Below are positions 1-64,000 of a stretch of 64,000 bases of DNA, piece after piece (the first letter of the stretch is position 1; each line of letters begins with the position of its first letter). Origin of the DNA: Linnemannia elongata (lineage: Eukaryota; Mortierellomycota; Mortierellomycetes; Mortierellales; Mortierellaceae); contig JAXBDG010000015.1 in the NCBI GenBank assembly GCA_036320915.1, forward strand, positions 744,001 through 808,000, read 5' to 3'. The translations under genes and the position numbers were made by a program. The notes beneath the pieces were generated by a model. It ran no database searches. It worked only from the letters and a program-made list of their open reading frames with translations, and had not been told where the DNA came from.

Positions 1-1342
1 GTGCAAATCGTCCCAGACAGACAATGCAGCAGTGAGCCTTCTCGGTGCTATGGCAGCTCATATGGCGGTCTCGGTCGTGGATCCGAGCAAACGTCTTTTT
101 GCAGAGGCGGCAAGGAAAAGGGCGATGGTCCCCATGGGTCAATGCGTGAGCCTTGAGGTTGTAGGAGCGACCAAAGCTGCGGTTACAGTTGGGAAAGTAG
201 CAGATGAAGGTCTTTCCAGAACCGCTAGTACCATCATCATCCTCACCACAATCGTCGCTGTTACTGGGGTCGTTCGAGGTATCGTTATCAGAGAAGACGT
301 CAGCGCTGGGATCCAGGCTAGATTGGCGACTGTGGCTTGAGGTCTGGTTGTGGTCGTGCTTCTGGTTACAAGAGATGTCGTCGATATCAGAGTCATAGTC
401 ACTCTGGTAGCTGGTGTTATGGCAGATGTAGGGAGTGGTTGGCGTTGTCCTTCCACTGTCATTAATGGTGATGCTCATGTTGTCAATTGAAGGGCTGGAG
501 GTGGAGATGGCGGGGGAGTAACAACTTGAGCCTGCCGAGAACGCTGGAGTGAAGAGGGGTTGGAAGATAGATGGCAAGATCGATGAGACGGTCAAGGGTG
601 GGGATGAGCCAACCTGATCGCCAGCGAAAGCCATGGATGTAGGAGGCATTTGGAAGGTATCATGGTGCAGCAAGCTAGTGTAATCCGCGCTGCAACCCTC
701 AACCAAGTTGGATTCCACAGGCATCGAAGCGCCGACATAGGAGGAGCCTGGCTGGAAATCGTCTGCAACCATCGCATTCGCCATGGACAAGGTCATGTTC
801 ATGTGACGAGTCACTGGGGAGAAGGATTCGAGGCTCTGGGTCCTTCGCATCGTTGGGTGCAGGGGGACGTCGGCAGAGCTACCTGAGGCAATGCCGGAGC
901 TTTGGTGCATCATATCTTGCAGCATGGACAAGTGCTGGGCCTCTTCGAGAACCTGAAAGGTCGAAGTGGGCTGGTACGAAAGGCGATTGTGCTGGTGATG
1001 ATGATGATATTGGTGATGGTGAAGTTCGGGGCTGGGGAAGTGAAGCTCATGCAGGAATGGGGATGAAGGCGAGCCGTGGTCCGTAGTGGAGGCAGGGTTG
1101 GCGGATGCGTGCGATGGAAAGCTGTGTTCGACCTCGTGAAGGTGAGACATTGAACGCAGTTCTGGTGCAATTAGGGTGTGTTCGACGCTGGGAGGCGGGA
1201 ATGAGAGGTGGTTCTCGGTGAACATGGCGCTGGTGTACTCCATCATTGACGAAGCAGACAATGGGTGAGAGAGAGAAGAGGGTGTGAACATGGAGGTCAC
1301 ATCCTGGAAGGTGGGCGCAGTGTGCATCAAGGGGGTGTTCAT
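1..1342 (-). CDS. C2H2 zinc-finger transcription factor, 3' end outside the window
   Basis: One uninterrupted frame runs from an ATG at 1342 to the left edge (about 447 codons), so the C-terminus is missing. The first ~370 residues are low-complexity and rich in Ser, His, Met and Pro, followed by an acidic Asp/Ser stretch. Two classical C2H2 fingers follow: C-x4-C-x12-H-x3-H at about residues 380-402, then C-x2-C-x12-H-x3-H at about 410-430. A C-x2-C pair right at the edge starts a third finger. The expected role is sequence-specific DNA binding in the nucleus, with the N-terminus as a probable regulatory region. The fingers-at-the-C-terminus layout resembles fungal Crz1/stress-type regulators, but the target genes cannot be told. 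The region upstream is CT-rich on the coding strand, typical of a long leader. Confidence 0.85.
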   Translation of the reverse strand, partial: MNTPLMHTAPTFQDVTSMFTPSSLSHPLSASSMMEYTSAMFTENHLSFPPPSVEHTLIAPELRSMSHLHEVEHSFPSHASANPASTTDHGSPSSPFLHELHFPSPELHHHQYHHHHQHNRLSYQPTSTFQVLEEAQHLSMLQDMMHQSSGIASGSSADVPLHPTMRRTQSLESFSPVTRHMNMTLSMANAMVADDFQPGSSYVGASMPVESNLVEGCSADYTSLLHHDTFQMPPTSMAFAGDQVGSSPPLTVSSILPSIFQPLFTPAFSAGSSCYSPAISTSSPSIDNMSITINDSGRTTPTTPYICHNTSYQSDYDSDIDDISCNQKHDHNQTSSHSRQSSLDPSADVFSDNDTSNDPSNSDDCGEDDDGTSGSGKTFICYFPNCNRSFGRSYNLKAHALTHGDHRPFPCRLCKKTFARIHDRDRHMSCHSTEKAHCCIVCLGRFA

Positions 1343-2980
1343 AATGAAAATCTATTTGTTTCTTGGGAAGGAAGATGTGGGGGAGAGGGAAGAGAAGAGA
1401 TGTACCGATCTGCTTTGTTTGGCGATAAAAATTGAAAAGACGCTGTCGTGAAAGTGAATTAAATTGGACTGAGAAGGAGAATGGGAGAAGAAAAAGTCGA
1501 GAGAGGTATGCTGGCCTATGAGATTGAGAATGATAAAGATGGTGAGAACGATGAAGAGAGAAAAAAAAGTGCGGATCGAGGGAGGTTTTATATGAACTGC
1601 GAGGGATGGGCAAAGCCCCTCGTTGATTGAATATCGACAATCGAAAGCAATGCATATTGAATATGGAGACAACTACAGGGGTTAAAGAGCAAGGAGACAG
1701 AAGAAGGAGACAGACATGGCACTGACAATAACAGCAAGAACAACAACAAGAACATGAAGAAAAGGTTGGGAAAATTAGTGTAGTATTAAACAAGAGCTAC
1801 ACATGCCTTCACAAAACAGCACAGAACAAAACAAAAAAAGCACCAAACAATACTTGAAGACAAACAACAACAACGAACAGTGAAGTAAAGGGGTTGAGAG
1901 AGGACGGACAATATGACCTAGTCAATGGGTATTCAATCAACAGAATAAAATAAAGAATGCACTATGATGGATGGATGGACTGTAAGGATGGTTGTGTCAG
2001 AACCATCTCTATCCCTCCTTTCTTTCCCTTCATTTAATTACCTGGCCAAGCACCATTAGTACCAACATAATTAAATTTGAGTCAGGCTGGCATTATGTGC
2101 TTGCGCTGTACGTGTGGATTGTGTGCATAAAGCTGAAAAAAAGAGTCTATGTTGTCGTGCATTGTGCGCTTGATGATACCGTGTGTCGATGGTTTGTTTA
2201 CATCGTTTGAAAATCCGAGCTATGGTCGCCTTGCCCTGCGATTTCATTGGCGGATCGAAAACAATAGCGCGTCAAAGTCGCCTCTGACTGAGTCTTGATA
2301 CTTGAGAGCATTCAATGGTCACGCACAACCCATTTCTATGTCCTTTTTTTTCAACTTTCCCTCCCCCATTCTGCTTGTCTGACCGTTTTTTTCTTTTTCT
2401 CTTGTTTCCCTCTCAGTACTGTCTCCTCTCCTCCCAGCTGCTGCAGTAATTCCACATAAGAGCTCTTGTTATCAGTCGCCGAATCTTACCACTTTATTCT
2501 CCAACCTCCTCTTTCCTGCAATAGCAATCCCACCAAAAATAACACCATTCTACCAAGCCTCCAAGGAAAGAAGAAATAGAACACGAATACTCTCCCGCAT
2601 CGAATGCACTGTTAGATGAGTAACAGAAATAGTAATGCTGCAATACTACCTGAATCGCGATTGTTCCCGCTATGTTCAATTGCAACTGGCGCGTTTTCCT
2701 AGAAACAAAACAATGTAAAGAACATCACAACAACCCCTCACAACAACTCTCTTGCTCTCACTCTCCAACAAATGGAGAATGCTTACCTGCATGCAAGAAT
2801 GATAAAACCAGGGGTTAATTAGAACGAGAGTGTGTATGAGAGATTGAAGTAGAGGGACAGAGCGAGAAGGAGAGAAAAGAGAGAGGGAAGGTGCGAGAGC
2901 AAGAGGAACCCGAGGGAGGAAGGATAATGACAGGGAGGCGTTGTTTCTGTTGGTCCTTGTGCCACCAAAACATATTGCGC

Positions 2981-3020
<40 letters not shown>

Positions 3021-6000
3021 CTCCAATGTGTGGAAACATCTTTTTGTCTTCTCTCACTTTTTCTCATCTCTCACTCTCCCTCACCTCCTTCGAACCATGA
3101 GCTCTAGAATGGGACGCTTCGTCCTCTCTATCCTCCTCCACACCTCTCACTAGTCCAGAACTGTGTCACTGTTGCTATTATTACAACTCAATTTGTTAAC
3201 ATCAACAAAGTCATGGCGTTATTCATTTCAAATATGAAAGAGGCGATTCATTCTCTAATGAAATTCCAAATTTGCATCGATTCTCTTTGGTCTTTTTCCG
3301 CAACGAAAAAAAGTATCAGCAGGGACGGATGTTAATGAGACAGTTTACATTTCTTCGCGGCTCTCATCGTTCTGTCGTTGCTATTCCCCCATTCTTGTCT
3401 CCCATTCTTGGCTCCCCATTGTCCTTCCCTTTTCTTTAAGCCTATTGTCCCACACCAAGGGCAATAAAACGAGAACCACATAGGGGCGAACGGATATTAG
3501 TTGGGTTCCTTCTCTGGTGCCGAATGACCTAGTAATGTCTATGCAATTTTGCTCCTCTCCCTGAGGACAAACTGAGAATACCTTGCTTGTTGGTATGTAT
3601 TGTTGACATTGGTGCGAAGCACCTGTTTATAAGGATCAAAGCTAAAAAAAAGTCGAGAGAACAATTGTGGCGAGAGGACATGACCGAAAACGTTAAGCAA
3701 TGCTCGCTATCTACCCCTGTTTCCACTACTACTGCTGGACTCATATTGTTATTTGCATGAATGTTGACACAGTACCTGAGGGAAAACAATAGACAAAAAT
3801 AGGGTAAGTACTGGTCACTAACTCCTTGGATGGTCTAATTGCTTATGACAGAGGATGAGGAGAGGAGTGATTTGAAGCAAACAAACAACATGATACCCTC
3901 AGTGCAAGTTATCCGTCCTATTGTCTCCTGAAAAGTAAGGACAAGGGTCTATTTTCATGCCTATGTTGTTTGCTAAGACAATCTATCATTGCGAAGAACG
4001 TTAATCATCGTGAGCTTGTACCTAGCTATCTAGCCTTTCATGGAGTGAACCATCCGAGTTTTGATAAGAAAAACAACCACGACGAGGTGCATAACCTATG
4101 CACCAACTCGCGTCATTGTTGTCGTTCGTAGATGTCTTGTTAGTGCATAGTTGCGGTCGCAGTTAAGTGGTAGTATTGTTTAGTTGATAGTAGTAGTTAG
4201 CTGAGAAAGTGAGCGGACTAGTACATCCAGGCGCTATGTTTATTTTGTTTGTTGTCAAATTCAGGCTCGGTCGAGGACGCTCACCTCCTTCATCTTCGTA
4301 TTCCATTGGGACAATAACAGTAACGAGCACTGAAATGACTTCATTTGGCAGCTAGTTTAGCAGAACATCAACAACAATGATTGAAATGAAGAATGGAAGC
4401 CTGCGCCCAGGGCTGAGAACGAGAGAGATGGAGAGAAATAGCAGGTGGAGAGGGATAAATGACGAAAGAGTAAGAAGCACAAAACAACTCTTCTGCGGAA
4501 ATTAAATTTCTCCACGTTTTTTCAATATCAGGAAACGCCTTTAGGGGAGCCATGTGGCGAGTCTCCTGCATGAGCGTCCTGGCATTCTCTCCTCCACTTC
4601 TACTTTATTCTTGATAAGAGGCTCAATGGGCGTCACGTATGAGCCAAGGGAAGGGTGAGTAAGAATGGAAGGGTAAGACCTAATGATAAGAAGTGAAAGA
4701 GATACAAGTCATGATGCACGCTTGGGTCTCTTTTTCTTCCAGTTGTGTATTAGAGCAATTAACCTTGTTGAGGAACATCTGTCCGCGGTAAAAAAAAAAA
4801 AAGAGAGAGAGTAATTTATCGCAAAAAGAAAACAATGAACGAGAGAATGTGGGCAAGGCCCATGCATGCCCTTCCTTTCTTTCATTAACGAAAAGCAGCT
4901 GACCAAAACAAAACAGCAAGTTCATCTCTTTCTTTCAACAAAACAGACTAATGAAGCAAGCAATGTTCGAAACTTTATTCACTCTCCCTCTTTCCCTCAA
5001 TCTATACCTGATTCACAGCACGCCTTCGCCATCATTACAGTTCACCTCTTTGCCCTTGACTGCATGTTCCCTATTTCATTTTCGCTCACATTATTTTGCA
5101 GTTGTGTTTGCTCCGTCTGGACCACGCCTCTCTCTGATAATCTACCTCTACATTTTTTTACCCTTCTCTTCCCTGTAGGCATTTCATCTGGTGCAAGCTC
5201 GTCGCAGATGAGTACACATTTACTCAATTACCTCTGTCTCCTCTTCTCTGTCGGTTGGTGCTCGCTGCTATTGCTGAAGCACACAGCATCCTGGATTCAC
5301 GCGTATTTGTTCCCACACACTTTCTCTGTCTCCTTTTTTTTGTTCTGAAAGTCAGTTGTGCATTTTCTCTAGAAATGAGGTATGGAAGAGGGAGTATCAT
5401 TCCTCCTCCATCTTCCTCTGCTTCACCACGCTCACAGCTCTTTTTTTCATTCTTTCTTTGCTCTTCTTCCCTTTTATGACGCATGACGTTCGTCCTCTCG
5501 CTCTCCACACCAGTTCTCCATTTCTCTTTTTTTTTCAGCTCATCATGAATGACGACCGTGCCCGTTTCTGAGACGAGCCAGGGGTAGGAGGTCGACATAA
5601 CATGCAAATACAAGTATCACCAAACAGCACACAAACAAAAACTTGGACAAAACGACAACCAAATACACAACTTGCACTTCGCCATTGTCATTATTCACTC
5701 GCAATCCTAAAATAGCACTCCACTCCACTCCACAACTAACCTGGCGTGCACCATCTACCCATCCACTTCCATCACCCCCAACAATAACAAAGAACACAAG
5801 CACCAGCACCAGCTCGAAACGCAAACAACCAAACAACCAAACAAAGCAGACGAACGCGCGCATACCATCTTCCTCTACTCTACCTCCTCCGCATCCTCCT
5901 GTACTTCCTCTTCATATTTTCGATTATACCTTCGCTTTTAGTCCCTTGCATGCCTGGTGCTTTGGTGAACAGGTCTCCAGAAATAGAGGTAGAGCGTAAT

Positions 6001-6202
6001 GTTCAGCCTCCTGATGGGGGGTCTGATTTGATTCAAAGCTCTGTCTCTCTTTCTTTCTAGGTTACAAGTCTAGGCTGTGTGTTTTACGACAAACAAAAAG
6101 AGGTGAAAGCAAGAGAATAAACAAGGCGGCGCCTTTTTTCTTCTAAAAAAAAAAAAAAGCTAGCTAAAACCAAAGGGCATCTCTCTCTGAGAATGGGTTC
6201 AT
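1343..6202. other. Long non-coding interval (promoter/leader of the zinc-finger gene and intergenic DNA)
   Basis: No frame here has an ATG, biased composition and a recognisable domain together. The longer open frames (for example 4866-5348 on the plus strand and 5543-5863 on the minus strand) translate into low-complexity Ser/Phe/Leu-rich peptides caused by pyrimidine tracts. The stretch contains a CT microsatellite near 2983-3023, several short homopolymers and a small hairpin at 4089-4105. Part of it is probably the promoter and long 5' leader of the minus-strand zinc-finger gene. The remainder shows nothing that I can assign. Confidence 0.5.
2983..3023. repeat. (CT)n microsatellite
   Basis: Roughly 20 uninterrupted CT units lie in the intergenic DNA upstream of the zinc-finger gene. 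Confidence 0.9.
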
Positions 6203-6895
6203 TCAATACGACGCATAGTCATATCCACGCTTGGAGATAGCCGTCTTTGTTGCTGGATCCTTATGGACGGCATACGTACAAACCTCCTTCATCCTCCCCA
6301 ACTTTGGAATAAAAATTGTCTCTCCCTCAAGCTCCAATTCCATCCCACTCCTCTCTGCAACCTTTCTCGAGGCCCAGTTCTCGACATACGAGACCGCCCT
6401 CACAATATCACAGCCAATATCCTTCATCGCAATCTCCTCCGTCAGGAACCTCCCCATTCTTGCGGCGTAGCCCTTGCCCGTGTGCTCGGGACTCAACCAG
6501 TACCCAATATCGGCTACCACCAAGGGGGCACCAGTGACAGGGTGGAAGGGCTGGGGGTGCTTGTCATCGAAATGATCGAAATGGAGGTGGGCCCATCCGA
6601 TGAGAGGGCCACCGGGAGTGGTCCGCATGGCCCAATGGGTGTTGATGCCGGTGGTGGAGAAGATATCGTGGGCTCTTTGGATGCGTTCTTGGGCGTAGGA
6701 TTCGAGGTAAGGGTATTGGAAGAAGGCGGAGCCGTTGTAGATGACCTTGTTGATGTTGAGGATTCGGACCATCTCGGGGATGTCGGAGAACTCGACCGAC
6801 GAGAGGTAGAGGGCCGGATCGGCGGAGACGGTATATGGGCCCATGCATTTGGTCGTCTCGCGTGTGTATGGTCCTCCGGCGGGTGCTGCAGTCAT
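6203..6895 (-). CDS. GNAT-family N-acetyltransferase (RimJ/RimL-like)
   Basis: Single exon, 230 aa. The frame is open further upstream to 6988 but has no ATG there (TTG only), so the ATG at 6895 is taken as the start; this agrees with a TATA box at 7020-7011. Residues ~30-220 fit the GNAT fold. Motif A, which binds the acetyl-CoA pyrophosphate, is seen at about 131-147 as GYWLSPEHTGKGYAARM, followed by the motif-B pattern of an Asn-Trp-Ala-Ser-Arg-Lys segment that is usual in RimJ/RimL-type enzymes. These proteins transfer an acetyl group from acetyl-CoA to an amine. The substrate (protein N-terminus, amino acid or small molecule) cannot be inferred. No signal peptide or membrane segment is present, so it is probably cytosolic. 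Confidence 0.85.
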   Translation of the reverse strand: MTAAPAGGPYTRETTKCMGPYTVSADPALYLSSVEFSDIPEMVRILNINKVIYNGSAFFQYPYLESYAQERIQRAHDIFSTTGINTHWAMRTTPGGPLIGWAHLHFDHFDDKHPQPFHPVTGAPLVVADIGYWLSPEHTGKGYAARMGRFLTEEIAMKDIGCDIVRAVSYVENWASRKVAERSGMELELEGETIFIPKLGRMKEVCTYAVHKDPATKTAISKRGYDYASY

Positions 6896-7010
6896 CTTGA
6901 GGTTTTGGGCTTGCTTGGGGTTAATTGGCTTGGTTGAATTAGGGACTTTGGAGGAGAGGACCTTGTCAGGAGAATGAGAAGAGACCAAAAAAATAGGAGA
7001 CTCGGACCTT

Positions 7011-7020
7011 TCCTTTTATA
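7011..7020 (-). promoter_or_regulatory. TATA box of the GNAT gene
   Basis: TATAAAAGGA reads on the minus strand with its first base at 7020. A transcript starting about 30 nt downstream would begin near 6990 and give a ~95-nt leader to the ATG at 6895. This is one reason for rejecting the longer open frame. Confidence 0.6.
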
Positions 7021-7948
7021 CGGCGGGTATATCGCCATCCAATTGTCCCTATTGGATTTGCCGGGATAACTCAACAAATAGTTTTCCCGCTAAAGCAAAC
7101 AATTCAATGGCTATTATCTTCTCTCTCTCGCTCTCTCACCCTCTCTCTCTCTTTCCTCTCTTCGCTGAGTCTCTCCTCTCTGACTCTTGTTCTTCACTCT
7201 GCGTCTCGCTATCTCTCTCTCCCTTCAACATTCTCGAACATGGTAGTTGAATGATGGACAGATGGCATCCTTCTACACCAATGCTTCTTCTGCACTTTTG
7301 TCCCATTTCTCTCCCCCTTCTTCTCTTCTCTCACTCTTCTCCTCCTTCCCTCTCTCTCGGCACCAATTGCTCAATTGTTCATTTGTTCACTCCCTTCTCT
7401 CCAATAGCCAGATCCAGACAGCCTGGGACCAATTAATAATCAAAAGCCAAAGCCACGGTACTCTCCTCCTCTTCAAACACAAAAAAGAAAGTAAAATCAA
7501 ATGCCGTGACTCACGGAACAAAACTCACAACTGTTCGGCATGAGAAGCAAAAAAGTACCAAATCCATCAAGTTCTTTGATATTCGATGCGCAGGACCGGG
7601 TTGCAGGCTAGCAAAAAAAAAAAAAAAACGATATGACTCCATCCCCCCCCCCTTTTCCTTCGTCCTCTCCCCTCGCGCGTGCTTTCAATTGTGCATTGGG
7701 AGGCAAGTATAGTATCTATTGAATGTAAACGCAACCTCTTATTATTTCCTTTTTCGCCTGTAAACGAGAGAGTTGAGAAGCAGGTGAATTAGTAAGATGG
7801 GTGGATTACTAATGGAGTGGGACTATCATGGTCTACGAGACCGTTATCAATTGATGGTTTCAGTCAAAGTTTTCGACCGTTACTTTATGACCGATAAACA
7901 TTTTGTCGCATAGAAGATAGTTCGGTATCTTATTACTATTTCCCTCCC
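7021..7948. other. Intergenic, pyrimidine-rich
   Basis: This is CT-rich DNA between the GNAT promoter and the 3' end of the TVP38-like gene. The open frames at 7247-7543 and 7506-7712 are low-complexity and have no domain. I see no gene here. Confidence 0.5.
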
Positions 7949-9898
7949 CTACCGTCCTCGCGTTTCATTTCCTCCTCTCCCTTCATTACCGCCCAGAAGA
8001 TCATGCCTATCATCTTCACCACCCTCATCATCATCATCCCGCCAAGGCGAGTCGACAAGTCCTGCATGATGCGCCGAGAAATCTAATGCGTCGTCCTCCC
8101 CTTCTCCAAATCCACCATTATCCTCTCTATACCCATCACTACCACCCCTGCCGCCCGTCCTATCGTCGCCATTCAGATCAAGTCCAAGTCCATACCCTCG
8201 CTCCAAATCTCCCTCTTCATCCTCCTCGTCTTCAGAGTCGTCAAAGTAGTCCGACTCATCAGAATCCGTAGAATAGTCAGTATGGCTAGCACTAGCACCA
8301 GCAGCTCCAACATTCCTCCGATCTCCTTGTTGCTGTTGTCGCTGCTGTTGAGATCGTCCTCCAGTTCCAAAAAGCGAGTTGCCTTCATGGTCTCCATCAT
8401 CTTCATAGTCATGATACTGACTGCTGCCGTTACCACCTCCTCCAACAAAATAGTTGGCATCCGACAAATCATGCCCCTCTTCTCTTCTTCCTGATGCTGT
8501 TCCTGAAAAGAACCCGTCGACTGAGTCCCGATTTGTCAAATCAACATTGGGGACAAACCCACCATGCTGATTATTCAACTCAATTCCGCCACCACCATTA
8601 CCATCTGCATCATTTGCCGACAGACCCCTTCCTCCTCTCCTACCACCACGACTCCTCCGCTGTCTGCGTTCCATCCTCGCAGCCTCAGTGATCGCAATCT
8701 CCCGTTTCGCCACCGCCCAAACATACGCTCCAACACCAATTCCCAGAATGATGCCCATGACCATCATAAGAATCTTAACTCGCTTTCCATGGTTGTTAGG
8801 ATCCTTCTTAGGATCCGTATCGTCTCCGTCGCCTCCTGTGAGTGTCGAGAGTGTCGATCCGATATAGACGTGAAGTGTGAGCTTGATGAGTGAGATGGCA
8901 GTTGCGACAATGTAGGTCGAAAGCGGGATATGTGTCGCGGATAGAATAGCGTTCATGACATTGAAAGGGTATGGCGCCAAGCGGATCAGCACCAGTAACT
9001 ACTCATTGTGAAATTTGCAGACATGACAGAGCGTTAGTCACACGGAAATCATACTTTTCGACCTATTCAACAGTGAAGATGTTGTGTGTGCAGAGATCAA
9101 ATGAGATGAGCGTACTCGAAAACCGCGCTTCTCAACGGTCCTGACGACGCCTTTGAGACTCTTGTTCTTTGACATAAGTTTTCGAACTTGGGCCTTAAAC
9201 CACCTTCGACAGAAGTAGAAACACACGATCGATCCCGCCATGGCTCCTGTAAACGCGATCACGAACCCGAACACAAATCCGTACACATATCCTAATTAAT
9301 TGAATGCATGCAATCGCTTGTCTAGTTAGCTATTTTTTTTTTTTTTTTTTTTGGTTTTGCACTTGTCGTTTCTTTCAGTTGTTTGTTTGTGCATCGTGTT
9401 GATATCATACCGGACATGGTGACGATGGAAGAGTATCCGACGACGGGAGGGAACGACGTTGCGAATAAGCAGAACATGATCATCAGTGGACCCCTAACAA
9501 TGTTCATACATCAACGCTTATCAATATCATACAAAGTTCTCCCAACCCCATCATTTCTATCACATCTCCCCACAAATAGTACTACCATAACACAAAAGTA
9601 CTTACAAAGGCCCCAATCCTTTAATAAAATCCGCTAGAGCCTGCAGAGCAGAAAAGATCTTTGAATGGAATCCAACTACCAACCCAATGATCAATACCGC
9701 AGACCCAAACCACAACCCTAACCAGAAATAGGGTTGCACATGTTCCGGTAGCCGCTCTTTTAATTTGTTCAAGAAGGATAGACTGTCGTTTGTGAAGCGA
9801 CTGGTCGCGGATCCAAAGGTGGAGGCAGAGGTGTATTGGGAGGTGGAGGGGCGGGTCCGTGAGGATGAAGAGCCTTGGCGTTGTATCCTTGGCTCCAT
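7949..9898 (-). CDS. TVP38: TVP38/TMEM64 family (VTT/SNARE-associated) Golgi membrane protein
   Basis: Four exons, 9898-9606, 9493-9411, 9291-9116 and 8998-7949, joined by GT-AG introns in matching phase, give 533 aa. A disordered Ser/Thr-rich N-terminus (1-50) leads into a transmembrane segment at about 58-77. The VTT domain spans exons 2-4: a Pro-rich hydrophobic loop (LFATSFPPVVGYSS), a second hydrophobic pair with Gly-rich turns, the cytosolic Arg/Lys segment, and the conserved RLAPYPFNVMNAI stretch at the start of exon 4. A further hydrophobic helix follows near the end of the conserved part. Known members sit in Golgi/endosome membranes and act in vesicle traffic, some as lipid scramblases. 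The ~200-residue C-terminus is highly acidic and Gly/Gln-rich, making the protein longer than yeast Tvp38 (about 340 aa). Confidence 0.9.
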
Positions 9899-10969
9899 TG
9901 AGTGAAGTGTGGGTATGTGGTTGGTAGCGAGAGGGGGGTGTTTGTCGCGGGTGTCGCGAAGAGGGCGTGTGAAAGGTGGAAGTAGAGGAGGAGGTGGATG
10001 TGCGATGGTGTAATGAGCGGGCTTCCTGGGCTCACTTGTGCGTTGAAGAGATGAATAATACGTGCAGTAAGCGTTTGCGTTAAGGTCGATGAAGAAAGCG
10101 TGGAGTTGGCAGAAAAAGAGGGTCGATGAAAGCTGATGTTGGACGGGATTCTAAAAGAGAACGAGGGTAGTGAGATGTCAAGAATCAAAGATGACCAGAA
10201 ATAGAATGGAGTGAAAAGTGGGGAAGGAGGACGTGCCCAACAGTGGCTTGTCTATGACGCGGATTCAATGCGCGTGGCATGCCCGGGTTCCTTCTGGAAT
10301 TATGTATCCACAACGAAGAAATAATTTCTCCACAGCCTTTGGAACGAAAAGCTTGTCCAATATGGTGACCGCATGACCTTGGATGACCTTTATCCGATCA
10401 ATACGTGCTCCACTGACCGAGGCGCTGCTTGCTTGAGCACAAGCCTCTCTTTCTCCAAACACACGACGCTTATAAAGAAGGAACCTACATCGCAATTTTC
10501 TACCATTACATCCTTTTGTAGCTTTTCAACAAGGCATCTACAATCGCAATCTAGAAAGCAACTTATTCAGGTTTTGTGCAGAAATGAGGAACGATTGGTG
10601 TTCAGCGGCAGTAAGAGTCAGTGGTGATAGAATCTCCAGCCATCTCTTCTTTAGTCCTTCTTTGCCTTCTTGAGATTTTCCGCTTCCTGCTCGTCCACTG
10701 CCTGCCGCTTTCATGGACGTTTGGTTCCATCGAGGAAGTCAACGTGACTCTGCGGAAGGTCTTGTTAATGTTGCTCTTGTCAATTATGAGTTCAACTTGC
10801 GTCAGGCGCTCGCGCATGGGGTCAAGTCGGGGACACAGATTGTACACAAAGTCAGCTCGTGGAAGCAGCTCGGCAGTTGCCGTGGCAGGGTACGCGACGA
10901 TCATGCAACAGATACAGAGATGCCATCGATGTTACTAAACACTAACTTAATATATATGGCGCAGGTACT
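9899..10969. other. Promoter of the TVP38-like gene plus unassigned coding-like minus-strand stretches
   Basis: 9899-10260 is presumed promoter and leader of the TVP38-like gene. On the minus strand, 10904-10602 and 10495-10265 are open and have coding-like composition, for example ADFVYNLCPRLDPMRERL in the first. No ATG, splice frame or domain could be fixed. Same strand and adjacency suggest they may be the decayed C-terminal continuation of the fucosyltransferase relic upstream, but that is inference. Confidence 0.35.
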
Positions 10970-12430
10970 CTATTTAGCCATTCTTCCTCGGTCCTGACGC
11001 GTGGAACTCAGGTACGTCGTCTGCGGTACAACTCGAGCGAAGTCATGGCAATGAGGGTTGAGACAAGAAGCGCCAATCGCCAATGGTATTCCACCATCCA
11101 GGTGAAGTGAAGGTGCCTCTTCTCCAGGCATTTGGCGTTGGGAACAAGACACTTGATAAAATCCAGCTTTTACGATTCCTTTGCTGACATCTTGGGCAAG
11201 CTTGCAGGAGCAGCACATGGACTCGTCGTACACTGAGGGCCATGCTAAGAAGTCGGTACCCTGGTTCCCATTGGTCCATTGCTTAACAAATATCGACGAG
11301 AGGTCGCTGAGAGTGGGCTTGTAGGTCGGATCCTTGAGATACTCGTACCGCAATTGCTCCTGGTACGTCTCATCGTTCTCGCCCAGCTCCTTGACAAGGG
11401 TTTCCATTTGTTTGGGACTGGATTGGTCCGCATGGATCAAAGCGTTATGGGTCGCCGCAAATAGGCCGCAGTCGTTTGGCTCATCGATAATGGGAATGGT
11501 AGCTGCCACATGCGTGCGCTTCAGCTTCTGCGAACCGTAGAAGTCGCAGGTACTGTTCTCGAAGGCGAGATAAAAGCGATACACTCTACTTACTTCACTG
11601 TCAAGGAAGAGCCGTTGGCGTGTGTCGGTCAGTCGCGATTGCGGTTGCTGCAGTGACCATTATGTCGATGTCGATGTATTTTTGGAGTTGGCGGACGTAG
11701 TATTAACGACCGTTGGACGCATGGTAGTTGCTGACGATCCATACAATTGGTGCAAGCCCTTTTCCGCCGTTGAATCCCTCTTTCCTCATTGCCTTCTTGT
11801 ACTCGAGCGTCACGAGTAGTGATGCAAGGACGGCGTCGAGGACGCTGCTGTTATAGTTTTGAGAGACAAAGTCGGAGCTGGGATGGTAATTTGGACTGTA
11901 TGTGCACTTGCCGAAGACCGATTTCTTATCAAGCCACTGAGGTGGCTCCCCCATCAAGCAAGAGACGGTGAAATGCAATAGAGAGGTAAGCTCGAGGTTA
12001 ATAACATTTTCAACAAATCGTGTAGCCAAAGTTGGTAGTTGTCAGTAGTGATTATGGTCGGTCGCGTTCAGGCATAGGAAGCGAAGAAGAAATGGAGGTG
12101 TAAGAGTGGCCTACATACTTTCATTGAGAATCCAAGCTTTCTTTCCCGCGTCCACGTCCTTCAGTGGCAGCAGATCTTCTGGTTTATTGAAAAAGCATTG
12201 TTGGAGTCGTCAGCCTAATATATGCTGACGAAGATCATAGCGATTCGTTGTACTTGGACTGGTCAAGAGGTAGTCACGACCCGGACTTTCAGATTACAAC
12301 TACTGAGAATATCATTCCCATAGAGTATCTTCATCCCATAAGGTCTGGAAAAAAGAGGGAGTATCAGAAGAGGTAGTACCCTCGCCATTGTTGAACCATT
12401 GCTTCCATTTTGGGACAAATTTCAAGTTGA
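10970..12430 (-). pseudogene. Decayed alpha-1,3-fucosyltransferase (glycosyltransferase family 10)
   Basis: Consecutive minus-strand fragments resemble GT10 in order. Around 12430-12310 is an N-terminal piece (WFNNGEG). At about 12170-12110 an AWILNES segment is followed by a plausible GTATGT donor. At 11960-11710 the central domain includes APIVWIVSNYHASNGR. At 11600-10970 the GDP-fucose-binding core shows YRFYLAFENSTCDFYGSQKL. The frame is broken by a TGA/TAA cluster near 12310-12180 and by at least one frameshift between 11710 and 11620, where YVRQLQKYIDID is in a different frame from TDTRQRLFLDSE. Intact members fucosylate N- or O-glycans in the Golgi lumen. Some interruptions could be unrecognised introns, but the stops inside conserved motifs favour a pseudogene. 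Confidence 0.7.
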
Positions 12431-13252
12431 TGGCGCTAGTTGCAGTGCATGCCACGACGCTGCGGACCACATGGAACAACAAATGACAGTGGCAGTTTAT
12501 GGTACTTCGATGTGGCCTCTTCCTTCAATTCAGGAGAACTCCAATGCGTGTTGTTAATGCTCTGTTCACCTGCAAGAATTTATTTTACTCGACAGGTTGA
12601 ATTTTGTTTCTGCTGCCTTGGACGAAGATATTACAGTAATACATTATCCATGCAAATAGAGATCTACTGTGTTATCCTTCTATAATACTTCTTGTTAGTG
12701 TATGCCAAATGTAATGACGGTTAAGGTTTATTGTTCAGCAATGCCTGGGGCTTTATCTGTGAGTATCTTTCTTTTATTATGGCCGTTACTTCCAAAGATA
12801 AAAACAGTTTAATGATGAATGAAGACATAAAAAAGAAGAGTTTGGGTGTTCTGTGGGTTTCTATATTCTTGCTAGAAAAGGGTGGGTTGAAGGAGTCATT
12901 TAGAGTCCCTGGGAAGGAAGAATAATCGAGTTCAATGGTTAGTCTTTCTTTTGTCTGCATCCAACCCTGTGAACACCATATTAAAAAAAAGTCGCAAACA
13001 TGCTTCCACCACTTGGAACAAAAGTCATCGCCCTGCAAACGTAAGCTGAGACTGATCGGCGGAATTTGACGTGACAACAACAATAATGCTACTCATCTGG
13101 TAGTCATACTCCCATTCTATGGTGATGATGAGCGGCCAAACACATCTTGTCCATAACTCAAATCACCACTAGAAAATATGAGAGAAACCATCATGTCCAA
13201 GGTATATATGTGCGTGTCAACATATATATTTATTAACAGTGCTTTTCCAAGC
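12431..13252. other. Intergenic DNA between the GT10 relic and the inverted duplication
   Basis: The open frames at 12440-12685 and 12721-13083 have no domain and no supporting start or splice signals. The AT-rich end (13200-13235) abuts the left arm of the inverted repeat. No gene is called here. Confidence 0.5.
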
Positions 13253-13280
13253 ACGACTGCTCATGTTTGGTTGAGCTTAT

Positions 13281-13712
13281 CTAATTCCAGCAAATGATAG
13301 CCGAGATGCCAGGGAAGGGAACATTCGTCCAGTCATTGGTGGGGCCAATTGTGGCAGATTGTCCGCTGCAGCCAGCGTGCTCGAAGACGACGCAGTTGTA
13401 GTACTTGTCAATACTGTACTGGAATGACTGGTCGTTGATCCATCCGGGAAAGTTGGTGCAGTTTAAGCCAGCACTGACATGATACTCTCCGCGGTCTTCG
13501 TGGAGAAACAAAACACCACCATCAGCTGCTTCGGTGGTAGCGACAGCAAAAAGGAAAAGGATGCAGGCCTGCCGGCAACTCTTTTGGCTATAATCGAAAA
13601 AGAATATGGTCTTACGAGGATGACGAGGCGTAGGGATTGTGAAGGATTTTGTTTTTGAGACAAAAGGGTATAGAAGGAATGCTGAGAGCGCTTGGTGAGG
13701 AACAAACTCCAT
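13281..13712 (-). CDS. Small secreted beta/gamma-crystallin-like protein, left-arm copy
   Basis: 143 codons, identical to the plus-strand copy at 15855-16286 except one residue (Thr for Ile near residue 21). The conserved part begins after a hydrophobic ILFLFAVATTEA segment that looks like the end of a signal peptide. It shows two Greek-key-like half-motifs (VLFLHEDRGEYHV and CVVFEHAGCSGQS) and ends in an ISAIICWN strand, with Cys residues spaced as in secreted crystallin-fold proteins. The upstream 50 residues look unlike a normal secretion leader, and the only ATG is just 21 nt after the start of a TATA box, so expression of this exact start is doubtful. Fold assignment is by pattern only; the role is unknown. 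Confidence 0.5.
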   Translation of the reverse strand: MEFVPHQALSAFLLYPFVSKTKSFTIPTPRHPRKTIFFFDYSQKSCRQACILFLFAVATTEAADGGVLFLHEDRGEYHVSAGLNCTNFPGWINDQSFQYSIDKYYNCVVFEHAGCSGQSATIGPTNDWTNVPFPGISAIICWN

Positions 13713-13725
13713 GGGAACAATTGCC

Positions 13726-13733
13726 TATTTATA
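13726..13733 (-). promoter_or_regulatory. TATA box of the left-arm 143-aa gene
   Basis: TATAAATA, the exact mirror of 15834-15841. It lies only 21 nt before the single ATG of the frame. Confidence 0.5.
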
Positions 13734-14220
13734 CATGTTTGTTCGTGTGAAAGTAAAATAGTAGTTGAGCTTGAATGATCAACTGCGATAAGAGTCGATC
13801 ATTCACTTGTGCCGTACAGAAATTGATTCAAGATGAGTGGAAAATGGACACAGGCTCTCAAATACGCGATAGCACAAACAAGGGGCACCATCTGGGACCT
13901 AAGTAAGGATAGATACTTGCGAACTGTTACTACTGTGCCTTGTGAGATCATGAAGTGGGAGCGAAATAAAGTCTGATAGTTGGAGAAAGTGAGATGGTAG
14001 GATGGAATTCAATAAAGAGAAGCTGTTTCGCTTTTACTAATGGTCACATTTTTTCGGAAAGATTTACGAGTGTAGAAGCAGGGAACTTGTACTACAAAGC
14101 ATATGAAATGGATTTTTAATAGAGTGTAGGGCATTGGGCGTCAAAAGCATCCTTTTTTTTTATTTGTCCTCCTCATTAAAAAATGGAGAGAAATCGATTT
14201 GGGCCAAAAACTGCAGAAGG

Positions 14221-14624
14221 CTACTGTGGAGTTCGGACAGCCTTAATGCTGTAGAAGGAAGGTTCAAATCGCAAACATGCAGCTGTGCTTTGGCTGAGTA
14301 CGACTTTTTGAATCTCTGTGTTACATCCAAAGTCCCTATAGGCCGTAACTGTAACAGAAGCGTGCATGTTGTTCCCAACAGTAATTGACTTGGAGCCCAT
14401 TCCCTTGAGATCTCTACAATTATCGAGCGCGCCACACAAGCCCTTGGAGGTGCCGCCGCCACAGCCATCTTCCTCATAAACTTCGTAATGAATATCGCAG
14501 GCTTGGATGGAATCTCCATCGGTAGGCTTGAGTGTAAAATTCAAGGGGGCATCGGCGGCATTTGGATCCAGAGGCACAATGGCAGCAGCGGCAACGGCAA
14601 TTAGTCCCAAAAGAATGGCAAGCT
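14221..14624 (-). pseudogene. 5'-truncated copy of the 139-aa secreted cysteine-rich gene
   Basis: This is the mirror of 14943-15346. The duplication breakpoint removed codons 1-5, the leader and the promoter. The frame stays open into the spacer to 14694, but only by way of a TTG codon, and no ATG occurs in frame until a Met about 75 residues into the protein. It therefore lacks the signal peptide start and is most likely non-functional, although its coding sequence is otherwise undamaged, which suggests that the event is recent. Confidence 0.8.
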
Positions 14625-14942
14625 CGCAAGAGCCACCACAAGGACGATTTCCCTCAAAAAAACCCCTCGCCAGAGCACCACAGACACCCAACAAGAATGT
14701 TCACTGAAGCGCTCACATTTTTTGACCAGACCAGATCCTTGTAAGATTATACTATTTGACTTTCGCGTATAATTAAGGGGTGCATGTTCGTATCCATAAC
14801 TGACAAATTATCCTTCCTGATCCACCTCTGTCCCTTCCACTTGATCCAATCCATTTCTGTTTCTCTTGCCCTGTCGGAACCTGATACACACACAAGCTTT
14901 CAAAGACACAAACCCCCAACAACACAATGTACCGACCATCTA
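14625..14942. other. 318-bp spacer of the inverted duplication, with the promoter of the intact 139-aa gene
   Basis: Unique sequence between the arms. Its right part holds a TATA-like TATAATTA at 14769-14776 and a pyrimidine/CA-rich leader to the ATG at 14927. The left part (14625-14760) has no recognisable content and presumably is the original upstream DNA of the gene. Confidence 0.7.
14769..14776 (+). promoter_or_regulatory. TATA-like box of the 139-aa secreted protein gene
   Basis: TATAATTA about 158 nt before the ATG, leaving a leader of roughly 125 nt if transcription starts about 30 nt downstream. The inverted copy lacks this element. Confidence 0.45.
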
Positions 14943-15346
14943 AGCTTGCCATTCTTTTGGGACTAATTGCCGTTGCCGCTGCTGCCATTGTGCCTCTGGA
15001 TCCAAATGCCGCCGATGCCCCCTTGAATTTTACACTCAAGCCTACCGATGGAGATTCCATCCAAGCCTGCGATATTCATTACGAAGTTTATGAGGAAGAT
15101 GGCTGTGGCGGCGGCACCTCCAAGGGCTTGTGTGGCGCGCTCGATAATTGTAGAGATCTCAAGGGAATGGGCTCCAAGTCAATTACTGTTGGGAACAACA
15201 TGCACGCTTCTGTTACAGTTACGGCCTATAGGGACTTTGGATGTAACACAGAGATTCAAAAAGTCGTACTCAGCCAAAGCACAGCTGCATGTTTGCGATT
15301 TGAACCTTCCTTCTACAGCATTAAGGCTGTCCGAACTCCACAGTAG
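14927..15346 (+). CDS. Small secreted cysteine-rich protein (crystallin-like), intact copy
   Basis: Single exon, 139 aa, ATG at 14927 in a clean context. Residues 1-20 form a typical signal peptide (MYRPSKLAILLGLIAVAAAA) with probable cleavage after the Ala run. The mature part has 7 Cys, including a CGGGTSKGLC loop, and ends in a strand pair (VTAYRDFGCN and FYSIKAV) like the closing half of a beta/gamma-crystallin Greek key. It is followed about 500 bp downstream by the 143-aa gene in the same orientation, and both were copied together into the inverted arm. Small size, secretion and Cys pairs would fit a cell-wall, antimicrobial or effector-like role, but none is shown by the sequence. Confidence 0.75.
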   Translation: MYRPSKLAILLGLIAVAAAAIVPLDPNAADAPLNFTLKPTDGDSIQACDIHYEVYEEDGCGGGTSKGLCGALDNCRDLKGMGSKSITVGNNMHASVTVTAYRDFGCNTEIQKVVLSQSTAACLRFEPSFYSIKAVRTPQ

Positions 15347-15833
15347 CCTTCTGCAGTTTTTGGCCCAAATCGATTTCTCTCCATTTTTTAATGAGGAGGA
15401 CAAATAAAAAAAAAGGATGCTTTTGACGCCCAATGCCCTACACTCTATTAAAAATCCATTTCATATGCTTTGTAGTACAAGTTCCCTGCTTCTACACTCG
15501 TAAATCTTTCCGAAAAAATGTGACCATTAGTAAAAGCGAAACAGCTTCTCTTTATTGAATTCCATCCTACCATCTCACTTTCTCCAACTATCAGACTTTA
15601 TTTCGCTCCCACTTCATGATCTCACAAGGCACAGTAGTAACAGTTCGCAAGTATCTATCCTTACTTAGGTCCCAGATGGTGCCCCTTGTTTGTGCTATCG
15701 CGTATTTGAGAGCCTGTGTCCATTTTCCACTCATCTTGAATCAATTTCTGTACGGCACAAGTGAATGATCGACTCTTATCGCAGTTGATCATTCAAGCTC
15801 AACTACTATTTTACTTTCACACGAACAAACATG

Positions 15834-15841
15834 TATAAATA
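15834..15841 (+). promoter_or_regulatory. TATA box of the right-arm 143-aa gene
   Basis: TATAAATA, 21 nt before the only in-frame ATG at 15855. A transcript starting at a usual distance would miss that ATG. Confidence 0.5.
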
Positions 15842-15854
15842 GGCAATTGTTCCC

Positions 15855-16286
15855 ATGGAGTTTGTTCCTCACCAAGCGCTCTCAGCATTCCTTCTATACC
15901 CTTTTGTCTCAAAAATAAAATCCTTCACAATCCCTACGCCTCGTCATCCTCGTAAGACCATATTCTTTTTCGATTATAGCCAAAAGAGTTGCCGGCAGGC
16001 CTGCATCCTTTTCCTTTTTGCTGTCGCTACCACCGAAGCAGCTGATGGTGGTGTTTTGTTTCTCCACGAAGACCGCGGAGAGTATCATGTCAGTGCTGGC
16101 TTAAACTGCACCAACTTTCCCGGATGGATCAACGACCAGTCATTCCAGTACAGTATTGACAAGTACTACAACTGCGTCGTCTTCGAGCACGCTGGCTGCA
16201 GCGGACAATCTGCCACAATTGGCCCCACCAATGACTGGACGAATGTTCCCTTCCCTGGCATCTCGGCTATCATTTGCTGGAATTAG
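15855..16286 (+). CDS. Small secreted beta/gamma-crystallin-like protein, right-arm copy
   Basis: 143 codons. Conserved region from about residue 65: VLFLHEDRGEYHV, then CTNFPGW, CVVFEHAGCSGQS and a terminal ISAIICWN. This is the repeated strand/Tyr-corner pattern of beta/gamma-crystallin-like secreted proteins. A hydrophobic ILFLFAVATTEA just before it resembles the end of a signal peptide, but the residues ahead of it (a Pro/Lys/Arg stretch) do not. Together with the TATA box only 21 nt upstream of the ATG, this suggests that the ancestral start was lost and the frame may be dead in both copies. Splicing out the GTAAGA...CAG segment (47 nt) breaks the frame, so no intron is proposed. Confidence 0.5.
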   Translation: MEFVPHQALSAFLLYPFVSKIKSFTIPTPRHPRKTIFFFDYSQKSCRQACILFLFAVATTEAADGGVLFLHEDRGEYHVSAGLNCTNFPGWINDQSFQYSIDKYYNCVVFEHAGCSGQSATIGPTNDWTNVPFPGISAIICWN

Positions 16287-16314
16287 ATAAGCTCAACCAA
16301 ACATGAGCAATCGT

Positions 16315-16463
16315 AATTGGCGACGGAGAAGACAACAAGGCTGAAATGGTTGGAAGAGAGCTAGGAAGTCAGTAGGAAAGTAGGTAGATGGCTCGTATTT
16401 CTTATTCTGGAGCGTGGCAGACAGCAAACCACGATTTGAAATAGGGCGGCGAAATATGTGCTA

Positions 16464-16494
<31 letters not shown>

Positions 16495-16741
16495 CTTCAG
16501 AAAAATGTATTGAATTTTGCTGCATCGGTTACTGATACCAAAACAGTCCTTCAAGTCGGCACCTTGTATGCACCGTTCCTGAACAAACTCTCCGATTTTT
16601 GAGTCGAGTGCTGGCCGACGCCATTGGACTGTTGTCGGTTGTTGTCGATGCCATCGAGTTGTTTTCTTGCAATTAATAACTCAAGGTCCTCCTACTATTT
16701 CACCAACTCTCAGCTATAGAATACTCGTTCTTCAGTATTGC

Positions 16742-16790
<49 letters not shown>

Positions 16791-16929
16791 TCAAGTATTT
16801 TCAATTGACCCTAGAAGTGAGGAATTAAAAGAAAGAAGGCTAGGGATATGGAGATAAGGATGAAAGAATGGGCATAGCTTGGGAGTGTTGGTAAGATAAA
16901 TAGGGCGTAACACACTTCAACGGACCGAC
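16315..16929. other. Intergenic DNA with T and A homopolymers
   Basis: No gene is visible. A run of about 28 T lies at 16464-16491 and a run of 46 A at 16743-16788. Such runs may mark processed-transcript insertions or simply be slippage products; no flanking duplication was recognised. Confidence 0.55.
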
Positions 16930-17088
16930 AAAGGGATCAACACGTCCTACAGCTAGCTAGTCTATACACAAGGAGTCGGTGTTACGACGCCTCCCGCTCT
17001 CTACATTCCTGTCAGTCAGACCCCTACAACCTCCATTGCCAGCCAACAGGATGTGCAGCGACAATCGGCCGAAAAATATGTTGAATGA
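16930..17088 (+). pseudogene. 3' fragment of the type I membrane-protein gene
   Basis: Parallels the last ~50 codons of the gene ending at 21199. The segments PLSTFLSVRP (off frame), a TTSIASQQDVQ-like stretch and the terminal KYVE-stop are recognisable, with the same flank after the stop. There is no upstream coding sequence, so it is a truncated duplicate. Confidence 0.7.
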
Positions 17089-17104
17089 ATCGATTGTTTT
17101 CTTA

Positions 17105-17496
17105 TCCCTTTGGCCATTTGAAATTGCTGTACATCAAAAACAAAATGCGCAGATGAGAAGTAATATCGTCATGGTGGGTTCGAACTATGCGCACTAAAAT
17201 TTTAGAATGCTTGCCATTTGATTTCCATTTCGTCACGGTATTTGTCGCAACTTCAACGTTTTTTTTGGCACTGCCTGATGTTACTCCTTTTGACATTTGA
17301 AATCGTACCCCCTTCCCCCATCGCCCCTCTCCTCCTATTAAAACGCGAAATTGAGGGTTTGTGGAGAGCGAAATTGATATCAAAGGACGAGTAAAAACAT
17401 TTTAAGGTAGAGCAGAATTCAAAGGGGCCAAGCGATTTTAGAAGCCCTCTGCGCATTTTTTATCAAGAGTGTGACGATTTCAAATGGCCAAAGGGA
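17105..17496. mobile_element. 392-bp MITE-like element with ~60-bp terminal inverted repeats and TA target duplication
   Basis: The ends read TCCCTTTGGCCATTTGAAAT inwards from 17105 and the same on the opposite strand from 17496, with similarity continuing imperfectly for about 60 bp (both arms share an AATGCGCAGA block). TA dinucleotides flank it at 17103-17104 and 17497-17498. The paralogous site at about 21210-21240 in copy 2 has one TA and no element, which shows the insertion directly. It has no coding capacity. TA duplication points to a Tc1/mariner-type transposase as the mobiliser. Confidence 0.85.
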
Positions 17497-17670
17497 TATT
17501 ATGGTTTGTTCAGTCCCCTAGTTTCATCGTTCGCACCCTCAAATTTTCAATGTAAATACACGAATTGATGTAGTACAAGCTTGTATGATTTTAAAGGTTT
17601 GGGTTGTAAAAATGAAGAACTGCAGCTATTGATGTTTATTTTCAAGCGTGTGTGTGTGTAAGGTAGACCA

Positions 17671-18329
17671 TTGGCCTTTGAGCAGCGGCGACCCATTTTG
17701 GTCTTTCGGCAGCAGTCCAAGGATCAGCGTCAAAGGATTGGGGGCTTTGTCGGCGGTGTGAGTGATGTGGAGGTCGTTGAGGATGATCCAGAATTATTTG
17801 GGCAAGGTTCCTTTGGCGACTTCTTTAGCATAGTCGTCGTAGGTACCGATGGCGGACAAGCACTCGGGGGTGCCACGGAGGTCGGAAATCATGTTGAAAG
17901 GCAAATGGCGCTTGTAATAGAGGGCAGTGACCTTGTCATCTGGATACATGTCGGGCAAGTAGCATCCGCCGGGATAGGACTCTGTGTATTGCTTGTAAGT
18001 CAGACCGTTCGCCTTGAGTTGATCCAAGATGGTGGGGTGAGTGATGTTGAGATTGGCAGGAGTGGCCGCGCCTCCGCGATAGATGTTTGGGTCCAACACC
18101 GGTAGTGATGGCGGCGAAGTTTTGCTCCGAGACATGGGAAAAGCCGAAGTAATTGGTGACCAACATGCCCTGAGCAAGCAAAGCTTAGGCAGGTTGTTGA
18201 ACTCTCAGTCAAAAGTCTTCGTTTTCCGACATGATAATGTCAACGGAGTGAAGCCATTTTACCCTTGGGTGCAGCGGAAACCAATGCAGTGACTGGCAAG
18301 ATCGCCGCGGTAGGAATGAGCTTGATCAT
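17671..18329 (-). pseudogene. Phosphoesterase-family (acid phosphatase/phospholipase C-like) relic, copy 1
   Basis: From an ATG at 18329 a signal-peptide-like MIKLIPTAAILPVTALVSAA is followed by an in-frame TGA after MASLR. Later pieces in shifted frames give LLAQGMLVTNYFGFSH, ANLNITHPTILDQLKANGL and YKQYTESYPGGCYLPDMYPD. These are the conserved order of PF04185-type secreted phosphoesterases, in which the Ser/Thr-Asn-Tyr and Asn-X-His segments surround the active site. The C-terminal third is deleted relative to copy 2, with the join at an ATTGG microhomology near 17668. Confidence 0.75.
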
Positions 18330-18350
18330 TGATGGAGGAGAGAAACAGGG

Positions 18351-19227
18351 GAAAGAAAGGGGAGAGAGTGAAACGGAGTGAAATAAACAAGAGAACTGCG
18401 CCAAACTCTGTCATCGGTGACACCAATTGAACCAGCCACTCGATATCTACTAAGAAAGGCTATGCAAATAGGATGGACCTTATCCTTGCAAACAATACAA
18501 TCCAGCACATTGGACCTGATAAAAAATATGGACTAGCGAAGTTATCGATGGAAAGGGTCAACCTCGATTTAGGTGTAGCAGAGTTAAATCGGCACAATGA
18601 AGTAGGTCCATCGGTGGGATTGTAGGTAGGCTACGCTTCAGAACGATTAAGCTCACCATGTAGCCTGGTCAATCATCTGCATTTTTTCCTAATGCGAGGT
18701 GTAGAAACGTACTGTTCTAAAACTGACATCAAGGCTATTTTTCGCGTAAAAGGCAGTGCTTGGCTGGCGGGAGAATTGGTGAATGTGAACGAAATTACCC
18801 TTGCAGTATTTTTGGAGCACTGGTCACTTGGTTTGTAATGATAGATAGAAGAGGCAAAGCATTGACCGCTTGGTTTTACTATAAACACTACACAAATAGC
18901 ACTTGCGCCGATTCACCATGCATGTTCGAGAGAGTATTAAGGGGTGGTGAGGAGTACAAGGACGAGTCGCAGCGAGGAGAATCGCATGTCATCGATGCTC
19001 TAGGCTCTCAATCCTTCTATTTTATGTGAGGCTTAGACCCCCTACTTTCGATGGGCCACTGTAGTACGTGCGCATCCAAAACGCATGGACCAACTTGAAC
19101 CAAACAAAACAGAGGAAGAAGGAAGCATATAAGATGACAGGAAAATAATAACTCTTTCTTACCTTCTTCCTCCTCATTCTTTCCCCTCAAAGTCTTGCGT
19201 CTTGCTACTACAACCCAGTCCTCTATA
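18351..19227. other. Intergenic and promoter DNA upstream of the membrane-protein gene
   Basis: No domain-bearing frame. The final ~100 bp contain a TATAAG motif at about 19128-19133 that could serve the gene starting at 19228. Confidence 0.45.
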
Positions 19228-21199
19228 ATGACCTCTGTCCCCGTATATATCCACACCTGCATCGCCCCCGGCCCCTCCAGCACATCTGTCTACCTGGTCG
19301 GAGTTCCTGTCACAAACGAGGGAAAATTGGAGGTTTACACTGTCGACTTATCCAACATCAACTCGCCTGTGGCCACGTTCAAGACCAGCCATTCAAGTAC
19401 CTTCTGGACCAGTGCCGCTGCAAAGTCCTGCTTCAACTTCGAGAGCAACCCGGGCGACCTGAACAGTCCAATTATCGTTCAACAGTTCAAACCAAATTCC
19501 TACTTCGTCAACATCTATCCGAACGGCACCACATCCTCCCCGTTCTCCTTTAAGAACACAGATTTTGTCTCGCCCAAGCTATGCTCTATAACCGGCTCAA
19601 GTGAAAACCAGGAATGGGTTACAGCTTATATGAATGCAACGATCCCAGGAAAAACCACCAACTCTGTGTGGGGCGGTATGCGGTTACACGCAACTAACGC
19701 TTCTGATAACACAGTAAGGTAAAGGTGTTCCTAAAAGATGCCAGCAGCTGTTCAAAGAGTGACACGACACAGGCATGCTTCCATGCATGATGCATTTTGC
19801 TTTTAGTTCTCTTGCTGACGTTCAATTTTGATTTGTCGCTCTCTCTCCCTTCTCTAAATCCTCTCATTATCTCCAAACATCATGCCATTCATTGTGTCAA
19901 TAGCTACCTTACCTCGGAGAACCCGACAAGCAATCCACTACTCTCGGTTGGAACCTATGTCGCCGCCTCGGTAACCATGGCCCAAGGTTACCACACCGTC
20001 TTTGATACCAATGGTGGTGGAATGGTCTACAAGGTCGAAGACTCTACTGCGCCCGTTACCTCCAATAATACCAACGTCGTCTCGCTGTCAAGCCCCCAGC
20101 AGGTGAACATGAGCGGAGTTAGGCTGACAAGCAATGCCATACCAATTACCATGGGCAAGGTTGCCTATATTATGGACCAGGTAAAAAAAGTCTAAGAGAT
20201 TGCCCGCTTTGCATGGCATGGAAATCGACCACTGTCAGATGGATAACTGACGACGATCACCTTTTGTTTTAGGCATCTGATCTTTCAGTCCGCCTCTACT
20301 CCCTCAATCCCAGCCAGTCGAGTAACCTGATGCCCGTGCCGGTTTCAGGCAAAGTTCCTATGTTTTCCTCCTTCATGGCTACTACGGTCATGAATGGAAA
20401 CATTATTCTCTATTCCATTTCAGGTGGCGGTGTTGCTGCGTTCAATAGTTTTGACACGAATGCATTGACCTGGAGTGGTCCTAATTTGATGGTGCCCGAA
20501 GCCTCACCGTACCCACCAAACCCATCGTACCCATCAAGCCCACCGAGCTCGACGATACTGTCGCCCGCGTCCTGCCCAGGCAGTGGTTGTCCCACGAATA
20601 AGTCTCCTACTGGCGCCATCATCGGAGGCGTGGTCGGTGGATTGGTTCTCCTTGCTATTGCTGCATTCTTCCTAATTCGTTACCGCCGCAACTCCAACAA
20701 GAATACCCTCGGTGCAGTTCCTGTCAGCTCTACTGATACTGAGAGCCAGAATATGGGTGCAGTGTCACCAATGCAGCAGAACAAGTATCAATCGGTCCTG
20801 CTTCCTCCATACGAACAACAGCAACAAGTTCCGATGCAAATGCAACAGTGGCGGACCTCCGACCCTTACCACTTGTTCAACCCCCAGGAACCCAGTCCGA
20901 GTGAAGGCAGTGCCTCCCCTACCATGCATCTTGTTCGGCAGCCACAACAGACAAGCCCAGTCAATCTCTGGTCTCAGCCTCAGGAGGATGCTGCAAGTCA
21001 AGCCCATATACAACCCAATATTTACATGCCTCCAAGCGTTGGCTCACCGCAGCAGATCGACACAGGAATCGACACGTCCTATAGCAGTGCTACGAGACCT
21101 CCTACTCTCTATGTTCCTGTCAACCAGATCCCCACAACCTCCATTGCCAGCCGCCAGGAGGATGTGCAGCAACACTCGACCGACAAATATGTCGAATGA
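19228..21199 (+). CDS. Single-pass membrane protein with a large ectodomain and Gln/Pro-rich tail
   Basis: Three exons, 19228-19718, 19904-20180 and 20273-21199, join in phase to give 564 aa. Upstream in-frame sequence has no ATG. The first ~380 residues are a beta-rich, N-glycosylation-rich region (many Asn-X-Ser/Thr) resembling kelch/beta-propeller-type ectodomains by pattern only. A Ser/Pro linker is followed by a membrane helix GAIIGGVVGGLVLLAIAAFF at about residues 388-408, an RYRR stop-transfer signal and a 155-residue cytoplasmic tail rich in Gln, Pro and Ser. No clear signal peptide is visible at the chosen start, so a 5' exon may be missing or the N-terminus may be truncated. Part of its 3' end is duplicated at 16930-17088. 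Confidence 0.7.
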
Positions 21200-22690
21200 A
21201 TCGGGGGTTTTTCTTATTCCCGTTTATTCAAATGCCGTAGTTTCATTCGCCCACCTCAAAATTGTAAATACAATTGTCAATGTTATACATGCTTTTTTAT
21301 GGTTTCAAAAGTTTTTGGTTGTAAAAATGAAGAACAGCAGCCATTTTGTCATTTTCAAGTGTGTGTGAAACGTAGAGCACTGGTGTGTTCTTAGAACAAG
21401 TGTAAGGTATGAGAAAGCTGAAAAATGTGTAGAGAGGCCAAGGAGATTGTTTCTGACAAATTGAGAGAAAAAAAGAAACTACAACCATAGATACTGATAC
21501 CGATGGTGTAGTTGGAGCTTTTTAAAGTAAAAGCGGCAGTATTAAAACAACTTGGTGGTATCCCATCAACTAGCAGGAGTATCCCACGTTAGAATGATAC
21601 AACGCTAGGAAGGACACCTAGCAACCCGGCAACCATGCCCTTCAGGCCCAGGCTCATAGAAGCCTTAACCAGAGAAGTAACAGAGTTGGTTTTGGTCGCC
21701 AGGAATGCCACTACCGGACATAGAGCTGCCGCCTGAGAACGAAGGGCTGCCTGTGCTGGGGTTGGCCAACAAAAAGTCAAGGCTGTCGCGTTAGCATAAG
21801 CGGTCGCGAGTGGTTTCAGGCCCCAATTTTCTTCGATAGTACGGGCGATCGAGAAATGGCTCCTGTACTTGTTGTTACTGATGTTGTTTGGCACCATCAG
21901 ACCCCAAAGGATGGTGGCAATTTGCTGGTCGAGGTGAGTACCGCATGGATATTTGGTGGTGTTATCGCAGCAAGAATCGTCCCATGTGTTGATAAAGAGA
22001 GCATTGGCCACTGAGCAGCGGCAACCCATTTCAGGCCTTTGGCAGCAGTCTAAAGGTCAACATCAATAAAAGGATTGGGGGCTTTGTCGGCGGTGTGAGT
22101 GATGTGGAGGTCGTTGGGGATGATCCAGAGTTAATTGGGCAAGGTTCCTTTGGCGACTTCGTTAGCATAGTCGTCGTAGGTACCGATGGCGGACAAGCAC
22201 TCGGGGGTGTCACGGAGGTTGAAGATCATGTTGAAAGGCAAATGGCACTTGTAATAGAGGGCAGTGACCTTGTCATCTGGATACATGTCGGGCAAGTAGC
22301 ATCCGCCGGGATAGGACTCTGTGTATTGCTTGTAAGTCAGACCGTTCGCCTTGAGTTGATCCAAGATGGTGGGGTGAGTGATGTTGAGATTGGCAGGGGT
22401 GGTCGCGCCTCCGCGTTAGATGTTCGGGTCCAACACCCCGGTAATGATGGCGGCGTAGTTTTGCTGCGAGACATGGGAAAAGCCGAAGTAATTGGTGACC
22501 AACACGCCCTGAGCAATCAAAGCTAGGTAGGCAGGTTGTTGAGATTTCAGTCAAAAGTCTTCGTATTTTCGACATGATAATGTCAACGGAGTGAAGCCAT
22601 TTTACCCTTGGGTGCAGCGGAGACCAATGCAGTGACCGCCAGGAGCGCCTCAGTAGAATTGAAGTTGATCATTGAGGGTGGAAGGAAAGA
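21060..22690. repeat. Segmental duplication, copy 2
   Basis: Reference copy for 16930-18350. It contains the intact 3' end of the membrane-protein gene, the empty TA site of the MITE, and a longer but still broken phosphoesterase gene. Confidence 0.85.
21589..22672 (-). pseudogene. Phosphoesterase-family relic, copy 2
   Basis: Starts at an ATG at 22672. N-terminal ALLAVTALVSAAPKGKM is followed by the same TGA after MASLR as in copy 1. Conserved segments then follow: VLVTNYFGFSH, a TAA in place of the residue before RGGATT, ITHPTILDQLKANGL, NDLHITHTADKAPNP, and a C-terminal block ALFINTWDDSC with IARTIEENWGL. The last two match the phosphoesterase metal-site and C-terminal signatures. Further damage: stop after GTLPN, stop in the DVDL-stop-TAAK segment and a frameshift before ALFINTW. 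Intact relatives are secreted enzymes that hydrolyse phosphate esters. The N-terminal stop shared with copy 1 suggests that the gene died before duplication. Confidence 0.8.
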
Positions 22691-22879
22691 GGGGATAGAA
22701 AGGGGGGAAGAAAACAAAGAAGAGTGGTTTAGCAAGAGTGCGAGCGAAGTGTGAGGAGTAAGAATGGAATAATCTGAAAGGTTGTATGGGTGACAGAGAG
22801 TGCGTGTGTGTGAGTGAGAGGAAGAGAGAGAAGGCGAGAGAAAGAGAAGACGAGAAAAAGTTGAGTATACATGATAACG

Positions 22880-23340
22880 AGATATGAGAACCCTTTTTCT
22901 ATGTGGTTTCTTCGACTATTGTCAAGCATACGAGAAACACAATTGGGAAATTGGTGTCCAGTAGACCTACTTTTATCTCTTTCTCACCATGCCTAATTTA
23001 CACTTTTCGTTCATGTGCCGTATAGCTGTACAATGGAGACATCGTTTCAGGGGTACCTCGCTCAGGTTGATAGAAGGAGAGTGTGCGTGTGTACGCATGT
23101 GTGTGTGCGAGGGAGAGAAATAGTTGAGCTAATTAACGATGTTGGAAAAGCCCACTTCTATGTGGTTTCTTTGATAGTTGTCAAGCATGTGCAGAGTAAC
23201 ATCAATTGGAAATCGGTTTCCAGAATACCTAACCTTAACTCTTTCGCCCCTTGCCAAATTTACACTTTTTGTTCATGTGCCATAGCAGTAGAATGGAGAC
23301 AGAGTACAAGTGGCGCTCCGCTCAGGCTGATAATAGGGGT
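22880..23340. repeat. Diverged tandem duplication, two units of about 190 bp (period ~260 bp)
   Basis: 22886-23071 and 23143-23332 align along their length. Shared landmarks are TCTATGTGGTTTCTT, TGTCAAGCAT, ATTTACACTTTT, GTTCATGTGCC, AATGGAGAC and a closing GCTCAGG-TGATA. A GTGTGCGTGTGT-type stretch precedes each unit. There is no coding signal. Confidence 0.75.
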
Positions 23341-23499
23341 AAAAGGAGAAAATAGCTCTAGGGGAAGTTTATTTTGGCTCCGAACCAAAGGTTTTGCACT
23401 AGGAGACTTCAGGAGGGAATAGGAAAGGTTGGTGCACAATGAATATTCCAAGGGATCTAAGTATTAGTTTAGGTACCTCACTAAAAATTGTAAAGTGAA

Positions 23500-24159
23500 G
23501 ACAGAGGTCATTAGTACAGATTCAGTAAGCAGCTGGCTTGTGGCTTCCGGGCGTTCATAGCGACGCTGCTTTTTAATCCTTCGATGCCGGTTCTTTCAAT
23601 CCTTGCTTTAGCAGGATTTCGAGGTCGCGTTGTCATTGTTTATTGACCGGCGTGAGTACAGAAAAATGATTATTTAACTGTTATACTGTATGTGTCTTGA
23701 ATGTACCATCCAGGTCCTGGGGAAACATGTTGCTTTTGCCAAATATTCCATCCGACCTAGCGCCCATCCGCTCTGAGATGTTCCACCTTGCAAGAGAACT
23801 GGACATAAACCCGGCACAGACACATCAATACTCCTGAAACAATGCAGGTGTCTACTGTTAATGGACAAAATGCATGGTAGTACTTGTTTCTACAGGTTAC
23901 TTATTGCGAATGAGAGATTCAGAAGCAGTGCCATTTATATCTAGGTATGCTCAGCCATTTAAAGAGCATAATCCGTAGTAGCCTTGTACAGATGCTAATG
24001 TTATTCCTCTCTCCCACTGTCATGACACCGGCTTTATCAGACGTAGTTGACTCAGCTTATATTACCGAATTACGTATTTGCAGTCCCTGAAATATCTACT
24101 TCCGCATTTCTCTTGATCCTACTAAATGAGTCATGACCTGTCTTAAAACATGTAAGGGC
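23500..24159. other. Unassigned DNA with possible coding relics
   Basis: A plus-strand stretch near 23725-23840 reads LLLPNIPSDLAPIRS and continues to a stop with coding-like composition. An upstream piece near 23610-23645 (FEVALSLFIDRR) ends at a GTGAGT donor-like site. They may be exons of a decayed gene; no family is recognised. Confidence 0.25.
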
Positions 24160-24630
24160 TCATGGATCATAGTCACGATCAAAAGAAATCAAGAACCAGC
24201 AACGAGATCATGGACCAGATTCAAGATCAGCGCGACTACCATCAGGAATGCGCCTTAAGGCAAGTGATGTCGAGAAAGCGCCTGCAACTGTCAGCAGCCA
24301 GACCATACAGGGGAAGCTGGAAAAGGAGCAGGAGAAAGTGGAAAAGAAGCAGAAGTAGCAAAAAAAAACCAGCGGCAACAGGAATCAACAACAAGCATCC
24401 CGTCCGGCCAACAGCAACCACCACAATTATAGGACTACTGCCCCACCGGGACATATATCAGCATGGTTATCGCCTACCCTGTCGAGGTTGTCAACGTCCA
24501 GATTGCTCGGCCCGATCCTAAGCCCGAACTTGAAGGCCTCCATTGTATGCCCATCGATATCGACGTCAACAACTTTCCAAAGATCTTTCCGTCTCGTCAC
24601 GTCGAATTTCTGGACAATAATGATGAGTAA
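24160..24630 (+). pseudogene. Decayed coding region of unknown family
   Basis: One frame reads KLEKEQEKVEKKQK, hits a TAG, and continues into a Gln/Asn-rich stretch. A second frame reads VIAYPVEVVNVQIARPDPKP and a MPIDIDVNNFPKIFPSRHVE segment to a TAA at 24628-24630. The change of frame and the stop argue for a broken gene rather than chance. No domain was recognised, and splicing could rescue part of it. Confidence 0.35.
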
Positions 24631-25779
24631 TAAATCTGGCGTATCTCTCTGCGTACTTTTCGACCAAGTTGATCCCTACTCTTGCAACCATTTCTATCGA
24701 GAATTAATTTCCTTTTTCCACAATGGCACACATTTTCTCTTGTATCTTTCACGCTATCTCATCCTCACCCTTCTTTCACAACAAGCAGCTCACTAGTATT
24801 TTCGCAGCATATGCGATCATAGAATCCTCCTTGTAGCTCTCACGATCTCAAATTTTTCGTTAGTCAAACTCAGGGCCATGGTTTTCCAACTATCCTCTCT
24901 CTTTCCTCTTGCCCTCAATGTTGCACAAAACCATAGTCGAAAGCAAAGGAGATGAGGTCTGAGGGTGACGACACAAAAAAATGGCGAAGGTATACAAAAA
25001 CAGAGTCGGGTGCAGGTCGGTTGTTGCATTCCTTGGCTCATCACCTCATCAACTCTCGCCTCACTTCCCTCGCGCCTCACGCCCTCACGCTTCCCCCCCC
25101 CCCCCCCCCCCCCCCCACGCGCTTTTTACTACTTCTCTTTTTCTGACTCGACGTTGGACTGCGCTTCTTCGTCTCATTAGCCCTCACCAAGACATCATCA
25201 ACAAACTCCATCTGCACCCTTCCCTATCCTCTACTTGGTTCTCTCTGCGGCTTTGTACTGTTTACAGAGGTAAACCCTTCTATCAAGATATCGCCTTCTT
25301 TGGACAATTGCAAGGGAATGCTACAATTTACCCACAAGCTGACCACAAGGACCGCTTATAGATATTCCTCAACGAATCGATAGCCAAAGTCCTTTGTCGC
25401 TGTACCCTCAGAAAAAAGGTACCGCCGCGTCCAAGAAGGTACATGGGGATCAAAAGGAGTGTGAAAATCTGAAAGGAAAAGCAACGCACCATCCCCGTGC
25501 TGTGACTATGCTAACGTCTGTTCCTTTTCCATTGAATAGACACACACGTCCGAATTGACCATCCCAGAGCCCGTTACTAGCCAATCAACAAAAACAAATT
25601 GATAAGATCGACCCAAGTAAGCTCATACGAACCATGTAGGGATAAAGGAGAATTAGCTCTTCAATTGACTGCTGTCAGGTGCTGACCAGTGTCATTTTTG
25701 TTTTTCTTATAGACCTCACAGCGTTCCACAACAACCAACATCTCGTCCGTCAGCAAACTGCCACTCTTATAGACCAACC
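24631..25779. other. Promoter and leader region of the NACHT-WD40 gene
   Basis: Contains a run of 24 C at 25093-25116, pyrimidine-rich segments and CAACA-rich sequence just before the ATG at 25780. Several GTAAG/AG pairs (for example around 25269 and 25618) could bound leader introns, but none can be fixed without transcripts. No separate gene is seen. Confidence 0.45.
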
Positions 25780-28700
25780 ATGTCATCATTCTCTTCGTCG
25801 CCTTATGGCAACCCGTCGAACCAACTATTAAGTTCCCTCAGACATCATGCCGCAGGTGGCACCAGCATCGACGGCCTCGATCAGCAGCAAGCCGCTCAGA
25901 ATGTCAACGACAGGTCGAGCTACGCAAGTAACACCGGCTCTGTTACATTACCTAGTTCATCGAGGTTCGGGTTCCGGATGCGTGTCAAGCAATTCTTCAA
26001 GAGGGAGCACAAAGACCAGGATAATGTCACGCCTTCTCCTGCGGATGCTACGCCTTCATCAGTTGATCCTACGTGGAACGTCAACAGTGCTACTCCTGCT
26101 GTCCATGTCTCTCCTGTGGGCTTGGACGCACTCTCTCATGTTCAATCTAGTGGTATACCCTCCGCCGCCGCGCCCCCTGTTCAAGTTACGGCCTTCCCGC
26201 TCCTGGCCCGAGTTCAAAACATCCCGCAAGTCGAGTACAAGCTGCAAGCCTTGAAGATGCTGAGGTTGAACGATTACAAACAGGCCGTGTACATCCCTCC
26301 AATGACCAAGCCTAGCCTCCAAGCCCCCGACGACAGGCTATTCCCTCTGATGAAGAATGTAGAAGAGTTTCTGGCGGGGGAAGGCCAGGTCATGTTGATC
26401 CTGGGCGACTCGGGAGCGGGGAAATCGACATTCAACCGACACTTGGAGAACCAACTCTGGCAAGATTACAAGCCCGGCGATCGAATCCCTCTTCTCATCA
26501 ATTTGCCATCCCTCGAGCGACCTGAGAGGAAACTTGTTGTCGAACAGTTGAGGTTCCATGGTTTTTCAGAGGAGCAGACCTTGGAGTTGAAGGAGCATCG
26601 GCATTTCATATTGATCTGCGATGGGTACGATGAGAGCCAGCTTACGACCAATCTCCACACTACCAACTATCTCAACCAAGATGGACAATGGAGCGCCAAA
26701 TTGATTATCACCTGCAGGACCCAGTACCTCAGACCCAATTATCGCAGCAACTTTATGCCTCTAGCTGGTAGCCATTACGATCGCCCTACTCTCGAATTAT
26801 ATCAAGAAGCGGTTATAGCCCCTTTCTCCAAGGTCCAAATCGAGGACTATATCGAACGCTATGTCCCTTCGGAGCCACGGACCTGGGACAAGAAGGACTA
26901 CATGGACAAGCTCACGACGATCCCCAACTTGTTGGACCTGGTCAAAAACCCCTTTCTGTTGACCCTCTGTCTAGAGGCTCTTCCCAGCGTCGTCAAGGAA
27001 AAGAGCGATCTCTTGAGGCTTCGCGTCACTCGAGTGCAGCTCTACGACAACTTTGTCGAGCATTGGCTGGGAGTGAACAAGCGGCGTCTCGAGCGCCAAA
27101 AGTTGAGCGGCGATGCACTGGCAGCGTATAACGATCTGAATGAGGAAGGGTTTGAGATGAATGGGCTCAAGTTTCAACAGGACCTAGCGGCTGCCATTTT
27201 CACCCAGCAGGAGGGCAGACCAGTTGTCGACTATATTCACCGACGCGATAAGGGGTCTTGGAAGGCTAAGTTTTTTCGCCCTGAACCCGAAGAGACCCTT
27301 CTCCGTGACGCCAGCTTGTTAAGTCGAGCTGGTGCTCAGTATCGCTTTGTCCACCGGTCCGTGTTGGAGTACTTTTACTCCTGCATGATCTGTCCCTCGG
27401 TGAACAAGCAGGATGAATTTGATCCGCAAGTCCATTTCGACTCTACCTTCACCAAGGTATCGATTTCCGACCACCCATTATCCAGGATCCTTGTCGCCGA
27501 GCCGTCGATCGTGCATTTCTTGTCCGAGCGTGTCCCGATGAATTTGAATTTCAAGCAGCATCTCCACGACATCATCGAGCTGTCCAAGACCAACGACCAG
27601 GCATCCCAAGCCGCAGCGAACGCCATCACTATTCTGGTGAAAGCCGGGGTTCTATTCAATGGAGCTGATCTTCGAGGCATCCGTATTCCAGGAGCCAATT
27701 TGACCGATGGGCAGTTTGATTCTGTGCAGCTTCAATGTTCCGACTTAACAAAAGTCAACTTTGCCAACAGCTGGATTCGGAAAGTGGATTTTAGCAACGC
27801 ACGAATGGAAGGAGTACGGTTTGAGGAGCTACCGTATTTGGACCTAGACCGCGAGGTATGGTCAGGCGCATATTCGCCAGACGGGAAGATCTTCGGCGTA
27901 GGATTCGATGAAGGCGATATCGGCATTTACGACACCACATCTTGGAACCGGATCCACACTCTTCAAGGACATAGCGACACTGTTACAGCACTCGCCTTTT
28001 TGGGAACCGGTCGACAACTCCTCACAAGCAGTTGGGACAAGATATGCTCTTGGGATTGCGAGACGTGGCAGCCTCGTGTTATTGTGACAGGATACGCCAC
28101 TAGTTTTTTCCGCTATGCATACTTAGTGGCCTTCTCACCTTGTGGTAGATTTATCGCCACTGTAGGAGATGAAGAAGAGTCGCCCGACAAGTTTGAACCT
28201 ATCTTGTCATTCAGATTGTGGGACAGTAGAACGAGCACGGCGATTTCTGAGCTGATCGGCCTTGATAAGAGGATCTGCAACCTCGCTTTCTCACCCAGTG
28301 GGCAGGTGATTGCGATTACCTACATGGACGGTATCACTCGGCTAGCTTACACACGCACCGGGCTACCAGGGCTGGCGCTGGAGAGCGAGAATGGTTCGAT
28401 TTGTTGTTGCGCGTATTCACCAGGTGGCCAACGGATCGTTTCAGGGCATAGAGAAGGCAAAATAACACTCTGGGAATCGGCTACTGGCAAGCAAGGACTC
28501 AATTGGGAAGGACACACTGGAGCTGTCAGCGCCGTCTCTTTTTCCCCTAATGGCCAATGGATTGCCTCCTCTGGCAAGGATGATCTGATCAAGCTTTGGG
28601 ATGCACGGTCGGGATCTATTGTTTCAGTTTTCCTTGGCAATACGACAACAGTGAGAAGCCTAGTTTTTGCACCAGACGGGACACAGTTGGCATCAATAAG

Positions 28701-29916
28701 TAGGCTGGATACACCCATTCGACTTTGGGAGATCGATCCCACTGAAGAAGGACCCTACAGGACGCATGGCTCCTACATGACGTATGGCTCCCCAATTTCA
28801 AGTATGACTTACTCTCCCGATGGCCGATCCCTCATTTCTGGAAGCATCGATGGAACTATTCGACAATACAACACAGCCTCGGGTGATCCTATTCAAGCTC
28901 CCTCAAGTGGTCCTTTCCAAGCAAAGCTTGTCGTTATTTCACCGGACGGTCGAGTCGCCAGCGCCAGAGAGACCGGCAGTGTAACGATCTGGGATGCTGG
29001 AACAGGCCTGGTTGACTTTGTCCTCTGCGGTCATACTGAGACTGTGGAAGGCGTATCGTTCTCTCCCTGCGGCCATTGGATTGCTACCGGCAGCAACGAC
29101 AACTCCATACGACTTTGGGATTCTCGTACAGGTCTGCTGTGTCGTACCCTTTCCGGACACACTAGTTGGGTATCAAGTCTTGGGTTCTCGCCTGATGGCC
29201 TTGCGCTCGTCTCCGGCAGCATGGATCGTACCCTACGAATCTGGGATACGAGTACAGGCGAATCGAGAGTGCTTGTGAGTGTTGAACGCGGGGTATTCCT
29301 ATCAGCTGCGTATTCTTCAGATGGCATGCAGATTGCTTCCCACCATTTCCCCAGTGATCCCTCAGGCTGGAATGGAAGTTTTAGAGGAGGAGGCTTAGTC
29401 GTCTTGGACCAGCAAACTGGAGAACAGCACCATATCATGGAGAGCAAGTTTGTTTCCTGTTGTGCTTTGTCGTCCTGTGGCCGTTGGATCGTAGCTGGAT
29501 GTAGTGGAGGAGTTTCGATATGGAATTTTGCATCCAATGATGGGATTCAGGAATGGACATTTATTACATCCATCAATGCATTTTTAACCCTCGTCGGGAG
29601 CGTTTCCTGGAGACCTCACTGTTTGGAGTTTGCTACCGGTTGCGACAACGGGTCCACTCAAGTGTGGAGTTTGCTGAGCGAGGCGGGGGAATGGAAGGCC
29701 AGGCTGGTTTGGAACACAAGGCCTACGGCTCTTACTGCTTTCGATGCCACCATTATTGGCACTGTCGGTCTGAGTACCGCCAACCGAAAATTGCTATTGC
29801 AGCGCGGCGCTACAGATGGGTCTTTGCCAGACGTATCGGCGTTGGTAGAGGTGGAGCGGGATGCCCCAGGTGAATCAGAGCCGCGATCGCTTGGAGAAAG
29901 ATCGATTCCAGAATAA
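25780..29916 (+). CDS. NACHT - pentapeptide - WD40 repeat protein (NLR-like STAND ATPase)
   Basis: Single exon, 1378 aa, ATG at 25780. Residues 1-140 are disordered and Ser/Pro-rich with no recognisable effector domain. A NACHT-type NTPase follows: Walker A GDSGAGKST at about 209-217, Walker B ILICDGYDES near 277-286, a sensor-like IITCRTQY near 310, and the winged-helix-end FVHRSVLEYF near 522-531. Residues ~625-685 carry pentapeptide repeats (FNGADLRGI, GANLTDG, CSDLTKVNF). From ~690 to ~1345 lie a dozen or so WD40 repeats with repeated FSPDG and IRLWD cores, likely forming one or two propellers. Such STAND proteins are thought to oligomerise on ligand sensing by the repeats and, in fungi, can trigger nonself or stress responses. 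The ligand and output here are unknown. Confidence 0.9.
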   Translation: MSSFSSSPYGNPSNQLLSSLRHHAAGGTSIDGLDQQQAAQNVNDRSSYASNTGSVTLPSSSRFGFRMRVKQFFKREHKDQDNVTPSPADATPSSVDPTWNVNSATPAVHVSPVGLDALSHVQSSGIPSAAAPPVQVTAFPLLARVQNIPQVEYKLQALKMLRLNDYKQAVYIPPMTKPSLQAPDDRLFPLMKNVEEFLAGEGQVMLILGDSGAGKSTFNRHLENQLWQDYKPGDRIPLLINLPSLERPERKLVVEQLRFHGFSEEQTLELKEHRHFILICDGYDESQLTTNLHTTNYLNQDGQWSAKLIITCRTQYLRPNYRSNFMPLAGSHYDRPTLELYQEAVIAPFSKVQIEDYIERYVPSEPRTWDKKDYMDKLTTIPNLLDLVKNPFLLTLCLEALPSVVKEKSDLLRLRVTRVQLYDNFVEHWLGVNKRRLERQKLSGDALAAYNDLNEEGFEMNGLKFQQDLAAAIFTQQEGRPVVDYIHRRDKGSWKAKFFRPEPEETLLRDASLLSRAGAQYRFVHRSVLEYFYSCMICPSVNKQDEFDPQVHFDSTFTKVSISDHPLSRILVAEPSIVHFLSERVPMNLNFKQHLHDIIELSKTNDQASQAAANAITILVKAGVLFNGADLRGIRIPGANLTDGQFDSVQLQCSDLTKVNFANSWIRKVDFSNARMEGVRFEELPYLDLDREVWSGAYSPDGKIFGVGFDEGDIGIYDTTSWNRIHTLQGHSDTVTALAFLGTGRQLLTSSWDKICSWDCETWQPRVIVTGYATSFFRYAYLVAFSPCGRFIATVGDEEESPDKFEPILSFRLWDSRTSTAISELIGLDKRICNLAFSPSGQVIAITYMDGITRLAYTRTGLPGLALESENGSICCCAYSPGGQRIVSGHREGKITLWESATGKQGLNWEGHTGAVSAVSFSPNGQWIASSGKDDLIKLWDARSGSIVSVFLGNTTTVRSLVFAPDGTQLASISRLDTPIRLWEIDPTEEGPYRTHGSYMTYGSPISSMTYSPDGRSLISGSIDGTIRQYNTASGDPIQAPSSGPFQAKLVVISPDGRVASARETGSVTIWDAGTGLVDFVLCGHTETVEGVSFSPCGHWIATGSNDNSIRLWDSRTGLLCRTLSGHTSWVSSLGFSPDGLALVSGSMDRTLRIWDTSTGESRVLVSVERGVFLSAAYSSDGMQIASHHFPSDPSGWNGSFRGGGLVVLDQQTGEQHHIMESKFVSCCALSSCGRWIVAGCSGGVSIWNFASNDGIQEWTFITSINAFLTLVGSVSWRPHCLEFATGCDNGSTQVWSLLSEAGEWKARLVWNTRPTALTAFDATIIGTVGLSTANRKLLLQRGATDGSLPDVSALVEVERDAPGESEPRSLGERSIPE

Positions 29917-30950
29917 AACAACGCATTGCTCCATCGCTAACGTTGAATACGCTCATGAATGTGTGTGGATTCTAACAAAGACAAGAGAACATTTGCTTAT
30001 CATTAATGACATTCACTTTTCCAAATACATCAAGGCAAGGCACCGTTGCGTAGTACAGTAGGACAAAAAATTGTTGCAATGTTTTTTTTTAATTTTTTTC
30101 TTTTTTTGTATTCTTGAAGATAACTTCTCTATCTTACCTATCCAACCCTTCTAATACAAAAGAAAGCCCACTCATCCAGGAACGTTATAAAAAAAGGTGT
30201 CATGGCGCTATAGACTTTTATTATGAAGAAATGACTAGAAAGGCTCAGACTGGTCATTGCAGCAATTTTTTGACTAGCCTACTTCTATGGAATTAGTACC
30301 TTGTATGCCCTCCTTTGGCTTTCAAGACGGCATGAACACGACGTGGCATGGATGTATATAGGGACTCGATAAATTGAGGAGGGATTTTTCTCCCATTTCC
30401 TCCAGCACCACTTGCCATAAATCATGAATGCTTCTGGGTCGGCTCATGCACTTCGCTGGTGCTCGTCTATTCGTCTCTTCGTCCGGTTTTTCTTCTCTCT
30501 CTTCGTCCGGTTTCTACTCTCTCCTCTTCCTTATTCTGAACTCATTGCAAGTGTTGGTTGTATTTGAGGACGGGCGTAGGCGTAGGCATTGACTATGTTT
30601 TCTCCTATGATGACTTGGGTGTTGGATATGTGCGCGGGAGTGGAGGGCTTTGAGTTGCACCGAGGTCGGGGCGCGAGAAGATAGGGGAGTAGAAAGAAAG
30701 GAGGGAAGTAGGAAAGTAGGTAGGAAAGGAGGTAGGAAAGAAAAAAAGATAGGGAAACGAAGAAAGAAAACACAAAAAGATCGACGAAAGTAAGGAAAAG
30801 AAAAAATAGCAGCCTATTCTTGTCTCACTCTAACGCTTCTTGTCGATCAAACGCGTCCTCGTCCTCTATATCAGCTTCATAACCTTTACAAATCACTTTT
30901 ACAACATAGATTTAGCATATTAAATTTTCTAAAAGGGCTATTTGTTTTTT
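29917..30950. other. Intergenic DNA containing a transposase remnant
   Basis: Apart from the mariner fragment at 30293-30447, only T-rich and purine-rich sequence (30680-30800) is present. Two TCTCTCTTCGTCCGGTTT copies near 30480-30520 form a short direct repeat. Confidence 0.5.
30293..30447 (-). mobile_element. Tc1/mariner transposase C-terminal remnant
   Basis: On the minus strand from 30447, RPRSIHDLWQVVLEEMG is followed after a frameshift by PPQFIESLYTSMPRRVHAV and then, again in another frame, KAKGGHTRY and a TAA at 30295-30293. This is the characteristic C-terminal ending of Tc1-type transposases. No catalytic DDE region or terminal inverted repeats were found nearby, so it is a dead fragment. 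Confidence 0.8.
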
Positions 30951-33812
30951 TTACTCTACATAGGCAGGCGGAGAGGTAGCTCGACCTGCACTGGATACAA
31001 GGATGGATGACGATACCGCCGCCGCACTAATACAATCGAACGTTGACATCGTCAACGGAGCAGGCTGCTGAGAAAGGTACCCTCCATTGCGACCCAGGGA
31101 TCCCATAATCGTCGCGGCGCCCCCTGCACTCCGTTGTCTCTGATGACGCTGCTGCTGTCCGATACTGGCTTGACGTTGGAGGGGCGATTGAGTCGGGAAG
31201 GAGTACTGCAGCTGTGTGGTGGTGGCAGCGGTGGTGGTAGGTGTCATTGCCAGGAACCCAGAACTAGAGTGCTGACTTCTGGCCAACGATGTTGAATGCA
31301 TCATCGAGGTCGAAGACCCTGTTCGGGCATGTCCATGTCCATGTCCCCGAATCGCCTGGGGACTCGACCTTTGTTCATCACGACCAATCGAGAGCGCGCC
31401 CTCTGTCGCTGGCGAGATCGGGCTCGAGATTGGTGGGGAGGCCAGAATACGACCACCATTGTTCCTGTAGATCTGCTGTTGCAAGGGTGAATGGGACATG
31501 CCGATCGATTGTGGGCTGAAGGTCACTTGAGGGCTAGTAGAGTGACTTCCGCGGCAGGCCATCTGCATGGGCATGGGCATTGGTGAAGAACGAGGGATCG
31601 TAATGCCCAACCCAGATTCTGTCCCGCTGGCGCCGCTGTTGGTGATACTGTTGCCTCCATATACCATCACGTCTTCGTACTTTGGCAGTTCATCCTGGGA
31701 CGGTGATGGTGCTGAAAGAACGGGCTGTGCAGCAGTGGGTCGGCCATAAGATGGAGGACGTGAGAGAGGAGTCAAGGGACTTGTCGTCACAGACTCGGTT
31801 CCCGCCTGTGGGGTTGCGGCGGCGGCGGCGGCGGCTCTGAGAGCATCGCTGATGCCACTCCGTGCAGGACCACGAGGCGCGCTCAGGACATTAGCTGCAA
31901 CTCCGATGCTGACATTACTCATAGGTGAGCTATCGGATGACGACGAGGTTGTAAAGCCTGAAGATGTTGGGCTGGTACCATGTGACGAAACCTCGGGTGA
32001 GCTTCGGGACGATGAAGATGACTGTCCTTGGTCTGCACCTGAAACATCTGTTGAATTCCTGGACGACGTGACGGAGGACGATGGAGATGTCGACATGACT
32101 GAAGGCACCGCCAGAGATCCATTCGCCATAGGGTGGATAGTCGTTCCTGTGGTAGGGATGATGGTAGGGGCGATCACCTGGTTGTGAACAAACTGCTGAA
32201 CGGGTGCTGCTGTGCTATGATTGTCTGCTGGTCCGGTGGGCATTGGGCGAGAGTGAGCGGGCGCCATGAACTGTGACGATGAATAACTGCTGGTTCCCAA
32301 CGCTTGGTACGCATAGTCGTTCTGGACCCCGTGCGCAGCATCCTGAACAATTTGCTCCTCGACCGACGGGTCGGCCTGTTGTTGTGCAACGTGTGTCCTG
32401 ACTGTGGGGTACCGGGATGTCAAGATGATGGGAAACTCAAGCAGCGTGCTCTCAATTTGCGAAGCGGGTGGTGGAGGTGGCGCATCGTTCAACTCGACAC
32501 TTGCAGGCATTGGTGCTGGTTCGATAATGGAATGCGTAGGCTCGCCCAAAAGAACAACATTGTTGGTGACCTCTGTTCCAGTTGAGTCGACAAGGTTCAG
32601 GCTAGGTGTGAGAGGCTGTGGAGCCAAGTTGAGTCGCCGAAGGATCCCGCCTCCACTGGGTGTGCCCCCGTTTTGATCATTCGAATGGTCACCTCTTCCT
32701 CCAAAGCCATTAAGACTCCTGTTTCCTGAGATGGTGTTGCGACGACGGACAGGATCTGGCAAAACAATCGCCACATTACAGGTAATCCGATGATGAATCT
32801 CGATAAGCGGCGTGATGGTGTCGACGTTGGTGAGCAGAGGGCAAGGCCGCAGTTCCAGCAATTGACGGGTCGATGCTCCAGCGCCGGCGCTGGACATGGA
32901 TCGCTCACGCTCCTGGTCCCGGGGAATGATGACCGTTTGTTGTCCGATCGGGTATAAAATCTCTGCCTTGTTGTCTGCCAGGTTGCCGGTAGCCGATGAC
33001 CTGTAGTGGATGACCTCCTTGAGGCCGTATACAATCGAGTAAATGTAGGACCCAGGAGGAAGAGGTTCGAGAGTGAGGTCGATGTGGATGAGGCCACCCT
33101 CCAGATGGGCGATAGGCGGGGAGGTTGCAGTGTATCTGAGTAGCTCCTTGTGGGTGTTGTGATGTGTGATGGTGGTAGGACCCATAGGCATGTCCGCAGC
33201 ATGTGCATCGTCCAATTGATCGCCTAATGCTCCCGAGATTCCCGCCCTCGAAAGCTGGTTCACGAGCAGCGAGCCGAGATCGAGTTGATCCTGATACTGT
33301 GTCGATAAGCCGTTGTTGTTGTTACTCTGAGCCGCCTCGCTGACGAGACAGCGTTTAATCTCGATATCCTGGACAGTGTTGATGTCGCTGTAGAAGAGCG
33401 GCCGGAGGAGTGTTGACGAGAGGATGTATCGAATGGATCCATGTTTGCCACTAAATGTTGGAGGCAAAGCCCCGTCCAGCTGGATCGAGAGTGGGTAATA
33501 GTGTGTTCCGACAGGGATATGGTTCTTTGATCCAGACCCTGCTGCCGATGATCCCGCCTCCCAGAGAACCCAGTCCTTGTGAGCCAAAACACGCTCGCGA
33601 TATTCTATAAAAAACCGAATGGACGATGGAGAGATAGAAAAAAAAGGAGCCGAAGAGGAGCATGTCAGCGAAATAGAAAAATGATAACGGAGCACTCGCA
33701 CTCGCACTCACAACAAGCTCATATGGAGATTAGGGTTGGTGACAGATAGGGCTCCCTCTTTCTTCCCCTTTTCCTCTAAACACCTGAATAAATGGGAACT
33801 CAAAACAAAAGG

Positions 33813-33846
<34 letters not shown>

Positions 33847-34264
33847 AAAGCACCACTTGGCACCAGCTAACCGTTAAGACGTCCTTCCTCGTGAAAACAC
33901 TCCCTCCCAACTTACGTTCGGGTCCAAAGGTTGCGCCGTCGCTGCACTGGACCTTGATTCGTCCATCAAAAGTCGCTGTCAGTTTCGAAGCACGAATGGG
34001 CTTCTTGCGGACATGAAGAATCGCCGTTGCATTGAGCACTGCTCCTACTGATTCTTCTGGCAGGCCGAGAAGAACTCCGTGGAATGAGGCCTCGATGTCG
34101 ATGAGGAGTTCAATGTCTTGGAGTGTTCCTGGGGTTGTGGGTGAGACTGCGCTGGGCGAGCCGCCTGCTGCATTATTACTGTGGTTGTGAGAAATGGCAG
34201 TGTTGCAGGCGAGGGCGGTTGAGGGTTGAGCGGGAGGGGAGTTGGTGGCGAACAAGAAATTCAT
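30951..34264 (-). CDS. Alpha-arrestin-like trafficking adaptor with PPxY motifs
   Basis: Two exons, 34264-33916 and 33604-30951, with a 311-nt intron holding a 32-A run, give 1000 aa. The first ATG of an otherwise long open leader is at 34264. Residues ~45-330 fit the arrestin fold: an immunoglobulin-like beta sandwich crossing the splice junction (LTATFDGRIKVQCSDG, then HYYPLSIQLDGALPPTFSG) and a second arrestin-type half to about residue 330. The remaining two thirds are Ser/Pro/Thr-rich and disordered. A PPSY near residue 733 and a PPAY four residues from the C-terminal stop (PPAYVE) are WW-binding motifs. In fungi, arrestin-related adaptors use such motifs to bring the Rsp5/Nedd4 ubiquitin ligase to plasma-membrane cargo. 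Cargo is unknown. Confidence 0.85.
33813..33844. repeat. A32 homopolymer in the arrestin intron
   Basis: The run lies between the donor at 33915 and acceptor at 33605. On the coding strand it is a T-run. Confidence 0.9.
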
Positions 34265-34462
34265 GTCTGTGTGTGATGGACAGGGGTAGGTTGTTTTGAT
34301 CCCGATTCCTTTTTGATAACGAGGGTGCGAAGAGAGGGAAGTGGAGGAGGAGGAAGAAGGGAAGGAGCAAGGAAAAAGGGAAAAGGAAAGAGGAACTATG
34401 GGATAGAGAGCGGAGGCAGGATGAGTCGCATCGATGACAATGGTTTTGCTTTGTTGACCAGG

Positions 34463-34467
<5 letters not shown>

Positions 34468-34498
<31 letters not shown>
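34468..34498. repeat. (GA)n microsatellite in the arrestin leader
   Basis: About 15 GA units on the plus strand, CT on the transcribed strand. Confidence 0.9.
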
Positions 34499-34499
<1 letters not shown>

Positions 34500-35741
34500 T
34501 GATTAGTTGATAAAGAGGATAGTCGGATTGAAGATAGATAGTAGAGGGGAGTAGTGAGATCGGGATATGTCAAGGGGTGAAGACGATCGTCGTGGTGGTG
34601 GTAGTGGTGAGGATCGTGAGGGTGTATAGCAGTAAAGAGGAAAGAAAGTAGAAAGGATAAGAAGAGAGAAAAGAAAGAAAGAAAGAAAGAGACTCTAAAC
34701 TCTTTTCTAAATGTCCAACATGCGCCTTGCGTGTGTGCAGCATGTGTAGGATACAAGCGTGTGTCCTTCTCATTGTTTCCCCTCCCCGCATTTTCTAGTA
34801 CCTCGTTGCAGTCGGCACCAGCACAAGCACCACACAACCCACGAACATCGCTGAACACACTCTCTAAAACCAAGCTAGACTGATTTAATCACTTTTTTGT
34901 CTCACTAGCCTAAACATTGATCAAACCCAAAATCCAAGCACTTCTGATCAGTGGCCGTTCTTAGTCTCACTCTCAGGGCAAAGAGGCCAAAGGGACAGAG
35001 AGAGTGAGTGAGAGGGGGAACCGGCACCTCCCTCCACTCAAAGGCCAGCTCTCTTTTCCGTCATCATCATCCTCGTCATCCGTTTGGCTCTCAGCAGCAA
35101 TATTAGCAAATTTATTATCTCAATTACTCGGGTCAGTCATTGCTATTCTCGCCCTTGAGAAGGGTACTGTACCTTTTTTTTTTATTTTTTATTCGCAGGT
35201 TGTTGTTTCCATTCCCTTCTTTTGCTGTTTGTTTGTTTGCTAGATGTTGACGCAAAAGGCTATCCTCCATCATCTCTCTCCCTCCTCCTCCACAGAAAAC
35301 ACAATTACGGCCCCACCCCACCTCCTCCTCCTCCTCCTCGTCGTCGTCTCCTTTTCTTTTTCTCTTTTTCTCTGTTCCTGATACACGACATCTCACGGGA
35401 AACATCAAGAAGAAGAACAAAGAAGAAACAAAAACGGTCTCCCGAGAAGTGGAGGCACATACCATTGACGGCATGGTCAAACAAAGTTTTTTTTTTGTCC
35501 TCCCATGTCTCTCTTTCCATCTCCTTCATCCATCCCCTGGATTTCTTTTGACTTTCCTGGCCACCCAACAAAAGACTTGAAAGAAAGAACAAAAAAATAT
35601 ACATACCGTAGAAAAATATGGGAAGAGGAAAACGAGATGGGACGTAAAGAAAAGAATAGATCTGTCGCAACAAAAACAAAGGAAAAACATGCGTCCATCA
35701 CCTTCCCTCCTCTTCCCCACCCTACTCTGTCCCACAGAGGG

Positions 35742-35780
<39 letters not shown>
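35742..35780. repeat. A39 homopolymer
   Basis: Uninterrupted A run in intergenic DNA between the arrestin and TM2 genes. Confidence 0.9.
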
Positions 35781-35782
<2 letters not shown>

Positions 35783-36565
35783 AGCTCCCACGCACACAGA
35801 GCACGCGTGTACAAATAGCACAGATTCTTTGAGCTGGGTTTTTTGTCCACTACTCCCCCACCCCGCCATCGCGTGGACTACCTTTGTGCTCCCCCCCCCC
35901 CCCCATCCCTCGCGCTATTTTTGTCTGTTCTGTCGTCCTCTCGCAATTGCTCTTGCTCATTGCACATGTCCATCTTCTCGTACAACCATTGTCCACAAGC
36001 AAAGAAAAAAACACAAGTCACTTTTTTTTTTTTACGTGTCGTCGACGTCGTCTGTTCGTTCCTTCTTCCCCACGTTCTGCGTGTATGTGCCAGGGCACAC
36101 AGTTACTCCACTGCTATTGTGCAACGAACAGACCTTGCTAACCTCATTAACCAACAAGCATGCCTCACACACTCGCATACTTATACTGTTTTATCGCGCA
36201 CACCCCTTTTTTTCGCCCTTGCATGTTTGGCATGTCTGCATGAACAAAAAAAAAACCAGACAATCGAAGCAATCGAAGGAAAAACAACCATCAACGAGAA
36301 AAGCACATCATATGAAAAAAGGGACAAGGAGTCGTTCTTATTCAGGAACAAAGACGATTATTATTTTTATTCCCATGCCTTTTTTTTCCTTCGCGTAGCC
36401 TTCAAAGAAAGCAAGCAAAAGAAAGAAAGATGCGATATGTACAATGAAAAAGAAGTATGAACAAAAACTCAGAATCACCTCCTTCCCCTTCTTCACTTTG
36501 TTATCCAAAGCTCAAAAGAAAAGGTTGATAGTCCATGAGCGCTGCTGCTGTTGTATGCGAATGAT

Positions 36566-37611
36566 TTAGGGAGCAATGAGGGAGCATCCGTTGTGGTCGG
36601 GGAGGGCACCGATGACGATGAGGATGATATCGATGATGTACCAGATACCGAGTCCTCCGGCGGTGGCGAGCTTCAACAAAGACGAGATAATGTATCCGAG
36701 GTAGAAGCGGTCAATTCTATTCGAGGAAGTGGAAGGAATGGGCGTATTTTGGCATGTTAGTTATTTTCTCTCTGACTTTTGTTCGATGAGGCCTTTCTTT
36801 TCACGCGCTGAGTTTTTGTGCAGCAAAGCAAGGTTGGATAAGGGATGGCATGGGAAGGGGGAAGGACGTGAAGAGCAATGAGAGAGGGAACGAAATTTTT
36901 CCCTTTGTGGGAAAAATAGAAACTGAGATACTTCAATGAGGCTGAACAGAGGAAGGGCTCGCAGGGGAAGGGAAAGGGAAGGCAAACAATTCACCCAGGC
37001 AACAAATAAAAAAAAAAGAGCCAGTGAAAGGGTACGGAAGAGACACAGAGAGAGACAGCGAGAGACAAGGCTGGAGTGGCTGATAGCCTGTTACATCACG
37101 TCATGCAACCTTTGTCTTTGCTTCTTTTCCTGTCTCTTTGTCTGTTCTCTCGTTTCTTAGCAGAAATTGACTGCCTCAGAAAGAAGGCATAAGGAAGCAA
37201 GTGACAGAACAAGGCTCCATTGGTAGTATAAAAAAGGAATACAATGCATGAGTAATAACAAACAAGAAACAAGAAAATAAGAACGTACCCGACGTATCCA
37301 AAGAAGATGGACAAGAGGATGGCGATGGGGTAGGAGCGGTCAGACTCGCAGACGTGGTCCTTCTTGCCGTTGACGTTGAAGATGTCGTTGCCCTGGTTCT
37401 TGTGGTAGTGGTAGAGACCGAGGACGATACCGATGGCCGAGACGGCAGCGAGGAGCCAGAGGGCAAAGTATCTCTTGCGGTGGTGGTGGACGTGGCTGAA
37501 GGTGCGGCCGAAGAAAGTGGTCTCCTCGACGACAACGATGGGCTGGCCGTTGAGAAGGGCTTGCTCCTCGTCGTTGCGGTGGCTGTGGTTGTTGGTGCCG
37601 TAGTTGGACAT
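36566..37611 (-). CDS. TM2-domain membrane protein
   Basis: Two exons, 37611-37289 and 36716-36566, phase-matched across a 572-nt intron, give 157 aa. A His-rich cytosolic N-terminus precedes a hydrophobic helix at residues 48-67. The TM2 domain then comprises YPIAILLSIFFGYVG, the hallmark GIDRFYLGY formed exactly across the splice junction, a KLATAGGLGIWYIID segment and a last helix ending in IVIGAL. The C-terminus is short (CSLIAP). TM2 proteins are two-helix hairpins conserved from bacteria to animals and of unsettled function, sometimes linked to endomembrane signalling. The extra N-terminal helix is specific to this protein. Without the splice the second half of the domain would be missed. 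Confidence 0.9.
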
Positions 37612-39312
37612 GTTGATTGTTAGGGGTGGATGTGGGTGAAGAGGAGGGTGTTGTGGTGTGAAGAAGGGAAGAGAAGAAGAGAAGAAAAGAAGAAAAGGAA
37701 AAGAGGAAAAGAGGGAAAGAAAAGAAGAGAAGAGAAAAGGAAAAAGAAGAAGAGGCGTCGGTGGGACGACATGGAAGGATGATTTTTCCTTTTTCCTTTC
37801 ACTCACCAACTCACTCTCACTCTCATTCATTTTCCCTTTCCTCAGCCCAGACCCTGTCCTCTTCCTTTCACTTGTCTCGCGAGCGCGTCTTTTTCTTTCT
37901 GTTTTCAGGAACGCAAAAAAATAGTCCATTGCGGAACACCAAATAAAAGTTTTATCGGCGGGAGAAAAAAAGGCCATGGCTGTTGTGCTCTCTCCCATTG
38001 CTTACCTTTGCCTGCCTTTGCTCTGCCTTGCTTCGGCCAAAAACGTCCGTCCGTTCATCCGCTCTCCATCTCTTTCTCTCTCTGTGTGTGTAAGTCAGAC
38101 CACCCATATTTCCCATCCTGCAGTAGAAACAAAGTGAGCGCGCAATGCATAAAGCAATGCATCGTCATTTTCTTGTTTTTTTCATGCCGAATGTCCATGG
38201 GCGAACATCTATATGTGTGCGTTTTATTTCTCACAATGCATCTCTATTTTTCTTTTTTCTTGCCCATTTTCCCTCTCATTCTGGCTCGCCAGAACATCAA
38301 CAGAAGGACCTCGACCCTCTCCCCCCTCCTCGAACCGCGGAATACTTGTCCACAACAACATGGGCCAGCTTACTTGAAGAGACTCCGTCCCAATAGAAAA
38401 AAGAAATTGGAGAGCAATTTCTCCAGTTCTCAATCTTTCTTCCTTTGTTACAGGTTCTGTTGTTTTGTTTGTTACTATTATTGTTGTTGTTGTAACTTGT
38501 GCCTTGTTTATGGCATTTGTGTGTATGTGTGTGTGTTATGCTTAGGCGATGGATGGTGAAAGAAAAACAACAAAAAACACAAGTGCATTGTCCTCCCTTG
38601 TGCGCGCGCAAGCTCTCATGTTGTGTTATGTTATTGTCCATCGTTCAACAAATTTGCCGCGGGAAACACCCATCAACGATACCAAAAGTGTATCGATTAT
38701 CTACTCCATACGCACAACAACAACAACAATAACAACAACAACAACAACAGCACAACTATAAAACAGCCTGCTGGTGTCAAGCCCATCACGCCCAATATCG
38801 CCCTTTTTTTGTTTTGTTTTGAGCACTTGATTGTTCAATTGCACTAGTTTGTTGTGCGCCATTATTATTATTTTCTCTCTCAGCTTTTCGTTGAAACCAT
38901 GAAACGATGAAGGCCGTGCTCGTAGTTTGCTCATGCGGTCAGAGAGGAAATCCAGTACTTCTATTTCGCCACGGAAAATCTCCTTTCTTTTCTGGTTTTA
39001 TGCATATCGACTCACTTTTTACCCCCTCCTTTTCTTCCTCAGCTCAGGGGTGTGGTTAGAAGTATGGACAAACCGGGACCTGGCATGGTAACAAAAGACC
39101 ATCCATTTCCATCCCGTTAACAGAGTTGGAAGCGGAAAAAGAAAAACCTGGGACCTCTCCCTTGATAACATCCATGTGCGCTTGTGTTTCTTAAAGCCGA
39201 GGCGGAGTTTTCTTCATGACTGGGAACTTTTCATTTACATATTTTTTTTTATGCCGAGATGAAGATGGGAAAGGAGAGGAAGGGAAGGGTGGGAGAGGAG
39301 GGGAAAGAGGGG
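37612..39312. other. Intergenic DNA between the TM2 and Ser/Gln-rich genes
   Basis: CT-rich promoter-like sequence upstream of the TM2 gene, an AAC/CAA-rich stretch at about 38715-38755 and mixed AT-rich DNA. The frame at 38008-38559 has low-complexity Ser/Phe/Cys composition and no domain. I see no gene. Confidence 0.5.
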
Positions 39313-41857
39313 TTACAGACAGCAATTGGTGCAACAGGCGGCTGCAGTTTCGCAGCAGACCCAACAACTGCCCGCCGATACCAGTCTTGAAGATGGAGAG
39401 GATGAAAGCATATGTCAACGGGTAAGTAGAAAGGTTTTTGATAGAAAGCGAGAAAAAGGAAAAGATATGTTCAGTCAATGAAAAAAGAACAGGAAACATC
39501 CGGACACAACAAAACAACAAATGCAGCGAAGGACTTACATGCCCCAAAGCCAGTTGTCCTCCGATCCATCACCATTATTCCTCTGCGTACCAGTCCCACC
39601 ATTTCCACCAGCACTCCCATAGGACTGATGACTAGCCCCACGATCACGTTGCCGCCTCCACTGCCAACTCTCCGGAACCGCATAATGCCCCGTCGGCACA
39701 CATGGGTTCACTTGCGAAGTCGATGACGATGACCCTCCTCTTGCGTCGTCGTGCGGATTACTGTTGTAGGAGTAATGATAATTGGAAACGGCATGGTAAT
39801 AAGCAGCATGACTCTGTGCTGCTGTTGGATTCTGAAGCTGTTGTTGTCGTTGGAACTGTACACCGCCGCCGCCGCCGCCGCCGTTTTCCATCATGGTCCC
39901 GTAGTCCCGCCATATCCTTCCTGCTGCCTGCGCCTGTTGGTCTGTCAATATTTCGGACAAAATGCAAGGAAAACCGGATGAACAGGATTGTAAGAGGAGG
40001 AAAAGAACAGATGTGGCGTTATCTTGGTAGTCCGAAAAGTTACAGTTTTCGCACGTCTTCTTTTTGTGTAGCACGTCTCCATTCCATCGTACTACGACGG
40101 GGGTTTCGCCCAAACTTCCTCCCCGCCACGTGCACCTTCTTTCCGTGTCACTGCCTCATAATAAACCCAGCCTGTATACAACGAACAAACAAGAAGGTAA
40201 ACAAACACTCACCTTCTGCAACATCCAGCATACTGGTTCCTGAAGCAAATCCTCCAAGCGTCGTCAACGGGGAGGGGAACAGTGGGCTGGAAGAGGAAGG
40301 CTCGTGCGGTGCCAGGTAGTCGTCCCGCGCCATCATGGCCACATATGGCCTGAAAACGTCCTCTTGTTGGTCTTCCTGTACAACCTCGTACCCATACCCT
40401 CCGTCATCCCCTTCCCTTCCTGTCGCAGCTCCTGTTGTGATGGTGTGGGACCCTTCATTTCCTGAGGGAGAATCCTGGAGTAGTCGGGTCTCCTCTCCAA
40501 AGAGGCCATGCTCCTCAGCGGCGCCCTCTTGGTCATCTCCCTCCGAATGTGCGAAGATCCCAGACCCAACTCCTGAACCCGAGTGTGAGAGTGTCAATTG
40601 CGAACTTGACGTCCTCCTTTGCCGTTGTTGTTGTTGTTGCTGCTGATGACGGTCAACCTCGGTTTGGACTTGCATGATCTCGGGATCCGAAAAGAGCATC
40701 GACAGAGAAGAAGGAATATACGGACTATCCCCACGTGGGATCGACAGTCCCACCGCCTCACTACTACCACTGCCGCTCGCACCACCACCAGCACTGTTCC
40801 CTCTGCTGACAAGGGTGTTGACAATCGCGGTCGCGGCAGCAGTCCTAGCCAACTCTGTCGAATTCCGTCTTGCCATCATATCTGGTTGATGTTGCTGCAT
40901 TACCGACGTCGCGCTCCTTGATCCAAACCCTCCACTGATGTTGACTCCGCTACCGCCGCCAAAGCCACTCATAAAGTTTCGGGATAGGTACGATCCCGCG
41001 GAGGATGAGGAAGCACAAGAACTGCTCTCGGTCACTGAAGGGTGGACACCACTCCCACTGCCGACAGACGTAGACATGGCAGAGAATGGGTAGAGTCGGT
41101 TTAGGAGTTGGACAGGTAAAGAAATGGGCAACGGTGGCTGTTGAGGTGATGAAACGGGAGTGCTTAGGGGTACTACTCCTCCTCCCCCTCCTATTCTTGC
41201 ACTTGCACGATTTGTTGTTGTTGTGTTGGTGTTGGTGTTACTGGCGTTGGATGTGTTGCTGTCAAGCGCCGTCCGTGACCCACTCCTCACCGACACAGGT
41301 GGCAGTCCACGATTCTGGCCTCCGGTACCACTGCTACCAGCAATTCCTGCAGAACTTGTCCCTGGTGATCCACGATCGCCTCCAAGTACCGCCATCGCCC
41401 TCTGCTGTTGTTGCTGCAAATGCTGTTGTTGCAGGAGGAGCGTCTCAAAGGAAGTCCAATGTTCAAACGAGTTGTCTGTAGATGTTGTAGGTGTCGCAAG
41501 TTGTTGTGGATTGACGATCCCGTGGTGGCTCGAGCTCAGTTGGCGTGCGAGTGGTGGAACCAGTGGTGGGGGTATTGCCACGAAGATCTCATGTTGGTCC
41601 TAAAAAAAAATATCGGATTTTCAATAAGTAACGACAGCAGCACGGCAAGGGTATAAGAACAGGGTTCGTTCATGAGTACTGGGCAGCATGTTGCGTTTTG
41701 GCATTTGCATTCTTATGAATGCTGATTCCACTGCCATTCATGTTCAAAGAGTGCGAGAAGTGTTGTGCTCTGAACGAGAGCTGTGCGGAGGATGGGAGTG
41801 AGCAGCAGGGGGGGGGGAAATGTATACCTCAGGATAAAGTTGTGGCGATCCTGACAT
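39313..41857 (-). CDS. Ser/Gln-rich protein with a cysteine-rich C-terminal tail
   Basis: Assembled from four exons: 41857-41828 (30 nt), 41599-40213, 39941-39539 and 39385-39313, all with GT-AG borders and matching phase, 630 aa. The long second exon has no ATG of its own at its start; the 30-nt first exon supplies MSGSPQLYPE. Most of the protein is disordered, with Ser, Gln, Gly and Asn runs, Asp/Glu-rich in the middle. The last exon turns the frame into a compact hydrophobic, Cys-rich end (LVSAGSCWVCCETAAACC and TNCCL). That ending resembles cysteine-rich membrane-anchor or palmitoylation tails (CYSTM-like), which would place the protein at a membrane; this is inference. An optional 36-nt in-frame exon (40171-40136) may also be used. 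Confidence 0.6.
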
Positions 41858-42764
41858 TTTCTATAATTCAGTGTGGTGGCTCTTCAATTGAAAGGGTTCC
41901 TGGCCTTGTTTTTTTCCTGCTTGCAAGTTGGGTGTTTCTTGATGGGTCAATGGTAGTAGTGGTGGTTACGTGTACTTTTTTGGTGTAGCGAGCGGAGTGA
42001 AGTTGAAAGACAAGAGAAGAACAAGAAAAGGAAAAGAAAGGAGGAAGCAGAGGAACAAAAAGGAAGGAAAGAACACAAGGTGGCACGAGGGAAAGGGAAA
42101 AGAAAGGAAAAGGGGATGCGAGATGATGAAAGTTGAAAAGGGCAAAACGGGGTGAGGCAATAAAAAAGGGTTGTCAGGGATTGACTGGAGGAAGGAGGCA
42201 CAATTGGAGTACAAAGGAGCTTGCAAGAAGGACTCAAAAAGGGGCACGGCGGTGACAAGGATGGTTGCGGATGGTGTGAAATGGGAAAAAAGAAAAGAAA
42301 ACAAAGACGCAAAACTAGTGGGCGATATGTTTGTTGCGGGAGATGTGAATGAACAGGACAGCGGGACAACTACAGGGTCAGACAAATATGCAGGATGTGG
42401 ATGCGCACAAACCGAACAAAGCAGGGAGAAGGGGAAAAAAAGAAGACAAACAGGCAATGGCAATTGCAAGAAGGGAGACATTCGTCTCGCTCGATCAAGT
42501 GATGGAAATGACGCTCCCTTTTTCCGTCTTGTTGCGTCCCATAAAAAGGAACGGAACACCTTGAAAAAGAAACGTCCAGCGTAAAAAAACTAACGATGGC
42601 TCTTAGGAGTAGGAGTAATAATGGCAGTCAGCTGGCCCTCTTGCGGACCATGTGGGCAAACAAAGCCTGTCAGTAATAACGAACAGTTAAACGTGTCATT
42701 GGAGGAGGCGTTTTACTTCATTAGCTTCTTTTTTTAATGTTGTCTGTGCTCAGTCAGTCTTTGA
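41858..42764. other. Promoter/leader of the Ser/Gln-rich gene and 3' region of the oxidoreductase gene
   Basis: On the minus strand this is a strong pyrimidine tract (41990-42560) typical of a leader for the gene at 41857. The long minus-strand frames 41966-42559 and 41947-42369 are Ser/Phe/Leu/Pro-rich by-products of the tract. No separate gene. Confidence 0.5.
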
Positions 42765-43988
42765 TTATGGAAGGACGAGGGTGGCATCGAAGGCACTAGG
42801 ATGGGCAGAAGACCATTCAACAGCATCATTAATCTCGCTCAGTTTGAAGAACTTGGGTTCCTGGCGGTGGTGGAGGTCAAGCAGACCAGCGTCGGCTAGG
42901 CCAATGATGGTGGTGGGCCCTGAGCGATCGTACATGAAATGGCCCTTGATCGTGAGGCCTTTGTTCATAATTGCAGGGTATGGGATCTATTGTAGAGTAT
43001 AGCAAAAGATAATGGGATGATGGGTGAGTATTTTTTGCTTGCAGCGAAGGGCGACAACGACAAGGAACGGTATGAGTAACAAAGTAAGCTCTCACTGAAT
43101 GTTTACCTCGGCGGACGAGTTGAGACCTCCCATGAAGACGGCAGTACCGCCATTCCTCAATGCAAGGATAGACGACTGAACAGCACCAAACGTCGCCTGA
43201 GGTGGCAGAATGTCGAACGTGACATCAATGTCAAACCCTTCTCCAGCAGCCTTCAAAAAAGCCTGAGTGTCCTGGGCCACATCGCCCGTCACCACCACAG
43301 GAACAACTCGGGGCCCATAAAGTCTCACAAACTCATCGAGCTGCTTCTTGTTCCTTCCTGAGGCAATGACGCGTCGCGCTCCCAGAGCCAATGCGACAGC
43401 GACAGCAGAGGAGCCAAACATGCCTGTCGAACCTGTAATGACAACCGTTTGACCTGGGCGGAGGTTTGGATAGAGGCCTCCAAGAGGAACAGCATAGTTG
43501 CTGATGGAAGTCAACTCGGCGGGGTTAAACTTGGCCTGGATACTCTCGGGGATAACAGTCAAGTTCTCGAGGGGGACCAACATCTCCTCGGCCCAGGAAC
43601 CGTTATTCCAGACTTTTTGGAGTTCTTGACCATTGCCAAAGGCAACCAGGCCCTGAAGCATTGCCTCGGGTGAGACGGGATGGTCGCGAGATCGGACTGT
43701 AGGATCGATAAAGACCATTTGACCGGGCTTGATATGAATCGCACCAGGGGCGACGGACTGGATGATGCCGACACCTCCGGGACCGGGGACCATGGGGAGG
43801 AGATTTGGGTAAGGACGGGTGCCGTCGAGGACTTCTTTGGCATAACTGACGACACGGGTGGCGAGGATCTTGACGACAGCATCACCGTTGTTCGCGACTG
43901 GGGCGGGAAGATCAATCACCTTGAGGAGGGGAGCTGAGGGGTTGACGCCTTCGTAGAGAGCAGCCTTGATCGTTCTTCCTCCGGCCAT
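42765..43988 (-). CDS. Zinc-free medium-chain dehydrogenase/reductase (quinone-oxidoreductase-like)
   Basis: Exons 43988-43107 and 42986-42765 in phase 0 give 367 aa; the ATG at 43988 follows a leader of roughly 115 nt from a TATA box. The N-terminal GroES-like catalytic domain carries PMVPGPGGVGIIQSVA (about residues 65-80), the counterpart of the substrate-channel loop. The Rossmann domain shows GSTGMFGSSA at 186-195, with the basic ARRVIASGRNKK after the second strand favouring NADPH. The Cys/His zinc ligands of alcohol dehydrogenases are absent. Members reduce quinones, enals or other small carbonyl compounds in the cytosol; the substrate is not evident. Confidence 0.85.
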
Positions 43989-44126
43989 GTTGTGTTGTGT
44001 TGTGTATGAGTATGAGTAAAAGTGGGTACGAGGGTGGAGTTGGGAGTGTGAATGAGACAGAGAAGGGAAAGTGAGGATAAGAGTGTGTGAATAAGGAAAG
44101 GAGGAGACAGCTGGACCCATCTGCCC

Positions 44127-44134
44127 TTTTTATA
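44127..44134 (-). promoter_or_regulatory. TATA box of the oxidoreductase gene
   Basis: TATAAAAA on the minus strand, about 146 nt ahead of the ATG at 43988. Confidence 0.55.
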
Positions 44135-45065
44135 TGCGGTGGATTATCGATTGACATTGGCGGTAAGTGCATTGGCAGTCTGCGCAAGTCGACGATGGAA
44201 GAGAGTTTACCCTCCTGTGTTGTAGTTTATTCTTCTTTCAACCAGAGTTGAATGACGACCAACGGCGAGTCTAATTGTTTGTTTATTTGCGTGCGGAAGG
44301 AGCGAAAGGTATGTTCCAAAGTGAGGAAGTGGGATTGGATCTGCACGAACAAAAGACAAATAATGCAAACAATCATTTGTTTAGTAAGCGGCGTGGCGGG
44401 GTGTAGTGAAACAAAATAACGAAATAAAAAAAAAAAAAAAAGGAATTGCATGTTGAAGTTGAAGGATCATGGATAGTGATAAGGGGAGGGAAGCGGCGAA
44501 GGAGAGTGGAAGGAGATAGAACAAGAAACCGCTGCGCTCTTGTTCTCGCTGTCCACTAGGATAGTGAGAACTTGTGAATCAATAAGCCATTTTTCTGTAG
44601 ATGGGTGGTCTAACCCGCAGCCAGTTCTTTTTCTTCAAAAGGTTTTGTCATCATCATCAGCAGCAGAAGGAACGAAGGAGCAGCAGACGCGTCGCTTGCA
44701 TCTTTGCTTCTCAAAGGTGACTTGCATTTTCCGTCAGAGAAAGTGCAATAGGAACGAGAACAGTAAGTAATAAGACGATAGCCTTACAGGTGGAACAGCC
44801 ATTGTATAACGACGCGTTCAAGGGATGCCTTCTAGTTCTAGGAAACATGGGGACATATGCAGTAGCAAAACAGGAGATGGCGAGTGCAACGCAAAACAAG
44901 TTGATTCGATTCGCTCTTATTTGTTGCTATTGTTGTTGTTGTTGTTGATATTCGTTTCTTGTGGACAAAAGAGGAGAAAAGTGAAAAAGTGAAAAGGAGG
45001 GCGATGCTCGCCTCGACCCTCTTTCTCCTTTGCCTTTGCCTTTGCCTCCTTTCACTGTTCGAATG

Positions 45066-45128
<63 letters not shown>

Positions 45129-45428
45129 TCTCTCACTCCGTCTTCCTCCTTTCCTTTCCTTTCCATTGTCCTATTGTCCTCGCCCCGGAGTCCCAGCTCC
45201 ACTCCACTTTTCCCTTCTTCTTTCTTTCGTTGTACATTGTAGATAGTGTCAGTCCCTCGAAGGCAGTGTTCCCCCTTTCCCGGCTCTTGCTATCACCTCT
45301 TCCTCTTCTTCATTGTGCATCGTACTGTCATACAAGACAATACAAGTTTAGCTCGCTTTTTTCATTCCACTCCGCCAATAACATTGCACATCCATCCATC
45401 CGTCCATTCAGTGCACACCCTACACTTG

Positions 45429-45459
<31 letters not shown>

Positions 45460-45783
45460 GCATTTCCACTCTTTGCCTCTTTGCCCGTCCTCCTCCTCCT
45501 CATAGATACGACCTCTTCTTTTCTCCTGACTTTGACTTCAGCCATCTTTTTTTTATTTTTCACTTATTCCCTCCTTCGCTCTTTCTCCTCTTCATCATCC
45601 TTTCTCGCTCTTCCTCCACCCTCCATCCATCCAACCTCTTCTCTCTCTCTCTCTCTCCCTCTCCTCCCTCCCTTCCCTCTCCTCCCTCTCCCCCCTCTCC
45701 CTTACTTTCCCTGCTTCCCCTCCACACTCACGCACCCACACCTATTCTCCAACTGACTCCGCTGTAATCATCATCCCCACGCC
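44135..45783. other. Divergent intergenic region with CT-rich leader of the HSPA12-like gene
   Basis: The region separates two divergently transcribed genes. From about 45000 it becomes pyrimidine-rich with a long CT microsatellite and several CTCC tracts, the presumed leader of the gene starting at 45784. No coding region is supported in 44140-45000. Confidence 0.5.
45072..45136. repeat. (CT)n microsatellite, about 32 units
   Basis: Nearly uninterrupted CT run in the presumed leader of the HSPA12-like gene. A shorter CT run is at 45430-45460. Confidence 0.9.
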
Positions 45784-48700
45784 ATGAAAAAGTTCTTTGG
45801 AAGCAAATCCACAAAGGACAAGAAGCCAGGCTCTTCTACCCCTCCCCAGGCCCACGCTCAGCTTCCTCGTCCCTCCAACGGTCATCATCAACAACAACCT
45901 CCACCTGTCGTCTCAACCCCTCCACCCGGTGCCGCAACCATGCACTTCACCTCCCTCGCCGGAACCCCAGCAGCAGGACCACCTCCCAGCCAGAACGGCG
46001 GTGGCGGCCAGAACGGCTACGGCAACGGCGGAGCACTAGGAGGAGGCGGATACTCTCCTTCGAGCGTAGGAGGTGGATACCCGCCCGTCAGCGCACCACC
46101 ATCTTCATCTCCCTATGGCTACAACGGTCAACAGCAACATTCACATTATCCAGGAATGCCACAACCTCCCCATCTCCAACAACAACAACAACATCATCAA
46201 CAGCAGCAGCACCATCAGCAACAACAACACGGTGGCATCCCTACCCCGCCTTCTTCAAACGCAATGTACCCACCACGCCAGCAACAGGTCCCTGTCCCCA
46301 GTCCTCCTCCTTCGTCTGGCGGTGGATACCAGGCCTCTACTTACAACCCTGGTTATATGGCTGCTCACCTTCAGGGAGCAGGTCAATCCAACGGCGGCAG
46401 CAAACTGACAGGCGATCCCAAGGAGGACTATCCCATCGTGATGGCAATTGACTTTGGAACAACGTTTACTGGATGCGCGTTCGCTTTCCGAAAGGATCCT
46501 GAAATCCAAGAGATCATCACCTGGTAAGGCCTCCATCACCCTCTTTTTCTCATCCACTTACACCTACACAGCATATGCAGCTTACAGCCTACAGTGCAGG
46601 AGGTCAGAAGCACTGCCTCTGGAGGAGTCTACAGCCCTTCTACCAAACTGTTCATTTGTCGACTCTCGGTTCTTTCTTTTGGTTACAACTGTGAACCGGC
46701 AACAGCCGAGTTTGCGAGTAGGACTGACGTATGAGGAGTGAGGAAAGGAAGGGGACAGAGTGCTCGGCAGCAGCAGCAGTTCAGTCTCCGTGGACCGGAT
46801 AAAGATAGCAGCACCAGCAGTGGCACTACTCGATAATCCCACCATCACAGGAAAGAAATAGCCCTCGCCATCAACCAGAAAGACAGGGGCTAGATTTTTT
46901 TTTTTTGGGTCAGGCACCGAGGACATATGTTAGTTTTTACTTTGGCGCTAGGAGAAGGAAAAAGAAGAACGAGAAAGAACAACTATATTTGTCACCTATG
47001 TCAACAAGCAGCGACAACGCCGTGTCAAGGAGACAGGAGAAGAAAAGCGAAGAAAAAAGACATACATTTGTCACCAACAGCAAACGACAACGACACAGTG
47101 TGGCAAAAGACGACGAAGTAGAAGAAAGCAATCATATTTGTCACCAATTACAAAACAGGGTCAAGGAGTCAGGACAACAGTACATGCGTTTCGGGAATAT
47201 CGCACTTTCCTCAAGCAGCACAGTGCATCGGATTATCCACTCCTCACTCCATGGCAGTGCAAAAGAAGAAGAGGCGAGAGGCGCCCATATGGAAAAGATA
47301 AAGAGGAGCACACAGCACGAGGGTTCAGCGTCTATATGGACAGGATGTAGAAGAAAAAAAAAAAAACCTCAAACACCATATGGCGGCTCACTTTGGATTT
47401 AATTGCAATTATCGAATCTACCCTCGTTTTTGGGTGTACAAGGGAAATGACTAAGAAAAACAGCCTTCCATTGCTGGCGAAAGAAAAACAACAACAGATT
47501 GCTAACCACATCTTAATGCCTTTTCCATCAAATAGGCCCAAGCAGGCATACCAGTATCCAAAAGTGCCGACTATCAGCTTGTACAAATTGGACTCGCCCG
47601 ACTTTCTGGACTGGGGATACCCTGCCCGTGCTGTGATGATGACGCCTAATGCCAAAAAGCACCTGTTGTTGAGCAAGTTCAAGTTGCAGTTGGATGACCA
47701 GCAGGAATACATTGAGCCTTTACCCCTGGGAATCAAACCTCTGGACGCGATCTCGGACTATCTCGGCAAGTTCCACAGCCACGTTGTCAAGGAGGCGATG
47801 AAGAACTTCGGATCGACCTACGATCAGTCCCATATCCAGTACTGTCTGACGGTTCCCGCCATGTGGTCTGATCGTGCCAAGCATGTGATGCGTTTGGCGG
47901 CTGTCCGGGCTGGAATGATCAAGGAAGAGGATCCCGCCCATCGCCTCATTATCGTCTCGGAACCCGAAGCCGCCGCCATGTACTGTCAATCCAAGGGCGA
48001 TCAATTCAACCTCCAGAAGCATGACCGATTCTTGATTTGCGATGCCGGTGGTGGAACGGTCGATCTGATTGTCTTTGAGGTCGTGGACGTGAATCCCGAG
48101 ACGGGCATCCGGAGTTTGCGGGAGGTGACTCGTGGTCATGGTGCGTCCTGTGGATCAGCCTTCTTGGATGCTAACATGGAAAAGCTGTTGAGGGAAAAGT
48201 TCCAAAAGTACCCCCTGACGCCCATGGGATGGGGAACTATCATGGACACATTTGTCAACCAGACCAAGCCTATCTTCCCAGGAACGGACCCCGAAATGTA
48301 CCTCCAGGTGCCCAACATTCCCAACTTGCCTGATGCGAACGATCTGGACATTGGACTGGAGGACGGTATGTTGAAATTGATGGTCTCAGAGTTGCACGAG
48401 CGCGTCTTTGACCCTGTTGTCAAGGATGTGTTGGACCTGATTGAGCACCAGCTCAAGCAGACCCATTGCGAGGCTATCTTCTTGGTGGGTGGATTTGGTT
48501 CGTCAAGGTACCTGTTTGATCGTGTCACGGCCAAGTTTGCCACGTCCGGTCGTCAAGTCCGTGTCCCCCCTCGTGCAGAGTTGGCAGTTGTCCGTGGTGC
48601 AGTCACCTATGGTCTCCATCAGGGCTCGATTATCTCGCGTGTTGCCCGTCGTTGGTACGGAGTTGACTCGGCTATGGATTTCGTCCAGGGCGTGGATCCA

Positions 48701-49069
48701 GAAGAGAAGAAGACGCTCTCGCGCGATGGAACCACCCGTTGCAAGGATCGCTTCTCGGTCTATATCCATCCTGGTCAGTCTGTGGCCCTGGGCGAGTGTG
48801 TGACCAAGAAGTACATGACCTGGTGCTACCCCCGTCCTCTGGACTGCCCCCTGTATGTCTCGGACTCTGCGGAGGAACCCCGTTATGTCGATGAGCCATC
48901 GGTCAAGAAGCTGGGAGATTTCCAGATTCCTATGCCAGATATCCCGGGCATGATGCCTGGTTCTGAGGTGCTGGTCGAGGTCAAGATGCATTTCGGAGAG
49001 ACGGAAGTTCGTGCCGAAGCCTTGGTCTTAGGTCAGACCGTCACCGCCGTCTGCCAATGGATCGGTTAA
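45784..49069 (+). CDS. HSPA12-type Hsp70-like ATPase
   Basis: Exons 45784-46523 and 47536-49069 join inside a Trp codon to give 757 aa. The first ~205 residues are Gly/Pro/Gln-rich with His-Gln runs. The actin-like ATPase fold then carries the phosphate-1 loop AIDFGTTFTGCAFAF near 221-235, phosphate-2 LICDAGGGTVDLIVFEV near 413-429 and the adenosine motif IFLVGGFGSSRYLF near 562-575. The substrate-binding domain of canonical Hsp70 is missing; a short beta-rich tail ends in ALVLGQTVTAVCQWIG. This is the HSPA12 arrangement, a diverged Hsp70 branch with unclear clients that is strongly expanded in some fungi. The 1012-nt intron is unusually long for the window and contains diverged ~75-bp repeats. 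Confidence 0.9.
46978..47190. repeat. Three degenerate ~70-80-bp repeats inside the HSPA12-like intron
   Basis: TATTTGTCACC or a one-base variant recurs near 46985, 47063 and 47133, each followed by CAA-rich sequence. A GTCAAGGAGACAGGA-like segment follows the first and third units. Confidence 0.5.
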
Positions 49070-49354
49070 GAATATCACATATCGACAGTTTCAACAATCA
49101 ACCAAGCAACCAAGCAACAACCAACAACAACATATACCGGATCGGCAGCAGGAAGAGAAGGACAGTTCTGGAAGGACATATTTTGAGACGCCATCGTAAT
49201 CTGAGGAACACTATTTTTTTTTTTAAACCCCATTTTCACAAACAAAAAGAAACAAAAAATAAATGAACAAAAAAAAAATGGATTGTTTAGTGCATGCAGC
49301 AAAGTAGTGAGATGAAAGGAAATGAAGAGAAATATGATACAAGCATGTCATTAT

Positions 49355-51705
49355 TTAACGACGGCCACCTCCACGACCACCGCGGAAACCTCCACCACCT
49401 CCGCGTCCACCACGGAATCCACCGCGTCCTCCTCCTCCTCCGCCGCCGCGACCACCTCCAAAACCACCACGTCCTCCCCCACGTCCTCCACGACCACCAC
49501 CACCATACCCACTATCCATCCGCTGCTCAAGTTCCGGCAGGGTCTTTGCAACCTCGAGTCGGATATTATCCAGATCCGTCCACTTGTTGCCCCCCAAAAG
49601 GATAGTTCCCTTCTCCTCATCGACCTCGACCTTCTCTGAGACGACATCAAAGACCACGCCCATCATGTCCTTGGTCATTCGCATCCCCTTGACATCATCG
49701 TAGGCCAGTTTCGGGAAATTGCGCGTCAAGATATTACGCACATAGCCCGCATGCTGGATCTCGTGTGACAGACGGAAGATCATGGTCGTGAACCCCTCGG
49801 CGGCAGACATCAACGATCGAGCTCGAACCCCTGCTCCGTACCCCGAGATCTGTGCCAGGGCCGCAGCAAGGGCTTCAACCGTATCTCCCTTGAACTCATC
49901 GGCGACCATGGATTCAGCAATGGGCTTGAACATTGGGATCACGTTCTTGACGACCTTGGCGACGATATCTGCAGCGTCCTGTGCGGTGGCTGCGATGATG
50001 TCCTGCGGTTGTGGCGGGCCGACTTTGACCATCTCCATTCCTGCGCGGCGTTGGATGTTTTGGATCATGTACTCTTCTTGGGCTTTGAAAAAAGTGACGC
50101 AGACTCCCTTGCGACCCGCGCGGCCAGTACGGCCGGATCGGTGGACGTAGGTCTCGACGTCTTTGGGCGGCTGACAGTTGATGACCAGGTCGACCATCGG
50201 GATATCAATTCCTCGTGCCAAGACGTCGGTGCAGATGATACACTTGACTTTTGCCTCTCGGAACCCCTGGAGCGTCAACTCTCTCTGTGCCTGTGGGATA
50301 TCTCCATGCAGCACCTTGGCGTCCCCTCTCAACTTGTCTGTCAGACCCAACTCGTCCGCTTCCGCCTTGGTATTGGCAAAGATGACCGTCAACCCCCGGT
50401 TCCCACCATAGACCGCGACGACATCTCCAATCACATCCTTGCGCGACTGCCACGTCGATGGGATCGCATAATGTCGAATATTCTCATTCGTCTTGACCCT
50501 CGAGTTGCCCACTAGGTCAACATTAATATACTTGGGATCCAAATACTTTTGCACTGTCCGCTTAATCCACTCCGGAGCCGTCGCAGAAAACAGTAGCGTC
50601 TGATGCTTGGGTGCAGACGCACCCCTAGCCTCCTTCTGAGTCTGAACATGCTGCAGAACCTGCTCCATATCGTCCGCGAACCCAATATCCAACATCTGAT
50701 CCGCCTCGTCCAAGCAAACAAATCGGACATTATCCAGTCGCAAATTTCCTCGGTTAATATGGTCGAGGCATCGGCCCGGGGTACCAATGACGACATCGAC
50801 GCCGTTGCGGAGGTAGGTTGTTTGTTCGTGCATGGGTGTGCCTCCGTAAACGCAGATAGATTTCAGGTTGGGGGCGATGGATGTGAACTCGTTCGATACT
50901 TGGATCGCCAAATCTCTTGTCGGTGCTAATAATGATCGAGTTTTTCAACCAAGAAAAAAAAAGTTGTTAACGTGACAGCCGCAGTAAACCACTCGAAAAT
51001 AAACATCACTCTTTCATCCCTTCGCAACCAAAAAGGACACCACCTACCAAGAACAAGCACACGAGGCGCACGCCCACGCTCCGCCATCGCTCCCGCCTTT
51101 TCCTTCAAAAGAATTTCAACCATTGGCAACGCAAACGCAAGCGTCTTGCCCGTACCCGTCCTAGCCCGTCCCAAAACATCATGCCCATTAAAGATATGAT
51201 CAAACGTCTCTGCCTGAATCGGAAACAATGCATGGATCCCACGATTCGCCAGAGCAGCAATGGTGGCAGGCGAGATCTTGTAACTGGACAAACGCAAGTT
51301 CTCGGGGACAGCGTCCTCGGCGGATTGGGGAATGGCGCCTGGTTCGGGGGTCGAGTCGCGCGGAGTTTCGGCAGGTGGTGGGGAGGATTCCAAATGACGA
51401 AGTCTTTTGATCGCCGGTTTGCTGGTGCTATCGTCCGTATCCTTGGTGGCCGATCTCTTTTTCGTTGTCTTTTTGTTTTTCTCGTTTGAGGAAGAATCGT
51501 CGTCATTGTCAGAGTCGCTTCGAGCCCGTTTCTCCTTCTTCTCTTTCTTGTCCTTTTTCTCCTTTTTTTCTTTCTTTTCTTTTTTTTCTTTCTTCTCCTT
51601 CTTGTCCTTCTTCTCCTCCTTGTCCTTGTCCTTGCTCTTGTCCTTGTCTGAGGACCGGAGGGCCATGTGGGTGTGGTGCTCCTCTGGCTTCAGGGAGGTC
51701 GGCAT
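49355..51705 (-). CDS. DEAD-box RNA helicase of the DDX21/Gu family (nucleolar)
   Basis: Exons 51705-51048 and 50925-49355 give 742 aa; the open frame extends to 51768 only through a TTG, so the ATG at 51705 is used. A Lys/Glu-repeat N-terminus (~20-60) and an acidic Ser/Asp stretch precede the helicase core. The motifs are Q-motif FPIQAETF (~158-165), Walker A ARTGTGKT (181-188), APTRDLA formed across the intron (220-226), TPGR, DEAD (292-295), SAT, the ARGIDIP segment and HRSGRTGRAGR. A GUCT domain follows (ALAAALAQISG, then AEGFTTMI), and the last ~50 residues are an RGG/GGRGG box. This order defines the DDX21/DDX50 family, which unwinds RNA in ribosome biogenesis and rRNA transcription. 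The spacing to the kinase-like gene upstream is 265 bp. Confidence 0.93.
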
Positions 51706-51970
51706 GTCGTTGTTAGGTGTGTGTGTGTGGGGGGGGGGGAGGTTGAATGAGTGCGTGAAGAGCGACAAGCGGAGACGAGGAAGAAAACGAAGAAAAAAAA
51801 GTGTCTCAGACGATTAACCTAGTGGCTGTTGACAATATACCAAGTCACAAAAAGAGGGGTGGATGATGGGCAAAATGCAGATTTAATAATTGTCTAAGGG
51901 TGAAAAAGTGTCTATCTAATGGGTATGCGATTCGCGTAAAGAACATAAAGGGGAAAACGGGGGGAGAACA

Positions 51971-54198
51971 TTAGGAGATGAGAAGTCGCTCAAACTTGGA
52001 AAGGATCCTGTAAAGGAGAGAATCGGACTGACTAAGATCTATCCACCAGACAAACACATCTAACGACAGCGTCTTGTACAAGAACTTGCAATACGCTTTG
52101 CACCAAGCTCCAAGTCCCCGTGTCCACGTCGACACAACCACTCTCGTTGTAGCCTCTACCCCACTCGTCGTTGCTGTGGTCACAGAAAGAATATGGCTCT
52201 TGATATCATTCTTCTCGGCCTCAAAGATGACCTGAGCACAGTACTGGCCCATCACCGCAAACGTCCTCATCTGTGCCCCGTCATCTGCTCCAATATCCTC
52301 ATCCAACGCACGCAAGAGGTCGTTCGTCTTGAACAACAACAACAAGTCGCGAGGTACTCGCGCCAAGATGTCCGCAATCTCGACCAACCAGTTTCCAGCA
52401 CCCTGTGAGATCTTGGATGTCTCTTCCTTGTTACGGACTTGCTTTGTCAACTTGGCATCCTGAATCACATCCCAATCGCGACCCGTCAAGATACAGGCAA
52501 ACAGCTCATAGGCATCAATCCCTCCAAGTGATAAAGCATGGCGCTTGATCGCTTCCTCGTCCGAGGCAATGACGGCTGTCCAGAGACGAGCATAGTCCAG
52601 TCGGAACTCAGGTGACAGCTCTCGGTAGAGACCATGGTCCAGAAGAATGATTTCAAAATTGCGGTGCGAGGGCGAGCCGGCAGGGGTGGGACGGATCATG
52701 ACATTACCAGGATGGGGGTCACAGTGCAAGAAGCCGTCCTTGTAGATCATCTGCGAGAATGTGCGTGCCATCTCCTTGGAAACCTCGGAGACGAGGATGT
52801 TGTTTTCCTTGAGGTACTCCACATTATCGATCCTCGATCCATTCATAACTAAGTCAACGATAAGGGAACCAGGCGATTAGTTTACATGTAATGACCAATG
52901 CACATTCATGATGATCGCGTTAAGGCAAAGACATTCAAGAACTTACATTCCATGACGAGGACTCGCTTTTGAGCCCAGATGACACCTGGGATTTTAACAG
53001 TCGAAGGATCGCCCTGCGATCGAGCGCGGTCAAAGTTGGCAGCCGTCCTTGCAGAATTCCTCGCCTCAAACCGAAAGTCCAGCTCCTTGGGCAAATTATC
53101 TTGAATCTCCTCACTCAACCAAAAGAACTCAAAGTCCGGGAACGCCCAGGCAATAAAGCTAGCCAGATGAGAGATGGTGACCATATCAATCTCCGAGAAC
53201 TCGCTTAACGCTGGGTGTTGGATCTTGACGGCGACTTCTTGGTCGGTGTGTTTAAGGATTGCCTTGTGGACTTGGGCGAGGGAGGCAACTCCGATGGGTG
53301 TTAGATCAAAGGACGAAAAGATTTCGGTGAGTGGTTGACCCAGATCGGAGAGGAAGAGAGCTTGGATCGATTCGATAGAGGATGGGAAACACTTGTCTTG
53401 GAGTGGTTCCATGGTCCGGGTCCATTCGACGGGAAGTAGGTACTTTAGACTTGCAAGATGTTGGCCCTGTGTACATATTGTATCAAGAAAGTTAAGATAT
53501 CGGTTAGATTGTATGTAGACATGCCGATGAGAAGAGGAGACCCCCTTTTTAAACGAATGCTTGGTATGTGATTCGTTCTCTACGGATAAAAATGAATGGC
53601 CAAAGCGTTCTTCTTATTATCGACAGCCTGTTATACATACCAATTTGATGTAAATACCACCGTTCTCCCGCATCATCCTCATAACCCTCTCAGCACTCCG
53701 TTGGTGCAGCCGACTCCTCCTCGCTTTCCGTTCCTTCTCATCCTCAGGATCGCTCACATCCAGATCTCGGTTCCCGTAGCCGAGTGAGTACTTGTAATCA
53801 TAACCGGTCACAACGACCGCTTCGGCTGCCAAAAGTACTCTCCGTACGGCAAGAGCCTTGTGCCTGAATATATCGCCTGTGTTGTAAAGTGCGGTGCCTA
53901 CGACTAAAGCTGCGACGGGGATGGTTAGCTTCAGAGGGAATCGACGTCCAGGGAGGAGGGACGAAGAGGAGGTAGAAGGGGATGGGTATCTGGAACTGGA
54001 GGCATAGCGTAGTTGAGAAAAGAAGGGAGTGGTTGCTCTTCTTGTTGTTGCTGTTGTTGCCGTGAGGGTGAAGACGGAAGTGGTGGCGCCGAGTGAGGAA
54101 GGGGAAGAAGGGAGGAGGGTTGTCCTAAGACAAGGCTTGAGGGGGGTAGAGAGTGCTATGGCTACCACTGTTGACAGCAGTGGCCGTGCATGTGACAT
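51971..54198 (-). CDS. ABC1/ADCK kinase-like protein, ADCK1/MCP2 type (mitochondrial)
   Basis: Exons 54198-53641, 53466-52947 and 52848-51971 give 651 aa. Residues 1-80 are Arg/Ser/Thr-rich without acidic residues, like a mitochondrial presequence, followed by a hydrophobic helix at about 88-108. UbiB/ADCK hallmarks: a KxGQ motif (KLGQ, residues 185-188) built across intron 1, the Ala-rich loop PIGVASLAQVHKA replacing the P-loop, the VAIK-like AVKIQHP, catalytic HCDPHPGN (401-408) and LLDHGL (430-433) in place of DFG. The C-terminal 200 residues are helical. Relatives act at the inner mitochondrial membrane in lipid and coenzyme Q distribution. It shares a divergent promoter with the GPALPP gene. 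Confidence 0.9.
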
Positions 54199-54437
54199 TG
54201 TGAATGTAGAGAAGGAGAGTGTTGGGAGTGATGAAGAAAGAGAAAAGAGAAGTGATCGTGAGCTGATCCTCTGCCCTCCTTTCCTTCGTCCACCTTCTTA
54301 CTTTTTCCAACATATAACATTTTCAAGTATGATTTCATCAAAAAAAAACCAGTTTAAGGCATCCGTGACTGTGCACAAACCTTTTTTGCCTTCAGTGCTT
54401 TGCAGCGTGATCAGCACTCTTCTTCAAACAAACCAAC
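54199..54437. promoter_or_regulatory. 239-bp divergent promoter between the ADCK-like and GPALPP genes
   Basis: The ATGs at 54198 (minus) and 54438 (plus) are only 239 bp apart, so both promoters and leaders must be packed or shared here. No clear TATA box was seen on either strand. Confidence 0.7.
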
Positions 54438-55764
54438 ATGGGCATCGGACCAGAACTACCGCCTCACCTTCAAAAAAGTCGCGCACACCACAGCGACAAC
54501 AGTGACGACGACGACCAGGACAGCATCGGGCCAAGCATCGGGCCAAGCATCGGGCCAAGCATAGGACCAAGCATAGGACCAAGCATCGGCCCAAGCCTTG
54601 GGCCAAGCATCGGTCCCAGTCGACCACCAGCACATGATGATGAACCAGCAACATCAGACGACTTTGCACCTGCCCTGCCACCAGAACTCTTAACTGCCAG
54701 GAAGGCTGCCAAAGGACCTGCTCCAGAAGCACCAAAACGTGTTCTGGGACCAACCTTGCCACCCTCGGCGTCAGCCTCCTCTCGACACTATGATGATGAA
54801 AGCAGCGACGACGATATTGTAGGACCTGTATTGCCCTCAGAAGCTGACCGTGCAGCCATGTCGAAACAGAGTACTATCCGGGCTTTCGAGGAGCGTGCTG
54901 AGCGTATGCGGAGAAAACTTGATGGAGTAAGTAGGGAACCAGTTTATCCACGCGTTCTTGGATGGGATTCAGTTGAACCGCTCTCTGACCAGAACCAATG
55001 TTGTCATTTTTAACTGGTGTCATAGAAGGATGAAGAGGTCACTGAGATCAAGGATAAAAAGCCGACAAGAGAAGACTGGATGATGGTCCCTCCAGAGTCA
55101 AGGATCCTTGGTGGTAAGTACCTCCTGTAGTTACATGCGGACAATCTGTTTACATATATTATTCAAATACACTAACAATCTTCTCGTACTATGTTCATTA
55201 GATGACCCCTTGAAGATTACAGCAAGGACTTTCCAGAAGCGTGAACAAGCACCTCAGGATTCATCACTGTGGACTGAGACCCCTGCAGATCGCGAGAAGC
55301 GTTTGAGAGGCGAGCCCAGGGATAGAGATGAAGACTCGGATCGTCGCAAGAGGTCGAAGCGCCGTGGGGATGACGACGAGCAACAGGATTATCAACGCTC
55401 CCGCCACGATGCCGAGCGCGAGGAGCAGATCCGCAAGTACAATGTAAGGCCTGTCTTCCTTCTTTTTTTATTCATATGTCAATGAACACTCTGCCAGCTG
55501 CTGACACAACATAATCAACCACGATACTAGACCGAGAAGAGAGGAACGTCACTTATGGAAGCGCATGCGAACAAGTACATCAAATCCAAGGCCTGGCAAA
55601 AGGACGATAAGGAACATGACAACCCCTCTGCACGAGCCTTTGACCGTGAAAAGGATGTGCTCGGTGGTCGTCGTGTTGACCATCGCCAGAGAGATGAATT
55701 GGTCAAGCAAGCCATGGACCTCGGATCAAAATTCTCCAGAGGCAAGAGCAGCAAGTTCCTGTAA
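54438..55764 (+). CDS. GPALPP-motif / DUF3752 protein
   Basis: Four exons, 54438-54926, 55026-55113, 55202-55443 and 55531-55764, give 350 aa. The N-terminus begins with a GPELPPHL motif and then repeats a four-residue unit Ile-Gly-Pro-Ser eight times (about residues 30-61). Further GPTLPP and GPVLP motifs follow. The middle is charged (ERAERMRRK and KKPTREDWMMVPPE), and the C-terminus carries the DUF3752 signature with RDELVKQAMDLGSKFSRG and a KSSKFL end. The family (GPALPP1 in animals) is conserved but its role is unsettled, with links to RNA/splicing factors inferred from composition. It converges with the cytidylyltransferase gene, 176 bp apart. Confidence 0.9.
54523..54620. repeat. 12-bp coding minisatellite (eight units)
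   Basis: Tandem AGCATCGGGCCA-type units encode the Ser-Ile-Gly-Pro repeat. Identical neighbours and one- or two-base variants indicate recent unit expansion. Confidence 0.8.
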
Positions 55765-55940
55765 ACACAGACGCTTAAGTACATTAACAAACATCATCCG
55801 TAATTGCAACCACAAATTCAGCCGTCTCGGCAGCAAAGTAATAACCTTGGGTGAAGGGTATCTATCTTCTCTTTTTTTTATATTGAGTTGTTTGTTTTTA
55901 AAAATACAGTTTGTATGTTGTATGGGAAGAGGAAGGGAAC

Positions 55941-59421
<3,481 letters not shown>

Positions 59422-60755
59422 ATGGCCAGCCAAAAGATTGCCAAGAACGGCCCCGCTGATGAGATCGAGCTCTCTGTTGCTCAGGCTCTTTTCGACTTGG
59501 AGAACAACGTCGCTGACTTGAAGAAGGAGCTCAAGCCCCTTCAGATCTCCAGCGCCAAGGAGGTGAGTTTTTTGTCTCTTGCAGTCTTCATCGCTACAAG
59601 GCGATGGGAACAATAGCGGCCGACAAGCAACTACAACAGAGACGCAGGATGGGCAACCAACAACAAGGAGAAGGGAAGGAGTCCAGGACAAAAGGAATCC
59701 ATCGCGAAAAAAAAAAACTCGGCTAGGCAAGAGGATGCCAGGAGGAGTCGTCACCTCAAAAGGTGCAGTTCTGCCAGTTCGCAGGCAAGAACGACGGCTA
59801 CCGACTTGCGAGCTATCTTTACCGCGAGGGGTTTGTTTGGGACTGGAGAGGACGCATTTTCGACAACTTATAGGGCTGTTTGCTATCGACAATTCGGTAC
59901 TGAGAGTACCAATAGCTATCTCGAGAGTTTAATGAGTACACATTGGACAAGAGGACACCGACGCCGACTCAGCATCGGATGCAGTTCAAACTAGAGGAAC
60001 AGGAGCACAGAGTCCTTTACAGTATCCGACATATATCTGACCTCCCGACCTTTTTATATTTCTTTAATCGATCAGATCGAGACCGGCAACGGCAAGAAGG
60101 CTATTGTCATCTTCGTCCCTGTCCCCCAGTTGAAGGCCTTCCACAAGATCCAGGGAAGGTAACGATTCAAGTCCCCCGTCGCTTATTAACCAAGTTCTCG
60201 GGAATTCAGGAAATGTGCCTTGGTTGTTTTTGCGCACAGAAAACTGACAATACCATTTTGTTATTTTTACCCCCAATATGTGTAGACTCACCCGCGAGCT
60301 CGAGAAGAAGTTCTCTGACCGCCACGTCGTCTTTGTTGCCCAGCGCCGCATCATGGCCAAGCCCACCCGCACCTCCCGTGCCAAGCAGATGCGTCCCCGT
60401 TCCCGCACTCTCACCTCGGTTCACGAGAAGCTCCTCGAGGACTTGGTCTACCCCACCGAGATCACCGGCAAGCGCACCCGTGTCCAGACCGACCAGAAGA
60501 AGATCATCAAGGTGTACGTGCTCTTCTCCTTTCTTCTCTCAACAAGGATTTTTGCGCTTCAATTCAGGACAGATCGCTGGCTACCTTGACATTTGATGCT
60601 CACAACAAACCTCTATTTCTTCTCTTTCAAATAGCTTCCTTGATGCCAAGGACTCTACCTCCTTGGAGTACAAGCTCGATACCTTCTGCGCCGTCTACCG
60701 CCGCTTGACCGGAAAGGAGGTTGTCTTCGAGTTCCCCGCTCACCACGCCGAATAA
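59422..60755 (+). CDS. RPS7: 40S ribosomal protein eS7
   Basis: Four exons, 59422-59562, 60076-60158, 60286-60513 and 60635-60755, give 190 aa, the normal length of eS7. The translation matches the family throughout, with [69 protein letters not shown] and the C-terminal [18 protein letters not shown]. The protein is part of the small ribosomal subunit and takes part in rRNA maturation. The first intron (513 nt) is much longer than the other two (127 and 121 nt). Confidence 0.97.
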
Positions 60756-61627
60756 GTTCGCCTTTTTGTTTTTATCGGCCAGGACAACATTCCCTTGTTC
60801 TGATCGAAAAATAAAAAGAATTTCTAGCTGTTCATAACCACATGCTTATCATACTCTCTTTCAGGCGCGCGTGCAATGAGGACTTTTATTTTGGTGCTGT
60901 TGGCCGTTTTTACCTTGAGTATGGCCGTGTGCGTGGACTTTTTTGTGGGGTCAAAAGTGATCTATGATTTTTTTGATGAGATGGCTGGTCTGTGTCACGG
61001 ACCCTTACGGCTTTTTTTGGTTGTTTGACCCTTGATCTGCGGCAAACATTCCTCACGCCTAACTCCAAGGATCGACTCTTCCTTGCAAACCTTTTCCTTC
61101 GCCTTGTAACAAAGGCATGAAAATATGTCCCTGAATCTGATGATTAATATTCGAACCACCGAATGCCGGTCATTCTCATCTTTTGAGTGAGGGGTGTTCA
61201 GATTCCAACTCGACATGACAACGTTACGTGATGTCTTCCACTGCTCTGTCCCTCTCGTTCTTTCTTTTTTTATTGCGCTTTTAAGTAGCTTGAAATGAAA
61301 CTATCATTTTCGTTTTCAACGGTAAAAAATAAAGGGCAAAAACAACGAAATATCTTGCAGAAATAATTCAAGCACGACGCTACTCTTGACCGAAAACCAC
61401 GCCTCGACTTCACAATTCTATGGCCCGATACCCTTATCACCTTCTCTCATTCCATGCCTTTCATTCCCCAACAAACCAAGTAGCCAGGCCAACCTTTTTT
61501 TTTTTGTTTGCGAGCCAGGCCAACCTTTTCTGGTGCCCCGGATGCATACGTTCTCACTCGAAGTTCTACCTTGACTCTAATTATGTCCATTCAACCTGCA
61601 CTTTCACATCACCAAGCTACAAAGCAA
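60756..61627. other. 3' flank of eS7 and intergenic DNA
   Basis: T-rich 3' untranslated sequence with AATAAAAAG near 60810, then unassigned DNA up to the tRNA. The open frames at 61386-61738 overlap the tRNA and are not coding. Confidence 0.5.
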
Positions 61628-61634
61628 GCGACCT

Positions 61635-61675
<41 letters not shown>

Positions 61676-61700
61676 GTGTGTTCAATCCACACAGGTCGCA
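61628..61700 (+). tRNA. tRNA-Phe (GAA)
   Basis: 73 nt, all cloverleaf arms present. The acceptor stem is GCGACCT paired with AGGTCGC, the D arm has GCTC/GAGC around AGTTGGGA, the anticodon stem TCAGA/TCTGA encloses a CTGAAGA loop (anticodon GAA), the variable loop is AGGTC, and the T arm is GTGTG-TTCAATC-CACAC. There is no intron and no encoded CCA, as expected for a nuclear eukaryotic tRNA. A T-rich stretch follows after about 50 nt. Confidence 0.97.
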
Positions 61701-62251
61701 AACCTTCTACCCTTATGTTCAAATCACAAGATCATTAGGGTTCCAACTTTTGTTTGGGACCGGCTGCTGTCGGAGTTTAGAGCGCCTGATCCTGCCTGGC
61801 CTCGAGAGTGCATCAATTGCCTGTCGCAGTATGTGTCAAAGCGAGACGGAGGAAGTGTGAAGTTGTTGGTGGCTGAAGAGTCGCTACATGCGAGCAAGGA
61901 TCCTAGCACCAGACATTTAAGCGTGCAAAGGCTGTGTGTCAATCGCTGCTAGAGAACAAATTTCTGTCTTCGCCATTTTTGTTGGTTGCTGCTGCTGCCC
62001 TCATCTCGTTCTCCTTGATGTTTTGTCTCTTTTTCCTCCTCTCCTGCAAGCAAATCAAGGTCTGGCGATTACTTCGCGTCTCAACGTGCTCCGACTAGTC
62101 TGACGTAATGGTGAAGGATGTGGACGGATCCACCGGCGACTAGAGGATACTGCAGTCCGGAGAAGAGGAGGGGAATCATCATTGCTGCGTCCCGAGATGG
62201 CGTTCCAGATGGCCGGCCCTGGAAAGCGACGGTACTAAACGACAAGCTTCC
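61701..62251. other. Intergenic DNA downstream of the tRNA
   Basis: Mixed composition with no frame or repeat that I can assign. Confidence 0.45.
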
Positions 62252-62947
62252 CTAACAACAGATCTTCCTTTTTGAGGTACCCTTTCCTTGTCGAATTTTG
62301 GCCCTCCTGCAGGCATAGTGTTGGTCCGCGCCGTCTGAGGGATCCTCGTCCCGTTCGGCTCTTATGGAGCTGAAAATTCTGGTAAACACCTTCCTCGACG
62401 GAACAGTCCCCTTCGCCCTTACCTCCAAGTTGCCAATGTCCACCTCTCCCTCCTGGACAATCTCTCTCTCCTGTCGTTCATGAGCTTGCACCGCCTTAAA
62501 GGCAACTCCTGCACACATCGAAACCGCCGTATGCGACCGATAGGGAAAATGATTCGTGTAGATGTCGTATATATCCATGTCCTCCTTGATGAGTCGATAA
62601 AGTAGTATGTACTCTTCGTCCATCTACGACGAAAATGCCGCATTGGAAACTTGCTCGGTTTCAATTCTCTCCGACAATGAGTTGGCAACGGCAGTCGAAC
62701 AATTGATAGGGGTATGTTTACGTGAATAGTAGGTTTTGGTGAAGAGTGGTTGCGAGCGCGCTTGGGTGTCTTAACGTTGGCTCCTGTCACGTTCTTCAAA
62801 AAGCCTTAGACGCGATTGTGTGAAGGAACGAGGCTGGAATGAATGTTGAAAGATGGGATTTGAGGGCAAGTGTTCTAGCTGGAGTCGGCTGAACGCGTTT
62901 GTTATGACCGACAGTTGGACAAAGCTGTTACTGGGTAGGGCTGCCAT
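62252..62947 (-). CDS. Tentative Myb/SANT-like protein
   Basis: Proposed exons 62947-62932 (16 nt), 62804-62722 and 62623-62252 join in phase to 156 aa starting MAALPSFLKN. The 98-nt second intron has a GTAAAC donor and a TCGTCGTAG acceptor; the first (127 nt) ends in a weaker AAG. The centre, DEEYILLYRLIKEDMDIYDIYTNHFPYRSHTAV split over two helices, looks like one Myb/SANT repeat with its FPYRSHTAV recognition-helix entry. The C-terminus is basic and ends in KGTSKRKICC. Such domains usually bind DNA. The last exon has a clear coding character; the first exon is the weakest part, and the gene could also be a relic of the repeat-rich surroundings. Confidence 0.45.
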
Positions 62948-63105
62948 GGTTGGACGTTGTTCCTGAATCCATTTGAAATCCGACGGAGAAAGAATCAACC
63001 CCAAGACTCATCGCCCCTTTTTTTTCTTGATACTTTTCTCACGCAAGTATCCCTCTCACACACTAGCACTCCTCTCCCATACGAAGTCGTCCTCTTCACT
63101 CGCGT

Positions 63106-63440
63106 CATGGACACTCCGAGTTTCTCAAGTGCCTAGACGACAAGTATCTGGCTCATGAAGCGGACAGGAGGCGCTGGATGTTTTGTCACCACCAACACGT
63201 CGCCTACGGTTGCATCTACACCAATAATTTCATCGAGAGCTGGCACAACACTTCTTCAAAGACAAAACAACGACGCCTGGATTCAGTGATCCATGCTCTC
63301 GCCAAGAAAGCCGTGCCGCATTTCCAACAGATGTGTGTCCGTCACATTGTGCAAGTTGGGAAAATAACCCCTGGTCGCAGGACCATATCGACCGCACTCG
63401 AGTGCAAGACCCTGGAAAACGCAGAACTGCTCAGAAAAAA
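63106..63440 (+). pseudogene. MULE-like transposase C-terminal remnant
   Basis: Open frame beginning upstream without an ATG: FLKCLDDKYLAHEADRRRWM, then IYTNNFIESWHNTSSK and KAVPHFQQMCVRHIVQVGK. The TNNFIESWHN block and the spacing to the following basic residues resemble the region after the catalytic domain of Mutator-like transposases in fungi. The frame runs into an A run at 63436-63456, and neither the DDE core nor terminal repeats are present. Confidence 0.55.
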
Positions 63441-63833
63441 AAAAAAAAAAAAAAAACAAAAGACGGCGTTTGCACACCTTAGAGCTTATCTCAGAGCTGT
63501 TTGTTTATTTTCTCGGAATAGCTCAAAAAAAAAAAAGACGGCGTGTTAGTACACTTCAGAGCTTACTTCAGAGTTGCTTCTCGATTTGATTAAAGAAGGA
63601 GGGTTCTTCGCATTCTTCACTCCTCTTACTTCCCTTTAGCCTCTCACTTTCACCCTTCGACCTCTTAGTTTTTTCCCGGTTCCCTGCGTCGTCCTCTTCG
63701 CTCGTCTGTTACCTCCAATCTCTTTCCACCACTCCACCCTCCTCTTTCCACTGCATCCTCATTCTCCTCCCTTCTCCTTTTCCTTTTCGTCTTCTATCCT
63801 CTCCTTTCACCGCCTCACACATCCGTCGCAATC
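63441..63833. other. A-rich and pyrimidine-rich upstream region of the last gene
   Basis: Two similar segments, ending AAAAGACGGCGT and followed by CTTAGAGCTTA or CTTCAGAGCTTA, lie at about 63455-63490 and 63530-63565. The CT-rich part from 63600 is the probable leader of the gene at 63834. Confidence 0.5.
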
Positions 63834-64000
63834 ATGGTCGTGTACTTCGTGGCTTTCAAAGTGACAGGTGTCATTGGTCTTATCGGAACGATCCTGGGCG
63901 CCCTCTACACCTTTGCTGTAGGCCTCCTCTTGAACTTTATCATTCAACGCACTCGAGGATCCGATTTGCGTCTTCGAATCGCAAACTCGGGTGGTTTTTT
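63834..64000 (+). CDS. Start of a membrane protein, cut by the window edge
   Basis: ATG at 63834 after a long pyrimidine-rich leader; 55 codons are visible. A single long hydrophobic helix (VTGVIGLIGTILGALYTFAV, then GLLLNFII) begins at residue 10 and is followed by a basic RTRGSDLRLR segment, as in a signal-anchor. The family cannot be recognised from this fragment. Confidence 0.6.
   Translation, partial: MVVYFVAFKVTGVIGLIGTILGALYTFAVGLLLNFIIQRTRGSDLRLRIANSGGF

What the first reader, a model, noticed from the sequence alone, without database searches (positions are those of the whole stretch)
13253..16314. Nearly perfect 1372-bp inverted duplication with a 318-bp loop
Both arms obey i+j=29567 over their whole length with no indel and only two substitutions noticed, including non-coding DNA. 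Such identity means a very recent event, ongoing gene conversion, or an assembly artefact. The breakpoint inside codon 6 of one gene and the unique spacer fit a fold-back or template-switch duplication. The palindrome could form a cruciform and, if transcribed through, double-stranded RNA.
Basis: seen in the sequence. Interest (0 to 1): 0.75.

Follow-up and report, generated by a model that had tools for sequence, protein, structure and literature searches.

The report
Recent local inverted duplication, fungal chromosome
A 1.37-kb stretch holding two small fungal genes appears to have been copied backwards next to itself not long ago, probably by DNA synthesis that jumped to a nearby template and back, leaving one copy of the first gene without its start; it is of a known kind.

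Summary
In detail: two 1372-bp inverted arms (13253-14624, 14943-16314), no indel, two mismatches, a 318-bp spacer, inner edge inside codon 6 of gene A. The host is inferred to be the fungus Linnemannia elongata. A DNA search of the 51-Mb genome found the full arm only here. Each arm holds a complete gene B frame; only the right arm has a complete gene A, whose upstream DNA and first five codons lie in the spacer. The left A' has no ATG in its upstream frame. Best reading: a recent interstitial two-switch inverted copy, with short or imperfect homology at both switch sites (run of 5, chance 0.0054; 8 of 11, chance 0.0012-0.0018): the 1-4-3-2 template-switch pattern, or a fold-back at a break. 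One protein difference is polarised by a second strain, and identity is complete up to a sharp inner edge, which favours recency over an old duplication kept alike by gene conversion. Reads were not available, so an assembly error is unlikely but not excluded. The genes point outward, so their own transcripts would not pair. Untested: the spacer may flip by recombination between the arms.

The parts
13253..14624 (-). left arm, the inverted and probably derived copy (B' and headless A')
   Evidence: 2 mismatches in 1372 against the reverse complement of 14943-16314
14943..16314 (+). right arm, probably the original (A from codon 6 onward, and B)
   Evidence: gene A is contiguous with its upstream DNA only on this side
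14625..14942 (.). single-copy spacer: upstream region of A plus its first five codons
   Evidence: DNA search of the own genome: one full copy, one partial match of 128-130 bp at 77% on C10
14927..15346 (+). gene A, 139 aa, hydrophobic N-terminus, cysteine-rich, no Pfam match
   Evidence: 4 proteins at E <= 0.001: its own record and three others at 61-66% identity; Pfam 0 families
14221..14624 (-). A', copy of A from codon 6 onward; no ATG in its frame upstream of the breakpoint
   Evidence: frame read upstream to the previous stop; a spliced start further away was not tested
15855..16286 (+). gene B, 143-aa frame, cysteine-containing; carries Ile21
   Evidence: P0005 of strain AG-77 differs at 9 of 143 residues
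13281..13712 (-). B', complete copy of the B frame, with the whole A-B intergenic region; carries Thr21, as AG-77 does
   Evidence: AG-77 differs at 8 of 143 residues; B differs at 1 of 143
13247..13257 (+). outer switch site: 8 of 11 bases match the sequence beyond the right arm
   Evidence: chance 0.0012 by binomial, 0.0018 by sampling (sequences, odds)
13248..13252 (+). CAAGC at the end of the left flank, shared with the inner arm end
   Evidence: sampled chance of a run of 5 or more touching a junction 0.0054
14619..14623 (+). CAAGC at the inner end of the left arm (inner switch site)
13203..13254 (+). two small hairpins in the left flank, up to the switch site (13203-13228 and 13239-13254)
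   Evidence: -9.6 kcal/mol with DNA parameters; 100 of 3196 65-nt windows are as low or lower

Best explanation
A recent, interstitial inverted duplication. DNA synthesis arriving at the left flank (end 13252-13257) left its template, restarted on the other strand beyond gene B (about 16314), copied about 1372 nt back through B and A to codon 6 of A, and returned to the original template through the shared CAAGC, so that the spacer with A's upstream region stayed single. A second route gives the same product: a break between left flank and spacer, whose right end folded back, primed in codon 6 of A, was extended through A and B and was joined to the left flank. Shown: geometry, identity, single-copy spacer, the short or imperfect homologies, headless A', complete B' frame. 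Inferred: direction (right arm original), a single event, the route. The outcome is an extra complete B frame and a probably silent piece of A; expression was not tested.
For: Abrupt arm edges, 2 mismatches in 1372, and only 1 of them in the 536 bp outside the two frames. A CAAGC run of 5 at the inner site (sampled chance 0.0054) and 8 of 11 at the outer site (0.0012-0.0018). The copies lie 318 bp apart and no other full copy was found in 51 Mb. Only the right A is complete, beginning like its three homologues (MYRPSKLA or MYGPSKLA). Small hairpins at the target (weak). The geometry matches the 1-4-3-2 template switch (PMC7954356, passages) and the fold-back at breaks in yeast (PMC11724301, abstract and one section).
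Against: The empty site has not been seen in any relative; no collection of fungal genomes was offered. The homologies are short, one is imperfect, and both were looked for after the fact. Directly at the spacer edge there is no inverted homology: 14625-14627 all mismatch, so CAAGC counts for the fold-back route only if it stood at the broken end. Fold-back insertions in yeast are mostly about 5-34 bp (PMC11724301 abstract). Hairpin strength at the target is only in the top 3% of windows. A flip of the spacer since the event would exchange the apparent original and copy.
Confidence: 0.72

Rival explanations
1. An old inverted duplication whose arms are kept alike by gene conversion, as in the Saccharomyces chromosome XIV flip/flop region.
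For: Precedent: inverted repeats made of gene pairs are continually homogenised in Saccharomyces (PMC9731477, abstract). Arms of this length are good recombination substrates (general knowledge). One assembly alone cannot tell conversion from youth.
Against: Conversion usually leaves diverged edges (general knowledge); here identity is complete over the last 973 bp up to the inner edge and then stops at once. B and B' differ at 1 of 143 residues while strain AG-77 differs at 9 and 8, so no long shared history of the two copies is needed.
Confidence: 0.15
2. An assembly or library artefact (fold-back or chimeric long read).
For: Fold-back reads are a known artefact: about 0.55-0.6% of nanopore gDNA reads, virtually none in PacBio HiFi, of which few samples were examined (PMC12870357, abstract and Results). 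No reads could be examined here.
Against: A fold-back read continues into the mirror of its own flank; here the two outer flanks are unrelated (73 of 97 positions differ), and the 500-bp left flank has one full-length place in the genome among 17 matches (the right flank was not searched genome-wide). The spacer has one full copy. The arms differ at a residue where the left arm agrees with another strain.
Confidence: 0.08
3. A mobile element, or a hairpin-RNA locus selected for its palindromic form.
For: The genome has Piwi-family and RdRP-family matches. Maize Mu killer is an inverted duplication proposed to silence through a hairpin RNA (PMC3440606, search listing only).
Against: Only two full copies found, side by side. 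The genes point away from the spacer, so a hairpin transcript needs read-through. A protein search of the own genome with A and with B found only the two arms, 2 matches each at E <= 1, so no other target is seen.
Confidence: 0.03

Closest known systems
Four-point template-switch events, type 1-4-3-2 (PMC7954356, passages)
   Same: A single inverted repeat made by a reverse-complement copy of downstream sequence, with return near the point of departure
   Different: Treated there as short-range, tens to hundreds of nucleotides; here 1372 nt. The ancestral sequence is not seen here
Fold-back templated insertions at breaks in yeast (PMC11724301, abstract and one section)
   Same: Inverted copy of one side of a break, loop left single, other end joined with little homology
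   Different: Mostly about 5-34 bp there, 1372 bp here; no break is shown here, and the spacer edge itself has no inverted homology
Human fold-back inverted duplications with disomic spacer (PMC3907307, passages)
   Same: Single-copy spacer between inverted copies; short homology at the junction
   Different: [quoted passage not shown] here both flanks continue and the event is interstitial and small
Local two-jumps in cancer genomes (PMC7025897, passages)
   Same: Two nearby inverted junctions with a copy gain
   Different: Somatic; footprints described there as typically under 1 Mb, here about 3 kb
Saccharomyces chromosome XIV flip/flop region (PMC9731477, abstract)
   Same: Inverted repeat made of gene pairs, almost identical arms
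   Different: 4-kb repeats around a 24-kb region with both orientations observed; here a 318-bp spacer and one orientation in one assembly

Membership tests
1-4-3-2 template-switch inverted duplication | reverse-complement copy beside its source, single-copy spacer between | tested here: met
1-4-3-2 template-switch inverted duplication | short homology at the switch points (expected of microhomology-mediated events) | tested here: met
   CAAGC (0.0054) and an imperfect 8 of 11 (0.0012-0.0018); both looked for after the fact
1-4-3-2 template-switch inverted duplication | ancestral sequence without the copy | not testable with these tools
   no fungal genome collection offered; no other full copy found in the own genome
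fold-back inverted duplication with disomic spacer | single-copy spacer | tested here: met
   one full copy
fold-back inverted duplication with disomic spacer | inverted homology between spacer edge and start of the copied segment | tested here: inconclusive
   none at the present spacer edge (14625-14627 mismatch); CAAGC at the left-flank end would serve if it stood at the broken end
fold-back inverted duplication with disomic spacer | terminal deletion, translocation or ring | tested here: not met
   sequence continues on both sides within a 1,606,139-bp contig
small inverted triplication / ODIRA product | three copies, the middle one inverted | tested here: not met
   two full copies only
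transposable element | dispersed full-length copies | tested here: not met
   no further full copy found in 51 Mb
long-read fold-back artefact | flank mirrored beyond the arm | tested here: not met
   73 of 97 positions differ beyond the outer edge
long-read fold-back artefact | no spanning reads at normal depth | not testable with these tools
   reads not held
flip/flop inverted repeat | both spacer orientations in the population | not testable with these tools
   one assembly only

The most novel reading that the evidence does not exclude
The locus is a live flip/flop. Recombination between the 1372-bp arms turns the 318-bp spacer, which carries A's upstream region and first five codons, and hands the start from A to A' and back. 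By symmetry each orientation gives one complete and one headless A, so the switch changes mainly the neighbourhood in which A is read, and the same exchange keeps the arms identical. Nothing found here excludes it; no second orientation has been seen.
Probability: 0.18. Interest if true: 0.5.

Novelty: new member of a known kind. Interest (0 to 1): 0.3.

Why it matters
If the structure is real, it is a fresh, base-resolved gene duplication in an early-diverging fungus that shows how template switching or break repair can make an extra complete gene frame and a headless gene copy in one step. As a naturally marked inverted repeat it could be used to measure arm recombination and spacer flipping in this fungus. 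It is not a new class of system.

Tried and rejected
Mobile element: rejected, no third full copy found. Inverted triplication or ODIRA product with a lost copy: not needed, no remnant found by self-comparison of the window. Known protein family for A or B: none in Pfam (for both, up to E 1; for the four members of the A alignment); PDB sequences gave one match for B at E 0.36 and none for A. Folds: both AlphaFold models were poor (mean pLDDT 40.9 and 34.4), so no fold search was made; from recall I suspected a beta/gamma-crystallin-like fold, which has no support here. RNA families: only a tRNA at 61628-61700. Tracing the empty site through the C10 partial match of the spacer (L014): the match begins at base 3 of the spacer and gave no help. 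Plasmid collection, near mode: no match; I did not search the phage, viral, bacterial or E. coli collections. Nine paper searches were made; some searches gave little of use. I make no claim that such a locus is absent from print.

Full report
Observation. Over 13253-14624 and 14943-16314 the two strands match under i+j=29567 with 2 mismatches in 1372 positions and no indel. The repeat finder gives 1378 bp if 6 more outer positions are included, then 4 mismatches. The sequence beyond the arms does not match (73 of 97 positions differ outside, 127 of 159 inside the spacer). The DNA search of the 51,144,381-bp genome gave 8 matches with the arm: these two places, and six partial ones of 68-109 bp.

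Host. The window lies on contig C7 of 1,606,139 bases. The best homologue of gene A, named as a Linnemannia elongata protein (F5H01DRAFT_370850), lies on a contig of exactly that length, so I infer that it is this genome. The strain is not named. A paper seen in passages describes PacBio sequencing and Flye assembly of L. elongata AD073 (PMC10507103); nothing here shows that it is the same strain.

Gene content, right side. Gene A (14927-15346) and gene B (15855-16286) lie on the + strand. A had 4 hits among 82 candidates: the own record, and three at 61-66% identity from Haplosporangium gracile, Gamsiella multidivaricata and Linnemannia exigua (that these are Mortierellaceae is recalled). B had 3 hits among 12 candidates: AG-77, the fused own record, and a Mortierella sp.. 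Neither has a Pfam match or a convincing PDB sequence match, and both structure models were poor. The own record P0001 joins A and B in one 240-aa model by a splice of about 640 bp as I place it; whether that splice is real is not tested. A TATAAA lies only 21 bp upstream of B's ATG (15834), so B's true start is uncertain.

Left side. The B' frame is complete, with the whole A-B intergenic region. A' begins at the second base of codon 6; its frame runs upstream to a stop without an ATG. A's first five codons and upstream DNA are in the spacer, joined to the right arm only. This makes the right arm the likely original, unless the spacer has flipped since.

Recency. B and B' differ at 1 of 143 residues; AG-77 differs from B at 9 and from B' at 8. 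At the one residue that differs, the left copy agrees with AG-77, so the change most simply occurred in the right copy. Two substitutions in 1372 give 0.0015 per site (95% interval 0.0002-0.0053); one gives 0.0007 (0.00002-0.0041). The mismatch at 13257 may be left-flank sequence instead, because it lies in the outer homology zone. The inner 973 bp of the arm are identical to the last base, and then similarity stops. That is how a fresh copy looks, less so an old one under conversion, but one assembly cannot prove it.

Junctions. At the outer edge the left flank and the sequence beyond the right arm share 8 of 11 bases (13247-13257), expected at 0.0012 by binomial and at 0.0018 of 300,000 sampled pairs. 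At the inner edge the left-flank end and the arm end share CAAGC; a run of 5 or more touching a junction occurred at 0.0054 of 200,000 sampled pairs. Both were found after looking. Directly at the spacer edge there is no inverted homology, 14625-14627 all mismatching, which counts against a fold-back primed from the present spacer edge. The left flank holds two small hairpins up to the switch site; 100 of 3196 windows of the same length are as stable or more so, a weak enrichment.

Mechanism. Leaving the template at the left-flank end, copying about 1372 nt backwards and returning through CAAGC is a 1-4-3-2 template switch in the notation of PMC7954356 (passages). A break whose right end folds back, is extended and is joined to the left end gives the same product, as described for mostly very short insertions in yeast (PMC11724301, abstract and the section on local foldback inversion). 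These data do not tell the two apart; the template switch needs only one ancestral CAAGC and is slightly simpler. Human fold-back duplications (PMC3907307, passages) share the single-copy spacer but not the intact far flank. Inverted triplications (PMC13334657, abstract and Discussion; PMC10766186, abstract and one section) need a third copy, which was not found. Local two-jumps (PMC7025897, passages) are the nearest class in cancer genomes. Breakage-replication/fusion (PMC12807874, abstract) is a further general route to segmental copy gains.

Artefact. Fold-back reads exist (PMC12870357, abstract and Results). They would not by themselves give unrelated outer flanks, a single-copy spacer and a difference polarised by another strain, but only reads can close the question.

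Consequences. A and A', B and B' point outward (frames), so their own transcripts would be same-sense. The genome has Piwi-family matches (15, several of them neighbouring pieces of one gene) and RdRP-family matches (3, adjoining), so a read-through hairpin transcript could in principle feed silencing, but nothing shows one. The arms around a spacer with A's upstream region could recombine and flip it, as in the Saccharomyces flip/flop region (PMC9731477, abstract). This is the boldest reading left open, and it is untested.

Rarity. One inverted repeat of 100 bp or more in the 64-kb window and none in one contiguous 200-kb block on C12.

Noticed in passing
17665-18365 and 21998-22708: Direct duplication, 91% over 711 bp; a frame within the first copy (17794-18177, - strand) matches Pfam Phosphoesterase weakly (E 0.0048, below the cut-off).
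   Followed up: no
16464-16491 and 16743-16788: Runs of 28 T and 46 A, starting about 150 and 430 bp right of the right arm.
   Followed up: no
14010-14118 and mirror 15449-15557: Resembles (77-80% over 109 bp, five places) a dispersed repeat; the copies fall into two groups alike at 99.0-99.9% within a group over about 1.7 kb. In L003 the shared stretch ends in a run of A, with a zinc-knuckle-like frame upstream (label recalled).
   Followed up: partly
12754-12926: The left flank holds a piece of a dispersed repeat: 5 places at 72-74% over about 150 bp, 3 shorter ones at 88% over about 50 bp, and 8 short matches (24-29 bp) on the opposite strand near them, MITE-like (label recalled).
   Followed up: no
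14927-16286: The public record P0001 fuses A and B into one 240-aa model; AG-77 has B as a separate 143-aa model.
   Followed up: partly
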